Assembly (NCBI GenBank): GCA_029260495.1
Contig: JAJDDD010000021.1
Location: forward strand, 1-64,000
Source: Phycisphaerales bacterium
GTDB lineage: Bacteria; Planctomycetota; Phycisphaerae; Phycisphaerales; UBA1924
Reading direction: 5' to 3'
DNA: 64,000 nt
The notes under the pieces were generated by a model. That model worked only from the letters and a program-made list of their open reading frames with translations. It was not told the DNA's origin and made no database searches. Every line of letters starts with the position of its first letter. The stretch's first letter is position 1. Positions 1 to 64,000 of this stretch are shown in pieces. The position numbers and the translations under genes were made by a program.

Positions 1-140
1 AGCGATGCATCGGATGGCTCAAGAACTGCCGCCGTCTCGCCACCAGGTATGACAAACTCGCCACCCATTACCTGGCATTCGTCAAACTCGCCATGATTCA
101 ACGATGTTCACGCATTCTCGATCCATCAAACACGGCCTAG
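1..140 (+). pseudogene. C-terminal remnant of an IS5-family transposase (cut by window edge)
   Basis: The frame starting at base 3 is open from the window edge to a TAG at 138-140. It encodes RCIGWLKNCRRLATRYDKLA followed by a THYLAFVKLAM-type ending, which is the typical C-terminal helix of IS5-family DDE transposases (the E of the DDE triad normally just precedes the R-C-I-G-W-L-K segment). Only about 45 residues are visible, so whether the copy is intact to the left is unknown. It overlaps the annotated start of the next gene and lies in the integrated element ending at tRNA-Gly. Recognition is by motif only. Confidence 0.6.
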
Positions 141-334
141 CCCCCCTCGCTGTCGGGAGTCAAGATGCCGCTGAGCTAATCTCCATCAGTGTCCGCCATC
201 TTTGGAGTCTCACCAAGAAAAACCAAGTCCCCCACGTTCGTCTCGGAAAGCGCATAATCTACCCAGTGGAGGCGCTGAATCAATGGTTGGTGGAGCTAGC
301 GATGAAGAGCCTGCAGCCCGCACAGGATGTGTAG
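104..334 (+). CDS. Excisionase-like helix-turn-helix protein
   Basis: This is a 76-residue protein with a MerR/excisionase-type winged HTH at roughly residues 20-65: SQDAAELISISVRHLWSLTK is the recognition helix region, followed by the wing VRLGKRIIYPVEALNQWL. Such proteins bind DNA and set recombination directionality or act as small regulators. It lies 24 bases before the integrase gene in the same direction, the usual xis-int arrangement. The start is uncertain. The only ATG (104) has no ribosome-binding site and lies inside the transposase remnant, so the original 5' end may have been replaced by the IS insertion. Confidence 0.65.
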   Translation: MFTHSRSIKHGLAPLAVGSQDAAELISISVRHLWSLTKKNQVPHVRLGKRIIYPVEALNQWLVELAMKSLQPAQDV

Positions 335-358
335 AATTGGGCGGGAAGGGGACTACCT

Positions 359-1750
359 ATGGCGACTGTGTTCAAACGGAACGGCAAGGGCAACTGGCTC
401 ATCCAGTGGTTCGATCACGAGGGTGTGCGCCGTGAAAAGTCCAGCCGCACCACTGACAAGCGGAGCGCTGAGCGGCTCGCCGCCAAGCTGGAAAGCGACG
501 CCATGCTCCGCAAGGAGGGAGTTGTCGACGCCTCAGCAGATCGTCTGGCCGGCCATCATGCCCGGCCCCTCCTAGAGCATCTGGGTGAATATCTGGATGA
601 ACTCCGCCATCGCGGCTGCCATCCCCGCCATGTCCAGACCATTGAGAGTCAGCTCAACCGCATGTTTGAGGACATTGACGCAAGGCGACTGAGCGATCTC
701 GACCCGGCGCGAGTCCAGCGCCACCTGCTGGCGCTGCGCTCTGTGCCGGCGAAACGGTTCAGCGCTAAAAATGAGGATGGCAAGAAGACCCGCATGATCG
801 GCCCGCGCACCATTAACGCGATCCGCTCGGCTGTTATCGCCTTCCTCAACTGGTGCGTCCGCACCGAGCGCCTCGCCACCAACCCCTGCGACCGTATTCC
901 GAAGGTCGACGAAACCCGTGACCAGCGCGTTAAGCGTCGGGCTTTGACGGCAAAAGAGCTTCGGTACCTCGTTGAATCATCCGGTCCGAGAGCCACCTTC
1001 TATCTGGTGGCGGCGCTGACAGGACTGCGTATGGGCGAGATGAAGAGCCTGACCTGGGATGATGTCAATCTGGCCAACAATGCCCTCCTCGTTAAAGCGA
1101 GCAAGGGCAAGTCCAAGCGCGATGACTGGATCGCGCTCAATCTTGAAGCAGCGGCAGCGCTGCGACGCCATCGCCCTGTTGGCGTTAGCCCCGCGGCCCG
1201 TGTCTTCGCAACGGCCCCGACGACGCGCACCTTCTCAGCCGACCTCAAGCGAGCTGGCATTGCTGAATACGACGAGCTTGGACGCCGCGTTGACCGCCAC
1301 GCCCTTCGCACCACAACCGGAACCCTCCTGGCCCAGGCGGGCGTCTCACCGCAGCAGGCCCAACGCCAGATGCGCCATGCCGACATCAGCACAACACTTC
1401 GTCACTACACCGATCTGCGCCTCTCCGATCAGGCCCGGGCCGCCGCCAAGCTTCCGGCCATCCAACCTGATTCAGCCTCGCATGAAAAGGATCAGGGCGA
1501 TCACCCCAACGATTCGGCGTCAGAAAAACCCCAGCACTGGCCCCAGCAGTCGCTGCACGAAACAGCGCTTTCAGACGCCGATCAGCGCCGCCCATTGCCA
1601 AATCAGGAGTTGGAGAGGGGTAACTTACAAATCCGCGTTTCGCCTACGAAACACGAGGTTTTGCAGCCCAATGCGAGCGGATTCAAGAAAGCGGGTGACC
1701 GGACTCGAACCGGCGACATTCAGCTTGGGAAGCTGACGTTCTACCACTGA
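359..1750 (+). CDS. Tyrosine recombinase (phage-type integrase) ending inside tRNA-Gly
   Basis: This is a 463-residue tyrosine recombinase. It has an N-terminal AP2-like/SAM-like arm (about 1-185) and a catalytic domain (about 195-360). The catalytic residues are visible: R224 in TGLRMGE, H314 and R317 in DRHALRTTTG, H340 in MRHADIS and the nucleophile Y350 in LRHYTDL. A basic K near 249 fits the beta2-beta3 lysine. The last 20 or so codons (KAGDRTRTGDIQLGKLTFYH) are simply the antisense reading of the tRNA-Gly gene at 1690-1761, the signature of an element integrated at a tRNA 3' end. The start ATG follows a GGGAAGGGG stretch that can serve as a ribosome-binding site. It probably catalyses integration and excision of the element lying to the left. 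Confidence 0.92.
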   Translation: MATVFKRNGKGNWLIQWFDHEGVRREKSSRTTDKRSAERLAAKLESDAMLRKEGVVDASADRLAGHHARPLLEHLGEYLDELRHRGCHPRHVQTIESQLNRMFEDIDARRLSDLDPARVQRHLLALRSVPAKRFSAKNEDGKKTRMIGPRTINAIRSAVIAFLNWCVRTERLATNPCDRIPKVDETRDQRVKRRALTAKELRYLVESSGPRATFYLVAALTGLRMGEMKSLTWDDVNLANNALLVKASKGKSKRDDWIALNLEAAAALRRHRPVGVSPAARVFATAPTTRTFSADLKRAGIAEYDELGRRVDRHALRTTTGTLLAQAGVSPQQAQRQMRHADISTTLRHYTDLRLSDQARAAAKLPAIQPDSASHEKDQGDHPNDSASEKPQHWPQQSLHETALSDADQRRPLPNQELERGNLQIRVSPTKHEVLQPNASGFKKAGDRTRTGDIQLGKLTFYH

Positions 1751-1761
1751 ACTACACCCGC
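1690..1761 (-). tRNA. tRNA-Gly(CCC), site of element integration
   Basis: On the minus strand the sequence folds as a complete cloverleaf. It has a perfect 7-bp acceptor stem (GCGGGTG/CACCCGC), D-loop AGTTCAGTGGTAGAA, anticodon stem TCAGC/GCTGA with loop TTCCCAA (anticodon CCC), and T-arm with GGTTCGAATCC. The discriminator base is T, as usual for bacterial tRNA-Gly, and CCA is not encoded. Its 3' end faces the integrase gene, as expected when the 3' half of the tRNA has served as attB. A TATACT box lies upstream of its 5' end at 1802-1807. Confidence 0.95.
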
Positions 1762-1765
1762 ACGT

Positions 1766-1787
1766 CCGCCAAACACGTGCTTGGCGG
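1766..1787. repeat. 7-bp inverted repeat in the tRNA-Gly leader
   Basis: CCGCCAA (1766-1772) and TTGGCGG (1781-1787) form a perfect 7-bp stem with an 8-base loop, four bases outside the 5' end of the tRNA. It could be a processing hairpin in the tRNA precursor or a rightward terminator for the integrase transcript, but it lacks a T tract. Confidence 0.45.
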
Positions 1788-1801
1788 TCTTCGCTTCCTT
1801 G

Positions 1802-1807
1802 AGTATA
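1802..1807 (-). promoter_or_regulatory. Candidate -10 box of tRNA-Gly promoter
   Basis: The minus strand reads TATACT about 40 bases upstream of the mature tRNA 5' end. No good -35 hexamer is found at 16-18 bases. Confidence 0.35.
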
Positions 1808-1921
1808 TCATTTCTATACTGAACCCGAATTCCCGTCTGGGCGTTGATTTTTGGCGCCTTCTTGGGCGGTTATCCTTTATACCCTTGCCTCCACTTGCTG
1901 TAGGAAACCTGCGATACACCG

Positions 1922-2959
1922 ATGACCCCAAGCCACAACACCATCCTTATCACCGGCGCCGGCGGATTTATTGGGTCGCATCTGTCTGCGGCGCTTCTCG
2001 GGCAAGGGCGTTATGTGGTCGGGCTCGACAGTTTTGATGACTTCTATGACCCAGCCGTCAAACTCGCCAATATCAACCGTATTCGCAGCGGTGGCCATGG
2101 TGATCGCTTTACTCTCGTGAGAGCCGACATTCGCGACGCGGAAGCCGTTCGCGCCTGCATGAGAGACCATGCGCCGAAGAGCATTATTCATCTTGCTGCC
2201 CGCGCCGGTGTGCGCCCGAGCATCGCCAACCCGGCGCTGTATGCAGATGTCAACGTTGTTGGAACTGCCACGATGCTCGATGCTGCGACACATGCGGGCG
2301 TTGAGCGGTTCCTCTTTGCTTCTTCAAGCAGTGTGTACGGCGACTCGGCAAAAGTCCCCTTCAACGAGGATCGGGTCTGTGATTCGCCTATGAGTCCCTA
2401 CGCTGCGACAAAAATCTCCGGCGAGTTGATCGCGCGCGCTCATCATCAACTCCACAACCTCAACGTCGCCTGCCTGAGATTCTTCACCGTCTACGGGCCG
2501 CTCCAGCGCCCTGATCTTGCGATTGCGAAGTTCATGCAGCAAATCGCACGCAATGAACCCATCACACTCTTCGGCGATGGTTCGACGAGTCGCGATTACA
2601 CTTATATTTCAGATATTGTCGCCGGCGTTGTCTCTGCGTTGGATCGTATCGATCAGTTCGGATTTCGCACATGGAATCTCGGTAGCGACAGTCCGTTTTC
2701 TCTGAATGATATGGTCGAACATGTCGCGAAGGCTGTCGGAAAAACGCCAATCATCCAGCGAGCTCCTGAGCAGTCTGGCGATGTGCAACGAACCTGGGCC
2801 GATATTGCTCGCTCCAAACAAGAGCTTGACTACAGTCCTGCTACACGTTTTCAGGACGGACTCAAGCAGCAGTGGGAGGCGATGTGCCGAATAGCTGAAA
2901 CGCCAGAGCCAATCGTTGTCAGTCGTCACGCTGAAGTGATGACTCGGAAATGCCAATAG
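1922..2959 (+). CDS. NAD-dependent nucleotide-sugar epimerase (UDP-glucuronate 4-epimerase-like)
   Basis: This 345-residue short-chain dehydrogenase/reductase is of the extended type. It has the Rossmann motif GAGGFIGSH at residues 12-20, the LAARAGVRPS segment near 91-100 that is characteristic of UDP-glucuronate 4-epimerases, a catalytic Ser in ASSSSVYG (about 134) and the Y160-x3-K164 pair in SPYAATKISGE. Such enzymes invert C4 of UDP-sugars in the cytoplasm to feed envelope polysaccharides. It is followed by convergent and parallel glycosyltransferase genes, which supports a role in surface sugar supply. The substrate is inferred, and dTDP- or UDP-glucose-type relatives remain possible. 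Confidence 0.88.
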   Translation: MTPSHNTILITGAGGFIGSHLSAALLGQGRYVVGLDSFDDFYDPAVKLANINRIRSGGHGDRFTLVRADIRDAEAVRACMRDHAPKSIIHLAARAGVRPSIANPALYADVNVVGTATMLDAATHAGVERFLFASSSSVYGDSAKVPFNEDRVCDSPMSPYAATKISGELIARAHHQLHNLNVACLRFFTVYGPLQRPDLAIAKFMQQIARNEPITLFGDGSTSRDYTYISDIVAGVVSALDRIDQFGFRTWNLGSDSPFSLNDMVEHVAKAVGKTPIIQRAPEQSGDVQRTWADIARSKQELDYSPATRFQDGLKQQWEAMCRIAETPEPIVVSRHAEVMTRKCQ

Positions 2960-2989
2960 CGTCGATTCGATATTCGCTTGCAATCTCAT

Positions 2990-4678
2990 TTACGGCGGCG
3001 CGGATGTCGCTGGCCCATACACAACCAGCGCCATGGCGCCATCTTCTGAATCCGGTGGCGTCTGAATCGCCACCCGGCCAGCAACAGGCAAGTCAGCGCG
3101 TGGGACAGAAATAATCGCTGCGAACTCAGCCCCTTCTTGCGCCATTGCTGCAAGCTCTTCGTCATTCACGCGCCCGACCACCTGATCGCTCACATACGCA
3201 AAGAGCCAGGGATCGACGCCCCGCGCGACCAAGCGTCCCGGCGATGGGATGAACGCCGTCGCCTGCTCTGCAAACTCCCATCTCTGATGTCGTTTGACGG
3301 ACCACGCGATGCGCGAGATTGCTGCGCTCGCAAGAACACACCAACACGAGAGCGCAAGCATCACCCAGCGCAGGCCCAGCGTATGACGCCACAACGCCGC
3401 AACCGAAAACGCGCCGCCAACAAGCACCAACGCTAATGCTGCCCAGCGTTCTGCTGCCGAAACCCCACGCTCGGAGCTCATCAAGATCACCGCGACTGCC
3501 AAGCCGATTGCAAGCGTCACAAAGATCGCTCCATGAATAGTGATGAGTCGGTGGGCCAACGACCCACGCACTTCGGGCTTGCGACCGGGCCGGAGAAAGT
3601 CGCCAATCCCCTCACCGGCGCCTAAGGCTCCGATCGCCACGAGCGCAGGCAGCATGTAGTACGTGTGCCGACCATCTGAGAAGCTCAGCAGAAACATCGG
3701 CATCGCCACACTCCACCAGAGCGCCATGCGCAGACTTCGATCACCAATCGCCGAACCACTGGCGCTTTGTTCATCCTCTTCAACTTCACGTTTCCACGGA
3801 TTAATCACCCCCGCTGGAATCAGCACGAACCACGGCGCGATCAATGGCAGCGTTGCATATAGGTAGTACCCCTCGAAGAGTCGGGTCCACGAACCCCCGC
3901 TGGCGCCTCCTGTTCGGTCAAACATTTCATGACGCCAATATTCAAGGGCGTCGGGCATGTGCTGCGTCACCAGCCACACCCAGAGCCCAAGCCCGCTGAA
4001 CCCAAGGACAATTGAAGGCAGCCATCGCAGCGCGACAAACCTGCGCCCTCGAATTATCAATCCGATCGCGGCGCCAAGAAGAAGCATTAAGGGTAAGAAC
4101 GGCCCCTTTGTCAGCAAGGCGCCAGCCAGTGCGATGCTCATGCCTATCGCACAGATGATGAGCGTCCCCCACCGTTGCTTTTCCGATCGGGGCTGCACGA
4201 GCATCAAGGCGCTTAGCAACATGAGTGCGCAGAAGAACGCATAGACCATCTCAGGGCGAGCGCTATGTGAAAACTGCAGCGAGCCGACGCTCACTCCTGT
4301 GACAACGCCCGCGACAACTGCGCTGCGCATCTCGATATACGCTACACGGCACAGGCCCATCGCGCACAGCGCCAGACCAGCCGCTGCGAAGATCGACGGG
4401 AGCCGGGCAGCCAATGCCCCAATGCGCTCATCATCCGATCCACCAAGAGCCCGATGGGAAATCGCCATCAGCCAGGGCCCCATCGGAGGCTTCTCCAGCC
4501 TCAAATCCCCATTTGCGCGCGGGACGATCCAGTCTCCCGTGCGGAGCATCCCTGAGGCGGCCAAGGCTGGTCGCACTTCGTGCGAATCCAGCGGAAGGGA
4601 AGCCGATCCCAGCAACCCGAGTAGCAATGTGCCAACGAATATGGCAGCAACCCATGTTGCCCAGACGCGCTGCCTCAT
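2990..4678 (-). CDS. GT39/ArnT-like membrane glycosyltransferase
   Basis: This is an integral membrane protein of about 562 residues with roughly a dozen hydrophobic segments. The N-terminal luminal loop contains the signature of PMT/ArnT family transferases: LDSHEVRPALAASGM, with the D-E/H-E pair, then LEKPPMGPWLMA. These enzymes move a sugar from a polyprenyl-phosphate carrier to lipid A or protein on the periplasmic side. The start is set at the second Met (4678): GGAG lies nine bases upstream of it, whereas the same GGAG directly abuts the first ATG (4687). The neighbouring divergent GT2 and LAB_N genes form the usual set for making and using a polyprenyl-phosphate sugar. The acceptor cannot be read from the sequence. 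Confidence 0.85.
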   Translation of the reverse strand: MRQRVWATWVAAIFVGTLLLGLLGSASLPLDSHEVRPALAASGMLRTGDWIVPRANGDLRLEKPPMGPWLMAISHRALGGSDDERIGALAARLPSIFAAAGLALCAMGLCRVAYIEMRSAVVAGVVTGVSVGSLQFSHSARPEMVYAFFCALMLLSALMLVQPRSEKQRWGTLIICAIGMSIALAGALLTKGPFLPLMLLLGAAIGLIIRGRRFVALRWLPSIVLGFSGLGLWVWLVTQHMPDALEYWRHEMFDRTGGASGGSWTRLFEGYYLYATLPLIAPWFVLIPAGVINPWKREVEEDEQSASGSAIGDRSLRMALWWSVAMPMFLLSFSDGRHTYYMLPALVAIGALGAGEGIGDFLRPGRKPEVRGSLAHRLITIHGAIFVTLAIGLAVAVILMSSERGVSAAERWAALALVLVGGAFSVAALWRHTLGLRWVMLALSCWCVLASAAISRIAWSVKRHQRWEFAEQATAFIPSPGRLVARGVDPWLFAYVSDQVVGRVNDEELAAMAQEGAEFAAIISVPRADLPVAGRVAIQTPPDSEDGAMALVVYGPATSAPP

Positions 4679-4765
4679 TGACGCCATCTCCAGCCCCCAT
4701 GATCCACATTTACGATCGCCGCCGCATCGCTGTCACGCTGCACCCGGATCTGTCATTGACTTTGG

Positions 4766-4771
4766 TAGCAT
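4766..4771 (+). promoter_or_regulatory. -10-like box TAGCAT, six bases before a TTG start
   Basis: TAGCAT is followed by ACGGAC and then the TTG start codon of the GT2 gene at 4778. This spacing would put the transcript 5' end at the start codon. No ribosome-binding site is present. One of a recurring series in this window. Confidence 0.4.
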
Positions 4772-4777
4772 ACGGAC

Positions 4778-5584
4778 TTGGCTGACGATCACGAAATTGC
4801 GCTCTCCGTCATTGTCCCCGCTCACAACGAGGAGGACAACATTGCTCCCTTGATCGCGGAAGTGCATGATGTTTTTGAATCGCTCCCCTTCGCTGCTGAG
4901 CTTATTCTCATTGATGATGGTTCAACAGATCAAACACGCGCGCGTATTCTTTCAGCGTGTAAAGAGCGCGCATGGCTTCGCGTTCTGTGCCGGGACAAGT
5001 GTGCAGGTCAGAGCGCCGCCTTCTTCGCCGGCCTCAGAGGAGCCCGAGGCGATTTGGTCGGCATGCTTGATGCGGATCTCCAAAATGATCCCGCCGACCT
5101 ACCCCGTTTAATCGACGCCCTCAAGAGTCAGGACGCGGACTGGGTGCAGGGCACACGACGGCGGCGCGAGGATGGACGCTGGCGGGCGTTCTCCAGCTGG
5201 GTCGGACGCACGTTTCGCCGGATAGTCTTGCGCGACACGATCCGAGACACCGGCTGTTCGCTTCGTGTATTTCGACGAGAAATCGGAGTCAAGCTTCCGC
5301 TGCAATACGCCGGCATGCACCGCTTCATGCCTGTCTACGCGCGCAAGCTCGGCTACAAAGTGATCGAGATGGATGTCAACCATCGTGACCGGGCTGCGGG
5401 GGTTGCAAAATATGGCGCGCTCAACCGCGCGATTCCCGGCTTGATTGACTTGTTCGCGGCCCGCTGGATGTTCCGCCGCCTGCGCCATGTTGACGCGATC
5501 GAAGAAGCGACACCCGACGCTGGAACGGCGCCCGCCTCGCTGACCAGCTCGGCACACGGACGTGCAGGCGTCGCCACAGACTGA
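4778..5584 (+). CDS. GT2 glycosyltransferase (polyprenyl-phosphate sugar synthase-like)
   Basis: This 268-residue family 2 glycosyltransferase has a GT-A fold. It shows the start SVIVPAHNEEDNI, the nucleotide-binding ILIDDGSTDQT and the metal-binding MLDADLQNDPADL. The conserved RDTGCSLRVFRRE segment of DPM1/ArnC-like enzymes is at about 150-165. There are no clear C-terminal membrane spans, so it resembles the soluble DPM1 type. It likely transfers a sugar from a nucleotide donor to a polyprenyl phosphate for the adjacent GT39 enzyme. The reading frame has no ATG at its 5' end; TTG at 4778 is the best start and matches the family N-terminus. It is 21 bases upstream of the LAB_N gene and probably co-transcribed. 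Confidence 0.88.
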   Translation: MADDHEIALSVIVPAHNEEDNIAPLIAEVHDVFESLPFAAELILIDDGSTDQTRARILSACKERAWLRVLCRDKCAGQSAAFFAGLRGARGDLVGMLDADLQNDPADLPRLIDALKSQDADWVQGTRRRREDGRWRAFSSWVGRTFRRIVLRDTIRDTGCSLRVFRREIGVKLPLQYAGMHRFMPVYARKLGYKVIEMDVNHRDRAAGVAKYGALNRAIPGLIDLFAARWMFRRLRHVDAIEEATPDAGTAPASLTSSAHGRAGVATD

Positions 5585-5605
5585 GCCGAAGGAAGGACAC
5601 ACAAG

Positions 5606-5995
5606 ATGACCGACGCGATCTGGGCCACCCTGGCGGCGATCGACCCTGACGAGCCGCGCGACTTCATCCTGCGATTTTTTAATATCAGCTCTTACGTCAT
5701 GCTTCCTTGGGTTCTGCTTGGGATCATCGGCCAGGCGATGTTCTTCCTGCGCCTCTCCATCCAATGGATCGCCAGTGAGCGCAAGAAAGCCAGCGTTGTT
5801 CCAACTATCTACTGGTGGTTCTCGCTCGCGGGCGGCGCCATGCTGCTGACATATTTCATATGGCGCCAGGACGCTGTCGGCGTGCTGGGCCAATCAACCG
5901 GCTCCATTGTCTACGCACGCAATCTGCGCCTTATTTATCAAAACAAAAAGACCGAAGCTGTCAAGCCCGCCAACGACAATTCCTCCCCATCCTAA
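5606..5995 (+). CDS. LAB_N (lipid A biosynthesis N-terminal domain) membrane protein
   Basis: This 129-residue protein has three likely membrane helices (about 30-52, 67-87 and 92-110) and the LAB_N hallmarks: IGQAMFFLRLSIQWIASERK, the VPTIYWWFSLAGG segment and the YARNLRLIYQ ending. LAB_N proteins are small membrane partners often encoded beside ArnC/ArnT-like glycosyltransferases or fused to LpxB; the molecular role is not settled. Here it follows a GT2 gene and lies beside a GT39 gene. A GAAGGAAGG ribosome-binding site lies just before its ATG. Confidence 0.85.
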   Translation: MTDAIWATLAAIDPDEPRDFILRFFNISSYVMLPWVLLGIIGQAMFFLRLSIQWIASERKKASVVPTIYWWFSLAGGAMLLTYFIWRQDAVGVLGQSTGSIVYARNLRLIYQNKKTEAVKPANDNSSPS

Positions 5996-6024
5996 AAGAT
6001 AGAGCGAGATTTCATCGGCTCCGC

Positions 6025-6729
6025 CTACGTTCCTGTCGTTGGTTTCAACAACACACTCCGGCACAAACTCGGCAGTTCTGAAGGCGTTTGCGCGATCTCA
6101 TCCGCCCCGGCTGATCGCATCTCTTCTGCAGGCCGAAATCCCCACGCGCACCCAATTGTCCCGGCCCCTGCCGCCTTCCCTGTTTCAATATCCACCCGTG
6201 TATCGCCAACCATCACTGTTGTTCCGGGCGCCGCGCCACACTTCTTCATGAGGCGCAACAAGCCTGTCGCATCGGGTTTGCGCGGCGTGCAGGGCCGCAC
6301 CCCCTCAAGCCCATCGAACGTAAACTTCCCAAGGTGCTTGGCCACCGCGTCCAGAGCGATCTCATGCGGCTTGTTTGTCAAAATCGCAATCGCGAGCGAC
6401 CCATCGCGCCTTTGGCGTGAAAACTCCGCCAACGCATCTGTGATTCCCGCGTACGGCGCGCTGCTCGGCGAACCCCTGCGTCGATATATCTTCAGATACT
6501 CACCCACTAGGGCATCCAGTTGTTTGTGATCGCCGGAGAACCGCCCCGAAGTCGCCCGATCAACTGCTACCCACGCGCCTTCGCCAACACAGCTGCGCAT
6601 CTCTTCCAGACTGCGCTCTGCTAGCCCGCGGGCTCGAAGCATCTCATTCATTGCTCCCGCAATGTCGGCGAGCGAATCAATCAGCGTGCCGTCAAGATCA
6701 AAAACAATGAGTGAACGATGAGCTGTCAT
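6025..6729 (-). CDS. gph: HAD phosphatase, phosphoglycolate phosphatase-like
   Basis: This 234-residue HAD hydrolase has motif I FDLDGTLIDSL at the N-terminus, a helical cap typical of the Gph/PGP subclass, motif II ILTNKPHE, a motif III lysine in the TPRKPDATG region, and motif IV GDTRVDIETG. Such enzymes dephosphorylate 2-phosphoglycolate or related small phosphates. The gene is divergent from coaE with a short shared upstream region, and convergent with the LAB_N gene. Substrate assignment is by family resemblance; other sugar-phosphate substrates are possible. Confidence 0.8.
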   Translation of the reverse strand: MTAHRSLIVFDLDGTLIDSLADIAGAMNEMLRARGLAERSLEEMRSCVGEGAWVAVDRATSGRFSGDHKQLDALVGEYLKIYRRRGSPSSAPYAGITDALAEFSRQRRDGSLAIAILTNKPHEIALDAVAKHLGKFTFDGLEGVRPCTPRKPDATGLLRLMKKCGAAPGTTVMVGDTRVDIETGKAAGAGTIGCAWGFRPAEEMRSAGADEIAQTPSELPSLCRSVLLKPTTGT

Positions 6730-6754
6730 AGAAAATTCCGCATCAACCTTGACC

Positions 6755-6760
6755 TACAAT
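6755..6760 (+). promoter_or_regulatory. -10 box TACAAT six bases before coaE ATG
   Basis: TACAAT (5 of 6 matches to TATAAT) is followed by AATCAC and the ATG at 6767. Predicted transcription start coincides with the start codon, so the mRNA would be leaderless. Confidence 0.5.
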
Positions 6761-6766
6761 AATCAC

Positions 6767-7441
6767 ATGCACCAGCGCCCGCGCGAGCCGGAACGATCAC
6801 CAGAAGTCGATGCAGAAGAGCGCCGCCAGCCGATCATCGTCGGGCTCGCAGGCGGCATCGGCTCCGGTAAGTCCACCGTCGCTCGCGCCTTCGCAGATCT
6901 TGGCGCTCTCGTGCTTGATTCCGACCAAACCGCACGGGCCGCCCTCGCCCGTCCTGAAGTTCTGACGCAACTCCGCGAGTGGTGGGGCGATGAGTGCATT
7001 GCTGAAGACGGCTCCCCGGACCGCCGGGCCATCGCGCGCATCATCTTCGCAGATTCCGTCCAGCGATCTCGTCTTGAAGCGCTCATCCACCCTCTTGTCA
7101 CACGATTGCACGATCAGCAAATTGCTGAGACCGATGCTCATCAGACGCCTATGATTGTCATCGACTCCCCCCTGCTCTTTGAGGCCGGCCTGGACGACCG
7201 CTGCGACGCTATCATCTTCGTGGACGCCCCCCGCCCAAACCGCCTCTCCAGGGTTCGTCAGACTCGCGGCTGGGACGATGCGGAACTGGCCCAGCGAGAA
7301 AAATCTCAACTATCACTTGAAAACAAGCGGCGAAGAGTTCACTATACTATTGTCAATGACGCGGACCCGACCGGACTGGTCGTCAAGGTTCGCGAACTCT
7401 TTGAGACAATCATGTCCACGGAGGGGCGTGGTCCAAAGTGA
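6767..7441 (+). CDS. coaE: Dephospho-CoA kinase
   Basis: CoaE phosphorylates the ribose 3'-OH of dephospho-CoA, the last step of coenzyme A synthesis. The 224-residue protein has the P-loop GLAGGIGSGKST at about residues 26-37, the DSD segment (LVLDSDQTARAAL) that contacts substrate, and the lid DSPLLFEAGLDD. The start chosen is the ATG at 6767, just after a TACAAT box; an upstream in-frame TTG (6749) has no supporting signal. The extra 20 or so N-terminal residues before the P-loop are rich in charged residues and longer than usual. It is followed by rho after a 224-base gap. Confidence 0.93.
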   Translation: MHQRPREPERSPEVDAEERRQPIIVGLAGGIGSGKSTVARAFADLGALVLDSDQTARAALARPEVLTQLREWWGDECIAEDGSPDRRAIARIIFADSVQRSRLEALIHPLVTRLHDQQIAETDAHQTPMIVIDSPLLFEAGLDDRCDAIIFVDAPRPNRLSRVRQTRGWDDAELAQREKSQLSLENKRRRVHYTIVNDADPTGLVVKVRELFETIMSTEGRGPK

Positions 7442-7665
7442 CGGCAGCGGAGTTCATCCAAACCGTCGCATGTATGCAGACACTTTCATCGAGCCAGTTC
7501 GTGTGCATCATTCTTCAGCGTTTCGTTCGCTGTGCATCCACAGTCTGCTCGTAGATTTTCATCGCGCCTGACGGCGCCACAGTCGCTTCCAGACACATCC
7601 TGCAATCCATTGATCCTGCCGACACATGTTCACGTCGGCGACCCCTATTCACATCGAGTGACAAT

Positions 7666-9297
7666 ATGGCAAAGAGTCCTTCAGCCGTTGAAGAAACGCA
7701 ATCCTCCTCTAGCAAACCACAGCAGGATGATCGCGGCTCCTCGACCCGATCGCGAAGCCAGCGATCCCCCAATGGCCAATCCTCCGGCTCAAGTCGCGGC
7801 GGCGGACAGCCCAGCGGCGGGCACTCCGGTGGAGGACGTGGACAGCATCCATACCAGGGGCAGCAGAAGCGACGCAGCAAGAACAAGAAAAAGAAGCGCC
7901 GCAGCAGCGGCAGCCAGCAGTATCAGCACCCAACGCTCCCGGAATCCGCAGTCCCCTCCGAAGAAGCGCTCGAGATCGAAGCTGCGGAACTCGAAAAAGC
8001 CCGCTCCACCAAAAAGTACAAGGACGCTGTCAAGAAAGCTCTGCGTATTGATGAACTCCAGAAGATGGAGCTCGAAAAGCTCTTCAAGCTGGCTGAAAGT
8101 GAAAAACTCGAGGAGTTCCACCAGCTCTCCCGCCAGGAGCTCATTTTCAGAATTGTCAAGGCTCGCGCTGAAGCTGGAGGCGTCATTTTCGGCAAGGGCA
8201 CGCTCGAAATCCTCCCTGAGGGCTACGGCTTCCTCCGAAGCGCCGAATACAGCTACCTCGCCGGCCCTGACGACATCTACCTCGCGCCGTCCATGATCCG
8301 AAAACTCGGCCTGCTCAAGGGCATGGAGGTCATGGGGCAGGTCCGCTCTCCCAAAGAGCAGGAAAGATTCTTCGCGCTCCTCTCCGTGGAAGAAGTCAAC
8401 CAGCAGGATCCCAAGACCGTCCACGACCTCTGCGCCTTTGAAGCCCTCACGCCTCTTCACCCTGAAGAGCGCTTTGTGCTGGAAACGACCCCTGACGAAA
8501 TCGAAATGCGCATCGTCGATCTCGTCGCTCCGATCGGGCGAGGGCAGCGCGGGTTGATCGTCGCACCCCCGCGCACGGGCAAGACCGTACTCCTTCAGAA
8601 AATGACACGCGCAATCTGCAAGAACTTCCCCGATGTCAAAATCATCGTGCTTCTCATTGATGAGCGTCCCGAGGAGGTGACAGATTTCCGCCGCAACACG
8701 CCGGAGGAGGTTGAAGTTGTCGCGAGCACCTTTGATGAACTTTCAGCTCGCCATGTTCAGGTAACGGAGATGGTCATCGAGAAGGCCCGCCGGGCTGTCG
8801 AGTTCGGGCAGGACGTCGTCATTCTTCTCGACTCCATCACACGCCTGGCCCGCGCCTATAACAACGAAATGCCGCACTCCGGCAAGATTATGACCGGCGG
8901 CATTGACTCCGGCGCCCTGCAAAAACCAAAAAAATTCTTCGGCGCCGCCCGCGCTATCGAAAACGGGGGCTCGCTCACCATCCTCGCCACCGCGCTTGTC
9001 GACACCGGCTCCAAGGCTGACGAAGTCATCTTCGAGGAGTTCAAGGGCACCGGCAACAGTGAGCTGCACCTCGATCGCAGGCTGGTTGAAAAACGCATCT
9101 ACCCCGCGATTGATGTCGCAGCCTCAGGCACTCGTCGGGAAGAGCTTCTCCTTGATCCCAAGGAGCTCGAACTCACATACCGTCTGCGCAAGGTGCTGAG
9201 TGATATGAACGTCGTCGAAGCGATGGAGCTGCTCAAAGGCCGGCTCGGTAAGGCCAAGACCAACGCCGAGTTCCTGCTCACAATGAACCTGCAATAA
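7666..9297 (+). CDS. rho: Transcription termination factor Rho
   Basis: Rho is the hexameric RNA helicase that ends transcription. The 543-residue protein has the RhoN/S1-like RNA-binding region [17 protein letters not shown] (about 181-197), Walker A PPRTGKT near 301-307, Walker [10 protein letters not shown], and the secondary RNA site of the Q/R loops ([14 protein letters not shown]). It is about 120 residues longer than the E. coli protein. The extra length is a disordered N-terminal extension (residues 1-90) rich in Ser, Gly and Gln with a strongly basic stretch [13 protein letters not shown], like the extensions of Rho in other high-GC phyla. The 224-base leader upstream could host autoregulation, though no specific element was recognised. 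Confidence 0.97.
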
Positions 9298-9329
9298 ATA
9301 CACGCGCCGCGAACGCCGATGCTCCGGCT

Positions 9330-10562
9330 CTACCCGCCAAACCTTGACTTCAACTGGAACGGGTCAACGCCCTCGCCCGTCTTATACACGCGCTCGATCG
9401 AGCCATTATGCACAAGCAAGGTCGTCGGCGTGCCCGGCCAATCCCAGGGCGCGATCCCGTGTCGCTCTTCAAGCTCCTGCTTGGTGAACATGCGAATTCG
9501 AAGAATCGAATCCTCGACGCCGTTGGCCTGAAGGTACGCATTGTGCATGAGATACTGCTCCATGCACAGTTCACACGTTGGGTCGTACACAAAGATCAGC
9601 CAATGCGGATCCGTCGACCCGCCGGATTTGACATCCACCATCTCAGGAGTATTCATCAGCCTGGCAATCGCTGCCTGCCCCGGATCAAGCCGCTGCCGGA
9701 TTTCGTCCGGCGTTGGCGGTGGCCCCTCATCCGTCATCTCATCAAGGACGACGCCACCTGAAATCAGATACGTCGTCGGAACATGCGGCCAGGACCACAT
9801 TGGAATCTCATGATCGGCTTCCAGCGACTCCATCGCAATGGTCCGTACGCGAAGCACATCGTCATCGTTTCGCTCATTTTCATACTTCGTGAACGTCGGC
9901 AGATACATCTGACAGTGCGGGCAATCCAGGCTGTATACAAACACCAGCCACGCGGGGTCATCCGGACCCGCATCACCAATCGCCGCATGCTCTGGCAGCG
10001 CCAGCACGCGACTAATCGAAGTCCCCTCCTCTTCAATCTCACCCTCAACGTCGGGCGCCATCACCGACCCAAAAGCAACTCCAATCGCAGCGAACACCGC
10101 CGTCCCCGTCGCCAACGCTCCAAAGGGATCGCGCCCCGGCGCCGGCTTCATGCTCGCCAGGGCTAATCCCACTGCGACGCCGAAGAGATCAATCGCCAAC
10201 GTGGTTTTCGTCGTGATCCAGCCGGAAAAGCAGCCGCAATCGGTTCCGTTATACAGCGCAAAGCCGGTCCACCCGGCAAACGCGCCAAACATGAGCGCCA
10301 CACACATCCAGGTCAAACGCCGACGATGAAATACAACAATCAGCAAGGCGATGATCGGCTGCGCAGCAATGACGACCCAGTCCAGCGTCGTTTTCGTTGG
10401 TGTGAAAACCTTGCCGTCCACCTCTTGCGTGATGAACTTGCTCGCAACTGCAGCCAACAACACCAATGCAATAACGATCGCAAAGCCAAGCTTCACCATC
10501 CGCCCGTCATTTTCCAGAGCTCGCCCCGCCGACATCTCCGATCCGATCGCAGCCTGACTCAT
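9330..10562 (-). CDS. MauE/DoxX-like membrane protein with two thioredoxin-like domains
   Basis: This 410-residue protein has about four N-terminal membrane helices (about 22-165) of the MauE/DoxX-like redox group, carrying a CGC motif at residues 109-111 (TDCGCFSGW). Two soluble thioredoxin-like domains follow: one with C214-P-H-C217 and cis-proline loop HVPTTYLI, the other with C330-E-L-C333 and loop GTPTTLLV. The two halves look like an internal duplication. It probably passes disulfide or thiol electrons across the membrane. Its ATG overlaps the stop codon of the DUF1573 gene by one base (TGATG), so the two are translationally coupled. Partner and direction of electron flow are unknown. 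Confidence 0.75.
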   Translation of the reverse strand: MSQAAIGSEMSAGRALENDGRMVKLGFAIVIALVLLAAVASKFITQEVDGKVFTPTKTTLDWVVIAAQPIIALLIVVFHRRRLTWMCVALMFGAFAGWTGFALYNGTDCGCFSGWITTKTTLAIDLFGVAVGLALASMKPAPGRDPFGALATGTAVFAAIGVAFGSVMAPDVEGEIEEEGTSISRVLALPEHAAIGDAGPDDPAWLVFVYSLDCPHCQMYLPTFTKYENERNDDDVLRVRTIAMESLEADHEIPMWSWPHVPTTYLISGGVVLDEMTDEGPPPTPDEIRQRLDPGQAAIARLMNTPEMVDVKSGGSTDPHWLIFVYDPTCELCMEQYLMHNAYLQANGVEDSILRIRMFTKQELEERHGIAPWDWPGTPTTLLVHNGSIERVYKTGEGVDPFQLKSRFGG

Positions 10563-12079
10563 CAGCCTTCATGCCCCTCACCGACGACGCCGAACAGATA
10601 CAGCTTCGTCTCAAACGGCTCGCCGCCATCCGGAGAAGGCGTCCCCACATGGAGCAGCGCCTTCGCGACCCCGGTGCTCGTCAGGCCTTTGCCCGTCGGT
10701 GTAATCGCGATCTTCAGCCGCAGGTCGCCCTTCGGCGTCTTCTCCTTGCCCACGATCGCGACTGTAAACGCATCATTAGAAGTCTCGAACTTGGAAATGT
10801 CCTCGGCTTTGTATTTCACCAAGTCCAGTGTCTTGTGAATCGGCTCACCCGGAGTCATCCAACCCAACATGAAGCGATCATCGGACAGCGCCCAAGGCTC
10901 CGGAGGGCCCACAGGATATAGAGAAAGATGAATCACGCGGAACTCAAGCAGAGGCATCTCAGGATGATCCGTCTGCACCAACAACCAGTGCGTCAGATCC
11001 TCCAGCGGCACATTCGTCTTGTCCCACGCAATCGTGTGGAACGCCGCAGCGCCGCCCTGGTCGCCATCCAGAAAGACCGGCGCTTCACCATCCACCGAAA
11101 TCACATGGAACGGCGCCTCATCCAGCGCCTGCAGCGATATCTGCCCCTTGTTCCCCTGCAACATGTTGATGAACGTCGGCTCCGCATTCACTGCGTAAGA
11201 GACGATCGCCTGCACCGAGTACTTAACCGGCTGTGCATTGGGCACACGGATCGTCAACGTTTGGCTCTGCGGCCCGGGATTCTTGTTCGCCTTAAGCTCA
11301 ACGCTCATCTTCACCGATTCGCCCGGCGCCAAATCCTTCTTCTCAAGCTCACCCACCGTGCACTTGCATGATGAACTGATCCCGCCGAGGCGAAGGGGCT
11401 CCTCGCCCGTATTCGTGATCGTCACGAACCTTGTCTCTTTCTCCTCAGGCCGGAGATAACCCATATCGAGCGATGGCGGATCAACATTCAACGTCGGCAA
11501 AGGGTTCACAGGCTGCGGCGGCGCGGGGTTAAGCCCTTGTCCGGGCTCCACGCCCCCGAAAACATTCGCAAACACATCCAAAACAAACGGCTTGTTCCGC
11601 CCCTCTTCGAAAATCCAGACCCGCTTCGTCTGCTTCCCGTTTGTTTGTCCCTTTGAATCCCAACTCAGCGAAAGGATGCCCGTCGCGCCAGGCTCAAGCC
11701 GGTTAGGCTGAATCTCACCCGCGACGCATGGACAACTCGGCCGGATATTCTTGATAATGACCGGTTTGTCTGAGGTGTTGGTCACCTTGACCTCCACCTC
11801 CTTCACCGTGTCGGCCTGCACGTCCCCAAACTCAGCCCGGCCCGGGGTCACCGTCAGATGCTCACCCACCTTGGGCTCGAGCGACTCTCCCTCCCAGACA
11901 GTCAGTAGTGAGCTCTCCGTCACGCGGTGCTCCCCCACCTTCGGTTCAGGCGACTCGCCCTCATTCTGCCCCACCGCCGGAGTCGCCATGAAGAAGAGGG
12001 CCAGGGCCCCAAACGCCCACAAGGCAGGCAGACCGAAAAAAAGACGTTTATTCAAACTCGCAGCCCGGTTCATAATCAT
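10562..12079 (-). CDS. Secreted DUF1573-domain protein
   Basis: This protein of about 505 residues has a signal peptide (hydrophobic FFGLPALWAFGALALFFMAT followed by PAVGQ). It has two DUF1573 immunoglobulin-like repeats: one around NIRPSCPCVAGEI, the other around ISSSCKCTVGELE, each with the conserved paired cysteines. DUF1573 proteins are periplasmic or outer-surface proteins of unknown role, abundant in planctomycetes and Bacteroidetes. The start at 12079 is supported by GAGGAG just upstream; the frame is open further, but those codons lack a signal sequence. The paired C-x-C motifs and the coupled downstream thioredoxin-like gene suggest that the cysteines are redox targets or metal ligands (inference). 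Confidence 0.8.
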   Translation of the reverse strand: MIMNRAASLNKRLFFGLPALWAFGALALFFMATPAVGQNEGESPEPKVGEHRVTESSLLTVWEGESLEPKVGEHLTVTPGRAEFGDVQADTVKEVEVKVTNTSDKPVIIKNIRPSCPCVAGEIQPNRLEPGATGILSLSWDSKGQTNGKQTKRVWIFEEGRNKPFVLDVFANVFGGVEPGQGLNPAPPQPVNPLPTLNVDPPSLDMGYLRPEEKETRFVTITNTGEEPLRLGGISSSCKCTVGELEKKDLAPGESVKMSVELKANKNPGPQSQTLTIRVPNAQPVKYSVQAIVSYAVNAEPTFINMLQGNKGQISLQALDEAPFHVISVDGEAPVFLDGDQGGAAAFHTIAWDKTNVPLEDLTHWLLVQTDHPEMPLLEFRVIHLSLYPVGPPEPWALSDDRFMLGWMTPGEPIHKTLDLVKYKAEDISKFETSNDAFTVAIVGKEKTPKGDLRLKIAITPTGKGLTSTGVAKALLHVGTPSPDGGEPFETKLYLFGVVGEGHEG

Positions 12080-12186
12080 TACGCTCCTCAGCTTCTGTCG
12101 TTCCAAATCGTGAATGGGTCTGGCGCCGGTTTTCAATATCCGCAGATATTCTCGCTCCATCTGCAGCGACGACTCGCACACTCTCT

Positions 12187-12192
12187 TATAAA
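12187..12192 (+). promoter_or_regulatory. -10 box TATAAA six bases before the peptidase ATG
   Basis: TATAAA, then TGCTGT, then ATG at 12199. The gene has no ribosome-binding site, so a leaderless transcript is predicted. Confidence 0.5.
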
Positions 12193-12198
12193 TGCTGT

Positions 12199-14418
12199 AT
12201 GAAAAAGTTTCGCTTTGCTCTTCTGATCGCTCTCTCGTTCATGTTCACTGACGCTGCCAATTCTGACGCCGGCTCCATCCGCGCCTCCGATCTGGCGCGA
12301 ATACGCATCATCACCAGTATCGACCTTGCCCGCGACGGGTCAATCGCCGTCTATGCAGTTAAATCGATCCACGAGGAGCCGTCCGAGAAACCAGACGGCG
12401 CCACCGACCGATCCTACCGATCCCATCTGTGGATGATAGACCTCTCAGACTCCGCCGCCGTCCCGGTACAACTCACATTCGGCGACCGGCTCGATTCCTC
12501 CCCCCAGATCAGCCCCGACGGCCGGTCCGTCGCCTTCGCCCGCAAGCCGGCTGAAGCGGGCTCTGGCGCCAAGTCTGTCGACAAACCCAAACCCCAGGTC
12601 TGGGTCCAGCCCCTCGGCTCCCCCGGCGAGGCCCGCCAGGTCACAAATCTCGAGCATGGCGCCGGCTCGCCATCCTGGTACCCCAGCTCCACCGGGCTCC
12701 TCGTCTCTTCACCCCTGCCCGCCAAAGACCTCAATAGTGCGCCTGACTTTCCCAGCGAACGCCCCGCACGCCAGCCCGCCGATATCCCAGACGATGCTAC
12801 CCCCGACATCGACGGCGACACCCCCGCCCTACGCGCCTGGCTCGGCCGCAACGCCCTCGAGAAAGACCCCATCGTCCACACCCGTCTGGACTACCAGGAC
12901 GAACATTCTCTCAAGCCCCCACCCAGCTACAGCAACCTTTTCGTCATCGATCTCCTCGAAAACGAAACGCACCAGCTCACCGACGCTCATCGTGATTTCA
13001 ACGACGCCCGCTACGATACGCGCGGCCAGTCCATCTTCTACGTCCGCACGATGGTCAGCGACCAACATCCCGATCGCATCCTGCAAACTGCGATCTACAT
13101 GTGCAGCGCCACCGGCGAGAACCATCGACACTTTCTCGAAGACACCGGGCTCATCATTGATTCCCCCAGGCCTGATCCTTCAGGAAGATTCCTCATCTTC
13201 CGCGCCACCGAAACCAACGACCGCCTCTTTAAGCAATCAAAGATCGGCGTCCTCAGCTTCGATGGCGGATACGGCTGGCTCACCCCCAACCTCGACACCC
13301 ACGCGCGCGATCCCAATCCTGCTGACCATCACGTCTATTTCACCGCTCCCATCGAGGGAGCTACGCGTCTCATGCGCGTTCCCATCAAGACTCCACCCCC
13401 GCCGCCGACCCGGCTCACGCAGGGCGACGTGAGCGTGCTTGATTTCGATGTCGCCGGCGGACGCCTCGTCGCCGCCATCGCGACGCCGGAAAACCCCTGT
13501 GAGTTGTTTCTGCTCGATGCTGAAGGCCCAACCGAGCACATGACCCAGCTCACCCAGCTCAACAGCGAATGGCTCGCTGACCGCACCATTGTCAAAGCGA
13601 CACAGCGCTGGGCCACAACCAAGGACGGGGCCAGCATTCAGTATTGGGTCATGCCCCCTGCAGATCTTGAATCGGGCCGGCGCCACCCCACTGTTCTTGA
13701 AATCCACGGCGGGCCCATGGCGATGTGGGGCCCTTCCGAAATGACTATGTGGCACGAGTTTCAGCTCCTGTGCGCACAAGGCTTCGGTGTCGTCTACGCC
13801 AATCCCCGCGGCTCGTCCGGCTACGGGTACGAGTTCCAGCGCGACAACTTCGGTGACTGGGGCGTGCGCCCGGGCTCGGATGTGCTCACATGCCTTGACG
13901 CTGCGATCGAAGAGTTTGACTGGATCGATCAAGACCAACTCTTCATGACCGGCGGCTCGTACGGCGGCTACCTCACCGCGTGGATTCTCACCCAGACCGA
14001 CCGCTTCAAAGCAGCCGTCGCGCAGCGCGGCGTCTACGACCTGCGCACATTCTTCGGCGAAGGAAACGCCTGGCGTCTCGTCGAAGAAGCCTTCGGCGGT
14101 TTCCCGTGGGAGCCCGACACACGCGAACTTCTCGACGCCAACTCGCCATTCACCTTTGTCAACTCGATCACAACCCCCCTACTCATCATGCACTCCAGCC
14201 AGGATCTGCGCACCGGTGTTTCACAAAGCGAAATGATGTACCGAGCGCTCAAGGAGCTTCGCCGCCCTGTTGAGTATGTCCGCTATCCTGGCGCCGGGCA
14301 TGATCTCTCACGAACCGGTGAACCCAACCAACGTCTGGACCGTTTGGCGCGCATCATCGAGTTCTTTGGGCGATATGCAGAAAACATCGACACCGCCGAC
14401 CAAACCGTAGCTCCCTGA
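12199..14418 (+). CDS. Secreted S9-family prolyl oligopeptidase-like peptidase
   Basis: This 739-residue serine peptidase of family S9 (acylaminoacyl-peptidase/DPP IV-like) has an N-terminal signal peptide (MKKFRFALLIALSFMFTDA) and a WD-like beta-propeller from about 30 to 450 with a TolB-type segment QISPDGRSVAFARK. The C-terminal alpha/beta-hydrolase domain carries the full catalytic triad: S587 in TGGSYGGYLTAW, D669 in SSQDLRTG and H701 in GAGHDLSR. It likely cleaves short peptides in the periplasm. It is a single gene, divergent from the DUF1573 operon and convergent with the next gene. Confidence 0.92.
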   Translation: MKKFRFALLIALSFMFTDAANSDAGSIRASDLARIRIITSIDLARDGSIAVYAVKSIHEEPSEKPDGATDRSYRSHLWMIDLSDSAAVPVQLTFGDRLDSSPQISPDGRSVAFARKPAEAGSGAKSVDKPKPQVWVQPLGSPGEARQVTNLEHGAGSPSWYPSSTGLLVSSPLPAKDLNSAPDFPSERPARQPADIPDDATPDIDGDTPALRAWLGRNALEKDPIVHTRLDYQDEHSLKPPPSYSNLFVIDLLENETHQLTDAHRDFNDARYDTRGQSIFYVRTMVSDQHPDRILQTAIYMCSATGENHRHFLEDTGLIIDSPRPDPSGRFLIFRATETNDRLFKQSKIGVLSFDGGYGWLTPNLDTHARDPNPADHHVYFTAPIEGATRLMRVPIKTPPPPPTRLTQGDVSVLDFDVAGGRLVAAIATPENPCELFLLDAEGPTEHMTQLTQLNSEWLADRTIVKATQRWATTKDGASIQYWVMPPADLESGRRHPTVLEIHGGPMAMWGPSEMTMWHEFQLLCAQGFGVVYANPRGSSGYGYEFQRDNFGDWGVRPGSDVLTCLDAAIEEFDWIDQDQLFMTGGSYGGYLTAWILTQTDRFKAAVAQRGVYDLRTFFGEGNAWRLVEEAFGGFPWEPDTRELLDANSPFTFVNSITTPLLIMHSSQDLRTGVSQSEMMYRALKELRRPVEYVRYPGAGHDLSRTGEPNQRLDRLARIIEFFGRYAENIDTADQTVAP

Positions 14419-14460
14419 CAAGAACAACCACCTGTTCACGGACTGCCAAGGTAGCAATCA

Positions 14461-14973
14461 TTAGCGAATTACAAACCAAAAGCACCGTAGACGCTTCGAC
14501 TCAAAGTTCACCACTTGCCCGATCATCTCGTCGGGGCTGATCGCGCCGTAAGATTTTTCAAAAGAGTAGCGCGAAGCCCGAGTCGATTCTCGCTCGCAGC
14601 AAAGCACCATGTGCCGGCCGTCGATCGGGTTGTGCTTGCACTCGTGCAGCTTCTGGATGTTCTTCCAGAACTCACCCTCGTTCTTCGAGCCAGCTGATCC
14701 CTTCCAGTTGCCAGGGCGCCCGTCAAGATCAAACGTGCGCCGTAGCACATAGAACTTAAACTCAATCAAGTGGTTCTTGCCGTCAACCTGGACCAGCAGG
14801 TCATACTTCTTCCACTCTGCTTGCAGCTGTGCATCGGGCCGCTGTGCAACAATTGACGCCATCATGAACGCACGAAAGGTGAACTCGTCGATATTGACGA
14901 GCTCGATCTCATCGGCGTGCGCTTCGAGGCGCGCAAGACTATCTCCGATCGCAGCGTGCAGCCATTCGATCAT
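14461..14973 (-). CDS. Unknown protein with PD-(D/E)XK nuclease-like motif
   Basis: This 170-residue protein matches no family I can name. Residues 56-75 (KKYDLLVQVDGKNHLIEFKF) fit the catalytic core of the PD-(D/E)XK nuclease fold: D58 on a first strand, a hairpin turn, then E71-F-K73 on the next strand. An upstream helix contains E29/E30, which could supply the fourth residue. The length allows one such domain. It stands alone between convergent S9 peptidase and cytochrome genes, with no methyltransferase or helicase nearby. Its 5' end has a TAGGGT box six bases before ATG and no ribosome-binding site. Nuclease activity is an inference from the motif. Confidence 0.5.
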   Translation of the reverse strand: MIEWLHAAIGDSLARLEAHADEIELVNIDEFTFRAFMMASIVAQRPDAQLQAEWKKYDLLVQVDGKNHLIEFKFYVLRRTFDLDGRPGNWKGSAGSKNEGEFWKNIQKLHECKHNPIDGRHMVLCCERESTRASRYSFEKSYGAISPDEMIGQVVNFESKRLRCFWFVIR

Positions 14974-14979
14974 TGTTAC

Positions 14980-14985
14980 ACCCTA
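14980..14985 (-). promoter_or_regulatory. -10-like box TAGGGT six bases before ATG
   Basis: On the minus strand TAGGGT, GTAACA, ATG (14973). Part of the recurrent start-proximal series. Confidence 0.35.
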
Positions 14986-15024
14986 CCGTTTGCACTACAT
15001 CCCATGCCCAAGAACCAGATCAAA

Positions 15025-16926
15025 TCAAGGTGAATCGCCTCCCGGCGTCAAAGGAAGCAGCAAATCGTCCCCGGGATTCGCGTCGGTCTTCTCTGGGGCA
15101 GCGCTCGGTTTCAGCGGTGCGCCGGTGCGAAGCCGCGTCATCGGGCGCTCGCTGTGGTAGTTATGACATCCCAGGCAGTTCATCGCGACTTTAGTAGGAG
15201 TGTGACACGCGGCGCAATCTGTCTGGCTCATCGGGGCTATTGCGCTGTTGAAGACATTCGGATCAAACTGCGCGTAGGCCAACTCGAAATCCCGCGGTTG
15301 GGTCTCAATAGCATGGCACTGCAAACACCCATCGTCGTCGAGCAGGGGCAGATGCGGCGCGTGGTTGAACCGGGTCAACCCGCTGATCGTATCCTGCGGC
15401 TGTCGGGCGCGCCAGTTGACTTTCATTGAACCATGGCTGGTCTGATCGACGCTGTGACACCGGAAGCATTGCCCGACGGCGTCGGGCTTTTTGAGCGCAT
15501 GAAGAACAGGTCCGCCCGGCGTCGGCCACGTCGCTGCGAGATCTGCCCAAGCCCGCAGGAAGGCGTCGCCATGCCCTGCAGGGCGGTAGCGCAGGGCGAA
15601 CGCCATATCGTCGCGGTACCAGCCGCCCTGCGAGGCCCACTCCTGCCCGCTGGCGTCCACCTCATCGAAGGACGCATCCTCGAGCGCATCGGTCGACGGA
15701 TCATCCCCAGCAGCATGCCTGGCGAGCTCGTCTTCGAGATCGGGAAGCCAGGCTTCGATGGATTCACGCATGAGCGGACGCGAAAGCCCGCCAGCCAGAT
15801 GCGAGGAAAGCGTAACTTCTGTGTCAGCGCCGACAGCGACAGTCGTGCGCCACAGAAGCGCCGCATGCCCATCACGCGCCAGTTCCCACGCCAGCGCCTT
15901 GATCGCCCAGATGATGCGCCCCACCGCAACAAGCTGCTCATCGGTCGCATCCTGCAGGTCATGGAGATCGAGCGAATCCGCGATCCGCAGATCGCTGCGC
16001 AGCGTTGGATCGCCGCCGAGCATGAGGCGCATGAATGGCGTGATCTCTCCCTCCGCGATCCCTGAATCAGCCGGCCACTGTCCGATGCCAATCCCCGCAT
16101 CGTCGATCGCGATCGTGTCGATCGCTGGGAGTGTGAAGAACTGGACGCCCGAGCCGGCTGACCGCTGCGAGGCATGAACGTCGTTGTCGTGGCATTGTGC
16201 GCACCCCTGCGCGAACGACGCTGTCATCATGAACTTGCCTGTCGCATCAGTGTGATGGCAATCGGTGCAGGAGGCGGGCGCCTGCCCCTGCTCACCGGCT
16301 GGGAAGTAGTTGTAAATGTGTGAAGCGTGATCGAATGCGATGCGTAGCCGCCGCCGGTAGGGGTAGCTGTCAAACTCGGGGTGACCCTTGTGGAAGCTGT
16401 CGAACTGGATCGAGTGACAGGACTGGCACTGTGCGTCGGTCATCGCTGTCAGATCATTCCAGCGCCCACCGTGCTCCACGTGGCAAACGGCGCAGGCAAA
16501 CTCACCCTCCTTGGAATGCGGCGGGTTGAACCCGCTGGCGCTGGCGATCGCTGACAAAGCGGGGTGGTCAATGATTCGCTGAGTGCGCTCTTCAATCGCG
16601 GCCGGACTCATTGCGTGTGACTGGAGCGCATGTTCACCAAGATCATGGCAATCGAGACACCGCCCGCTGTCGCGAAGGCTCAACTCCGAGTTCACGATCC
16701 CGTGAAGGACGCCTTTGGTCGAATCCATGTCGGCGCTGTGGCAGTTGGCGCAGTCATTCGTGAGCAGCGCGTGTTGAACAGCAAGCGGGCCCGGAATCGC
16801 GACCTTCGGCCCCAGCGAAGTGTTCATCACAACCGACGCGACGATCACAGTGATTACAACCGCAACAACAGCCGCGACAAAGACGATGGCCGTCAGGCGC
16901 GCTGTTGTCGGAGTCTGCTGGTCCAA
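15025..16926 (-). CDS. Membrane-anchored decaheme cytochrome c
   Basis: The frame is open to 17166, but the upstream part is the shadow of the preceding gene. TTG at 16926, seven bases after that gene's stop, gives a 633-residue protein starting MDQQTPTTARL with one membrane anchor (about 12-35). Ten CXXCH heme sites follow: CANCH, CLDCH, CAVCH, CQSCH, CTDCH and CAQCH in the first third, and CFRCH, CLQCH, CAACH and CLGCH near the end. A heme-free segment of about 250 residues separates the two clusters. The protein would face the periplasm and carry electrons over a long range. It is the last gene of the minus-strand cytochrome cluster. No enzyme motif was recognised. Confidence 0.82.
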   Translation of the reverse strand: MDQQTPTTARLTAIVFVAAVVAVVITVIVASVVMNTSLGPKVAIPGPLAVQHALLTNDCANCHSADMDSTKGVLHGIVNSELSLRDSGRCLDCHDLGEHALQSHAMSPAAIEERTQRIIDHPALSAIASASGFNPPHSKEGEFACAVCHVEHGGRWNDLTAMTDAQCQSCHSIQFDSFHKGHPEFDSYPYRRRLRIAFDHASHIYNYFPAGEQGQAPASCTDCHHTDATGKFMMTASFAQGCAQCHDNDVHASQRSAGSGVQFFTLPAIDTIAIDDAGIGIGQWPADSGIAEGEITPFMRLMLGGDPTLRSDLRIADSLDLHDLQDATDEQLVAVGRIIWAIKALAWELARDGHAALLWRTTVAVGADTEVTLSSHLAGGLSRPLMRESIEAWLPDLEDELARHAAGDDPSTDALEDASFDEVDASGQEWASQGGWYRDDMAFALRYRPAGHGDAFLRAWADLAATWPTPGGPVLHALKKPDAVGQCFRCHSVDQTSHGSMKVNWRARQPQDTISGLTRFNHAPHLPLLDDDGCLQCHAIETQPRDFELAYAQFDPNVFNSAIAPMSQTDCAACHTPTKVAMNCLGCHNYHSERPMTRLRTGAPLKPSAAPEKTDANPGDDLLLPLTPGGDSP

Positions 16927-16933
16927 GAGTCGG

Positions 16934-17755
16934 CTACTTTCCGAGCATGACGTGCGCGAGCAGGCCGTGAGCGTGCGCGATCGTGCCGTGCATCGCTCCG
17001 AGCGCAAGCAGGCAGGCGACGCAAGGCATGTGCACGAGCAGCCAACGCCTGACCGCCCGATCGCCCGCGCGAAGCGCATCGAGACGGTCCTTCTCGATCG
17101 CGAGAGAGGAGAGTGTTTCGAGCGCGTTTGTTTCGGCGTTTTTCGCGTTCGCCTTAAGCGCCTCAAGATTCCGCAGGGTCCGCGCCAAATCGTTGCTCCA
17201 GAGCATTCGCCGCCAGAGCCGGGCCTGCCGATTGAACGATTCTCTGATCCCGCTCAACAACTCCGCATGGCCGGCGCCGAGTTGATCGATCGCCGTCCCA
17301 GCCCTCTGACTAAGTTCAGTATGGGCGCGAGCGTGCTCTGTGTCCGGCGTGTCTCCGGTACAAGCGATTGAGCCCGTGCGCAGTTGTGACCACAACGCAA
17401 CCCCAATCGCGCCGGTTCCAGCGACCACGAGGAACAATCCGGTGAGAACCCCGTCGAGCCATCCGTTAGGACGCGCGAACTCGACGTGCATTAGAAAAAG
17501 GGAAACAATCGCGACTGCGAACGTTGTCTGCTGGCCCACCCATCGCTCTGGGTTCGTCCCCGCGCGAAGTCGGAAGAATCGCCGCACAAACGCCGCCACC
17601 AGCGCAGCAAAGAGCACCCAACCCGTCACAAAGCAGGTGCGATGCAGCGAGTTCGAGCACGCGACGTAAACACACCCCAGCGCAATCACCAGCGCCAGCG
17701 CAAGGAACACGCCGCCTATTGCTCCGCCTCGGAATCTCTTCAACACATCACGCAT
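16934..17755 (-). CDS. His-rich membrane protein of the cytochrome cluster
   Basis: This 273-residue protein has five predicted membrane helices (about 12-32, 40-58, 78-95, 103-122 and 237-262) and a soluble, partly coiled-coil loop at about 125-230. Histidines lie in or near helices (MHVEF, LLVHMPC) and cluster at the end (MHGTIAHAHGLLAHV), as in proteins that bind b-type heme. ATG at 17755 follows the tetraheme gene's stop by 13 bases. It sits between two cytochrome c genes, 7 bases upstream of the decaheme gene. A role as quinol-linked membrane anchor is inferred from context; no known family was recognised. Confidence 0.6.
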   Translation of the reverse strand: MRDVLKRFRGGAIGGVFLALALVIALGCVYVACSNSLHRTCFVTGWVLFAALVAAFVRRFFRLRAGTNPERWVGQQTTFAVAIVSLFLMHVEFARPNGWLDGVLTGLFLVVAGTGAIGVALWSQLRTGSIACTGDTPDTEHARAHTELSQRAGTAIDQLGAGHAELLSGIRESFNRQARLWRRMLWSNDLARTLRNLEALKANAKNAETNALETLSSLAIEKDRLDALRAGDRAVRRWLLVHMPCVACLLALGAMHGTIAHAHGLLAHVMLGK

Positions 17756-17768
17756 TGCAAAATAATAG

Positions 17769-18797
17769 TTACTGCCCTTCCCGTGTTCGGGACGCCGGGA
17801 TAAGGGGATCAAGCTGAGCAGCGTCGGCGCCAATTTGGTTTTCCGCGATCAACATACCAATCTCCCGCACATGCTCAATCGCCTCCGCAGCCACCGCCGC
17901 TCCTTCGACGCCGCGACCGATCTCGATCAACTGCGACACCGCGTCAATATCCACAACTTCATCAATCGCGCCCAAGTTTGCAACCGCGTTTGTGATCGCA
18001 TCGGTCGGTGCGCCATCGGTAACCGCACGGCAGGCGTATTCCAGCCGCAGCGCCGCGCCGACGAGGAACATCACGCGCACACGCTCGGGAGCTGATCGAG
18101 GATTTTCATCGGACCCCGCACGAACGAAGTTGTGCCGAATGTCTCCCTGCGTCCATGATGCAAACTCAAACTGCTCCCCGTTCGGATGGCCAGCCGTCTG
18201 GATCAGTTCCTGGTCCGCAATCGAGTGACAGGAGTAGCACGCCGCCCCCAACTCATACAGCCGGGCCGGCCTGATCATCCCCAATGAGTCGCAGTTCGAA
18301 AGACGTGCAGTGCGGTGCAGTAGTGTTTCATCATCGGCGGTCGCGGCATTGTGGCCGAACCGCGAATGTGGCTCCACCCAACTCGCTGCTGCACTGTGGC
18401 ATGACTCACAAGACACCCCGCTGATTGACTTCGGACGCTTGTCTTCAATTTTCTGAATAGTGAAGTGACATGTGGCGCATCGTTCGTCCGTTTTGATCCG
18501 TCGGACTCCAATCGCAGCAGCGATGCGTTTGGCCTCAGCATTGCGCGTCAGCGTTTGCGCGCTCGTCCGATGCGCCGTTCCCATCCAGACCTGATGCTCA
18601 TTCTCATGGCACTCTGCGCAGGCGTCCGGGCCAACAACCTGGGCTGGATCACGATTGATCAAGTCCTGACCCAACAACACTGGCGTCGCCAGACGATCGG
18701 CATAGGTGATCGAGGAGGCCAGCCCAGTGCGAAGCACCACGGCGCCCACCGACAGGCCAAACAGCCAAAGCACTGCCATAACACGAGTTCTGCACAT
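17769..18797 (-). CDS. Tetraheme cytochrome c (c554-like)
   Basis: This 342-residue secreted cytochrome has a signal sequence (MCRTRVMAVLWLFGLSVGA). Four CXXCH motifs follow: CAECH in DACAECHENEHQVWMGTAH, CATCH, CESCH and CYSCH. The first motif with its trailing W-x-G-T-A-H is typical of the cytochrome c554/multiheme superfamily. The C-terminal third has no hemes. The start at 18797 is supported by AGGAGA 11 bases upstream; the frame extends to 18875 without signals. It is followed by the membrane-protein gene. The function is probably periplasmic electron shuttling within this cluster. Confidence 0.83.
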   Translation of the reverse strand: MCRTRVMAVLWLFGLSVGAVVLRTGLASSITYADRLATPVLLGQDLINRDPAQVVGPDACAECHENEHQVWMGTAHRTSAQTLTRNAEAKRIAAAIGVRRIKTDERCATCHFTIQKIEDKRPKSISGVSCESCHSAAASWVEPHSRFGHNAATADDETLLHRTARLSNCDSLGMIRPARLYELGAACYSCHSIADQELIQTAGHPNGEQFEFASWTQGDIRHNFVRAGSDENPRSAPERVRVMFLVGAALRLEYACRAVTDGAPTDAITNAVANLGAIDEVVDIDAVSQLIEIGRGVEGAAVAAEAIEHVREIGMLIAENQIGADAAQLDPLIPASRTREGQ

Positions 18798-18899
18798 CTC
18801 TGGCCCGATCTCCTGTGACTGAAACAAACGCTCTCTCACCACATACAAGAATAGCACATCGACTCGGACGACCACCCCACAAATATCGATCTGAGTAAT

Positions 18900-18929
18900 G
18901 GCGAAAGGGATCAGTCCGACCCGTTCGCC
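18900..18929. terminator. Hairpin between barrel and tetraheme genes
   Basis: GGCGAA (18900-18905) pairs with TTCGCC (18924-18929), with an inner GGG/CCC pairing. There is no T tract. It lies in the only sizeable gap (175 bases) of the cytochrome cluster and may attenuate or protect the transcript. Confidence 0.3.
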
Positions 18930-18972
18930 CTAATTATCATCAATGATCGAAGTGTTATAGGACAACGATTGG

Positions 18973-20424
18973 TCAGAACTTAATTAGCCACTCGACCCGG
19001 ACGCCCGACGCCGGCTCGCGGTCCTCCTGACCCGTAAGAAACGCATCCAAACGCAGGATATTATTCTGCCCAATCGCTGTTTCAAACCGGGCCGCGATGG
19101 CGATCGCGCTCTCGTCAGTGTCGTTGGTGTCAGACCTGAATCCCGCCTCAACAACAATCTGGCTGCGCTTTTCGTTGAAAAAATGCTGATACCCCAGCGC
19201 AGCGCCGACAGCGCTCTGCGCATCGTTGCCCAGCGCGGCGCCATAACGACCCAGCCCCACCGCTGCGAACAAGAGCCCCGTCCGGCCCAGCGGTCCCCCG
19301 GTGTCCGGCCCCCTGGCCGCTGATGAAAACTCATCCACTGCCCAGAACCCGTTGCAATACAAGATGTCCTCAGAATGCGCCGGCGTATACGAAAGTTCTG
19401 CGAACAATAACTCACCCTGGCCGACCGCCGGCGATTCCTCGTTCAGTGGAATCGATGTCAGCGCACGGAATGACGTATTGATTTTCCCGATGCGCTGAAT
19501 CGCGCTTCCCGCGAAAAAGAGACCGTCGGAGTTGTCCGCCCGGCTGTCATCGTCATAAATAAAGACCGCATCGAAGTTGAACGTGCTCATGCTGGTGTCA
19601 GCTTCAGCGAAGAAACCGAACAGTTGAGCGTTGTGATCCTCGATGTTGTTCCCGCGGTTGATCTCGTTCCATCCGTAGAGAAACGTCACCTGAAGATTAT
19701 TAATCCCATCGAGGAAGATGTTGTTCTTCGTAATCCCAACCGCGTCAACTCGGTCGTTAATCAGCAGCCCCTCCTGGTAAAAAAGCGGCTGGCGCCCTAC
19801 AGAAAATCCGATGTCGAGTTGTCCCGTGTCCTTCGGATCGAGCCCTGGAAAGATTTGACCAAAATCGCCCTCGAAGAACAGATGGGTAATCCTCGTATTA
19901 AACTCGTCGTCCCCGCCGGACTGCTCCGCGCCATCGGGCTCGATGAAGTAGCCGGTGAACCGCCTGCCATCGTCGAGCGGACGTACACCGACAAGCAGGC
20001 GTTCGGTCCCGGAGAGTTGCAGATTCCCGAAAATGTCCAGCCGATTCACCCATTCAGTGAAGGTCTCTTCACCGTCGTTGAATGTCTGCAACGCCGATCG
20101 ATACTCACCGAATACCAAAAGCGACGGCTGCCACAACGCGCCGGTCGGAATGGTAAATCCCCTGCCGATCGGCCCCGGCCCCAGAAACGGATCACCCAAC
20201 TCAAGAATCGGGCTCGGACGATCAGGAACATCCTCCAACCTCATCGGCGCAGGCTCATCAGAAAAAGTTGTCTTCAGTTCGTGCGGGTCATCGTGATGAT
20301 CCCCAGCTTCGTGATACTCATCCTGCGCGATCGCGCGCTGACTACAACACAAGAACACAGCGCCGAAGACGACCCACCAAAGAGCTGTTGATCGGATAAA
20401 GCCGGTTGTCATGGCGGTATTCAT
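18973..20424 (-). CDS. Outer-membrane beta-barrel protein of the cytochrome cluster
   Basis: This 483-residue protein has a signal peptide (STALWWVVFGAVFLCCSQ then RAIAQ), a His/Asp-rich linker (DEYHEAGDHHDDPHE) and many alternating amphipathic strands. It ends in a terminal Phe (VRVEWLIKF), the hallmark of barrels inserted by BamA. It starts 7 bases after the pentaheme gene's stop. It resembles porin-like proteins encoded with multiheme cytochromes, where the barrel can sheath a cytochrome through the outer membrane, but no direct homology to MtrB could be established by eye. A simple porin is the alternative. Confidence 0.75.
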   Translation of the reverse strand: MNTAMTTGFIRSTALWWVVFGAVFLCCSQRAIAQDEYHEAGDHHDDPHELKTTFSDEPAPMRLEDVPDRPSPILELGDPFLGPGPIGRGFTIPTGALWQPSLLVFGEYRSALQTFNDGEETFTEWVNRLDIFGNLQLSGTERLLVGVRPLDDGRRFTGYFIEPDGAEQSGGDDEFNTRITHLFFEGDFGQIFPGLDPKDTGQLDIGFSVGRQPLFYQEGLLINDRVDAVGITKNNIFLDGINNLQVTFLYGWNEINRGNNIEDHNAQLFGFFAEADTSMSTFNFDAVFIYDDDSRADNSDGLFFAGSAIQRIGKINTSFRALTSIPLNEESPAVGQGELLFAELSYTPAHSEDILYCNGFWAVDEFSSAARGPDTGGPLGRTGLLFAAVGLGRYGAALGNDAQSAVGAALGYQHFFNEKRSQIVVEAGFRSDTNDTDESAIAIAARFETAIGQNNILRLDAFLTGQEDREPASGVRVEWLIKF

Positions 20425-20431
20425 CGTCGGG

Positions 20432-22366
20432 TCAGTCCGTGCCGTCCTTTGTCTTGCGCTCTCCCTGCGCCTTGACACCGAACTCAACCTTCGCCTTGTA
20501 AAGCGTGATGAACCCCTTTCCAACGCCCTTGACGACCTGTAGCGGGCTCATGTTCAGGTCGAAGCCAACTTCCTGAATGTCACGGATTAGGTTCGCCGGC
20601 GCCATGCCCGCTTTCAGTTCGATCGTCGCGGTGTACGGACCCGATCCTGTCAGCAGGTCGCCATCGACTGTGTATGTCGCCCAGCGCGAACCCAGCGGCT
20701 CGATGCCCTTGCGATGCTTGCGCGCGCCCGCGGGGCGCCCCAAAAGTATGTTCGAGCGCGTCGCAGGGCGAACAAACGGCAGCGCATCAGTGGAGTAGTT
20801 CACCGAGACAATCTGCTCGCGGTCGCCCCCACGGAGATTGCGTGTAATGAACTTCGATTGCAGGTTGAAAAGCTGGTCATCAAGCGGGAGCAGCCCGTCG
20901 TGGACAAACTCTGAATGCAAATTGCGCAGGTCAAAGTTCGGATCGAAGTCGCCGGACTCGAAGACGGTGTTCCCGTTGGCATCGGCGACTACTACATGCA
21001 GCCACACCAACCGCTCCGCATCGAACCCACTCGGCGCTGCGTGCCCATCGGTCGCATTCTTCACTTCAACCTTGAAACGTATTCCATCGTCGTCCGCTCG
21101 CTCCGTGACGATATCTCCAAAATGGTAGCCGTTGCGAAGAACGATCGCGCGCTGCTCCATGCCCCATTCGAGCAACTCCAGGTTCGCGTCGATGATCTCA
21201 CGCGCCTCGTAGCGATCGTCGATGGAGCTCCACCGCTCGGGAAATGAATCCTCATCATGGTCCTCGTCCTCGAACTCGTCCGTGCCCCATCCAGCTTCCC
21301 AGTCAAACTGCGTCCACTCGCTGATCGTCGCCAGCTCCTGCGCATCGGGATTGTGAGGGAAGATCCCCGGATGAACGATGGAGTGATCAGGCCCAGCCCA
21401 GTTGTGAATCGCATGCTTGCGCGTCTTCGTTGGGACGCCCCCCACCACCGCAGCCGGACCCTCAGCGTACCCCGCATTCACGCCCTGATTGACACTCATA
21501 TGGCAGTCCTGGCAACTGACGCCGTTGGCCGCCGCCGGCGATCGCTTGTAGTGCGAAAAAAGCTCCTCCAAGCGGAATCCATTGACAAACGTCACATCGT
21601 GGCACGAGCCACAAAAACCGGGCTCCGTCAAACGAAAGAACTGCTTCGATTCAGTGTGGATTTTTCTGCCCGGAACGCCTGGCTCGGTGACAACGCGGTA
21701 GCGATCCGGCGACGCGAGCACTTCAGCCAGAATCTCGTTGCCCCGCGGACCGTAAATCGGCTGAAGGATGTCACCTTCGACAATCGCGATGCGCCCGCTC
21801 ACCTTCCCGTAGCTTTGATCGACACGATGGCACACGATGCAGGTGATCCCCTCGCGCGAAACTTGAGCGCGATCCTCAAGCGGCGCAAAGAGCGGCTCAT
21901 TCAGGATCATCCCAACCTGCGTATGGCAGCGGATGCAAAAATCTCCAAACGTCCCATTGGTGCGCTTCAGCATCGTTCCGTGCAGCGCCGTAAAGACCGG
22001 ACTCACCATCGCATACGCATGCTGCGAAACGGACCACTCCTTGTAATGCTGCGGATGGCACGTCTTGCATGTGTTGGCAGAAGGGAAACGGTCCTCAATG
22101 AACAACTGCTCATGCGCCAACGCCGCAGCAGCAGCCACCACTTCATCCGGATCGTCGCCGGCCCGCTCGCCCTGAACGGCGTCACCCGCGGCTCCCCAGA
22201 ACACTGGAGTCAGGATTGGCGCCTGCATGCCATGGTGCGCCGGCTTCAGGTTTGCTGAAAACGCAGTCAGGATCGCTGTCAAGACAAGCAGCGCCATGAC
22301 CAGCAACCCAAGGTAAAACCGGGTGGCGACAGCGGCGATACCAACGGGCTTCAAAAAAATCCGCAT
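20432..22366 (-). CDS. Pentaheme cytochrome c with C-terminal beta domain
   Basis: This 644-residue protein has an N-terminal membrane helix (about 13-36; possibly an uncleaved signal anchor). Five CXXCH motifs follow in the first half: CKTCH in SANTCKTCHPQHYKEW, CIRCH, CIVCH, CGSCH and CQDCH. The first motif matches the c554/hydroxylamine-oxidoreductase superfamily. The second half (about 350-620) is heme-free and strand-rich. Its ATG follows GGGGGAGAG, a strong ribosome-binding site, and a good promoter lies upstream. It is the first gene of the cluster. Substrate unknown. Confidence 0.83.
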   Translation of the reverse strand: MRIFLKPVGIAAVATRFYLGLLVMALLVLTAILTAFSANLKPAHHGMQAPILTPVFWGAAGDAVQGERAGDDPDEVVAAAAALAHEQLFIEDRFPSANTCKTCHPQHYKEWSVSQHAYAMVSPVFTALHGTMLKRTNGTFGDFCIRCHTQVGMILNEPLFAPLEDRAQVSREGITCIVCHRVDQSYGKVSGRIAIVEGDILQPIYGPRGNEILAEVLASPDRYRVVTEPGVPGRKIHTESKQFFRLTEPGFCGSCHDVTFVNGFRLEELFSHYKRSPAAANGVSCQDCHMSVNQGVNAGYAEGPAAVVGGVPTKTRKHAIHNWAGPDHSIVHPGIFPHNPDAQELATISEWTQFDWEAGWGTDEFEDEDHDEDSFPERWSSIDDRYEAREIIDANLELLEWGMEQRAIVLRNGYHFGDIVTERADDDGIRFKVEVKNATDGHAAPSGFDAERLVWLHVVVADANGNTVFESGDFDPNFDLRNLHSEFVHDGLLPLDDQLFNLQSKFITRNLRGGDREQIVSVNYSTDALPFVRPATRSNILLGRPAGARKHRKGIEPLGSRWATYTVDGDLLTGSGPYTATIELKAGMAPANLIRDIQEVGFDLNMSPLQVVKGVGKGFITLYKAKVEFGVKAQGERKTKDGTD

Positions 22367-22416
22367 AAACTCTCCCCCACGACGGGGACAAAAACAATGC
22401 CTGACGGGTCGGCTTC

Positions 22417-22446
22417 TATTTAGGATGACACACTCCTATATGTCAA
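22417..22446 (-). promoter_or_regulatory. Sigma70-type promoter of the cytochrome cluster
   Basis: On the minus strand a perfect TTGACA (22446-22441) is followed after 18 bases by TAAATA (22422-22417), about 50 bases before the pentaheme start codon. It is the best conventional promoter in the window. Confidence 0.6.
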
Positions 22447-22643
22447 GCCCCAAATGCTATCAGCCCTCCGTATCGGCGATTTTCAAGAACACACTGAGGG
22501 TTTTCGGGCGTCATCTCGGCTTATTTTCCGAAACTGGAATCTGTGTAATTACAACATGCAACGTTGAGTAACCGAGACGAGCAGTCTCTCTACTTGCCCC
22601 GGGGGCCGCCGGGCGCGCTCCAATCTTCCAAGTCCCCTTGCCC

Positions 22644-23501
22644 CTACGCAGCGACCGTCTCGCGGGAGCCTTGCTCAATGCCTGCCCACTCGTAAAGCCG
22701 CATCGCCGCGGCGCCGAGAACGTCATCCGCCTCCGCAATCTCCGGCCGCCAGAGCTTGTCCCATTCGAACGTCACCCAGCCGCCAAAGCTGCAATGCGCC
22801 AGCGCTTTGATGAAATCACAAACGGGAAGCTCGCCATCGCCGAGTTGAGCGGGCGCCCCGTCGCGCACATCCTTCACCCGCGCCATGAACAGATTGGCGC
22901 CGATCGCCTCAAGCGCCGCCGCAGGATCATCTCCCGCCCCAACGCCGACAGCCAGGTTGTAGCACACGCCAAGGAGTGGTGAATCAATCGTTGAGACGAT
23001 CTCCACCGCCTGCGCTGCAGTCGCGAAGTCTCCACCGTTCTCCAGTGCGATCCTCACACCTGTATTCCGCGCATCATCGACAACCAGCCGAAGTCTGTCG
23101 ATGATCCGCCGTGTCGCGCTTTTGTGACTCTCCCCGTAAGGCACGCCAAAACCAAAGACACGCACAATCGAGCCGCCGACGCGCCGGCACAGGTCCGCAT
23201 CGCGCTTCGCTGCCCGTACAGATTTCTCATAGTCCCCAATCACGCGCCCGATGACAGGCGGGACAATCGGCTCATCAAAGCTTACGCCCGATCCAATGCC
23301 CGCGACCAATACCCCTGCATCTGCAAAGAGTGCTCGCGCCTTCGCAGGGTCGCTCAAAGCGGGGTCGCAGGCGATCTTCGCGCCACCTGAGCCGAACGTC
23401 CGCAACTCGACGCCGTCGTATCCATATTCATCCGCAGCGCGAGCGACCCGCTCAAGCGTCCACTGTGGCGCCGCGACCGTTGAGAAAGCTGTTCTAAACA
23501 T
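22644..23501 (-). CDS. Sugar phosphate isomerase/epimerase family TIM-barrel protein
   Basis: This 285-residue protein is of the xylose isomerase-like TIM-barrel family (IolE/hydroxypyruvate isomerase type). Visible family features are YGYDGVELRTFG near the N-terminus, ALENGGDFAT with the metal-ligand Glu, the GVCYNLAVGVG segment and the late FEWDKLW with another metal-binding Glu. Such enzymes interconvert keto- and aldo-sugars or inositol derivatives. It follows the fmdB-like gene by 74 bases but has its own TACCAT box 7 bases before ATG. The substrate is unknown. Confidence 0.8.
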   Translation of the reverse strand: MFRTAFSTVAAPQWTLERVARAADEYGYDGVELRTFGSGGAKIACDPALSDPAKARALFADAGVLVAGIGSGVSFDEPIVPPVIGRVIGDYEKSVRAAKRDADLCRRVGGSIVRVFGFGVPYGESHKSATRRIIDRLRLVVDDARNTGVRIALENGGDFATAAQAVEIVSTIDSPLLGVCYNLAVGVGAGDDPAAALEAIGANLFMARVKDVRDGAPAQLGDGELPVCDFIKALAHCSFGGWVTFEWDKLWRPEIAEADDVLGAAAMRLYEWAGIEQGSRETVAA

Positions 23502-23508
23502 GGCGCAG

Positions 23509-23514
23509 ATGGTA
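23509..23514 (-). promoter_or_regulatory. -10 box TACCAT seven bases before ATG
   Basis: Minus strand TACCAT, CTGCGCC, ATG (23501); no ribosome-binding site. Predicted leaderless start. Confidence 0.4.
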
Positions 23515-23575
23515 CCGAGCCGCTGGAGAGGATGTCGATCAGCTGAGATATCTGCTGCGAGGGTTCAGACCCGCT

Positions 23576-23947
23576 TCACGCTTTTTTCGCGCAGCCGCAC
23601 GATGACCCGCACGACGCCTTGGCGCTGGATGAGCTTGATGAACCGTCGCCGTCGCCGCCCGTGCTCTTCCCGGCGCCCTTGCCCTCTTTCTTCTTCGTGC
23701 CCGACGAGTCATCCTTCTTCTCTGTGGACTTCTTCTCCGCCTCGGCGCCCTTCTTGTAAGACTCCGAGCGATAGTCCGTCTCGTAAAAGCCCGAACCCTT
23801 AAAGATGACGGCGGCGCCTGTGCCAATTAGCCGTTTCAGCGTCAGCTTCCCGCACTCGGGACATTTGCGCTTCGGATTCTCCGTCATCGACTGGAACAGC
23901 TCAAACACATGCTCACAGCTCTCACATTGGTAGTCGTAGGTCGGCAT
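23576..23947 (-). CDS. FmdB-family zinc ribbon protein
   Basis: This 123-residue protein starts MPTYDYQCESCEHVFELFQS and continues with KCPECGK, the two CXXC knuckles of the FmdB regulatory zinc ribbon. The first 65 residues are conserved. The remainder is a low-complexity tail (Lys/Glu, then Gly/Ser) ending KASCGSSCGCAKKA, a possible metal-binding motif. The start at 23947 is the family start; the frame is open 17 codons further. It lies 47 bases after grpE on the same strand. The role is unknown; the family is often near chaperone genes. Confidence 0.85.
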   Translation of the reverse strand: MPTYDYQCESCEHVFELFQSMTENPKRKCPECGKLTLKRLIGTGAAVIFKGSGFYETDYRSESYKKGAEAEKKSTEKKDDSSGTKKKEGKGAGKSTGGDGDGSSSSSSAKASCGSSCGCAKKA

Positions 23948-23994
23948 GAACTTGACACTCCTGGAAATGGATCGCGCATGAGAAGCGCGATGAC

Positions 23995-24642
23995 TCACAG
24001 ATCACCAGCGACGCCTTCATCAGGACCATCAGCGGTCTCGATTGCATCACTTTGCTCGTCCTCGTCGGAGTAGCGAGCAACGTGAACCTTCGCCGGCCGC
24101 AACACATGCTCGCCGTGCGAATACCCCGGCTGAAGCAACGCCGCGACGTGGCCAGGCTTCAGATCGCCATCAGGCTCGACCTGCTCGACAGCCTCATGGC
24201 GCATCGCGTTAAATTCTTCGTTCACCAAAGGCGAAATGAGCACTGCCCCATGCTTCTCAATCGCCCGGCGCAACTCATCACGGATCAGCTTCACCCCCGC
24301 CAAAATTTGCTCCGCTGAAGCGCTGTCTGCGTTCTGCTTTAACGCCATGTCAAAGTAATCGAGCACAAGAATCACCGATCGCAGCACCTCCGCCTCGCCG
24401 CGCCGATGGGCAGATCGCTCGTTTTCAATCGACCGCCGTTGATAGTTCCGAAAGTCCGCCAGCGCCCGCTGATATTTTTCGAAAAGCTCATCGCGCTCCC
24501 GCATTGCGCACAGCAACTCATCTTCTTCTTCGATAACGTGTTCGGAAACGGGCTCAGCGTCGGCCGGCAATTCAACATGGCCCGCCGCCTCGGCTTCAAT
24601 ATCGACTTCTTGACTCTTGTTGTGGCGTGTCTTTCGCGTCAT
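23995..24642 (-). CDS. grpE: GrpE nucleotide exchange factor
   Basis: GrpE releases ADP from DnaK during the chaperone cycle. The 215-residue protein has an acidic disordered N-terminus, a long coiled-coil helix (RDELFEKYQRALADFRNYQR, about residues 50-69), the conserved ALKQ/ILAGVKLI segment, and the C-terminal beta wing with QPGYSHGEHVLRPAKVHVA. It lies directly after dnaJ (33-base gap). No dnaK gene is in the window. Confidence 0.93.
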   Translation of the reverse strand: MTRKTRHNKSQEVDIEAEAAGHVELPADAEPVSEHVIEEEDELLCAMRERDELFEKYQRALADFRNYQRRSIENERSAHRRGEAEVLRSVILVLDYFDMALKQNADSASAEQILAGVKLIRDELRRAIEKHGAVLISPLVNEEFNAMRHEAVEQVEPDGDLKPGHVAALLQPGYSHGEHVLRPAKVHVARYSDEDEQSDAIETADGPDEGVAGDL

Positions 24643-24675
24643 AACTTCTCTGCTGATTACCTTCTCACAATGCCC

Positions 24676-25830
24676 TTATGCGCCGAATGTTTTTTTCAAT
24701 TTCTCTAGAAAACCATGGCTCTCTGGGTTCACCGCGACATCCTCCGTTTCTGCAAACTCTCTCAGCAGCTTCTCCTGCTTGCTGTTGAGCTTCTTCGGAG
24801 TCTCGATCTTGAGCGCGACGATAAGATCACCTCGCCGCCCCGTGCGCAAATTCGGCAGGCCCTCCCCGCCGACTCGCTGCAGATCACCATACTGCGCCCC
24901 CTTGGAAATGCGCAAACTATGAGGCCCTTCCAGCGTCGGCGCCTGAATGTCAACTCCCAGCGCCGCCTGCGTGAAGCTGATCGGCATCTCCAGGACAAGA
25001 TGATCGCCATCGCGATGGAAAAACTCGTGCTCCTGCACGCGAATCACCACATGCAGATCGCCTCGCACACCAGCGCCGTCCGGCGAAATTTCCGGTTGCG
25101 GCGGCTCGCCCTCACCGCGCACGCGCACCGCCTGCCCGTCATGCACGCCCGGCGGCGTCTTCACAGTCAAGCTGCGCTTGCGCGGCACGCGCCCCTTGCC
25201 CTTGCAATCTTGGCACGGATCTTCAATGCGCCGCCCGCGCCCGCCGCACCGCGGACACGCCGTCGCAATGCGGAACATTCCGCCGAGCCCCTGCTGCATA
25301 ACCTTTCCCTGCCCGCTGCAAGTTTCGCAGACGATCGGACCTGAGCCAGGCTTCGCGCCAGAACCCGTGCAGGTCTCGCACACATCAAGGCGTGTGAACT
25401 CAACATCAACTTCCGTCCCGCTCAGCACATCTTCCAAATCAATAACAACCTGTGTTTCAAGGTCATACCCGCGAGGCACACCCCGCGGGCGCCGCCCTCC
25501 GCCCCGGCGCGCTCCTCCGCCGGTGAAAATATCGTTGAACATCGAGAAAATATCCTCGACATCCATGCGTGAAAAATCATGCCCCGCCGGCCCGCCGCGT
25601 GAGCGCAGACCCTCATGTCCAAACTGGTTATACACCTGGCGCTTGCTCTCATCCGAGAGAACCTCATACGCCTCGGCCGCCTCCTTGAACTTGACCTCAG
25701 CCTCCGAGTCGCCCGGATTGCGATCCGGATGATGCTTCATCGCCAACCGGCGATACGCGCGCTTGATCTCATCGCCGTCTGCTGTGCGTTCGACGCTGAG
25801 CACTTCGTAATAGTCACGTGTCGTGGGCAT
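24676..25830 (-). CDS. dnaJ: Chaperone DnaJ
   Basis: The full-length type I Hsp40 of 384 residues has a J domain (1-70) with the HPD tripeptide in [10 protein letters not shown], a Gly/Phe region ([13 protein letters not shown]), and a zinc domain with four CXXCXGXG repeats ([32 protein letters not shown]). The C-terminal substrate-binding domain has [10 protein letters not shown]. It delivers clients to DnaK and stimulates its ATPase. It is upstream of grpE in the same transcript and downstream of the second groEL. Confidence 0.96.
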
Positions 25831-25988
25831 ATTCTGCAGAAGCTCGCTTCGGTCCGCTCACAATCAATCGGAAACAATCCAGTATTCACCTTCAATAATG
25901 AAGCCCGCGCCGCTTCCGACGCGAGCCTCTGTTGTGTGCTCAAAGGCGTCCAGCTGCCTCTGGGGCAGCTTGAACAGCCAATTATGTT

Positions 25989-27602
25989 CTACGAAACCGC
26001 GCCCGTCTCCGCCTCCGTGTCATCCTTCAACTCAGCGACGAGCACATTCGTCGTCAGCATGAGCCCCGCGACCGACGCAGCATTGATGAGCGCCGTCTTC
26101 ACGACCAACGCCGGATCAATGATCCCCGCCTTCACCAGATCAACATACTCATGCGTCGCAGCATTAAACCCTTCATTCGTCGACATTTCCCGAACGCGCT
26201 CGACGATCAAATCGCCATCAGCCCCAGCGTTGTTCGCAATTTGCAGCAGTGGCGCCTCAACAGCGCGATACACAATGTCAAACCCAAACTTCTCATCATT
26301 CGAAGCATTCTTCTGCGCCGATTCAATCGCATCCTGCGTGCGCACCAGCGCCACACCGCCGCCTGGCACATAGCCTTCCTGCGCCGCCGCCCGGGTCGCA
26401 TGCAAAGCATCGTCCACGCGGTCTTTGCGCTCCTTCATCTCGATTTCAGTCGCAGCGCCTACCTTGATAATCGCCACGCCGCCCGTCAGCTTCGCCAGCC
26501 GCTCCTGCAGCTTCTCGCGGTCATATTCACTTGTCGAGCGCTCATGCTGGGTCCGGATCTGATCCGCCCGCGCGGTGATGTCCTTCTTCTTCCCGGCGCC
26601 TTCGATGACCGTCGTGTCATCCTTCGTAATCACAATCTTCTTGGCGCTGCCCATCTCGGAAAGCTCGATCGATTCCAGCGTCCTGCCAAGGTCTTCACTG
26701 AAGAACGTCCCGCCCGTCACTGTCGCGATATCGCCAAGCAGCGCCTTGCGCCGATCTCCAAAGCCAGGCGCCTTCACCGCCGCGATTTTCAGCACGCCGC
26801 GCAGGCGATTCACAACCAGCGCCGCCAGTGCTTCAGACTCAACGTCTTCAGCGATAATCAACAGCGAACGCCCCGAACTCGCCACCTTATTAAGCAGTGG
26901 CAGGAAGTCTGCGAGATTTGCAATCTTCTTCTCGTGAATCAGCACAATCGCATCTTCAAGAACACACTCCGCGTTGTTCGGATCCGTCATGAAGTACGGC
27001 GACAAGTATCCCTTGTCGAACTGCATCCCGTCGACGTAATCAAGCGTCGTCTCCGCAGTCTTGCCCTCTTCAACCTCGATCACACCGTCCGGCCCGACCT
27101 TCGCGATCGCCTCGGCCAGGAACCCGCCGATCTCAGCATCATGATTCGCGCTCACCGTCGCAATCTTGCGGTAATCCTCTTTGCCCTTGCACTGCGTCGC
27201 CATTTTGTCGATCGCTTCAGCAGCAGCCTCAGCAGCGGCGTTAATACCGCGCTGCAGCTCCACCGGGTTGGCGCCGGCCGTCACATGCCGCAAGCCTTCA
27301 ACGAAAATCGCCTCAGCCAAGACTGTCGCTGCTGTCGTGCCGTCACCAGCCTTGTCGTTCGTCTTCTTGGCGACTTCATTCACCATCTTCGCGCCCATGT
27401 TCTCGAAGGGCTCCTCCAGCGAAACCTCTTTCGAAACCGAAACGCCATCTTTCGTGACCATCGGCCCGCCGAACGATTTCTGAATGACTGCGTGCCGACC
27501 AGTCGGCCCCATCGTCACCTTCACTGCCCGAGCAAGCCGCTCGACGCCCTGCTTCATCTCTAGAAGCGCTGAGTCGCGGAACATCATCTGTTTCGTAGCC
27601 AT
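25989..27602 (-). CDS. groL: Chaperonin GroEL, second copy without GGM tail
   Basis: This 537-residue Hsp60 has the canonical equatorial motifs [15 protein letters not shown] and [11 protein letters not shown], the apical domain with [20 protein letters not shown], and the C-terminal [19 protein letters not shown]. The last residues are TEAETGAVS, not the Gly-Gly-Met repeats normal for the main cellular GroEL. It is downstream of groES. In organisms with two groELs the tail-less copy often handles special clients; that is inference here. It lies 111 bases after groES and 158 before dnaJ. Confidence 0.95.
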
Positions 27603-27713
27603 CGAAAACTTTTCCTTATTGATCGCCGCTCATTATTCACCAGAGCAGCGGATTCTTTCAATCAAATGCGAGCCGGCGGCCGGCGTTTTTTATTCACCAA
27701 CGATCCAACCGAA

Positions 27714-28001
27714 TCAATCAAGAACGCCAAGAACTTCAGATTCCTTGAGAATCAAGTGCGTATCGCCCTTCACCTCAATCTCAGAGCCTGCGTACTTTCC
27801 GTACACGATCGTATCGCCCTTGCGAACGCTCATCTCCGCCCGCTTCCCATTCTCAAGGAGCTTCCCGGGGCCGGTCGCAACAACCTTCCCCCGCACCGGA
27901 CGCTCCTTGGCGCTCTCGGGAAGGTAAATGCCGGAATCAGTGATGCTCTCAGCCTCGATAGGCTTGATGAGAATGCGATCTTCAAGTGGTTTGACTGCCA
28001 T
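27714..28001 (-). CDS. groS: Co-chaperonin GroES
   Basis: This 95-residue protein begins MAVKPLEDRILIKPIEAE. It has the mobile loop ITDSGIYLPESAKERPVRG, the dome GDTIVYGKYAGSEI and the C-terminal ILKESEVLGVL. It caps GroEL. ATG at 28001 is preceded by GGAGAGA at 7 bases; the open frame further upstream is not conserved. It lies between two groEL genes and may serve both. Confidence 0.96.
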   Translation of the reverse strand: MAVKPLEDRILIKPIEAESITDSGIYLPESAKERPVRGKVVATGPGKLLENGKRAEMSVRKGDTIVYGKYAGSEIEVKGDTHLILKESEVLGVLD

Positions 28002-28065
28002 TGTCTTATCTCTCCAACGCGAATGGTTGTGGTTGTATGTTCGTTTCAAACAAATGCAAAAAATC

Positions 28066-28398
28066 TTATTGCTGTCGCGGCTTATAGAGTTGCACTTGCC
28101 ACTCTTTGCCGAGTATTTCCTTGAGGCGGGCCGCTGCGAGAATCGAAAAATCCCCGGGCCCCTCGATCACAAGCGTGTTGCCCAGCTGAATGTTGGCGAT
28201 CATGTTCGGGTTTGCGCAGAAAGCGTTGACGAGCGAGCAGTGCCGCTGCAAACGATGAAACTCATCCGGCGTCGTCATCTCAAAGAGGAGAAACGCCTCG
28301 CGCCCATCGCGCATGTTCGTCGCCCGCATGAGGATTTGCTGTGACACATCAACCCCCATGGAGTCATCTTCGTTGTAGCTGTTGTAGTCGTCGTACAT
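28066..28398 (-). CDS. Small unknown protein inside the groEL-groES operon
   Basis: This 110-residue protein begins just 9 bases after the stop of the GGM-tailed groEL, and its stop is 64 bases before groES. It has an acidic Tyr/Asn/Asp-rich N-terminus (MYDDYNSYNEDDSMG), a central domain with RDGREAFLLFEMT and CSLVNAFCANPNMIANIQLG, and a C-terminal LKEILGKEWQVQLYKP. No membrane segment or signal peptide. I do not recognise the family. The position in a chaperonin operon suggests a cytoplasmic partner or a co-regulated client factor (inference). Confidence 0.7.
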   Translation of the reverse strand: MYDDYNSYNEDDSMGVDVSQQILMRATNMRDGREAFLLFEMTTPDEFHRLQRHCSLVNAFCANPNMIANIQLGNTLVIEGPGDFSILAAARLKEILGKEWQVQLYKPRQQ

Positions 28399-28407
28399 GC
28401 TTGCTTC

Positions 28408-30153
<1,746 letters not shown>

Positions 30154-30458
30154 AATCTGGGGCTCTCCGTATTGATCTTGAATCAGCCCACCCTTCGGCG
30201 CCAGACGCATCCAGGCGAGCGGGTTTGTTTCTATGTACCGGTTTCACTCTGTCAGATCGGTTCGGCATCCGCCGACAGACCTCTCACCTCTGATTCGCAA
30301 CTTCCGGACCACCGACACCCCCCACCGAAATACCCTCCAGAAGCGGGCTGAGGCTAGATTTACTCCCGTTCTGACGCCTGCAACACTGACAGCCTGCGGA
30401 CCAGCACCAGGCAAATCTGCCACCTTGGCAGCCACACCCCCGATCCGTCAGCCTCGAT
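30154..30458. other. 305-base non-coding region upstream of groEL
   Basis: This holds the upstream region of the main groEL and the 3' flank of the zinc-ribbon membrane gene (30459-31394, same strand). I looked for a CIRCE repeat (TTAGCACTC-N9-GAGTGCTAA) and for a sigma32-type promoter and found neither. No RNA gene was recognised. Confidence 0.6.
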
Positions 30459-31394
30459 TCACCCCGGCTCCCCAAGCAGCTGCCTCAGCGAGGGGCTTGG
30501 CGTCAGGATTGCCCGCCGGATTCGCCAGCAGTCAACCGTCGCGCTCGCCACTCCCAGCGTGAAGAACAGACTGCCCACCACCACCAGCACCACTCCCAAA
30601 ATCGAAATCAACTCCGAACCCACCACGAACAGCTGAATCACCTCCCCGGTCATCGCGACCACCAGCGCCCCCGCCATCGCCAGCATCGTCTGCCGATCTA
30701 CCCGACCCGTGCGCAGCACCAAAGATCGCAATGCCAGCATACGGGCGTTCGGCCGCAGCCCCAGAATAATCAAAAGTATCAGCCCCTCGATCATCAACCG
30801 CCAGTGCAGTTGCTCCGCTGACGACGTCGCCCGCAGCAGAACCGATGGATTGGCTGGCTCAATCTCAACCATGTACTTCCACACCGCAAACACCAAGAGG
30901 GCATAGAGCGCGACTGCGATGCTCGCCATCACGATATGAGCCCTCCGCACGCCAACAACAGGGCGAATCAGCACAATAGACGCGAGCCCTGAAATCCCAA
31001 TCGCAATCGCCGGCCCCTTTAATAAAGGTCCAACATCAGGCCTCGTGCCCATCAACCCGACTACATCAGCTGCGCGAGGCGCCCACGCCAGCGCCACCCC
31101 CACCAGCGCCCCGAGCATCCATACCACAAAAAGATTGGCAGTCAGCCTCCGATGGGGCATCGGCGCGAACGCCTCGGCATGAGGATCAACGCGGTACAGG
31201 ATCGTCGCCCGCACTGCCAATCCGCATTCCGGGCAATTTCCTGCCACCGACAATCCCTGCAACTCATAGCTGCACGAAATGCAAGGCAGCGTCCCGCGCA
31301 GCTCATCGCCGATGCGCTCCGTCTTGCGTATCGGCGCCTCGGACCGCGCCGCAGGGCTCGCGCCCTCTCTCTGATCCCGGGTCTCATCGGGCAT
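30459..31394 (-). CDS. Zinc-ribbon membrane protein
   Basis: This 311-residue protein has an N-terminal C4 zinc ribbon (PCISCSYELQGLS ... NCPECGLAV) followed by about seven hydrophobic helices. Proteins with this CXXC-x(n)-CPECG head and a multi-pass body are common in Phycisphaerae; function unknown. The start at 31394 gives the ribbon a normal N-terminal lead. A TACACT box lies 9 bases upstream of this ATG. The upstream extension to 31463 is Arg-rich and overlaps the divergent MoxR promoter region, so it was not used. Confidence 0.65.
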   Translation of the reverse strand: MPDETRDQREGASPAARSEAPIRKTERIGDELRGTLPCISCSYELQGLSVAGNCPECGLAVRATILYRVDPHAEAFAPMPHRRLTANLFVVWMLGALVGVALAWAPRAADVVGLMGTRPDVGPLLKGPAIAIGISGLASIVLIRPVVGVRRAHIVMASIAVALYALLVFAVWKYMVEIEPANPSVLLRATSSAEQLHWRLMIEGLILLIILGLRPNARMLALRSLVLRTGRVDRQTMLAMAGALVVAMTGEVIQLFVVGSELISILGVVLVVVGSLFFTLGVASATVDCWRIRRAILTPSPSLRQLLGEPG

Positions 31395-31511
31395 AACCCA
31401 GCGAGTGTACCGCCGACGCCACGCCCGCAGGCGCTCCTCCCGGGATTCTCCCCGGAGGCCCAACTTTCATCCTGCAGATGCCCTGCCCCCAGACCGCCTC
31501 CAACCTCCGCC

Positions 31512-31517
31512 TATACT
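31512..31517 (+). promoter_or_regulatory. -10 box TATACT eight bases before the MoxR ATG
   Basis: TATACT, GCCGCTCC, ATG at 31526. No ribosome-binding site; predicted near-leaderless mRNA. Confidence 0.45.
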
Positions 31518-31525
31518 GCCGCTCC

Positions 31526-32458
31526 ATGATGCAAGAAGCGATCAACAGGCTGCGGGAAAACATCGCGTCGGTCTTCCTGGGAAACCCGGAAGTCATCGAC
31601 CGCGTGATCTGCTGCCTCATCGCCGACGGGCACCTGCTCATCGAGGACGTGCCCGGCGTCGGCAAGACCATGCTCGCGATGGCCCTCGCCCGTTCCCTCG
31701 ATGGCACATTCAACCGCATCCAACTCACCCCCGATATGCTCCCCAGCGATGTGCTCGGTGTCTCCATCTACGACCGCAACTCCGGCGAGTTTGAACTCAA
31801 AAAAGGCCCCATATTCTCCAACATCCTCCTCGCAGACGAAATCAACCGCACGTCCCCACGCACACAATCCGCTCTCCTCGAAGCGATGAATGAAGCCACG
31901 GTCTCAATCGACGGGCACGTTCATCAACTCCAGCGCCCCTTCCTCGTCATCGCCACGCAGAACCCGCTCGACTTCGAAGGCGCTTACCCGCTGCCTGAAA
32001 ATCAACTTGATCGCTTTCTCATGCGCATCCACCTCGGCTACCCGAATCCTGTCGACGAGCTGCGCGTCCTCAACGAGCGCCCCGCGACAACCGCGCTCCC
32101 CAACATAGAGCCCGTCGTCACGCGCGATCAACTCCTTCAGCTTCAACAACAAGTGCACGAAGTGAAGCTCGCAGATGAACTCGGCCAATACGTCATCTCT
32201 CTCGCCGCCGCCTCGCGCGACGACGACGAACTCCGCATCGGCCTTTCCACGCGCGGCGCCCTCGCCCTCGCCCAGGCCGCCCGCGCCTCAGCCGTAATCG
32301 CAGGACGCGACTATTGCATCCCCGAAGATATCACAACCAACGTCTTCCCCGTGTGCGCACACCGTGTCTTCGGCGCAGGTTACGGCGCCGCCTCGCGCGA
32401 CGGCATCGGCCTCCGCGCCATGAAGCGCGTCCTCCAATCCGTTCCCAGCCCTGCGTAA
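31526..32458 (+). CDS. MoxR-family AAA+ ATPase
   Basis: This 310-residue AAA+ protein has Walker A EDVPGVGKTMLA at about 38-49, Walker B ILLADEINRTSP, sensor 1 FLVIATQNPLDFEGAYPLPE and the lid domain ending GIGLRAMKRVLQSVP. MoxR ATPases act as chaperones for assembly of metal enzymes or large complexes and usually sit beside DUF58 and VWA genes. Here no such partner is adjacent: the next gene is a CDGSH protein. The start at 31526 (or 31529) follows the TATACT box; the frame upstream is not conserved. Confidence 0.9.
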   Translation: MMQEAINRLRENIASVFLGNPEVIDRVICCLIADGHLLIEDVPGVGKTMLAMALARSLDGTFNRIQLTPDMLPSDVLGVSIYDRNSGEFELKKGPIFSNILLADEINRTSPRTQSALLEAMNEATVSIDGHVHQLQRPFLVIATQNPLDFEGAYPLPENQLDRFLMRIHLGYPNPVDELRVLNERPATTALPNIEPVVTRDQLLQLQQQVHEVKLADELGQYVISLAAASRDDDELRIGLSTRGALALAQAARASAVIAGRDYCIPEDITTNVFPVCAHRVFGAGYGAASRDGIGLRAMKRVLQSVPSPA

Positions 32459-32509
32459 TCCTTCATCCATGCGCCGCTCATCTGGAGCTGCGCATTCGGA
32501 GTCTCTCCC

Positions 32510-32725
32510 ATGCCCCGACTCATCCGCCACGATCTCACCGGCCCCATCCGCATCGACCCACAAGACAAACCCGTCTTCATCTGCGGTTGCGGACTCACCA
32601 AGAACTTCCCCTTCTGTGACGGCGCTCACAAAATCTGCGCGAACGAAGAGGCTGGCTCCCTTTATGAATACGACGCTGAATCACACGCCGTCGTGCAAAA
32701 AACACCCGACACCATGGATCAATAA
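32510..32725 (+). CDS. CDGSH iron-sulfur domain protein
   Basis: This 71-residue protein has the CDGSH pattern CGCGLTKNFPFCDGAH at about residues 25-40: three Cys and one His ligating a redox-active 2Fe-2S cluster. The role is electron or cluster transfer in the cytoplasm; the partner is unknown. CGGAG lies before ATG. It is 51 bases downstream of the MoxR gene and possibly co-transcribed. Confidence 0.9.
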   Translation: MPRLIRHDLTGPIRIDPQDKPVFICGCGLTKNFPFCDGAHKICANEEAGSLYEYDAESHAVVQKTPDTMDQ

Positions 32726-32738
32726 TCGCAGCGCCGCG

Positions 32739-34916
32739 TCAGCGTTTTCCTACGCTGAGATCAAGTGAGTCAATCATCCTCGTCGCCCATTCATGCTGCT
32801 CATCATTTGCGAGCACTTGAGGTGAATAGATAACCTTGAGCTTTGTCAGCATCATGTGCCTGAGTTGGGCTCCATCAGGACGATTAGCAAGCCTTTGCAC
32901 ATGTTCCAGAAGCCCACTCTCAATCTGGAGGCACTCACCACTCAACTGCTCGGACATCCCCTCTGTTGCAATCGAGTCCAAAATCCGATTCGCACTCGCG
33001 CACAACTCGATCCCTCGCATATCCATAAGCCACGGATCGTCGACCTTCAAAATCTTCTCCCAGTTCGCAATATTGCTCGCAATCAACGGCTCCGCCTCGA
33101 CAAACTCACCAGCGTTGCTAAGCCAAAACGCAAGCAGAGATTCAAGTTGAAGCGCCTCCAGACTATCCCGCCCACCTTCTGCTCGCCGGTTTTCCAGAAG
33201 ATCCCGAATGATCTCGATCCTCATACGCCAGATTTTGGACACGTCTGCCGGGTCTGATGTAAGAATCGGACCGTAAACCCACTCCAAAACCCATAGTGAT
33301 GTGAGAACCTCGCCTGCCAGCCCTGCGTTACGAACTTCTGCAAAACCTTTGAGCAACGCGAACAAGTCCTCGCTCACCTTAACCTTCCATTTTTGTTCCT
33401 CTTCTAAACGGACCGCCTGAACTTCAACCTCATGCTCCTGCTCCTGCGCCAAAGCTGCCTGGGCTGCTGCTTCCTGCTCAAACTGCCGCGCGACAACGGC
33501 TATTCGCCGGGCCGACTCTGATGCAAACGCAACGCCAACAAGAGCACAAGCGAGAAACACTGCAAGCGTAAAAACCACCGGCCGGCGCTTCACATACAGC
33601 CCCATCACATGCCGCCGGGTCGGATTGGTCCAGGCGATAGGCCGATGATCTCGCCAGGACTCCAGATCAACTGCGACTTGCTCCGCAGTGCCGTACCGTT
33701 CGGATGGCTCAGCTTCAATCGCACGCTCACATATTAGCGCAAGATCTTTCGAAATGAATCGGGAACGAACCGCTTCGTCCAGAGCGTCGGCGCGTACTTG
33801 GCGTCGACCCTCCTGATCATGAACCTCAATTATATTAGATCCATTCGGCGGCTCACCAATAATGAGCCAGTAGAGAAGCCCTCCAACCGCATAGATGTCT
33901 GCCTGTGGCGTCGCGACACCCCCTGCTCCGTCAAACTGTTCCGGCGCCATAAAACCAAGCGTGCCATACGCACCGCATCCAACATCAGCGCTCTCGCACA
34001 AATGCTCGCCATTCCGAAGAACCAACCCAAAGTCCGCGACCTTGGGGGCGCCATCCTTTGTCAAGAGAACATTGGCGGGTTTGATATCAAGGTGAACCAT
34101 GCCCTGCGAATGCGCCGCCTGAACGCCTCTTGCGATTCCGATCAGCAGCTCAACCGTTCGAGCGACAGGCAGCCGGCCACCGAGCTGCCCGACATAGTCC
34201 TGAAGGTCGCCCCCCACAACATGCTCATAAACAATGTAATGAAATCCATCACAGACACCGCGATCAAATACATTGACCGTATTCGCATGATCAATCTGTC
34301 GGGACCCAATCGCTTCAGCCGAAACTGCAGACTCAACACCGGCGCCCGGCGAGCGAAAGAGCTTGATTGCAACCGGCGCCTGCCACATCTGAGAAGACAG
34401 ATTCCGATCAATCGCAAGGTACACATCACTTGTGGACCCATCCCCAAGAGAGCGAACAAGCTGGTATCGCTTCTCGCCGTTTGACAAGCTCGGACCAAAA
34501 TCGCTCGGCAGTGGCCACTGCGGCGTAGAGACACAGTCCTGCCGGAGAGAGTGGGTCGATCGAAATAGCTGACTCAACTGACTCAACTGAGCTGCAACGA
34601 GTATTTCTTCTCGAAGCTCCGGGTATGAAGCTACGAGCTTCTCAATTGCCTCCTGATCCGAATCCGCCGGTTCATTAATTGAGCGCAGCGCAAATTCAAT
34701 TGCAGCATCAAGAGGCACAGGGCGTTCTCGAAGATTCGGTATAACTTGAAATACATCGTGCAGATCAAAGGACGAGCCACTCAGAAGCAGCGCCCGCCCT
34801 TCCCGGCGGATCGCATGCGCAAGTGTTGCATCATCCACGCTCTCAAGCTCTCCGGGAAGATGAGCTCGAAGATAGATGCACGCTGCCGACTCTTCGTACT
34901 TTGCTCTGGCAATCAT
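32739..34916 (-). CDS. Transmembrane Ser/Thr protein kinase
   Basis: This 725-residue Hanks-type kinase has an N-terminal helical region (1-145), a kinase domain (about 151-425) with glycine loop LGDGSTSDVY, K184 in VAIKLF, catalytic loop HLDIKPAN (D277) and DFG 295-297, and GFMAPEQ in place of APE. A single membrane helix (447-465) precedes a coiled coil rich in Glu/Gln (about 470-500) and an extracytoplasmic helical region of TPR-like character. Its first codons overlap the sigma-factor stop by four bases (ATGA), so the pair is co-translated. Planctomycetes often pair such kinases with ECF-type sigma factors, and the kinase likely controls the sigma factor. Confidence 0.93.
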   Translation of the reverse strand: MIARAKYEESAACIYLRAHLPGELESVDDATLAHAIRREGRALLLSGSSFDLHDVFQVIPNLRERPVPLDAAIEFALRSINEPADSDQEAIEKLVASYPELREEILVAAQLSQLSQLFRSTHSLRQDCVSTPQWPLPSDFGPSLSNGEKRYQLVRSLGDGSTSDVYLAIDRNLSSQMWQAPVAIKLFRSPGAGVESAVSAEAIGSRQIDHANTVNVFDRGVCDGFHYIVYEHVVGGDLQDYVGQLGGRLPVARTVELLIGIARGVQAAHSQGMVHLDIKPANVLLTKDGAPKVADFGLVLRNGEHLCESADVGCGAYGTLGFMAPEQFDGAGGVATPQADIYAVGGLLYWLIIGEPPNGSNIIEVHDQEGRRQVRADALDEAVRSRFISKDLALICERAIEAEPSERYGTAEQVAVDLESWRDHRPIAWTNPTRRHVMGLYVKRRPVVFTLAVFLACALVGVAFASESARRIAVVARQFEQEAAAQAALAQEQEHEVEVQAVRLEEEQKWKVKVSEDLFALLKGFAEVRNAGLAGEVLTSLWVLEWVYGPILTSDPADVSKIWRMRIEIIRDLLENRRAEGGRDSLEALQLESLLAFWLSNAGEFVEAEPLIASNIANWEKILKVDDPWLMDMRGIELCASANRILDSIATEGMSEQLSGECLQIESGLLEHVQRLANRPDGAQLRHMMLTKLKVIYSPQVLANDEQHEWATRMIDSLDLSVGKR

Positions 34917-35470
34917 TCCAACTCACCCGACAAGCGTGCGAACATTTTCTTCTTGATTCGCGACCATCGCATGCGAACCATCGCAGGCGGCGCATCAAGA
35001 GCGCTCGCGATCTGATTGTGCGAATGATCGTGGAGCCGGCTCCACAGGATCGCACGATCCGTTTCACAAGGAAGAGCCTCGGGGATGCCATCAACAAGCG
35101 AACTGTTGTCCATCAGTTGAGCAATCGGCGACGCAGCCTCTTGAGACCGCGAATGGCAAACGTCGGATGCAGCAGCAAACTCATTCCGATCAATTCGGGA
35201 CTGCTCCCGAATCGCATTCCGGGCGATGGAATAGATGAGTGATCTCATCGCCGAAACGCTCTTCGCCTGAACTTTCTTCTCTGAAACAAGATTATCCAGC
35301 CGTCGCACGACCGTGGAGAGCACATCATCCGAGTTCAGGGAGGAACTCATCCAATCTCGAACCCGAGCTTCAAGAAGTGCTCGATAGTGAAAGACAAACT
35401 CCGCCGCCGCTTCGCGATCACCTTCTCGCAATCGTTTCAACAGCAGCTCAATGCTTCTCTTGTTTTCCAT
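34913..35470 (-). CDS. ECF-like RNA polymerase sigma factor
   Basis: This 185-residue protein has a sigma-2 region (LRDGDREAAAEF-like opening LREGDREAAAEFVFHYRALL, then AMRSLIYSIARNAIREQSRI) and a sigma-4 HTH (DRAILWSRLHDHSHNQIASAL, RMRWSRIKKKM). It resembles planctomycete ECF groups associated with protein kinases. It is the first gene of a two-gene operon with the kinase. No anti-sigma factor is visible, which fits phosphorylation-based control. A 7-bp inverted repeat lies upstream at 35496-35522. Confidence 0.82.
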   Translation of the reverse strand: MENKRSIELLLKRLREGDREAAAEFVFHYRALLEARVRDWMSSSLNSDDVLSTVVRRLDNLVSEKKVQAKSVSAMRSLIYSIARNAIREQSRIDRNEFAAASDVCHSRSQEAASPIAQLMDNSSLVDGIPEALPCETDRAILWSRLHDHSHNQIASALDAPPAMVRMRWSRIKKKMFARLSGELE

Positions 35471-35495
35471 AATGGCCTGTCTTCACTTGTTACAG

Positions 35496-35522
35496 TTTTC
35501 CCTTTAAAAAAGATGGAAAACG
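35496..35522. repeat. 7-bp inverted repeat upstream of the sigma factor gene
   Basis: GTTTTCC (35496-35502) and GGAAAAC (35516-35522) flank a 13-base A-rich spacer, 26 bases before the sigma gene start. It could be an operator or transcript hairpin. Confidence 0.35.
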
Positions 35523-35690
35523 ACGAAACCTCGCTATGATTGCGCAACCCACGGACGACTATCGTTGGCCATGGCGGGCCTGGTTAGCGCTTGATGCTGC
35601 GTAGCAAACCTCCCCTTCGTAGGTGGTTTTCTTCCTTCGTCGCTCTCAATCGCTCATATCTCATACCCCATATCGGTGGGAGCATCTAAA

Positions 35691-35936
35691 ATGCTTGATA
35701 AGTCAAAGGTGCGCCACGGCGCAGCCCTGTGGTCGCACATGCGCGGACTCTGGATCGTGGTCGCTTGTATCGCGATTGGAGCCGAAATTTCTAATCAACA
35801 GGTTGTGGTCAATCATCATCCACACGACACCGTCAATGCCGGCCCAATTGATGACACGATTGACGCGATCGAATGTATCCTTCGGCGCCTGCTCGGATTG
35901 TCATGTGAACATGACCCCGTGGATGACCCGGAATAG
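35691..35936 (+). CDS. Small unknown membrane-associated protein
   Basis: This 81-residue protein starts at ATG 35691 with GTGGGAG 8 bases upstream. It has one hydrophobic helix (GLWIVVACIAIGAEIS, about 20-35) and a polar C-terminus with two Cys (IECILRRLLGLSCEHDP). No family recognised. It is divergent from the sigma/kinase operon and followed by a strong hairpin. It may be a target or partner of that system, but the evidence is only proximity. Confidence 0.45.
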   Translation: MLDKSKVRHGAALWSHMRGLWIVVACIAIGAEISNQQVVVNHHPHDTVNAGPIDDTIDAIECILRRLLGLSCEHDPVDDPE

Positions 35937-35990
35937 CCGAACAAGCCCGCAACATAAGATCAGCTCCGGTTCATACACAGCGATCTATTC

Positions 35991-36030
35991 GGGTGACACG
36001 GACAGGTGTTAAGGTCCCCGTGTCACCCGA
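35991..36030. repeat. Perfect 12-bp palindromic hairpin (REP-like or terminator)
   Basis: CGGGTGACACGG (35991-36002) pairs without mismatch with CCGTGTCACCCG (36019-36030) around a 16-base loop. No T tract follows on either strand, so it is not a classic Rho-independent terminator. Its form resembles dispersed REP elements. It lies between the small membrane protein gene and the PEP-CTERM remnant. Confidence 0.6.
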
Positions 36031-36183
36031 GGGACGGTCGCGTCAGCGCTCAGCTCCGACTCGGATGAGCTACCCCCCCGTCTGCTGATAAATGGCTGAA
36101 GATGGCCTCATGCGCCGACTGAGCACCGATCCAACACCCAGCCATTGGCAAGTTGGACTGTTGTCTGCTTCGCACAAATCCTA

Positions 36184-36661
36184 TCAAAAACCTAACACTT
36201 CCTTCGCTGCGCGATTCCACCCCTGAACGGCCACCGCCCGCACCGGCGAAAAGAATGCCGATGCAGGCGATGGCTTGATCACATGGTCAACCTGAGCTCT
36301 TCCGTTTCGGCGCCGACGCCGCAAAGCCGTCATCGCTCCGATCGCCAACATGCCAACCGCGCCCGGCGTCGGCACAGCGATCGGCTCGCCGTAGATGAGA
36401 TCATCCAATGCGACCGCGTCACGAATCCCGCTAAAGTCCGCCAGTGAAACATCCCCAAGATTCAGGCGCACACGCCCGATCCGCGTGCCGTCTTCCCAGA
36501 ATGCAGCCGCAAAGGACAACCCGCTCACCGCTGTCAACTTCTCCCAAAACCGATGCAGCATCTGCCACCGACACACTCCACGTCTGGTTCTGAGCCAAAG
36601 CTGGCGCCACCCCAAACCCAGCGCCCGCGCACATAACCACCACAAGGTTGAACTTGCTCAT
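36184..36661 (-). pseudogene. Frameshifted PEP-CTERM exosortase substrate
   Basis: Two overlapping frames hold the halves of one protein. The first (36661 leftward) encodes a signal peptide MSKFNLVVVMCAGAGFGVAP then ALAQNQTWSVSVADA. The second encodes AFWEDGTRIGRVRLNLGD, DDLIYGEPIAVPTPG and the hydrophobic GAVGMLAIGAMTALRRRRR tail, the classic PEP-CTERM sorting signal. A +1 shift near 36500-36560 separates them. The remnant is also much shorter than normal for such proteins, so internal sequence may be lost. After the Arg tail the frame runs on for about 40 codons instead of stopping. It would have been an exported protein sorted by an exosortase, which is not in the window. Confidence 0.65.
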
Positions 36662-36849
36662 CAATTTCTCCTATGTATTTGCTTGATCCGACGCCTAAGC
36701 CGAGCCATCACACTGATTGGCGGCCCATCATCGCTTGTCTGTCTGCATTTGTGCAGCCAAACGAACTTCATTGCAGGCAAGAATCAAAATATTTTGCTGA
36801 AGAGCACCCGATCAAGCGCTGCGCGTTGATTCACTCGAACCCAATGCTT

Positions 36850-39132
36850 TTATCGATCAACAATGATCCGAATTGCTTTCAACTCACGCCCCGTTGTGAC
36901 AAGCAAACTCGAAGCCTCATCATCTTCCAGCGCCTTCCATGCAACTGCGGGCTGTCTGCCAAAACCTTCTACATGAGCAATGACCGAACCGTTTGTGATG
37001 TCAAGAATAAGCACATCACCACTCCGCATTCCCACCGCAAGCCAGGGTTGAGACGGCGCAACGCTCAAAGCGTTGATATATGCTCCCTCTCCGCCGGGCA
37101 GCGGAGCGCTCCACAACTGTTCGCCATCGACACTCAGACGAACAATCGCTTCCCCATTACCTTGAATCGAACCGCCGACGAAAATGGCTGGTTGTTGCCC
37201 ACTACGCCCGGGTGCAAACCGCACCATGCTCGCGTATAGACCTGCGTTCATATTTTGTAGTAGCTTTCCTTCCGCGCTGAACACATGCACTCGCCCCGAA
37301 GCGGACGTAGTGAGCACTTCAGGTCTCCCATCGCCGGTCACGTCTCCAGCCGTCACATGCCAGACATTGCCAATGCCTGCGTACTTCCAAAGCAGCTCGC
37401 CCGCTGGCGTCAGAACATGCAAACCGGTGGCGCCGTTGTACCCAATGATGACTTCGTCAAGCCCGTCGCCCGTAAGGTCTGCTGCCCAAACATCATCAAT
37501 GCCCTGCCCTATCGCGTAAGTCCACAAGCGAGTTCCGTCGGCGCTGAAAGCTCGCACATCATGGCTCCACGTGCCAAAGATCAGAAATTCCGGCTCGTCA
37601 TCCTCGCGAAGATTCGCAATCCGCAAAGTTGATTTGGTCGCATCGATCGCCACCGATCGAATGATTTGTCCCTGTGTGCTCAGCCTCGCCAGCTGGCGTT
37701 CTCTCTTCTGAACAAGGGCGTAGATGCCGCCGGCCTCTTCATCAACAGCAACACCATTCCAGTCGCCCCGCAGCGACCAAGCCTGCACCAGATTCTCAGC
37801 GCCCGCTATCTCCGCCTCGCCAATGCGCTCAGGCACATCAACAAGACTCTCGCCAGCCAAGACGGCCGTAAGCTGTTCCTCCAGTCGTTCACCAAGGTCC
37901 GGTGAAAAACCGACATGCACCGCCTGAACAACGCCGTCCTTATCAATCACCACTGTCTGTGGAATGCCGCTTGAGGCATATTGATCGGAGACGGCGCCGT
38001 CCATATCAAGCGCTACCGGAAAGCTGAGACCGGTCTCCTTGAAAAATGAGCGAATCGTGGCCTCATCTTCCATTATATTCACGCTAAAATAAGCGACCTG
38101 TTCCGCCGGGAACTTCTTCACGACTTCCGTCACAACAGGCAACCCAAGACGACACGGCGCGCACCATGTCGCCCAAAAATCCAAAACCACCACCTTGTCC
38201 TGCTCCGCGAGCTTCGCAAGAGAAACAATCCCGCCATCGAGCAACTTTAACTCGAGCTCTGGAGCAGGTTCGCCCACAAAATCAACAGCCGATATCATCT
38301 CAAAATCATTCGCAAAACCTGCAGCCGCCATGACGGCTTCAGCAAGATCGTCAACCAACTCTGCGTCCTCCGGCGGTGTAAACGAAAAGCGCTCAGCCGG
38401 AAGCGAATCAAACGCCTGCCAATTATTAAACGTCACGCTGCTGACAGACTTCATATTTTTCATTCCGCCCATGGTCATGCCATCCATCGGTGTCTCTGAT
38501 GAAGCGCCAAGAAGCACCGGAGACTCATGAGCAGACACCCACATATCCAGCTTCATCATCATCTCAGTCAGCCGAATGTGATGCGCCGTCTTTCCTTCAA
38601 ACTCTTCCACGCCGATATACTCAATGGCATTTTGAAACATCATTGTCGCAGAGACAGGATCATCGCCCAGTACAAAATACAGTGCTGGATTTGCAAATAT
38701 CCAGGCAGACATCGGACTCCATGATCCGACATCCCCAAGCAACTTCATTGTGTCAATGCGAGCTGGAACTTCGCCGACGGCATAACTATTCGCTTCTGGC
38801 GCATAAATCCAGCGCTGCTCGCCATCACTCACGACCGTCACGCCAGGCCAACCACTCTTATGGCGCATGCTGTATTTCGCCGGCCGCTCAATATCAACCA
38901 GATACTCCCCGTCATACTCTATGCGCATGCCGTCGCTGGTCATTATGTATTGACTGGTGAATGTAAACGAGTATGACTTCAAGCTCGCAAGGTATTCACT
39001 CATTTCGCGGAGCACCGCTTCGGCGTCCTTCGGCGGGTCTTGCGCCTGCTTTTCCTGCTGCTCTGCGCGGGCGGACGACGCCATCACCACAAACACGAAC
39101 GCATACATTAATATTGCGATACGCGCGAACAT
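36850..39132 (-). CDS. Secreted protein: LolA-like + TlpA thioredoxin + beta-propeller
   Basis: This 760-residue exported protein has three parts. A signal peptide (MFARIAILMYAFVFVVMASS) leads into a DUF2092/LolA-like domain at about 35-260 (MRIEYDGEYLVDIERPAKYS). A TlpA-type redoxin domain at about 290-435 has active site ATWCAPCRLG and cis-Pro SGIPQTVVI. The C-terminal part from about 450 is a propeller with FG-GAP/VCBS-like Asp loops (DLTGDGLDEVIIGYNG, DVTGDGRPEVLTT). Start 39132 has GAAGGAGAA seven bases upstream. It is probably a periplasmic thiol-disulfide enzyme with a binding scaffold. The fusion is unusual and the role unknown. Confidence 0.8.
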   Translation of the reverse strand: MFARIAILMYAFVFVVMASSARAEQQEKQAQDPPKDAEAVLREMSEYLASLKSYSFTFTSQYIMTSDGMRIEYDGEYLVDIERPAKYSMRHKSGWPGVTVVSDGEQRWIYAPEANSYAVGEVPARIDTMKLLGDVGSWSPMSAWIFANPALYFVLGDDPVSATMMFQNAIEYIGVEEFEGKTAHHIRLTEMMMKLDMWVSAHESPVLLGASSETPMDGMTMGGMKNMKSVSSVTFNNWQAFDSLPAERFSFTPPEDAELVDDLAEAVMAAAGFANDFEMISAVDFVGEPAPELELKLLDGGIVSLAKLAEQDKVVVLDFWATWCAPCRLGLPVVTEVVKKFPAEQVAYFSVNIMEDEATIRSFFKETGLSFPVALDMDGAVSDQYASSGIPQTVVIDKDGVVQAVHVGFSPDLGERLEEQLTAVLAGESLVDVPERIGEAEIAGAENLVQAWSLRGDWNGVAVDEEAGGIYALVQKRERQLARLSTQGQIIRSVAIDATKSTLRIANLREDDEPEFLIFGTWSHDVRAFSADGTRLWTYAIGQGIDDVWAADLTGDGLDEVIIGYNGATGLHVLTPAGELLWKYAGIGNVWHVTAGDVTGDGRPEVLTTSASGRVHVFSAEGKLLQNMNAGLYASMVRFAPGRSGQQPAIFVGGSIQGNGEAIVRLSVDGEQLWSAPLPGGEGAYINALSVAPSQPWLAVGMRSGDVLILDITNGSVIAHVEGFGRQPAVAWKALEDDEASSLLVTTGRELKAIRIIVDR

Positions 39133-39219
39133 GGCTTCTCCTTCGAAGATTTCCAGCATCTCTCTTGTAGCTATTAACTACTATAGACACGCTCGCAGGA
39201 CCAGACCCCCTGCGCCACC

Positions 39220-39840
39220 CTATCGCTCATACGCCTCGCGCTTCAGAACGCAAATGTCCGGCAGATTCCGGTAGTGCCCGTCGTAATCCAACCCGTACCC
39301 CACCACGAACTCATCGGGAATCTCAAAGCCAACATGCTCTGCCTCAGCGACCGCGGGCTTGCCCAGTTGCTTCTTCAAGAGCACACACGCCCGCACAGAC
39401 GCCGGACTCCGATCCTCAACAAGTCCGCGCAGCATGCGCATCGTCTCACCCGTATCCAGAATGTCGTCAATAATCACCACATGCCGACCGGCAAGATCGT
39501 CAGACAAGTGTGACTTCAGCGTCGCCCCTTTGCTCTGCGTCGCCGTGCCCGGATAGCTTGAAACCGAAACCAGCCTCATCGCGATAGGCAGCGGTAGATG
39601 CCTGATTAAATCCGCAGTGAACACCAGCGCTCCGGTCATCACCGGCACAAAAACAATCCGATCCGTCTCATCCGCCGCCGATCCCTCTTTCACAAGCTCA
39701 CCCGTCAGATCGCGCGCCAACTCCTCCCCCAGCGCGCGCACGCGATCCGAAATTGCCCCCCGCCCCAATAGCACACGGTCGATGTGATTCTGCATCGCAC
39801 GTGGATCGTACCCGAGAAACGCCTCCGCTGGCCCATTCAC
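39220..39840 (-). CDS. hpt: Hypoxanthine phosphoribosyltransferase
   Basis: This 206-residue purine salvage enzyme transfers ribose phosphate from PRPP to hypoxanthine or guanine. Visible are the PRPP-binding VVIIDDILDTGETM, the early FVPVMTGALVFTADL loop and the base-binding EIPDEFVVGYGLDYDGHYR near the C-terminus. The start codon overlaps the ppa stop (TGAATG), so the two are translationally coupled. It also makes pyrophosphate, which the neighbour hydrolyses. Confidence 0.93.
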   Translation of the reverse strand: MNGPAEAFLGYDPRAMQNHIDRVLLGRGAISDRVRALGEELARDLTGELVKEGSAADETDRIVFVPVMTGALVFTADLIRHLPLPIAMRLVSVSSYPGTATQSKGATLKSHLSDDLAGRHVVIIDDILDTGETMRMLRGLVEDRSPASVRACVLLKKQLGKPAVAEAEHVGFEIPDEFVVGYGLDYDGHYRNLPDICVLKREAYER

Positions 39841-40403
39841 GACTTCAAGCCCGGCAACGCCCCCGTCCGTCGAAACCTGTCATACCGCGAAAGCGCCTCC
39901 TCAATGATCGGAATCGCCGCCTCAGCGGGCTGCACATTGTCAACCGCCACCGCCTTCCCCTCCAGAGTCTTGTAGTCCTCGAAAAACCGACGCAGCATCT
40001 TAAATGTGTGCGGCGGCAGGTGCTGCGGATTCTTGAAATGCTCATACTCAGGATCACCCGAAAGCACCGCGATGATCTTGTGATCCGGCTTCCCCTCATC
40101 CACCATCGTCATCAGCCCGATCACTTCCGCCTCGACAATGCATAAAGGAACCACCGCTTCAGAGCAGAACACCAGGATATCCAGCGGATCATCATCCTCC
40201 GCGTACGTCTGCGGAATAAATCCATAGTTCGCCGGGTAATACACCGCTGAATGCAGCACACGATCAAGCCGCAGCCGCCCCGTCGACTTATCAAGTTCAT
40301 ACTTCACATTCGAGCCCTTGGGAATCTCAACGATCGCGCGCAGCCGCTCGGGAATCTCATACTCCGGCAGGCCGGGCGTCACATCATGCCAGGGGTGAAA
40401 CAT
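39837..40403 (-). CDS. ppa: Inorganic pyrophosphatase (family I)
   Basis: This 188-residue soluble pyrophosphatase has the start MFHPWHDVTPG, the substrate-binding EIPKGSNVKYELDK, YPANYGFIPQT, and the metal-binding DDDPLDILV. It drives biosynthetic reactions by hydrolysing PPi. ATG at 40403 is preceded by TACGCT and six bases, with no ribosome-binding site; the open frame extends 12 codons further without family match. Coupled to hpt and divergent from pgi with an 87-base gap. Confidence 0.95.
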   Translation of the reverse strand: MFHPWHDVTPGLPEYEIPERLRAIVEIPKGSNVKYELDKSTGRLRLDRVLHSAVYYPANYGFIPQTYAEDDDPLDILVFCSEAVVPLCIVEAEVIGLMTMVDEGKPDHKIIAVLSGDPEYEHFKNPQHLPPHTFKMLRRFFEDYKTLEGKAVAVDNVQPAEAAIPIIEEALSRYDRFRRTGALPGLKS

Positions 40404-40409
40404 GGGCAG

Positions 40410-40415
40410 AGCGTA
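40410..40415 (-). promoter_or_regulatory. -10-like box TACGCT six bases before the ppa ATG
   Basis: Minus strand TACGCT, CTGCCC, ATG (40403). Facing box for pgi lies at 40479-40484 in the same 87-base gap. Confidence 0.4.
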
Positions 40416-40478
40416 GCGAAGATTGATAGACCACGACACGCCCTCCCGGGCTCACACACACAATCTCACACACCTGGA

Positions 40479-40484
40479 TATCGT
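40479..40484 (+). promoter_or_regulatory. -10-like box TATCGT six bases before the pgi ATG
   Basis: TATCGT, GTCCAC, ATG (40491). No ribosome-binding site; predicted leaderless mRNA. Confidence 0.4.
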
Positions 40485-40490
40485 GTCCAC

Positions 40491-41918
40491 ATGCTCAGGC
40501 TCGAATACGCAAACTGTCTCTCGCCTCGCGTCGGTCCCCACGGGCTCGATGCAGACTCCCTCGCCGTCGACTCCGAATGGGCTGCCCGCGCCGCCAAACT
40601 CAACGCCAGTCTGTCGCGCACACGCGGCTCCGGCTGGGAACGCTGGCGCGAACTCGCCCGCGATCCCATGCGCACCGATCACGTCACCGCGGTCAATGAG
40701 CTTGTCGAAACTCGCCGCGATCGGTTCTCCAACCTCGTCGTACTTGGTATCGGCGGCTCCGCCCTCGGCAATATCGCCCTCCACGCAACCCTCAATCCGC
40801 CCACATACAACCTCCTGCCCGATCAGGACCGCCCCGGCCCGCGCCTCTTCGTCATCGACAATGTCGATCCCGCCAACTTCCGCGCCATCATCGACTTCTT
40901 CTCCGACAAACGCAACGGCGGACTCCAACGCACACTCTTCAATGTCATTAGCAAGTCCGGCGAAACAGCCGAAACCGCGGCCCAGTTCATGATCGTCCGC
41001 CAGATGCTCATCGACACGCTCGGCGAAGAAGCCCACGCACAAAACATCGTCGCCATCACCGATGAACACAAAGGCACCATGCGCGCCATCTGCGACCGCG
41101 AGGGCTACGCGACGCTCCCCGTCCCTGATGGCGTCGGCGGACGCTTCAGCGCGCTCTCGCCCGTTGGGCTCTTTTCCGCTGCAATGTGCGGGATCGACAT
41201 CAACGCCCTCCTCGACGGCGCCCACGCGATGGACGTCCGTTGCGCGCGCGAAGACCTCACACAAAACCCCGCTGCCATGCTCGCCACACTGCTCGTTCGC
41301 CTCGGACTCGAGAAAAACAAGACCAACCATGTGCTCATGCCCTACTGCAACGGGCTCTATCTCCTTGCAGATTGGTATCGCCAGCTCTGGGCTGAGTCCC
41401 TGGGCAAGCGCGTTGACACATCCGGCGCTGAAGTCTTCGCGGGATTCACACCCATCAAATCACTGGGCGCCACCGATCAGCATTCGCAAATCCAGCTCTA
41501 CCGCGAAGGGCCCAATGACAAAGTCGTCGGCTTTATCGAAGTCACAGAGTTTGACAATGCAGATGTAGATATACCCGGCGGGCTGGGTGTTGATGCGCTC
41601 TCGTACCTTGAGCGCACTAACCTGTCACGTCTCCTGAACGCCGAAAAACGCGCGACGGAATATGCGCTCACAGAGTCCCAGCGTCCCAACTTCACCATCC
41701 GCATTCCGCGCGTCGATGCGCACGCGGTCGGTGAGTTTCTCCAGCTCTGGATGGTCGCGACCGCCTACGCCGGCCTGCTGCTCAATATCGACGCCTACGA
41801 TCAACCCGCCGTCGAAACCGGCAAACTCGCCACCTTCGGCCTGATGGGCCGCCCCGGCTTCGAATCCTACCGCGAGGCCACCGAATCCACGCTCACCGAA
41901 ACAGAATGGGTCGTGTGA
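40491..41918 (+). CDS. pgi: Glucose-6-phosphate isomerase
   Basis: Pgi interconverts glucose-6-P and fructose-6-P. The 475-residue protein has the sugar-phosphate loop VLGIGGSALGNIAL, SKSGETAETAAQF, the catalytic region GGRFSALSPVGLF, and DTSGAEVFAG with GATDQHSQIQLYREG (catalytic His in TDQH). The C-terminal helix carries the lysine near the end of YDQPAVETGK. The frame is open 80 codons upstream, but that part is the antisense of ppa. ATG at 40491 matches the family start. Confidence 0.95.
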   Translation: MLRLEYANCLSPRVGPHGLDADSLAVDSEWAARAAKLNASLSRTRGSGWERWRELARDPMRTDHVTAVNELVETRRDRFSNLVVLGIGGSALGNIALHATLNPPTYNLLPDQDRPGPRLFVIDNVDPANFRAIIDFFSDKRNGGLQRTLFNVISKSGETAETAAQFMIVRQMLIDTLGEEAHAQNIVAITDEHKGTMRAICDREGYATLPVPDGVGGRFSALSPVGLFSAAMCGIDINALLDGAHAMDVRCAREDLTQNPAAMLATLLVRLGLEKNKTNHVLMPYCNGLYLLADWYRQLWAESLGKRVDTSGAEVFAGFTPIKSLGATDQHSQIQLYREGPNDKVVGFIEVTEFDNADVDIPGGLGVDALSYLERTNLSRLLNAEKRATEYALTESQRPNFTIRIPRVDAHAVGEFLQLWMVATAYAGLLLNIDAYDQPAVETGKLATFGLMGRPGFESYREATESTLTETEWVV

Positions 41919-42013
41919 CGCCGCCCCGCTGCAGCACCCCGCCCCAATCGCCTACACTCAAAGCAGGCAACCAAATACGAGGCCAACGTCTCGACTTGTC
42001 AAATGAGGGCGAC

Positions 42014-43126
42014 ATGAAAAACAACATTCCTCTTCACCTTGGTTTCGTATCAATCGCGCTGCTGACGCTCGCCGCACCCGCCTTCGCATGGGGCGCGCAC
42101 GGCCACCGCACCATTACCTATCTCGCGCTCGACGCCCTCCCCGATGACGCCCCCGCCTGGCTCACTTCCGATCCAGTCTGGAGCGCCGCCGCCTATCAAG
42201 CCAACGAGCCCGATCGCTGGCGCGGCGTCCCCAGCCTCTATCTCGCCCACGAAAACGCCCCGGACCATTACATCGACTTCGACCTCCTGCCCAACTTCGG
42301 CCTCTCTGCAAAAACTCTTCCCAAACCTCGCGCCGAATATCTGCGCGCCATGGTCATCAGCAAAGAGAAGCACCCCGAAATGGCCCCGCTCTACAACCCG
42401 GAAAAGGACGCTGCCCGCAACAAGGAATGGCCCGGCTTCCTTCCATACTCCATCGTTGAGCATTACGGCAAACTGCAATCCAGCTTCAACACCATCCGCA
42501 TGCTCGAATCTCTCAGCGATCCCGCCCGCGCTCATCAACTTGAAGCTGCCCGCGCCAACGCCGCCTTTCACATGGGCCAGCTCAGCCACTTCGTCGGCGA
42601 CGGCGCCCAGCCGCTGCATACCACAAAACATCACCACGGCTGGATCGGTGACAACCCTCACAACTACACCACCGACTACCGCTTCCACGCGTACATCGAC
42701 ACCGATGTTGTCGATCTGCACGCCCTCACATTCGATGAGCTGCGCGACCGCATCGAGCCGCTGCCCATCGTCAACGCGCAAGATCCGTGGGACGATGTCC
42801 TCGCCTATCTCCATGAATCGTTCGAGTTGGTCGAGCCGCTATATAAACTAGAAAAATCAATGGAGATCAACGGCCGCGCCGGTGAAGAGTTCATCGCTCA
42901 GCGCCTCGCCCGCGCCTCAGAAATGCTCGGCGCCCTCTACTGGGCAGCCTGGACCTCCAGCGAACCCAGCCCCGATCAAATTCAGAACTTTGTGAAATAC
43001 AACGCCTTCAAACCCGAGATTCTTCCCCCCGCCCCCAACGGGCCTCCAACAAACAACGCAACGAAGCCGGTCAAATTCCGCCCGCGCTCCCTGCGCCCGG
43101 CGCTCCCGAAGTCCAACAACGAATAA
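42014..43126 (+). CDS. Secreted S1/P1 nuclease-like zinc protein
   Basis: This 370-residue protein has a signal peptide ending AAPAFA, directly followed by WGAHGHRTI. The mature N-terminal Trp is the zinc ligand typical of S1/P1 nucleases and bacterial phospholipase C. More ligands appear in HYIDFD and the core HMGQLSHFVGDGAQPLH, followed by KHHHGWIGDNPHN. Members cleave single-stranded nucleic acids or phospholipids outside the cytoplasm. ATG at 42014 has GAGGG upstream; the longer frame begins within pgi. The last 40 residues are Pro/Asn-rich. Nuclease versus lipase cannot be decided. Confidence 0.85.
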   Translation: MKNNIPLHLGFVSIALLTLAAPAFAWGAHGHRTITYLALDALPDDAPAWLTSDPVWSAAAYQANEPDRWRGVPSLYLAHENAPDHYIDFDLLPNFGLSAKTLPKPRAEYLRAMVISKEKHPEMAPLYNPEKDAARNKEWPGFLPYSIVEHYGKLQSSFNTIRMLESLSDPARAHQLEAARANAAFHMGQLSHFVGDGAQPLHTTKHHHGWIGDNPHNYTTDYRFHAYIDTDVVDLHALTFDELRDRIEPLPIVNAQDPWDDVLAYLHESFELVEPLYKLEKSMEINGRAGEEFIAQRLARASEMLGALYWAAWTSSEPSPDQIQNFVKYNAFKPEILPPAPNGPPTNNATKPVKFRPRSLRPALPKSNNE

Positions 43127-43144
43127 ACCTTAAAACGCGCAAGC

Positions 43145-46100
43145 CTACTTCTTACGACTCGCCGGAACGTCATCTCTATCACTCTCCGGCGAATCCTCAT
43201 CCTCAGGCACAATCACCGCGGGCACAGCTCGTTTGCGCACCAGCTCATTGAACTCCACCACGCCCTCGCCCATCACTTGCTCTAGCTTCTTGACTTGCGC
43301 ATCAAGCTGCTCTTTGAGCCGTGCGTAAACCTTGCGCGCCTGAGCCGTCGGCGCATAATCATCTTCCGCCAGCGCTTGCAGGAAATTCAGCTTATCATTG
43401 ATCTTGATCGGATAATTCAAGGGATCTTGCGGTGACTTCGACCGCGTCTGAATCAACTCTTCCTCGATTTGCTTCAACTCTTCAAGGATAGCATCACCCG
43501 CTTCCTTGATCTCCTCACTGTCACGCTTACTGTGTTTGGTAGCGCGATCAACGGTCGCATTAATCTGTTTGCGAACAGAGCGTATTGAGTTGATGCTCCG
43601 ATGCGCCTCATCAAGCGCTCCCGAAACAGCCAGCAAAAACTCCACCTGATCCTCAAACTCATTCTGCGTGGTTTCCACCCGCGGGTCTGCCTGAATCATG
43701 AGCGGCGCCTCGAAGCTCTTTTCGCCCACCGTCATCCGCACCGTGTATTTCCCAGGAGCCACGCGCGGCCCGCGCGGATTCGGTCCCCACAACACCGCCC
43801 CCTTCACTGTCGCCGGCGGCGCATGACGCATGTTCCACTCGAACACATTCATCCCCGCGTCCATAGGGAACGTCTCCCCCGAATCGCCGCCGCCAAACCC
43901 AAATGGCTCAGGCTCCGCAGGCTTGGCGCCGCCATCACTCGTCTTCCCGGTGAACTCGCGCACGACCTCCCCGTCAGCCCCAACAAACGCAAGCTTCACC
44001 TTCGCATCATCACTCTGTTCAGCAAGCTCCTTGAAGTAAAAATGCACACGAGGCGCCGCCCAACTCTCTCGGTAGGCAACACCCGGCGTAAACAAATGAA
44101 CGTCCGAACTGCGCACACCGTCGGTCAGTTGCCGCAACGGCGTGATGTCATCCAGAATCCAGAACGAACGCCCCTGCGTCGAAATGACCAAGTCATCACC
44201 ATGCACAACCAAATCCGTCACAGGAACCACCGGCAGATTGAGTTGCAACCGCTCCCAGGATTTCCCATCATTCGCTGAATACCACACCCCCGTCTCAGTC
44301 CCCGCGAACAGCAGCCCCTCGTGCTCGGGATCCTCGCGCACCACCCGCACGAACGCTTCACGATCAATGCCCTTCGTAATCCGCGACCAACTCTTCCCCC
44401 GATCATCACTCTTATAAATGTAGGGCGAAAAATCATCCATCTTGTACCGGTTCACCGCCAGATACACACTGTCCGCATCGTGTGGCGATGGCTCAAGATT
44501 GGAAATCATCGGCCAATCCCCCATCCCCGGCGGCGTCACGTTTTCCCATGTCTCCCCGCCATCACTCGTCACATGCACAAGCCCATCATCCGAGCCCGCC
44601 CACATCAATCCCTTCTCTAGAGGCGACTCCCCTGCTGCGAAAATCGTGCAGTAGTACTCAACTGATGTGTTGTCCTTTGTGATTGGTCCACCCGATGGTC
44701 CCTGTTTTGTTTTGTCATCCGTTGTCAGATCAGGCGAAACCGCCTCCCACGATTGCCCACGATCCGTCGATCGAAACAAACGATTCCCCGCGACGTACAC
44801 CGCATCATGATCGTGCCGTGAAATGAAGATCGGAAACGTCCACTGAAAACGATGCACAAGATCGCCCGCGCCCCACCCCATCGGATTTTCCGGCCAGATC
44901 ATGATCGAGCGCGTCTGCCCTGTTCCATGGTCATATCGCGTAAGAAATCCGCCAAACGAACCCGCGTACACAATGTTCGAATCATCAGGATGCACCGCGA
45001 TATACCCGGACTCCCCGCCGCCCACCGCATAAAACCGATCGCGCCCGCCGAGACGATTCTGACTTGAAATCGAAGCCGTCGAGTTGTCCTGTTGCGCTCC
45101 ATACACCCGGTACGGAAACTGGTTGTCGGTCGTCACATGATAAAACTGCGCCGTCGGCTGATTGTCCTGGCGCGACCACGTCTGCCCGCCGTCAAACGAA
45201 ACATTCGCTCCGCCGTCATTGCCCTCAATCATCCGTTGATTGTCCGCTGGATCAATCCATAAATCGTGATTGTCACCATGCGGCACACGAATCGCAGAAA
45301 AACTGCGCCCCCCGTCAATCGACTTATGAAACCGCACGTTCAACACATAAACCGTGTCCGGCTCATGCGAGTCCGCATAGATATGCGTGTAATACCAGGC
45401 CCGCTGCCGAAGTTTCGCTTCCGAGTTCACCCGCTGCCAACTCTCGCCAAGATCATCAGAGCGAAACACACCGCCATCCTCAGCTTCAACAATCGCCCAC
45501 ACTCGATCGCGCTGCGCTCGCGAAACCGTCACACCGATCTTCCCCTTGATCCCCTTGGGCAATCCCTTCGTCACCTCTTTCCACGAATCCCCGCCATCCA
45601 TCGAGCGATACAAGCCGGATGTCTCCCCGCCTGATTCCAAACTCCACGGTGTGCGCGAAACACGCCAAAACGCAGCAAAAATATTGCGCGGGTTGTGCGG
45701 ATCGAGCGAGACATCAACCGCGCCCGTCTCGTCATCGATGTAAAGCACCTTCTCCCACGACGCGCCCCCATCACTTGTGCGAAAGACGCCTCGCTGCGCA
45801 TTGGGCCCGAACACATGCCCAATCGCCGCGACATAGACCGTCTCAGGATCCCGCGGATGGATAACTATCCGCCCAATCTGCCGTGTATCTTCGAGTCCGA
45901 TGTGCTCCCACGTCTTCCCCGCGTCGACGGATTTATACACACCATCGCCGTGCGAGAAGTTCCCGCGAATATCCGCCTCCCCCATCCCGACGTACACAAC
46001 ATTGGAATCCGATGGCGCGACCGCGACGGCGCCTACAGAGCCCGTCTTGACGTACCCATCCGTCACATTGCGCCACGTTGCGCCCGCGTTGTCCGTTTTC

Positions 46101-46354
46101 CACACACCGCCCCCCGTCGCGCCCATGTAGTACGTCGTGCGATCGCCAACCACGCCTGCGACCGACTGCACGCGCCCCCCGCGCGACGGACCGATGCAGC
46201 GCCATTCCAGCGTCGAAAGAAATGAGTCCTTCTCCGCAACCTCATCATCAGGCGCGGTGCGCGCCGGCGCCGGAACAACGATTGGTGAGAGCGCCAGGAC
46301 GCATAGCGTCAGAAAGGCGAGGGCAACAGGACGAATGAACGTGCGTCGCGGCAT
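43145..46354 (-). CDS. Large secreted VPS10/BNR-repeat (sortilin-like) protein
   Basis: This 1069-residue exported protein has a signal peptide and many BNR/Asp-box repeats (S/T-x-D-x-G-x-T-W, e.g. KTDNAGATWRN, KSVDAGKTWEH, RSTDRGQSWEA, TSDGGETWEN). They form a sialidase-like or Vps10-type propeller pair over about 40-760. The C-terminal third has a beta sandwich (MTVGEKSFEAPLMIQADPR) and helical region ending in an acidic/basic tail. The true enzymatic role of this family in bacteria is unknown; it is often called glycosyl hydrolase or VPS10 protein. A CGGAGAAG site precedes its ATG. Confidence 0.85.
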   Translation of the reverse strand: MPRRTFIRPVALAFLTLCVLALSPIVVPAPARTAPDDEVAEKDSFLSTLEWRCIGPSRGGRVQSVAGVVGDRTTYYMGATGGGVWKTDNAGATWRNVTDGYVKTGSVGAVAVAPSDSNVVYVGMGEADIRGNFSHGDGVYKSVDAGKTWEHIGLEDTRQIGRIVIHPRDPETVYVAAIGHVFGPNAQRGVFRTSDGGASWEKVLYIDDETGAVDVSLDPHNPRNIFAAFWRVSRTPWSLESGGETSGLYRSMDGGDSWKEVTKGLPKGIKGKIGVTVSRAQRDRVWAIVEAEDGGVFRSDDLGESWQRVNSEAKLRQRAWYYTHIYADSHEPDTVYVLNVRFHKSIDGGRSFSAIRVPHGDNHDLWIDPADNQRMIEGNDGGANVSFDGGQTWSRQDNQPTAQFYHVTTDNQFPYRVYGAQQDNSTASISSQNRLGGRDRFYAVGGGESGYIAVHPDDSNIVYAGSFGGFLTRYDHGTGQTRSIMIWPENPMGWGAGDLVHRFQWTFPIFISRHDHDAVYVAGNRLFRSTDRGQSWEAVSPDLTTDDKTKQGPSGGPITKDNTSVEYYCTIFAAGESPLEKGLMWAGSDDGLVHVTSDGGETWENVTPPGMGDWPMISNLEPSPHDADSVYLAVNRYKMDDFSPYIYKSDDRGKSWSRITKGIDREAFVRVVREDPEHEGLLFAGTETGVWYSANDGKSWERLQLNLPVVPVTDLVVHGDDLVISTQGRSFWILDDITPLRQLTDGVRSSDVHLFTPGVAYRESWAAPRVHFYFKELAEQSDDAKVKLAFVGADGEVVREFTGKTSDGGAKPAEPEPFGFGGGDSGETFPMDAGMNVFEWNMRHAPPATVKGAVLWGPNPRGPRVAPGKYTVRMTVGEKSFEAPLMIQADPRVETTQNEFEDQVEFLLAVSGALDEAHRSINSIRSVRKQINATVDRATKHSKRDSEEIKEAGDAILEELKQIEEELIQTRSKSPQDPLNYPIKINDKLNFLQALAEDDYAPTAQARKVYARLKEQLDAQVKKLEQVMGEGVVEFNELVRKRAVPAVIVPEDEDSPESDRDDVPASRKK

Positions 46355-46654
46355 GATCTTCTCCGAGATTGACGAGATTGTGTCTTCTCAGTTTCGTATG
46401 CTTCAATCTCCAGGTTGAGCCCCACTGCCCGATGCGCACAGAAACGGTCAACCTGGTTCCAAAGCGTTAAAGGTGGTGTGTCATAAGCAAGGCCAATCCT
46501 AAAGGATCAACCATCGCCCAGCGAGAGTTTCTTTCCAGTCAACCCGTGCCCCGCCACAGAGTTGCACAGCTCTCCAGAATCCCACGACCGATAACCGCAT
46601 AAGACTCATAATTCCCAACGCTTCCTGCCCACATCCTTCAAACCGCGCCCCCAT
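46355..46654. other. 300-base non-coding region
   Basis: Upstream region of the VPS10 gene and downstream flank of the RNA ligase remnant. It contains the inverted repeat noted at 46410-46456. No RNA gene or open frame of substance was recognised. Confidence 0.6.
46410..46456. repeat. 9-bp inverted repeat upstream of the VPS10 gene
   Basis: CCAGGTTGA (46410-46418) and TCAACCTGG (46448-46456) are exact inverted copies separated by 29 bases, about 55 bases before the start codon. The arms are spaced about four helical turns apart centre to centre, so they could be operator half-sites. Confidence 0.4.
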
Positions 46655-47240
46655 TTACCCCAGCTTCACATTCGCCACCACAGTATGTCTCGCGCCCGCA
46701 CTCCCCAACTCGCTGCGCATCAAACGAATCTCATCAACCCGAAAGCTGTCCACTTCTATCCGCTCATCAACCCCCCGTTTGCGCGCCCCATGCCCAAAGC
46801 GAATCAGCGTCATGTGCGGAAGAAATCCCGCGTTCTTCCTTCCAACGCGGTGCGCAAGCCGATGGGCCAACCGCCGTTGCAACTCCAACAACTCACTCGG
46901 CGCGTCAGTCGTCGCTGCCAGAAATCGCGCCGGGACTCCCCTCGGAAGCGTCATCAGCCTCTCCGGCCTCAACGAAAACGCCGTCAGCCCCGCAGCAGAA
47001 CGCTCCACCGACTCGATCGTCGCATCAAGCTCCCCGCGCTGGGCCCTGCCCCATGAAGAGCAAAGTCACATGCACCATCTCAAGCGCCGTCACCCTACCC
47101 TTCGGCGCCTCGATCGACGCCGCTGCGTTCAACAGCTTCTCCGCCACCCACGCCGGCGGATACACGCCCACGAACAGCCTCAAATAGCCTTCGTCTTTCA
47201 CGCTGCCAGCATCGTAGCTGCAGCCTGGGCCCGATTTCAT
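46655..47240 (-). pseudogene. thpR: Frameshifted RNA 2',3'-cyclic phosphodiesterase (2'-5' RNA ligase family)
   Basis: Two frames together encode a ThpR/LigT protein with both HxT motifs. The N-terminal frame has LRLFVGVYPPAWVAEKLLN and HVTLLFMG, then stops at MGQGPARGA (47025). The C-terminal frame continues in register (RGELDATIESVERSAAG) with the second motif HMTLIRFG. A single base shift in the GC-rich stretch near 47030-47055 (GGGGCAGGGCCC) breaks the gene. Alternative start GTG at 47198. It may be a real pseudogene or a sequencing error in the G run. The family opens 2',3'-cyclic phosphate RNA ends. Confidence 0.75.
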
Positions 47241-47457
47241 GTGGGGGCGCCGCCGGCCTCTGATTCCATCTTCCAGACCCCCGCCGAACCATAAGTTATT
47301 GTTTGCTCACATCTTATATGCTGAAAACGCGCATAAAAAACGCACCGAAACTGCTCTTTTTTGAGCCCGCGCCTCCCAGCCTTGCTACTGTGACTCTGTG
47401 GGCCGGGTCGGCGCGCGGCTGTTCCGTGCTCCCCCTTTGGACAGGAGGTCCGTCAAG

Positions 47458-47679
47458 ATGCTTGTCATCACAAGAAGAGAGAGCGAAGAGGTCGTGATCG
47501 GCGACCCAAACAACCCGATTGGGGTCGTTCGTGTCGCCGGCGTCAAGGGCGATCGTGTCAGACTGGCGTTCGAGTTCCCGCGCGAGATCCAGGTGCATCG
47601 CCGCGAGGTCGCTGAGCAGATACTCGAAGAACGCCCATCCGTGGTCGGCGCCATCAAGCCTGCCAAATCAAACGCCTGA
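47458..47679 (+). CDS. csrA: Carbon storage regulator CsrA
   Basis: CsrA is a small RNA-binding dimer that controls translation of target mRNAs. The 73-residue protein starts MLVITRRESEEVVIGD and has the core VAGVKGDRVRLAFEFPREI with the RNA-binding REIQVHRREV segment. ATG at 47458 is preceded by AGGAGGT at nine bases, the strongest ribosome-binding site in the window. The longer frame from 47398 is not family-like. It stands alone, convergent with the following dehydrogenase gene. FliW, its usual antagonist, is not in the window. Confidence 0.95.
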   Translation: MLVITRRESEEVVIGDPNNPIGVVRVAGVKGDRVRLAFEFPREIQVHRREVAEQILEERPSVVGAIKPAKSNA

Positions 47680-47748
47680 TCGCTCCTTCAACATCAGCAA
47701 ATGAAAATACCAACGCATTGGCGCCTGCGCGCTTTCTTCCCATATGAA

Positions 47749-48894
47749 CTACACGGTTGCTTCCCGCGTTGAAAAGACTATGCCCTTCTCGCCCAGATCC
47801 TTGATGACGCGATCGAGCCAGCCTGCCTGCCCGCCGATGTATTCCGGCACAATGACTCCTCGCTGATTGAACGCGCCCGACAAAATATGACGGGCCATGA
47901 TCGTGCAGGGGAACGCCGTCGTGCGCGCCATGCTTGTCGCTCGGGTTTCAGCGTCATAAAAATCAAGCAGGTCCCAGGTCAGCGTCGTCTCCCGACCGTT
48001 CTTCTTCCCTTTCGCGATGATGCGCATCACGGTGAGATCCTCCTCGCCCTCCTCATAAGACCACTTGGGAAACATCAAAGCGCTGGTGACATCGAGCGGC
48101 CGAACCCGAACGCCAGCGACTTCAATCTCGTCATGTGAAAAAAGACCCGTCTCACGGAAGACGCGCATCAGCTCAATGTGCCCCGGATAGCGCAGCGTTT
48201 TCTCCTTCATATCCGGGACATCCAGCGTCTCCGCAAGCGAACGCAGGCCGTCCGTATTGAAGGCTTCAAGCGTATCGATGCCGGGAAGGTTCATTAACTC
48301 CGGCTCCGAGAGAGCCTTGCGAATAACGATTTTCCCATTCTCAACAAGGCGCGCCGGTCGCGTATATTCCTCGATCACGTCATACGGCGAGAACCCCGCC
48401 TTGTACTCAAACGGCCACTGACGAACGCGAGGCAAACCGCCCACATAAATTTCAAGTGAAGAACATGTGTCCAGCGCGCTAACCGCGTAGCCCGCGATCA
48501 TGTTGCTCATCCCCGGCGCCACCCCACAATCCACAATCGCCGTCACATTGTGTTGCTTCGCCAGCGCATCAAGTTCGAGCGCATTTTCCGACATAAAACA
48601 GATGTCGCAAAAGTTCTTGCCAGCTTCGATGACAGCCCGAAGTGTCTGAAACCCAATCACACTCCCAACAGCCCCGACAACAACATCAAAGGGAGCGATG
48701 AGCTTCATCAGCGCAGCAGCGTCAGAAAGATCCTGCTGGATCGTGCGCACAGAACCGCCAGAACGCGAAGCGGCCCGATCAAGGGCGGACTGATCGCGGT
48801 CAGCGACGGTGACCTCAATGCCGCCATCGCGGGCAAGGTCAGCCGCCATGACGGAGCCGACCAGACCGGCGCCAAGAACGATTGCGCTAGGCAT
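47749..48894 (-). CDS. Saccharopine dehydrogenase/lysine 6-dehydrogenase-like oxidoreductase
   Basis: This 381-residue protein starts MPSAIVLGAGLVGSVMAADL with the NAD-binding GxGxxG. It then has QDLSDAAAL, the DICFMSENALELDALAK segment and GVAPGMSNMIAG, and the C-terminal saccharopine-reductase-like domain (GFSPYDVIEEYTRPAR). It matches lysine 6-dehydrogenases and the C-terminal part of saccharopine dehydrogenases. These make alpha-aminoadipate semialdehyde from lysine or saccharopine. ATG at 48894 has AAAGGATC upstream. An ALDH7-like gene 5 kb away could use the product. The substrate is inferred. Confidence 0.82.
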   Translation of the reverse strand: MPSAIVLGAGLVGSVMAADLARDGGIEVTVADRDQSALDRAASRSGGSVRTIQQDLSDAAALMKLIAPFDVVVGAVGSVIGFQTLRAVIEAGKNFCDICFMSENALELDALAKQHNVTAIVDCGVAPGMSNMIAGYAVSALDTCSSLEIYVGGLPRVRQWPFEYKAGFSPYDVIEEYTRPARLVENGKIVIRKALSEPELMNLPGIDTLEAFNTDGLRSLAETLDVPDMKEKTLRYPGHIELMRVFRETGLFSHDEIEVAGVRVRPLDVTSALMFPKWSYEEGEEDLTVMRIIAKGKKNGRETTLTWDLLDFYDAETRATSMARTTAFPCTIMARHILSGAFNQRGVIVPEYIGGQAGWLDRVIKDLGEKGIVFSTREATV

Positions 48895-49028
48895 GTGCTT
48901 TGATCCTTTGAAAAGTGAGTCGAAGGCAATGGGAATCGATCGAAGAAATCCGAGTGAAGAAGATAGAGGAAGAACGAAGCCCATGGGAGCCCGCAACCTC
49001 CGCGATGACAGCCGACGCGCCGTTGAGG

Positions 49029-49034
49029 TACCTT
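49029..49034 (+). promoter_or_regulatory. -10 box TACCTT six bases before the ruvA ATG
   Basis: TACCTT, GGAGGA, ATG (49041). An ATGACA (-35-like) lies 18 bases upstream at 49005-49010. The GGAGGA abuts the ATG, too close to work as a normal ribosome-binding site. Confidence 0.4.
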
Positions 49035-49040
49035 GGAGGA

Positions 49041-49670
49041 ATGCTTGCGAGAATTACAGGCGTGCTCGAGGAGATAGGCGAAACCGGCGCTTTGATTGCA
49101 CTGGAGTCCGGGCTCGCGTACCGCGTCTTGACCCCGCGATTCCTCACAGATGACCTGATGAATCAGGTCGGCCAGCGCGTCACGCTCTATACGCGCGAGC
49201 TCTATGAAGCCCAGGGACAGGGCGGGCATCTCACGCCCCGTCTCATGGGATTTTCATCATCAAACGACCTGCGCTTCTTTGAGTTGATGACAACCGTGAA
49301 AGGCGTCGGCCCGCGCAAGGCGTTGCGCGCCATGGCGGCGCCGATCCCGACAATCGCTGCGGCGATCACAACAAAAGACGCCAAAGCGCTCCAGCAACTC
49401 CCGGAAATCGGCAAACGCCTCGCCGAAACCATGATCGCTGAACTCCATGGGAAGATAGAGAGTTTTACTGCCGCCGAGGGCGCTTCCGCCAGGCTCACCG
49501 AGCCCAAGGATGTTCTCACCGGAGCCGCCGAGCAGGCCCGGGCCGCGCTCGTCCAGCTCGGAGAATCCCCCGCAGAGGCAGACCGGATGGTGCGCGGAAC
49601 CATGGATCGCGAGCCGGGGCTGAACAACGCAGACGCAATTCTGGCAGCCGCCTTCGGCCAGAGGGAATAA
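49041..49670 (+). CDS. ruvA: Holliday junction helicase subunit RuvA
   Basis: RuvA binds Holliday junctions and loads RuvB. The 209-residue protein starts MLARITGVLEEIGETGALI (OB-fold domain I). Two helix-hairpin-helix motifs follow (TVKGVGPRKALRAM and LPEIGKRLAETMI), then the flexible linker, and the C-terminal UBA-like domain III (AARAALVQLGESPAEADRMV) that contacts RuvB. ATG at 49041 fits the family; the open frame further upstream overlaps the divergent gene. ruvB and ruvC are not adjacent. Confidence 0.95.
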   Translation: MLARITGVLEEIGETGALIALESGLAYRVLTPRFLTDDLMNQVGQRVTLYTRELYEAQGQGGHLTPRLMGFSSSNDLRFFELMTTVKGVGPRKALRAMAAPIPTIAAAITTKDAKALQQLPEIGKRLAETMIAELHGKIESFTAAEGASARLTEPKDVLTGAAEQARAALVQLGESPAEADRMVRGTMDREPGLNNADAILAAAFGQRE

Positions 49671-49698
49671 TCGTCTTTGCTGAGGCGAGCGCACGCGG

Positions 49699-49704
49699 TA
49701 CCGT
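49699..49704 (+). promoter_or_regulatory. -10-like box TACCGT six bases before the manC ATG
   Basis: TACCGT, GGTGCA, ATG (49711). A TTGCTG (-35-like) lies 16 bases upstream. No ribosome-binding site. Confidence 0.4.
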
Positions 49705-49710
49705 GGTGCA

Positions 49711-50811
49711 ATGCGGCATGCAATGATTATGGCTGGCGGGGCGGGAACCAGGCTGTGGCCTATAAGCCGGCGCGAGCAGCCCAAACAGCTGGCGCCATTT
49801 CTCAATGGACGCTCACTTCTTGAAATCGCAGCCCACCGCCTCGAAGGCCTCGTGCCAGCACAGCGCCGGCATATCTGCGCCGCGGAGGCCCACCGGGCGG
49901 CCATCCGAGCAGCCCTTCCTACCTTCTCAGATGAGCAAATACTCGGCGAGCCCGCCGGACGCGACACCGTCAACGCGATCGGCTTCACCGCTGCCGTCCT
50001 CGCCAAGAGCGATCCCGACGCCATCTTCGCCGTCCTCACGGCTGACCATCTCATCGAACCGGTCGATCGCTTCCGAACCCACATGGATTTGGCCTTTCGC
50101 ATGGTCGAGGAAACGCCAAACCGCCTCGTGACATTCTCAATCAAACCAACCCATCCGGCGACAGGGTTCGGATATGTCAAGCGCGCCCAAGCAGTCGAGA
50201 TCGCCGGCGGAGATGAGCGGGCCTTTCACGTCGCCGAGTTCGTTGAAAAGCCCGACGCGAAGACGGCCGAGGAATACATTGCATCCGGCGTCTACGGTTG
50301 GAACTCAGGGATGTTCGTCTGGAAAGCCGCGACGGTTCTCGAAGCCATCCGCCTCTTCAAGCGCGAATCCTATGACGGGCTCATGCGCATCGCAGAAGCC
50401 TGGGGAACCGCGAAACAAAATGAAGTTCTCGACGAGGTCTACGCCACGCTTCCCAAACAAAGCATCGACTTTGCTGTGATGGAGCCGGCCAGTCGTGATG
50501 ATCGCTTCGATGTCTGCACTGTTGTCACCGATGTTTCCTGGCGTGATGTCGGAAGCTGGCCCAGCTTCGCCGAGACGCTCGAGGCGGACAGCGAAGGAAA
50601 CTGCATTTCCTGCTACATCGACGCCGCTGTCACAACGCTTGATTGCACAGATTCGCTGATTGTCAATAGTGAGCCGGGCCACGCCGTCGCTGTGCTTGGA
50701 GTGCAGGGGCTCGTGGTGGTGCACACCAGGGAAGCAACGCTGGTCATGCCCGCCGCCCAAGCTGAGCGAGTCAAGGATCTGCATGGGCTCGTGCCGGAGT
50801 GGGCGAAGTGA
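49711..50811 (+). CDS. manC: Mannose-1-phosphate guanylyltransferase
   Basis: This 366-residue enzyme makes GDP-mannose from GTP and mannose-1-P. It has the nucleotidyltransferase start IMAGGAGTRLWPISRREQPK, VLTADHLIEP with the metal Asp, FVEKPDAKTAEEYI, the GVYGWNSGMFVWK segment and the late DVSWRDVGSWPSF. It lacks the C-terminal cupin isomerase domain of bifunctional ManC/AlgA. It precedes the cysteine desulfurase gene by 58 bases. GDP-mannose likely feeds glycan synthesis. Confidence 0.92.
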   Translation: MRHAMIMAGGAGTRLWPISRREQPKQLAPFLNGRSLLEIAAHRLEGLVPAQRRHICAAEAHRAAIRAALPTFSDEQILGEPAGRDTVNAIGFTAAVLAKSDPDAIFAVLTADHLIEPVDRFRTHMDLAFRMVEETPNRLVTFSIKPTHPATGFGYVKRAQAVEIAGGDERAFHVAEFVEKPDAKTAEEYIASGVYGWNSGMFVWKAATVLEAIRLFKRESYDGLMRIAEAWGTAKQNEVLDEVYATLPKQSIDFAVMEPASRDDRFDVCTVVTDVSWRDVGSWPSFAETLEADSEGNCISCYIDAAVTTLDCTDSLIVNSEPGHAVAVLGVQGLVVVHTREATLVMPAAQAERVKDLHGLVPEWAK

Positions 50812-50869
50812 GCCGGGCGAGAATGAAAGAGCGAATGGCGATATTCGAGCGTGTGAAGGAGAGGGGCTT

Positions 50870-52093
50870 ATGAAGCAGCGTGTCTTATATTTCGATAACG
50901 CCGCGACAAGCTGGCCCAAACCCCCGGAAGTCGCCGAGGCGATCACTCGCTTCCTGCAGGATGGAGCTGCAAGTCCAGGGCGTTCTCTGCATCGCCTTTC
51001 GATCCAGGCCAGCAGCCACATCGACACGCTGCGAATGATCCTCGCAGAGCGCGTCAACGCTGAGTGCCCCGAGCGCCTCATCCTTACCTACGGCGCGACG
51101 GACTCTCTCACCATGGCGGTGAAGGGCGTCTTGATGGAGCAAATTGATGAGCACCTCACCCGCCGCGCCAAACGCCCCCACGTCGTCGCGACGCGCCTCG
51201 AACACAACGCCGTCAGGCGACCGATCAATCAGCTCGAAGCCCGAGGCCAGATCGATGTCACCTGGGTTGACTGTGATAAAGAGGGGTTTGTGCGCGTTGA
51301 TGATGTGCTGAACGCAACCCGAGAGGAAACAGAGCTCATTGCTTGCATGCACGCGAGCAACGCCCTCGGAACGATCCAGCCTGTCGCTCAAATCGGCGCC
51401 AAACTCCGCGAGCGATGTTCCAATGCGCTCCTGCTCGTCGATGCCGCCCAGACAATGGGCGCCCTTCCAATTGATGTCCAGGCGATGAACATCGACCTTC
51501 TCGCCTTCACCGCACACAAATCCATGCTCGGCCCCACCGGCCTCGGCGGGCTCTATGTCGGAGAGCGCGTCTGCGATCAGGCATGCTCATCCCCGAAGAT
51601 TCGCAACATCAGACAAGGCGGCACCGGCGCCGACTCCACCTCGCCACTCAATCCTCGCTCATTGCCCGCGTACTTCGAAGCCGGAACACCGAACATGATC
51701 GGAATCGTCGGGTTGCTCGCCGCCCTTGAACACAGCCCCAAAAACGCGCTGAAGCACGAACGAACAATCGTCGCACGCCTGATCGAACATCTGTCAGAAA
51801 AAGAAGGCGTGCAGATCGTCGGCCCCCGCGATGTCAGTCAGCGGACAGCCGCGCTCTCGCTCATCTTTGATCGCTTCTCACCGCAGGAAGCTGCGGGAAT
51901 GCTCGACAGCTCATTCAACATCGCAACCCGCCCCGGCCTGCACTGCGCACCCGGCGCGCACGAAGCAATGGGCCTCGCCCCCGACGGCGCCCTGCGCATC
52001 AGTCCCGGTCCATACACCACCGACGACGAAGTAGATCAAGTAATCAACGCGCTGGATCAGATATTGGCGCAACAAACCGTAAGCGCCTTGTAG
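50870..52093 (+). CDS. Cysteine desulfurase-like class V aminotransferase
   Basis: This 407-residue PLP enzyme starts YFDNAATSWPKPPEVAEA. It has the PLP phosphate-binding LTYGATDSLTMAVKG, the Asp of LLVDAAQTMGALPIDV, the Schiff-base lysine in LAFTAHKSMLGPTGLGGLYV, and the catalytic cysteine loop RPGLHCAPGAHEAMG. The last feature marks the cysteine desulfurase subgroup related to SufS/CsdA. It supplies persulfide sulfur. ATG at 50870 follows GAAGGAGAGG. It is 58 bases downstream of manC. No iron-sulfur scaffold gene is adjacent. Confidence 0.88.
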   Translation: MKQRVLYFDNAATSWPKPPEVAEAITRFLQDGAASPGRSLHRLSIQASSHIDTLRMILAERVNAECPERLILTYGATDSLTMAVKGVLMEQIDEHLTRRAKRPHVVATRLEHNAVRRPINQLEARGQIDVTWVDCDKEGFVRVDDVLNATREETELIACMHASNALGTIQPVAQIGAKLRERCSNALLLVDAAQTMGALPIDVQAMNIDLLAFTAHKSMLGPTGLGGLYVGERVCDQACSSPKIRNIRQGGTGADSTSPLNPRSLPAYFEAGTPNMIGIVGLLAALEHSPKNALKHERTIVARLIEHLSEKEGVQIVGPRDVSQRTAALSLIFDRFSPQEAAGMLDSSFNIATRPGLHCAPGAHEAMGLAPDGALRISPGPYTTDDEVDQVINALDQILAQQTVSAL

Positions 52094-52332
52094 GTTTGTC
52101 TTGCGCGACGGCTGGCGGGCGGCCCCAAAGCGCAATCTACACATCGGTGCGTAACGGCGCAATGTGGCGGCTTGCCCACGAACACGAATTATTGGATATC
52201 AAATTGGCTGGCTGCCTTTTCCCGCTTGACACATTGCAGTTTTCGATGGGGCTTCACAATCGGCTGTGAATCTTGTTGCCAAACGTTCCGATGAACCCGC
52301 ATTCCGACATATCGTCTACGGAGGGCATCAGA

Positions 52333-52689
52333 ATGAAGAAGCAGACACTCGTTGTACTCGCGGCCATCACATTGATCGGAGCATTACTCGTCACGAGCAT
52401 TGCTTCCGGGCAGGGAGGTCGTAATTCTGTTGTATGGGAGTACGGCGAGCTCCTCATTCAAGACGAGCTCGCTTTCTTTACTACTCAAGAAGAACTCCAC
52501 GAACTCCAGCCACCTTCAAGACGGTCTTCTGGCAGCAAATCACAAAGCACGGACTGGGGCCGAGTTTATTACAAGACCTCGTCAAAGCTATTTCACATGA
52601 ACAGGATCGGGCAAGAAGGATGGGAGATTATTTCTACGGCAGCCATTCAAGACGGGTTCACCTACACCGTCAGGCGTGCTCGGCGATAA
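52333..52689 (+). CDS. Exported small protein with DUF4177-like end
   Basis: This 118-residue protein has a signal peptide or anchor (KKQTLVVLAAITLIGALLVT) and a charged middle. Its C-terminus has the pattern MNRIGQEGWEIISTA ... FTYTVRRAR, typical of DUF4177-like domains (LNxLGxEGWELV). Function unknown. GAGGG lies a few bases before ATG 52333. It stands alone; the 239 bases upstream have only an isolated TTGACA. Confidence 0.6.
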   Translation: MKKQTLVVLAAITLIGALLVTSIASGQGGRNSVVWEYGELLIQDELAFFTTQEELHELQPPSRRSSGSKSQSTDWGRVYYKTSSKLFHMNRIGQEGWEIISTAAIQDGFTYTVRRARR

Positions 52690-52702
52690 TGTACTGATAG
52701 CC

Positions 52703-54814
52703 TCACCCAAACTGAACCCCCTGCGCCAACGGCAAATCCGCACCATAGTTCAGCGTATTCGTCTGCCTGCGCATGTACGCCTTCCAAGCGTCCGACCCCG
52801 ACTCGCGCCCGCCGCCGGTGTCCTTTTCACCGCCAAACGCGCCGCCGATCTCCGCTCCGCTCGTGCCAAGATTCACATTCGCGATCCCGCAATCCGATCC
52901 CTCCGGCGAAAGAAAACGCTCCGCCGCCTGAAAGCTGTTCGTAAAGATCGCGCTGCTCAGCCCCTGCGAAACGGCGTTATTCATCGCAATCGCCTGCTCA
53001 ACCGAATCAATCTCAAACACATAGAGAATCGGCGCGAACGTCTCCTCCTGCGCAATCGCCAACGTCTTCCCCTTCGGTACGCGAACGATCGCCGGAGTCA
53101 CAAAAGACCCAGCTCTTTCAAGGCGCTCGCCACCGACCAAGAGCTCCCCTCCCTGCTCCTTCGCCTTTTCAATCGCAATCATCATCTGATCGACAGATTG
53201 CGGCGAAATCAACGGCCCCATGATGACGCCCTCTTCCAAAGGATCGCCTATCGAAACCGTCTTATACGCCGCAACAAGACGACCGCACAGATCATCAGCA
53301 ATCGAAGAATGCGCCAGCACCCGGCGCGTCGAAGTGCACCGCTGCCCGGCCGTTCCCACTGCGCCAAAAACAATGCCACGCGTTGCAAGCTCCATATTCG
53401 CATCTTCAAGCACCGTCAGCGCGTTATTTCCCCCAAGCTCCAGTAGCGCGCGACCAAGACGCCCCCCCACAACCGCGCCAACCCGACTCCCCATCCTGCA
53501 CGAACCCGTCGCGCTAATCAGCGGCAAGCGCGCGTCCGCGATCATCGTCTCGCCAATCGTGTCATCCGCGCCCATGATGAGCTGAAATATCTCACCAAAC
53601 CCCTCCGCCTCCGCAACATCGCGCGCAATCTTGTGCGTCGCCATCGAAGTGAGCGGCGTCACCAGGCTCGGTTTCCAAATACAGGTGTCCCCGCACACCG
53701 CCGCCACCATCGCGTTCCACGCCCACACCGCCACCGGAAAATTGAATGCAGTAATGATCCCAATCGGCCCCAGCGGCTGCCACTGCTCAAACATCCGATG
53801 CTCCGGCCGTTCCGACGCGATCGTCAGCCCGTAAAGCTGACGCGAAAGCCCGACTGCAAAGTCAGCGATGTCAATCGCCTCCTGCACCTCCCCCTCACCC
53901 TCAACGCGGATTTTCCCCATCTCCAGCGCGACAAGCGCGCCCAGCGCATCCTTCTTGTCGCGCAGCGCAAGACCAACCTTGCGAATAAGCTCCCCCCGCA
54001 CCGGCGCCGGCGTCATGCGCCAGCGGGTGAACACATCGCCAGCCCGCTCCACCGCGCTGTGATACGCAGTCAAATCGTCGAGGCCGACAGTCGCAATCGC
54101 GCTCCCCGTTGTTGGGTTTATGGTTTCAACAAAACCGCCCGGCCCCGGCTCTTTCAGGCGGGGATCATTGGCGATGCCGAGTTCTTCAAGAAGTTGGTGG
54201 CTCATAGGCCTGACTATAGCGGACGCCCCACGCTTTTCCGCCTCCGCCGATTGACTCCCCTCAGATTCACAGCCATCCCGAATCGGCGGCGCGATGTGCT
54301 CCATCGCTCGCTCAAAGGCGCGCAAAGATCGCTCATCGAACAAAACAAACCGCATAACCTGAATAGAGTTGAGCTGCGGCGTCGCCGCCACTGCTCCGAC
54401 AGCGATCTCCGCCGCCGCGTCGAACGGATATCCAAACGCGCCAGTCGAAATCGCTGGAAAAGCAATTGTTCGCGCGCCCTGTTCGTCAGCCAGTCGAACC
54501 GCCCGCCGGTAGCAGGCCCGCAACAAGTCCGGCGCCGGCTCATCAACCCCATACACCGGCCCAAGACAATGAACCACCCACGTGTTCGGCAGATCATGCG
54601 CGCCCGTGCAAACCGCCTGCCCCGGCGCAATCGGCGCCAAAGGCTGACACTCTTCATACAACCCAGGCCCCGCCGCAGAATGAACTGCACCCGCAACCCC
54701 GCCCCCCGGCGCCAGTTGCGCATTGGCAGCGTTGACGATCACATCAATATCAGGCTGGTGAGCAATATCCCCAACCAGACATTCAATCGTCAGAAAGCCT
54801 ACTTGAATGCGCAT
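52703..54814 (-). CDS. Macro domain-aldehyde dehydrogenase (ALDH7-like) fusion
   Basis: This continuous frame of 703 residues has two domains. Residues 1-175 are a macro domain of the YmdB/O-acetyl-ADP-ribose deacetylase type: DVIVNAANAQLAPGGGVAGA, WVVHCLGPVYG and AFPAISTGAFGYPFD. Residues 204-703 are a full-length aldehyde dehydrogenase starting MSHQLLEELGIAND. It has catalytic Cys in GTAGQRCTSTRR, Glu in LLELGGNNAL and NAD motifs IITAFNFPVAVW; the family resembles ALDH7 (alpha-aminoadipate semialdehyde dehydrogenase). The ALDH start at 54205 has its own TATAGT box 7 bases upstream, so a separate ALDH product is possible. It lies 10 bases downstream of the dehydrogenase gene. Confidence 0.85.
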   Translation of the reverse strand: MRIQVGFLTIECLVGDIAHQPDIDVIVNAANAQLAPGGGVAGAVHSAAGPGLYEECQPLAPIAPGQAVCTGAHDLPNTWVVHCLGPVYGVDEPAPDLLRACYRRAVRLADEQGARTIAFPAISTGAFGYPFDAAAEIAVGAVAATPQLNSIQVMRFVLFDERSLRAFERAMEHIAPPIRDGCESEGSQSAEAEKRGASAIVRPMSHQLLEELGIANDPRLKEPGPGGFVETINPTTGSAIATVGLDDLTAYHSAVERAGDVFTRWRMTPAPVRGELIRKVGLALRDKKDALGALVALEMGKIRVEGEGEVQEAIDIADFAVGLSRQLYGLTIASERPEHRMFEQWQPLGPIGIITAFNFPVAVWAWNAMVAAVCGDTCIWKPSLVTPLTSMATHKIARDVAEAEGFGEIFQLIMGADDTIGETMIADARLPLISATGSCRMGSRVGAVVGGRLGRALLELGGNNALTVLEDANMELATRGIVFGAVGTAGQRCTSTRRVLAHSSIADDLCGRLVAAYKTVSIGDPLEEGVIMGPLISPQSVDQMMIAIEKAKEQGGELLVGGERLERAGSFVTPAIVRVPKGKTLAIAQEETFAPILYVFEIDSVEQAIAMNNAVSQGLSSAIFTNSFQAAERFLSPEGSDCGIANVNLGTSGAEIGGAFGGEKDTGGGRESGSDAWKAYMRRQTNTLNYGADLPLAQGVQFG
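54213..54218 (-). promoter_or_regulatory. -10 box TATAGT inside the fusion gene, before the ALDH start
   Basis: Minus strand TATAGT, CAGGCCT, ATG (54205). The ATG is the expected first codon of a full-length ALDH. Suggests internal leaderless transcription of the ALDH part. Confidence 0.45.
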
Positions 54815-54824
54815 GGCTTATCGC

Positions 54825-55991
54825 CTACACGACCTCAAGTGACAGACATCGAGCAACTTCCTCTGCAACTTCCGTTGTCGAGTTCGCGCCCGGCTGACCC
54901 GCGCGAACACCCCGAACGTCATACGTCGCAACCTTGCCCTCCAGAATGACATGCGCGACAGCGTTCTCAAGGCGCTCAGCAAGCTCCTTCTCACCAAGCC
55001 AGTCAAACATCAGCTTGCACGTCAGCAGCATCGCCATCGGATTGACAACACCCCTCCCGTCATACTTGGGAGCGCTCCCGTGCGTAGGCTCAAAGACCGC
55101 GTAGTCGTCGCCAATGTTCGCAGCCGACGCAAATCCAAGCCCGCCAACCAAGCCCGCGCACAGATCAGACAGAATGTCCCCAAACATGTTCTCCGCTACG
55201 AAAACATCATAATCCTGCGGGTTTTTAATCATCCACATGCAAATCGCGTCAATGTTCGCTTCCCAATGTTCAATGCCCGGATAATCGCCAGCCACCTGCC
55301 GAAAAACGCGCGTCATCAGGCCGCCAGTTTCGCGCAAAACATTCGGCTTCTCAATGAGCGTCACGGATTTTCTGTTGTGCTTCTTGGCGTACTCAAACGC
55401 CTGTCGGCAAATGCTCTCGCAACCCTGCCGACTCATGATGCGCGTCGAAAGCGCAACATTCTCAAGACCTTTCTCTTTCCACCGCGCCATACGCGCAGGA
55501 TGACCAACCTCCGGATCGTTCATCACGTCGTATATCTTCTCAGGCAGCGGGAACCACTCAACGCCACCATACATGCCCTCCGTGTTCTCACGAAAAACAA
55601 CAAGGTCAATGTCATCGCGATAGTTGAGCGGGTTGCCCGGATACGCTTTGCACGGCCGCAGGTTCGTGTGCAAATTAAAGAGCTGCCTGAGCTTCACAAT
55701 CGGCGAAAAATAACTCAGCCCCTTCCCCTGAAGCCCCGACGCCAGCTCCTCGTTGGCTTCATCGCGCGGCTTCGACGTAATCGCGCCAAACAGCGCGCAA
55801 TCCGTCTGCTTGAGAATGTCAATCGTCCGCTGCGGAAGCGGATCACCCTCGTTGCACCAAAACTCCCAGCCGATATCTGCCGGCACATACTCCGCATCGA
55901 AGTGTAGCGCATCAAGAACAATGCGCGTCGCGTTCATAACGTCATTACCGACACCGTCGCCCGGCATCCAGGCAATTTTATATTTTGACAT
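54825..55991 (-). CDS. Isocitrate/homoisocitrate/isopropylmalate-type decarboxylating dehydrogenase
   Basis: This 388-residue member of the beta-decarboxylating dehydrogenase family starts MSKYKIAWMPGDGVGNDVMN. It has the substrate region YFSPIVKLRQLFNLHTNLRP, the loop VVFRENTEGMYGGVEW, catalytic Lys in TLIEKPNVL, metal Asp in FGDILSDLCAGLVGGLG, and NAD site EPTHGSAPKYDGRG with the downstream Asp expected for NAD. Which acid it uses cannot be fixed: isocitrate (TCA) or homoisocitrate (lysine route), given the neighbouring Lys4-like aconitase. The macro-ALDH gene follows by 10 bases; the aconitase lies upstream on the same strand. Confidence 0.82.
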   Translation of the reverse strand: MSKYKIAWMPGDGVGNDVMNATRIVLDALHFDAEYVPADIGWEFWCNEGDPLPQRTIDILKQTDCALFGAITSKPRDEANEELASGLQGKGLSYFSPIVKLRQLFNLHTNLRPCKAYPGNPLNYRDDIDLVVFRENTEGMYGGVEWFPLPEKIYDVMNDPEVGHPARMARWKEKGLENVALSTRIMSRQGCESICRQAFEYAKKHNRKSVTLIEKPNVLRETGGLMTRVFRQVAGDYPGIEHWEANIDAICMWMIKNPQDYDVFVAENMFGDILSDLCAGLVGGLGFASAANIGDDYAVFEPTHGSAPKYDGRGVVNPMAMLLTCKLMFDWLGEKELAERLENAVAHVILEGKVATYDVRGVRAGQPGANSTTEVAEEVARCLSLEVV

Positions 55992-56122
55992 GGAAATTCT
56001 CGCGAGTAAAAGTCACACACAACAGACGCAAAGAGACGAAAACGAAACAACAGTCAACACCCAATCTCTTGGAATTGGGCAGCAAGTATAGCGACCCGCC
56101 GGGCTGCCGAGACGGACAGACG

Positions 56123-58090
56123 CTAAGCCTCCAGCAGCTTCTTCACCAGCGCTTCACTCCCCCCCGCCGCCACAAGCTCCTGAGCTGTCGGCGAGAGCGG
56201 GGCAAAAGCGAATGTCCGCCCGTCGCAGGCAATGTTCGATCGCTCAAAATCGACTTCAAGCTCCGGCCCCGGAATCGTCCGGCAGGTGGCCGCCTCAGCA
56301 TTTAGAACGCCAGCGAGGTAATCAGTCAGCGCCGGACACTCAATCACGAGAAAACCATTGTTGTAAGCATTGCGCTTGTAGGTCTGTCCGCTCGTCGCTG
56401 CGATCACCAGTTGGATGCCTCGCGAAACCAGCGCCGTCGCCGCCTGCTCACGCGATGACCCCGTCCCGAAGTTCCGCGCACCAACGATAATGTCCCCTCG
56501 CTCCGCGATCCTCTGGAACTCAGGGTCATAGTTCAGCATCGCATACTGACCCTGCTGCTCAAACGTGATGTCATCGCGGTAGGTCACATCTTTCCCGTAC
56601 ATGCCATCGGTGTTGAGATTGTCTTCGGGAAGAAAAAGCGCCCGCCCCACAATGCGCTTCGGAAATCCATCAATAACCCGCGTCGTCGTCGCTTCGCTAG
56701 CCGGCGCCGAGTTGACCTGCACATCCCCTTTCGTGCGCATCGCCCCGAGTTTTATAGGCGAAGCGATCCGTCCCTGAATCGCGCTCTCCGCCACAACCGC
56801 TGGACTCGCAAGATAGCACAGCGCATCCCGGCTTCCCATACGACCCTGAAAATTGCGATTCGTCGCGCTAATCCCAACCTCCCCCGCTTCCAGTGTCCCT
56901 TTCCCAAGTCCAATGCACGCGCCGCACCCCGGAGGAAGTCGCTCCGCCCCGGCTTCAAGCAGATCACCCCAATAGCCAAGTCGCTTCGCTTCCTCTTCAA
57001 CCTCGCTCGACGCCGCCGCAAGATAAAAATGAACATGATCCGCCACCCTGCGAACAGGCCCGCTTCCAGAGCGAAAAACACTCGCTGCCTCCGCCAGATC
57101 AGACAACCGGGCATTCACACAACTCATCAGATACGCCCGATCAATGCGCACATTCTCGCGCTCAATATCATCCAGCCGCGTCATGGTCTTCACCGTATTC
57201 GGCCCCGAAACGTGCGGACTCACACTCGAAAGATCAAGCGTCAACTCCTTCGCATAAAATGCGCCAGCGTCGGATGCAAAAGAATCCCGGTTGTTCCAAA
57301 GCGCCTCAACATCCTCCCGCGTGTACCGAGGCGCCGCATCGCCCCGCGCTGCAAAATGCTCCGCCCGCGCAAACATATAGTCGCGCCAAACCTCATCAAA
57401 GGGGAACATCCCCACCAACGCTCCCCACTCCGTCGTCATGTTCGAGATCGTCATCCGCTCGTCAGCAGAAAGCCCCGCAACTCCGGCCCCATGAAACTCC
57501 ACCGCGCAGTTCAAGACTTCATCGTTCGCAAAATAACCGCACAGCGTGATGATCACATCCTTCCCCGAAACCCCCGCGGGCAGTTTCCCGGTCAGGTTCA
57601 CCTTCACCTGCTCCGGAACCTGCCACCACGTCTGCCCCGTCGCCCAAATCGCAGCAGCGTCCGTGCGCACAACCGGCGTCCCCAGCGCCGCACCCGCCCC
57701 ATACAAATTCGAATGCGAATCAGAACCCACCACCAACGAACCCGGCGTCACATACCCTTCCTCGATCATCACCTGATGCGCAATCCCGCGCCCCGGCGGG
57801 TAATAATCCACCCCATGCTCACGCGCAAACTTCTGAATCTTCGCGTACTTCCCAAGGTTCTCCGCCGTCGTGTTCTGCACATCATGATCCATCCCAAACA
57901 CCGGCTGCCCGGAATCCACAATCCGCGTCGCCCCAATCGATTGAAACTTGGGAATCACAGCCCCCGTGTTGTCATGCGTCATGATGTGCTTCGGACGAAT
58001 CGTAAGAATCATCCCCGCCCGAACCTCAACCCCCGCGTCAAGATTCACAGCATGCAACTGAGCAATTTTTTCAACTGATGTCTGAGACAT
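56123..58090 (-). CDS. Homoaconitase/aconitase of the fungal Lys4 type
   Basis: This 655-residue iron-sulfur hydratase starts at 58090 with GAGGT upstream (the longer frame to 58165 is not family-like). It has the Fe-S cysteines in YLMSCVNARLSD and PPGCGACIGLG, DSHSNLYGAGAALGTPVV and DAAAIWATGQTWWQVPEQV. It also has MTISNMTTEWGALVGMFPFD, VGISATNRNFQGRMGSRDA, and the swivel-domain NFGTGSSREQAATALVSRG. These segments resemble yeast homoaconitase Lys4 from memory more closely than bacterial AcnA/AcnB. Homoaconitase acts in alpha-aminoadipate lysine synthesis, but an aconitase role in the TCA cycle is equally possible. Its partner dehydrogenase is 131 bases downstream. Confidence 0.85.
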   Translation of the reverse strand: MSQTSVEKIAQLHAVNLDAGVEVRAGMILTIRPKHIMTHDNTGAVIPKFQSIGATRIVDSGQPVFGMDHDVQNTTAENLGKYAKIQKFAREHGVDYYPPGRGIAHQVMIEEGYVTPGSLVVGSDSHSNLYGAGAALGTPVVRTDAAAIWATGQTWWQVPEQVKVNLTGKLPAGVSGKDVIITLCGYFANDEVLNCAVEFHGAGVAGLSADERMTISNMTTEWGALVGMFPFDEVWRDYMFARAEHFAARGDAAPRYTREDVEALWNNRDSFASDAGAFYAKELTLDLSSVSPHVSGPNTVKTMTRLDDIERENVRIDRAYLMSCVNARLSDLAEAASVFRSGSGPVRRVADHVHFYLAAASSEVEEEAKRLGYWGDLLEAGAERLPPGCGACIGLGKGTLEAGEVGISATNRNFQGRMGSRDALCYLASPAVVAESAIQGRIASPIKLGAMRTKGDVQVNSAPASEATTTRVIDGFPKRIVGRALFLPEDNLNTDGMYGKDVTYRDDITFEQQGQYAMLNYDPEFQRIAERGDIIVGARNFGTGSSREQAATALVSRGIQLVIAATSGQTYKRNAYNNGFLVIECPALTDYLAGVLNAEAATCRTIPGPELEVDFERSNIACDGRTFAFAPLSPTAQELVAAGGSEALVKKLLEA

Positions 58091-58302
58091 ATCTGACGAC
58101 CTCAACCTTTCCCGCCTCGCAGGCAGAAAACCCATTCTCACCCAGCGACATGCGAATCCATACACCGATCATATGGCCACAGACGATCCGCCAATCGCCC
58201 GGCTCTGAAGATTCAAGAATAGAATCTCCCCGTCGAAAACGCCCGGCCCCCCTGCTACCCTGTTCATCCTGATTTTCACATCCCCAGTTGGAGTAACCAA
58301 TC

Positions 58303-59745
58303 ATGGCGACTGGCGCCTACAAAACCGACGGCTTCATCACACGCGACCTCGCCGAATGGGCCCGCTCCCTCACCTACGAATCTCTCTCAGACGCCGCCAT
58401 CGAAGCCGCAAAGCTCTTCCTCTATGACAGCTTCGGTTGCGCGCTCGGAGGAAGTGAGCAAGAAGACGCCCGCATCCTCCACGCCCACCACGTCGAAATG
58501 CTCGGCGCCGGCCCAACAGGAACAGGCCCCTGCACCGCCTTCGTCTCCGGCTTCCAAACCAACGCCGTCGACGCCGCCTTCCTCAACGGTCACATGATCC
58601 GCGCCATGGACTACAACGACATCTACTGGAAGGCAGATCCTTCCCATCCCTCCGACATCATCTCCGGACCACTCGCCTGCGCGCAGCTAAAGCAACTCGG
58701 CGGCGAAGAACTCATCCTCGGAACCGTCATCGCCTACGAAATCGAAATGCGCCTCGCTGAAATGGGCCGCCCCGGCGTGCGCGAGTACGGCTGGCACCAC
58801 GCCACACTCACCGCCTTCGCCGCCCCACTCGCCGCAGGCCGAGTCCTCGACCTCACCGTTGACCAACTCCAGCACGCCGTCGGAATCAGCGCCAGCAGAA
58901 CCGCCTGCCTCGGCGCCGTCACCGCCGGCAAGCTCACCAACATGAAAAACACCGTCGACCCCTGGGCCACACGCATGGGTGTCGAATCCGCCATGCTCGC
59001 CGCCCGCGGATACTCCGGACCCGAACACATCATCGATGGCAAAGAAGGCCTCGCCCACGTCTTCGGCCATTCATTTGTCAATGGCAAACAATGCTCCTTC
59101 GACCTCGCCACACTCACCGACGACCTCCCCTCCTGCCCAAGCTGCGACTACCGCATCACACACTGCGGCATGAAAAGCTTCCCCATCGAAGCCCTCAGCC
59201 ACGCACCACTCACCGCCATGATGAAGTGCGCACAGGAAAACAGCGTCAAAGCCGATGATGTCGCCGAAATCAAAGTCGAAGTCATCGCCCGCGCCGCTGA
59301 CATCCTCGGCGACCCCTCCAAATACCGGCCCACCGGCAAGGAAACCGCAGACCACTCCCTCCCCTACTCCCTCGCAGTCGGTCTGGTTGACGGCATGGTC
59401 ACCCCTCTCCAGTTCAAACAAGAGCGCATTGATGACCAATCCCTCATCCCCGTTATGGACAAGGTGAAGGTCGTCGCCAACGAGGAGTTTGAAAAACTCT
59501 TCCCCGAGTTTCAGCCCAGCCAGGTCACGCTCACTCTCAATGACGGCCGTGCCTTCACAAAGCGCGTTGATGTCCCCAAAGGCGACCCCCGCGATCCCAT
59601 GACGCCCGAAGAAATCAAAATAAAGTTCGACGCCCTCGGCGCCGGAATCATCGGACAATCAAAATGCGACGCCGCCGGAAAACTCATCATGCAAATCGAA
59701 AATGAACAAAAGCTGGATCGTCTCTTTGAAGTATTGAAGGCGTAA
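58303..59745 (+). CDS. MmgE/PrpD-family dehydratase-like protein
   Basis: This 480-residue protein is of the family that includes 2-methylcitrate dehydratase and cis-aconitate decarboxylase. It has an N-terminal all-helical domain with LFLYDSFGCALGGSEQEDA, AMDYNDIYWKADPSHPSDII (substrate Asp/His loop), GWHHATLTAFAAPLAAGR and KNTVDPWATRMG, then the smaller C-terminal domain. It acts on tricarboxylic acids without cofactor. Divergent from the homoaconitase gene, so tricarboxylate substrates would fit. GGAG lies nine bases before ATG. Confidence 0.88.
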   Translation: MATGAYKTDGFITRDLAEWARSLTYESLSDAAIEAAKLFLYDSFGCALGGSEQEDARILHAHHVEMLGAGPTGTGPCTAFVSGFQTNAVDAAFLNGHMIRAMDYNDIYWKADPSHPSDIISGPLACAQLKQLGGEELILGTVIAYEIEMRLAEMGRPGVREYGWHHATLTAFAAPLAAGRVLDLTVDQLQHAVGISASRTACLGAVTAGKLTNMKNTVDPWATRMGVESAMLAARGYSGPEHIIDGKEGLAHVFGHSFVNGKQCSFDLATLTDDLPSCPSCDYRITHCGMKSFPIEALSHAPLTAMMKCAQENSVKADDVAEIKVEVIARAADILGDPSKYRPTGKETADHSLPYSLAVGLVDGMVTPLQFKQERIDDQSLIPVMDKVKVVANEEFEKLFPEFQPSQVTLTLNDGRAFTKRVDVPKGDPRDPMTPEEIKIKFDALGAGIIGQSKCDAAGKLIMQIENEQKLDRLFEVLKA

Positions 59746-59786
59746 GCAACGCATCCCAACATCATTCGCCGAAGTGCTACAGCGAA

Positions 59787-60938
59787 TCAATAAGTGTTGC
59801 GCTTTTTGATCAGCGCCCGACGCTCATCCGCGCCGACTGAAGCAAGCGTCCCCGCCACCCGCTCCCCCGTCCGCCCATCGCCATACGGATGATCCATACC
59901 CGCAAGTTCAAGCCCGCGAGCCTCTTCAATCGCATTTTCAATCTCGCCCACAGAGTCGCCAGCCGTTGAAACCACGTTCCGCACGCGCTCCCGCTCCCCC
60001 TGTCGATCGCCAATATTGACAACAGGCGTCTTCATCGCCGCTGCCTCAATCAGACCCGCAGAACTGTTCCCAATCATCACGCCGCGCTGATGCCCAAGGC
60101 GCTTGAGCAACGCAAGAAAACGCACGCGCTGTAGGTGAGAGATCGTCCTGATCCCCGATTCTTCAATCGCTCGCACGATCCCCTCGCGCCCGGGGTCAAA
60201 GTTTGGATGCAGACACACCGCCCGCACGCTCCCCGCCGCCTTCACAACGCGCTGCATGCGCTCGCGCTCCGCCTCAGGCGAATCACCAACCGGGTGCATC
60301 AGTATCACAACCTCAGGATCACCCAGCTCACGCGCAGCTTCATCACTCATCGCCTCCACCTGATCCAGACCATCCATTGCCGGCGAGCCAACCACATGAA
60401 TGCGAACAACTGCCTCCCCCATACGTTCAATTCTCTTGGCGCTCGTCTCTGTCGCTGGCAGATGAAGATGCGCAAGCTTGGTGATCGCGTGGCGCATCGC
60501 TTCGTCCGCCACCCCTTCAGCCCGGTCCCCCCCGTGCATGTGCGCCACCGCAACACCCGCGACGCTCGCAGCGCTCGCAGCAGCAAATGCCTCGATCCGA
60601 TCGCCGAGCACAAGGAGCCAGTCAGGCTGCCTATCACGCAGCGCTCGCGTAATACCCGTCACGCCGCGCCCCAGCGCCTCTGCGTCCGCCAAACGCCCAG
60701 TCGCGCCCTCTTTCTGCATCACTATGCGCGCTGCAACCTCAAACTCTTCTTCCACTTCGCCCGCCGTCATGTCCGGAGGCAACAAATGGGAGCCGGTGAT
60801 CACTACACAAAGCTCAAGTGATTCATGAGAACGGATCGCCCGCATCACAGGCGCAAGCAACCCAAACTCCGCACGAGAACCCGTCACAACGAGAACACGC
60901 CCCCTGTCCTCATCTTGAGAACGCGCCTCTATAGTCAA
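59787..60938 (-). CDS. neuC: UDP-N-acetylglucosamine 2-epimerase (hydrolysing type)
   Basis: This 383-residue enzyme of the NeuC/LegG/WecB fold has VTGSRAEFGLLAPVMRAI, GDRIEAFAAASAASVAGVAV, HMHGGDRAEGVADEAMRHAI and HLHLPATETSAKRI. The C-terminal UDP-binding region has GNSSAGLIEAAAMKTPVVNIG. In nonulosonic acid routes it releases the 2-epimerised sugar from UDP for NeuB. It overlaps neuB by 4 bases (ATGA) and is last in the operon. It could act on UDP-GlcNAc or on a bacillosamine derivative as in the legionaminic route. Confidence 0.87.
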   Translation of the reverse strand: MTIEARSQDEDRGRVLVVTGSRAEFGLLAPVMRAIRSHESLELCVVITGSHLLPPDMTAGEVEEEFEVAARIVMQKEGATGRLADAEALGRGVTGITRALRDRQPDWLLVLGDRIEAFAAASAASVAGVAVAHMHGGDRAEGVADEAMRHAITKLAHLHLPATETSAKRIERMGEAVVRIHVVGSPAMDGLDQVEAMSDEAARELGDPEVVILMHPVGDSPEAERERMQRVVKAAGSVRAVCLHPNFDPGREGIVRAIEESGIRTISHLQRVRFLALLKRLGHQRGVMIGNSSAGLIEAAAMKTPVVNIGDRQGERERVRNVVSTAGDSVGEIENAIEEARGLELAGMDHPYGDGRTGERVAGTLASVGADERRALIKKRNTY

Positions 60939-61993
60939 CGAAAATCCTCCTCAACAACGAGAGAACCAGCCATAATCTTTCGCCCGGCTACAGCGCCCAC
61001 AAGCTCATCAAGGCGCGCCGGCTCAATGCCAACGCCCGGCCGGCGCGTCATGAGATCTTCACGCACAAGTCGCGCCCCAGCTTCAATCGTGCGAGCCGCC
61101 GCCACCGACTGACGCGCAACACATCGCACATTTTCCTCAATATCAAGCACGCGCTTGGGCTCAGCCTCGATGGTCTCCACCCTTCCATCAACATTCGTCG
61201 CAGCCCGCCGCGCCAGCTCAACATATCGCTTCATGCCCGCCTCATCGAGTGAGGCAGCATGATCAGGTCCGCGCGCCTCCCGATCATAAGTCAGGTGTTT
61301 TTCAAGCAGAATCGCCCCAGCCCGCACAGCGTTCGCGCCCGTCTCAACATCCATCGTGTGATCGCTGTAGCCAATCGCTGCGGGCGCAAGTGCGCTCATA
61401 AGCGTCGGAATAACATTGACACCAGATCGCTCCGTTGGTGTCGGATACGCGCTGACGCACTGAAGAAAAGCAGCCTCGCGTACAGCCCCGCAAGCGCTGA
61501 GCCATTCGTGCGCCCGAAGAACTTCATCCAAATCGGCAGCGCCAGTGCTGAGTAGAAGAGGCCGCCCGGTTCCAGCAAGCCCCTCGATAAGAGGCTTATT
61601 GATAATGTCAGGCGAAGCCGTTTTGTAAGCGTCCCAGCCAACGTTCTGTGACTCTTCAATCAGCTCACAACTGAACACCGTCGCGATCGCCGCCAAGTCA
61701 AGATCGCGCGAACGCCCAGCGATGCGAGCAAGAGACTCGATCGACAACTCAAGACGCTTGAGCATCGAAACAGCGTTGTCTTCCCCAGCATTCTCTTGAT
61801 ATTCAGCCAGGCCCGCCTGACGCGAAAGAAGTAGGTCAGTTTCAAAATGTTGAACCTTAATCGCGTCCGCCCCAGCCCGCGCCGCAGCCTCCACAAGCTC
61901 AATCGCCCGCGCCTCATCCCCGTCATGATTCACGCCAAGCTCAGCAATGATAAAAACACGGCCGGCCGCAATAGAACACGAGCCAATCTTCAT
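60935..61993 (-). CDS. neuB: Nonulosonic acid synthase (NeuB/LegI family)
   Basis: This 352-residue enzyme condenses phosphoenolpyruvate with a six-carbon sugar to form a sialic-acid-like nine-carbon acid. It has FIIAELGVNHDGDEARAIEL, DAIKVQHFETDLLLS, KTASPDIINKPLIEGLAG, LLLSTGAADLDEV, GYSDHTMDVE and LEKHLTYDREARGPDHAASL. The C-terminal SAF/antifreeze domain has RSVAAARTIEAGARL-like text and RRPGVGIEP. It overlaps both neighbours by 4 bases. The specific product (Neu5Ac, legionaminic or pseudaminic) is not decidable from the sequence. Confidence 0.92.
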   Translation of the reverse strand: MKIGSCSIAAGRVFIIAELGVNHDGDEARAIELVEAAARAGADAIKVQHFETDLLLSRQAGLAEYQENAGEDNAVSMLKRLELSIESLARIAGRSRDLDLAAIATVFSCELIEESQNVGWDAYKTASPDIINKPLIEGLAGTGRPLLLSTGAADLDEVLRAHEWLSACGAVREAAFLQCVSAYPTPTERSGVNVIPTLMSALAPAAIGYSDHTMDVETGANAVRAGAILLEKHLTYDREARGPDHAASLDEAGMKRYVELARRAATNVDGRVETIEAEPKRVLDIEENVRCVARQSVAAARTIEAGARLVREDLMTRRPGVGIEPARLDELVGAVAGRKIMAGSLVVEEDFR

Positions 61994-62730
61994 CGCGCAT
62001 GCTCAACAGGCGCTCGCGCCGCCAACAACTTCGCCTCAGCGACCAGAAGATCAATCTCACTATCAATATCAACAACAGCGCCCTCCGCCGTGATAACGCC
62101 ACGCCGATCCGTTCCCAAAAACGCATGAGGCCCGACAACCCTCCCCGACATGCGCTTGAAAAATAACGCATCGCGCGTCACAACCAGAACCGCGCCATCC
62201 GGCACATACGCCGGCGGCAAATCCTGCCGGCGATAAACACCGTGGTTCACCTCTCCCCCGTCCCAGGCTTCAACAACCCCATCACCCTCGCCCACACGCG
62301 CTGTCCACCACGGGTGATGCTTCCCAACCGGCGAGTATGTCTGCACAGAATCAGCCTTATTTTCTCGAAGCATCGCAATCGCCTGATCAATCACACCTTC
62401 CGGACGCACTGGAACGTTCGCGTAGAGAATCACAATCACGTCGATCGCAGCATCATCAAGCGTCTCAACCGCATGGCGGGCTGCGTCGTCAACCGTCGCT
62501 GTGTCGCTGGCGAGTTGGGCAGGACGGGCGATCGCGTCCACACCTGATTCCCCTGCTATTTTCAGCATTTCCAGCGAATCTGACGACAGGGCGATGCGAT
62601 CAACACGTGTCGAGCTTCGGGCAGCGTCAATCGTCCAGCGCACACATTCTCGCCCAGCAAGAGGCAGCAGGTTTTTCCCCGGAAGACCCTTGCTGCCGGA
62701 CCGGCCCAAAATCAGCGCCAGTGTGCGCAT
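61990..62730 (-). CDS. neuA: CMP-nonulosonic acid cytidylyltransferase
   Basis: This 246-residue enzyme starts LALILGRSGSKGLPGKNLLP, the CTP-binding loop of NeuA-type transferases. It then has RIALSSDSLEMLKIA, ARPAQLASDTATVDDAARHA and VILYANVPVRPEG. It activates the sugar acid by making its CMP form. It overlaps neuB by 4 bases and begins 3 bases after the stop of the upstream radical SAM-like gene. No acetyltransferase or dehydratase of the legionaminic route is visible inside the window. Confidence 0.9.
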   Translation of the reverse strand: MRTLALILGRSGSKGLPGKNLLPLAGRECVRWTIDAARSSTRVDRIALSSDSLEMLKIAGESGVDAIARPAQLASDTATVDDAARHAVETLDDAAIDVIVILYANVPVRPEGVIDQAIAMLRENKADSVQTYSPVGKHHPWWTARVGEGDGVVEAWDGGEVNHGVYRRQDLPPAYVPDGAVLVVTRDALFFKRMSGRVVGPHAFLGTDRRGVITAEGAVVDIDSEIDLLVAEAKLLAARAPVEHAR

Positions 62731-62733
62731 GGG

Positions 62734-64000
62734 TCAGTGTCCTGTCCACAAAACGGGAGTATTCAAGTCGCCGCATGCGCACGCCTGCTCACGAATCGCG
62801 CACAACTGCATCCACAACTCACCAAGAGAACTACCCACAACGCTCCCAATCGCGCGCGCGCCGGCGGCATCTCGCTCATCCGACAGAACTGCGCCGTCGG
62901 ACAGAATCATCATGCGCTCGCGCCAATCGCGCCGCCTCGCCAGCGCCGGTTTCCCCAAAGGCACGATACGCTCACCCTCAACCGGAGCCGGCAGTTGATC
63001 AATGACGCCGGCGCCGGCGAGGAGAAGCCAGCGGTCGAAGAAGGATTCGATCTCACTATAGACTGCGTCGCGGCGCACTATGCGCGGGACGACCCATGTC
63101 CGGGGCAGACCACCCACCGTGTTGCGGGCGCTCAGCAGCCATTCCACATTGTTCAATGCTTCCTGAAAACGATCGGCGCCGGTGAGTTGGGCGTAAGTCG
63201 GCGCGGTCGCGGCGTGAAGATCGACACTGATGATGTCGGGTTCGGCGTTGAGGAGCGTTTGAATAGATTCTTGGGGCGCGAGGGCTTCTGTGCGCACATG
63301 TACGCCGGCGATTCCCGCTTGACGAGCGGCGCGGATGATGGGCGCGAGGTCAGGATGGAGGAGTGGATCGCCGAACCCGCTGAGTGTGACCACGGCGTCT
63401 TCACGGACGGCGGCGAGTTGAGAAAAAATATTTGTCGCCAGTTCGATCGACATGTCCGGGCGGTTGGCGGCAGCGTTCGCGGGCGTCGCGCGGCGCGGTG
63501 TGATTTCGAGGATGAGATGATTGGGCGCCGGCGCGATGACTTCTTCGGTGTGCTCGGCGTTGTCATGGTGTGCTGAGCGTGTGTCAGCGATGAAGCGCGT
63601 AAGCCTGTCGCGCGTTTCGGGTTTGACTTTGACGCAGAGGTGATGAGCGATGGGGTCCGACTGGGGTTTTAGGGGCATGTAGCCGAGCAGGCCGCCGACA
63701 GTGGCGAAGGCGCCTGCGTCGTGTGCGCTGTTTGCAAAGTCAGTGAGGATGTTGCAGTCGATCAGGCAGGGGGCGAGGCCGGGGGGCGCCTGCGAGAAGA
63801 CGATGCGGTGGCGATCGGGCGCCTCAGTGTGGCGGGTGATGATTTCATCGCAGAGTGTTGATTCGATTCGGGACCAGTCGGCTCCGAGCGCGAGGGCAGC
63901 GGTGAAGTCGTGCTTTTGAAGAGCGGACGCCATCTCACGGGGGGCGATGATCTCGTCGTAGCAGGTCATGGAGCAGAGGCCGCCGCGCCATGAGGAGGAG
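62734..64000 (-). CDS. Radical SAM-like (spiro-SPASM type) protein lacking the Fe-S cysteines; runs off window
   Basis: The frame is open to the window edge; an ATG at 63969 exists, but conserved text (SSSWRGGLCSMTCYDEI) continues upstream, so the 5' end lies outside. The first 140 residues look like the tail of a nucleotidyltransferase-type domain with HRIVFSQAPPGL. Next comes a radical SAM-like barrel where HLILEITPRRATPANAAANR replaces the usual CxxxCxxC loop, then VVTLSGFGDPLLHPDLAPII and an Asp/His-containing IISVDLHAATAP. The C-terminus has a short CxxxxxxCxC (CAIREQACACGD), a reduced SPASM tail. The operon is NulO synthesis. Role unknown. Confidence 0.65.
   Translation of the reverse strand, partial: SSSWRGGLCSMTCYDEIIAPREMASALQKHDFTAALALGADWSRIESTLCDEIITRHTEAPDRHRIVFSQAPPGLAPCLIDCNILTDFANSAHDAGAFATVGGLLGYMPLKPQSDPIAHHLCVKVKPETRDRLTRFIADTRSAHHDNAEHTEEVIAPAPNHLILEITPRRATPANAAANRPDMSIELATNIFSQLAAVREDAVVTLSGFGDPLLHPDLAPIIRAARQAGIAGVHVRTEALAPQESIQTLLNAEPDIISVDLHAATAPTYAQLTGADRFQEALNNVEWLLSARNTVGGLPRTWVVPRIVRRDAVYSEIESFFDRWLLLAGAGVIDQLPAPVEGERIVPLGKPALARRRDWRERMMILSDGAVLSDERDAAGARAIGSVVGSSLGELWMQLCAIREQACACGDLNTPVLWTGH

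Follow-up and report, generated by a model that had tools for sequence, protein, structure and literature searches.

A five-gene porin and multiheme cytochrome cluster of a Phycisphaerales bacterium, a probable PCC4 derivative without the cytoplasmic half

Five adjoining genes in the window (the whole 64-kb stretch of DNA analysed here) encode three multiheme cytochromes, an outer-membrane barrel and a five-helix membrane protein. On balance, we favor the view that they form an envelope electron conduit derived from the widespread but sparsely studied porin-cytochrome system PCC4, without the cytoplasmic half of that system. The cluster has the gene content of PCC4, lacks two genes (F and N) common in related loci, carries a changed residue at a predicted heme ligand position of its membrane protein, and occurs in the same form in a second genome. 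The conduit would most likely be tied to quinol or to carriers in the periplasm rather than to NAD(P)H.

Results

The sequence-only reading described a minus-strand cluster of five genes with 19 heme sites behind a consensus promoter. Open reading frames and motif counts bear out the cluster (Table 1). A-B-C-D-E are five tandem ORFs on the minus strand, 15025-22366, with gaps of 10, 175, 13 and 7 bp. They carry 5, 0, 4, 0 and 10 CxxCH motifs, respectively, and these 19 are all but six of the 25 found in six frames of the 64-kb window. The promoter was dropped: no sigma-70-like site was listed at the TTGACA starting at 22446, and a scan of 14950-22700 gave one site, elsewhere, against 2.4 expected from shuffles.

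Table 1. Features of the five-gene cluster, in window coordinates
Feature	Length	Position	Strand	Basis
A, pentaheme cytochrome	644 aa	20432..22366	-	five CxxCH; PF13435 over cut-off
B, outer-membrane beta-barrel, C-terminal Phe	482 aa	18973..20421	-	AlphaFold2 model
C, tetraheme cytochrome, c554-type	342 aa	17769..18797	-	4 CxxCH; PF13435 E 4.2e-13
D, five-helix inner-membrane protein (PCC4 IMP-like)	273 aa	16934..17755	-	predicted fold and motifs
Gln76 codon of D (His in 41/43 homologs)		17528..17530	-	alignment
E, membrane-anchored decaheme cytochrome, TTG start	633 aa	15025..16926	-	10 CxxCH

The pentaheme, tetraheme c554-like and anchored decaheme cytochromes are all present as first described. 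Cytochrome_C554 (PF13435) exceeds its cut-off in A and C, and Paired_CXXCH_1, Cytochrome_C7, Cytochrom_c3_2 and Cytochrom_CIII each exceed their own in E. Protein A begins with a hydrophobic signal or anchor, has its five motifs within residues 100-289, and continues into a long C-terminal part without heme motifs, giving about 129 residues per heme. Because Cytochrome_C554 alone passes its cut-off in Pfam and NCBIfam, no known enzyme was recognized in A. The ExtKL model NF040886 gives A 43 bits (cut-off 250). All 26 members of the A family hit this model with E values of at most 1e-5, the best being 1.7e-12, and the model's only match in the window's own genome is part of A. A profile of the 26 members matches the solved pentaheme cytochrome c552 of Thermochromatium tepidum (5ze8) at E 5.7e-16, covering residues 42-269 of its 435 and leaving the large non-heme part of A outside the match. 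The accessible text of PMC11976967 assigns that c552 no clear role. The A gene of the relative G158 contains an in-frame TAG.

No known complete complex was recognized among the cytochromes. Models of nitrite, tetrathionate and hydroxylamine enzymes all stay under cut-off in A, C and E, and a complete known reductase was discarded as a candidate. Translation of E should start at the TTG near 16926 rather than at the ORF start at 17166, since the part upstream overlaps D in another frame and the E frame of the relative L115 closes just upstream of the equivalent point. In 28 of 51 E sequences there is a Cys-rich N-terminal cytoplasmic segment; the 23 without it include the window, L115, a fragment (L057), and L071, which the search pattern scored as negative although it shows a variant of the segment.

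The barrel ends in Phe, as claimed from the letters. Its AlphaFold2 model (mean pLDDT 86) has about 18-19 strands, counted by eye. Among the matches listed, OprD/Occ/AlgE-type folds are the closest to the prediction (best Z 27.9), and OprD/Occ, AlgE and chitoporin folds span Z 22.7-27.9. An ordinary porin was named in the sequence-only reading as a refuting result, and the predicted fold touches on it, although Pfam offers no counterpart: all 46 B members searched are without any family at E 0.01, including OprD, alginate-export and MtrB/PioB. Barrels of comparable size have a single fold in common. The 50 matches listed for the B model name no MtrB-type chain, which excludes nothing, and the profiles of B, D and E found no useful match in sequence searches of the PDB. 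The MtrB barrel that sheathes MtrA is wider than the roughly 18-strand B, and because the predicted barrel is narrower, a cytochrome inside B is doubtful.

Protein D is predicted to have five long helices and a helical insert, and its 10 His in 273 residues agree with the His-rich membrane protein first described. The predicted b-heme ligand positions are Q76, H90, H242 and H256 in the window. The last three are kept in all 43 D sequences; position 76 is His in 41 and Gln in the window and L115. Two His pairs, with 13 residues between the His and on two transmembrane helices, as in FRD/b561-like di-heme cytochromes b, are accordingly complete in 41 of 43, and the window and L115 keep three of the four His. 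A heme site may outlast the loss of one His if Gln or another ligand takes its place. The mean number of Lys and Arg per loop (3.1, 0.9, 2.3, 0.5, 16.9, 0.3) would put the N-terminus and the H76/H242 side of D in the cytoplasm, making H76 the predicted cytoplasm-side ligand of a putative cytochrome b. The window's D is without a Pfam match even at E 1; of 32 members of its family, 4 hit cytochrome b561 (PF01292) and 5 hit DUF4405, with the window's D in neither group. Comparison of the D model returned generic helical bundles only, and Z 7.6 against fumarate-reductase cytochrome b chains falls within the background of helical models. No solved structure or curated family thus adds support for heme binding by this D.

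The same composition was published as PCC4 in 2017 (He et al., PMC5566968), so the gene set is not undescribed, and the family of the membrane protein is characterized there by its motifs. The accessible text of that paper gives PCC4 a porin, 4-, 5- and 10-heme cytochromes and a conserved five-helix membrane protein with two WX3HX13H motifs (TM3, TM5) and SGXXG on TM4. It adds a 'redox' gene located upstream of that for the tetraheme cytochrome and, in Subgroup II, an Fe-S gene, and it describes PCC4 as having no separate cytochrome that looks surface-exposed. By this description, the window shares the porin, the three cytochromes, the five-helix protein, HX13H and a near-SGXXG, and no separate surface-exposed-looking cytochrome is encoded within the cluster. 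The TM5 motif is kept in the window's D; the TM3 motif reads WX3QX13H in the window and L115. SGXXG reads TGAIG in the window and SGAIG in L115, and both Gly are kept in 43 of 43. Both the 'redox' and the Fe-S genes are absent from the cluster, and unlike 28 of 51 homologs its E has no Cys-rich segment.

The ExtKL/ExtI conduit of Geobacter sulfurreducens (PMC6148476) and the PHC family (PMC11976967) likewise place a pentaheme cytochrome beside an outer-membrane barrel. As far as the accessible text of those papers describes them, the window cluster differs from ExtKL/ExtI in having no rhodanese lipoprotein and no ExtJ, in its inner-membrane partners, and in encoding A as one uninterrupted frame. 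MtrCAB, MtoAB and PioAB share with the window a barrel gene adjoining a multiheme cytochrome gene, but no such decaheme model passes its cut-off here, and B is predicted to have about 18-19 strands and has no Pfam match at E 0.01.

Eighty related loci were collected, with genes assigned by bit-score thresholds set by eye (F of the Hyphomicrobium-type loci scores 47-61). A and B occur in 73 of the 80 and C, D and E in 42, the latter from 11 phyla (phylum per record title). Many of the 38 loci without the full C, D and E set stop at contig edges and are uninformative on absence. A-B alone is found in 21, some broken off at contig ends. Layouts like ABFCNDE match PCC4 Subgroup II, and Hyphomicrobium-type loci (edcf facing AB, no N) match Subgroup I, as far as the available text of the 2017 paper describes them. 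By domain search, F is an NAD/FAD/2Fe-2S reductase that has a hydrophobic stretch at its N-terminus, and N has cyclic-nucleotide-binding domains and several 4Fe-4S motifs. In the set of 42 C-D-E loci, N is present in 33 and F in 30, being not recognized in 9 and 12, respectively. The only one with neither is L033 of genome G158, and it is the window's nearest relative. Single losses are not special, as F, N or the Cys-rich segment are each absent or unrecognized in other loci too.

Within the window's family, G086 has A-B-F-C-N-D-E and G050 has A-B-F-C-N-D1-E1-D2-E2, each pieced from two contigs, and G257 has A-B-F-C-D-E on one contig with no N ortholog elsewhere. A search of 163 family genomes with the window's D found six matches, that in G268 being weak and with no module gene recognized around it. 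The five-gene form is common to two genomes of different genera, both drafts (22 and about 260 contigs). In the window's own genome, N has no match and F a weak partial one (27% over about 145 residues) that is no convincing ortholog. As controls, the N query picks up strong orthologs in five of eight genomes and a distant ortholog in one more, and the F query recovers the F already known from G086 and G257. The order A-B-C-D-E, which the sequence-only reading proposed to check by synteny, is seen again in a second genome, and gene order is kept far beyond Phycisphaerae. Chance or an isolated oddity was rejected on the related loci and the repeated order.

Rows for the trees were hand-picked to cover the spread of sequences (29 of 43 for D, 29 of 51 for E, 18 for C and 21 for B). 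The window's D groups with D2 of G050 (support 98/96), its E with E2 (89/97) in trees with long branches and, for E, odd composition. In the window and its relative alike, D and E group with the second D-E pair of G050. Descent of D from this pair is not firm, given the long branches, the C tree described below and an AU test in which comparison with the alternatives gave p 0.045 and 0.057. The window's B groups with G050 and G086 (99/95), and the C tree, in which the L037 branch is extreme, leaves the window and G158 unplaced. A to E are under purifying selection, with pN/pS against G158 of 0.18, 0.19, 0.38, 0.30 and 0.42 in that order, at synonymous sites near saturation. Between the window and G158, 57 of the 58 C-terminal residues of D are identical, and all heme motifs are intact in both.

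Discussion

In a full PCC4 module, electrons would pass from NAD(P)H through F and N to the cytoplasm-side heme of D, then to its periplasm-side heme, and on through E and C to A and B. D would be a two-heme cytochrome b, followed by E as an anchored 10-heme protein and C as a 4-heme shuttle. The window's lineage would have lost F, N, the Cys-rich segment of E and the cytoplasm-side His of D, and kept all 19 c-heme motifs. Because the cytoplasmic parts are missing while these motifs remain, electrons are most likely exchanged at the periplasmic face, with quinol or quinone via the H90/H256 heme of D or with other periplasmic carriers, and would then pass from E to C to A, presumably docked on B. 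The chain drawn in the sequence-only reading, from membrane protein through anchored cytochrome and shuttle to barrel, is in outline still the best reading of these genes; its undescribed status has fallen away, and that the window carries a reduced form of a module with two more redox genes could not be told from the sequence alone.

A more conventional PCC4 function is possible, although we doubt it. Electrons from an outside source, for instance Fe(II), would enter at the porin complex, cross by way of periplasmic cytochromes to the membrane protein and reach the quinone pool, and the lost genes would be accessory. He et al. (PMC5566968, in the text available) hypothesized this flow for PCC4. 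The nearest relative is the MAG OFTM206 and six other matches also carry OFTM names; such numbers denote MAGs from the Oslofjord tunnel, a site with iron- and manganese-oxidizing biofilms (PMC10732223, accessible text), to which OFTM206 is linked by name only. The window's own genome also has two heme-copper oxidase matches. On the other hand, the NAD-type flavoprotein of full modules would fit export better than uphill uptake, the occurrence of N and F in 33 and 30 of the 42 loci does not suggest accessory genes, and functional tests of PCC4 were not found in the literature searched, mostly without subscription papers. We consider it similarly unlikely that, instead of an extracellular conduit, B is a substrate-selective porin admitting a soluble compound while A, supplied with electrons by E, D and C, acts as a periplasmic redox enzyme. 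The OprD/Occ, AlgE and chitoporin-like model of B, the heme-poor A, which is unlike a wire and whose profile resembles 5ze8, and the lack of a separate surface-exposed-looking cytochrome in the cluster would all fit, but A is not recognizable as a known enzyme, one fold is common to barrels of comparable size, and the Pfam porin families go unmatched. The A-B-only loci are compatible with this reading and with a conduit alike.

Decay of a PCC4 remnant, or an assembly artefact, is very improbable. Missing genes, a lost ligand, the TAG in the A gene of G158 and the sporadic distribution (six of 163 family genomes) point that way. Against this, the five-gene form is repeated in two genomes of different genera, the heme motifs are intact, the C-terminal ends of D are nearly identical between window and G158, and pN/pS is low, if at near-saturated synonymous sites. 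A pseudogene cluster was largely dropped on the last two grounds.

The PCC4-derived conduit that we favor may be taken one step further, as a speculation. Full PCC4 may be an NAD(P)H-driven, cyclic-nucleotide-gated exporter, with a flavoprotein, an Fe-S relay, two b hemes and c hemes leading to the outer membrane, comparable to a ferric reductase or NADPH oxidase and not an iron oxidase. The window's lineage might then have duplicated the D-E pair, shed the part fed by NAD(P)H, and reorganized the conduit around a one-heme D that draws electrons periplasmically.

Comparison of full and reduced forms suggests which parts of PCC4 belong together. F, N, the Cys-rich segment of E and the cytoplasm-side ligand are missing jointly in the window and its relative, and the periplasmic and outer-membrane parts are under selection. 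On that basis PCC4 would comprise two parts, a cytoplasmic arm that supplies electrons and a conduit through the envelope. With C, D and E together in 42 loci, the module extends over 11 phyla by record title, where the available 2017 text (PMC5566968) names Proteobacteria and Planctomycetes. Within this wider family, the window cluster would be a natural mutant for asking where PCC4 gains or delivers its electrons.

Gene cluster and its published counterpart

Five open reading frames follow one another in close tandem on the minus strand of the window, from 22366 to 15025. Their CxxCH motifs number 5+4+10 = 19, as the sequence-only reading had counted; a promoter scan lent no support to the consensus promoter proposed there. 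Further upstream on the same strand (23576-27602) are putative FmdB-like, GrpE, DnaJ and GroEL genes, of ordinary chaperone type. The genes flanking A and E differ by eye between the window and L115, a locus of the window's nearest relative (G158), so the shared unit seems to stop at A and E. Gene A in L115 (2145-4079) carries one in-frame TAG, a sequencing error or a real break. Two other 5-heme proteins of the window's genome bear a partial, weak likeness to A (G000:C8:100125-100571, 32%; G000:C20:328912-329637, 27%), and A matches of any strength occur in 96 of the order's 201 genomes.

Genes of the cluster and their family matches
Gene	Position	Strand	Protein	Matches
A	20432-22366	minus	pentaheme cytochrome	5 CxxCH; Cytochrome_C554 over its cut-off
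B	18973-20421	minus	barrel	Pfam: DUF7840 sole match, E 0.071, far below cut-off
C	17769-18797	minus	tetraheme cytochrome	4 CxxCH; Cytochrome_C554 over its cut-off
D	16934-17755	minus	five-helix membrane protein	zero family matches
E	15025-16926	minus	anchored decaheme cytochrome	10 CxxCH; Paired_CXXCH_1, C7, c3 and class III families over cut-offs

The set had been suggested as a possible undescribed route, a claim that is not upheld, since the same composition appears in the available part of the 2017 paper in which He et al. named PCC4, a porin-cytochrome gene cluster type (PMC5566968). As described in that part, PCC4 consists of a porin, 4-, 5- and 10-heme periplasmic cytochromes and a five-helix inner-membrane protein with the motifs WX3HX13H (twice) and SGXXG, and its tetraheme gene has a redox gene upstream. 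In Subgroup II the membrane-protein gene is preceded upstream by an Fe-S gene of the PF13247 family; Subgroup I (Hyphomicrobium) is distinguished by gene directions and the absence of the Fe-S gene. The same text hypothesizes a pair of b hemes and a route by which an extracellular donor feeds electrons into the quinone pool; no experimental test of these hypotheses was found in the literature searched for PCC4.

Scanning public genomes with A turned up 112 related stretches, of which the 80 best were kept as loci; all their ORFs of at least 60 codons were assigned to families by HMM searches. A was present in 80 of these loci, B in 73, C in 51, and D and E in 44 each. Two further families recurred in them: F (36 loci), with FAD-binding, NAD-binding and 2Fe-2S domains, and N (38 loci), with cyclic-nucleotide-binding domains and several 4Fe-4S motifs, PF13247 among them. 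The all-gene layout seen most was A-B-F-C-N-D-E (12 loci), and in Hyphomicrobium-type loci E-D-C-F faces A-B, with F low-scoring and N unrecognised. The loci match both subgroup descriptions in the available part of He et al.

Some layouts depart from these. Gene C encodes a larger protein with 7-8 hemes (635-931 aa) in L039, L048, L049, L050, L051, L053 and L084, and likewise in the cut loci L040 and L052. These loci, of Acidobacteriota, Gemmatimonadota and Bacteroidota type, have N in a lower-scoring form and F unrecognised where the locus continues, and are possibly a further PCC4-like subgroup. Genome G010 has two tandem A-B pairs (L119:8947-16474) and F-C-N-D-E on a separate contig (L144). 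In L073 (13128-19300), 17- and 15-CxxCH proteins and a divergent N adjoin the A-B pair.

Probable loss of F and N

The window's cluster is a reduced variant derived from PCC4. C, D and E occur together in 42 of the best 80 loci, spanning 11 phyla by record title; N is present in 33 of the 42 and F in 30, and the one locus missing both is L033 of G158, which has the window's A-B-C-D-E form and comes from another genus of the same family. A search of the window's genome gave zero matches to N and, for F, a weak partial match alone (27% over ~145 residues); G158 gave weak partial matches alone for either. The same N query recovered strong orthologs in five genomes (G050, G086, G015, G010 and G025); its match in G082 was more distant.

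At position 76 of D, a predicted b-heme ligand site, 41 of 43 sequences have His; the two with Gln are the window and G158. His fills the remaining three predicted ligand positions in all 43. Loop charges, read by the positive-inside rule, would have H90 and H256 face the periplasm, and position 76 and H242 the cytoplasm. A Cys-rich stretch ahead of the E membrane helix, found in 28 of 51 sequences, is absent from the window and G158; Hyphomicrobium-type and Acidobacteriota-type E likewise do without it, so its absence by itself is not special. F, N, the predicted cytoplasmic ligand and the E stretch are missing together, and all c-heme motifs are intact; the best reading is that the window's lineage lost the NAD(P)H arm of the system and retained its envelope part.

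Within the family, the gene set is full in both G086 and G050, each pieced together from two contigs, and G050 has an additional D-E pair that lacks the Cys-rich stretch; G257 has the set minus N, and an N ortholog was not found elsewhere in its genome. Window D and E group with the second D and E of G050 (support 98/96 and 89/97), B groups with G050 and G086 (99/95), and in the C tree the window and G158 pair together with no placement beyond their own pair. Constraining D to the first-pair clade was 10.9 log units worse (AU p 0.045), and placing it with G050 D1 alone gave AU p 0.057; descent of window D from the second pair is thus suggestive, not firm. The second D of G050 keeps His76 and has Ala for Trp238. 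The stem of window plus G158 measures 2.1 for C, 1.71 for D, 0.87 for E and 0.45 for B, as if the inner parts had been remodelled. Rough pN/pS values between window and G158, with synonymous sites near saturation, are 0.18 (A), 0.19 (B), 0.38 (C), 0.30 (D) and 0.42 (E), and put all five genes under purifying selection.

Proposed function of the reduced cluster

The B model is a barrel of ~18-19 strands, counted by eye (mean pLDDT 86), and no Pfam family was found at E 0.01 among 46 members. In structure comparison, OprD/Occ porins and AlgE rank highest (top match: Z 27.9, rmsd 2.9, 322 aligned, 8% identity). A predicted fold of this kind weighs against a replica of MtrAB; B may be a substrate porin. 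The A profile finds a match in the pentaheme cytochrome c552 of T. tepidum, and 26/26 A members weakly match the ExtKL model. A 2025 paper, in its available part, proposes a pentaheme family including ExtKL and reports structural homology of the small members to T. tepidum c552 (PMC11976967). The D model has five long helices and a helical insert between helices four and five (mean pLDDT 86.7); 4 of 32 D members match cytochrome b561.

In the reduced cluster, the remaining D could exchange electrons with quinone, taking or giving, at the periplasmic face. For the full form, we infer that an NAD-type flavoprotein suits export over uphill uptake, contrary to the published iron-oxidation model. 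The window's genome has two heme-copper oxidase matches, so either electron direction is possible there. No report of a reduced PCC4 variant was found in the literature searched, and the variant is open to experimental test.
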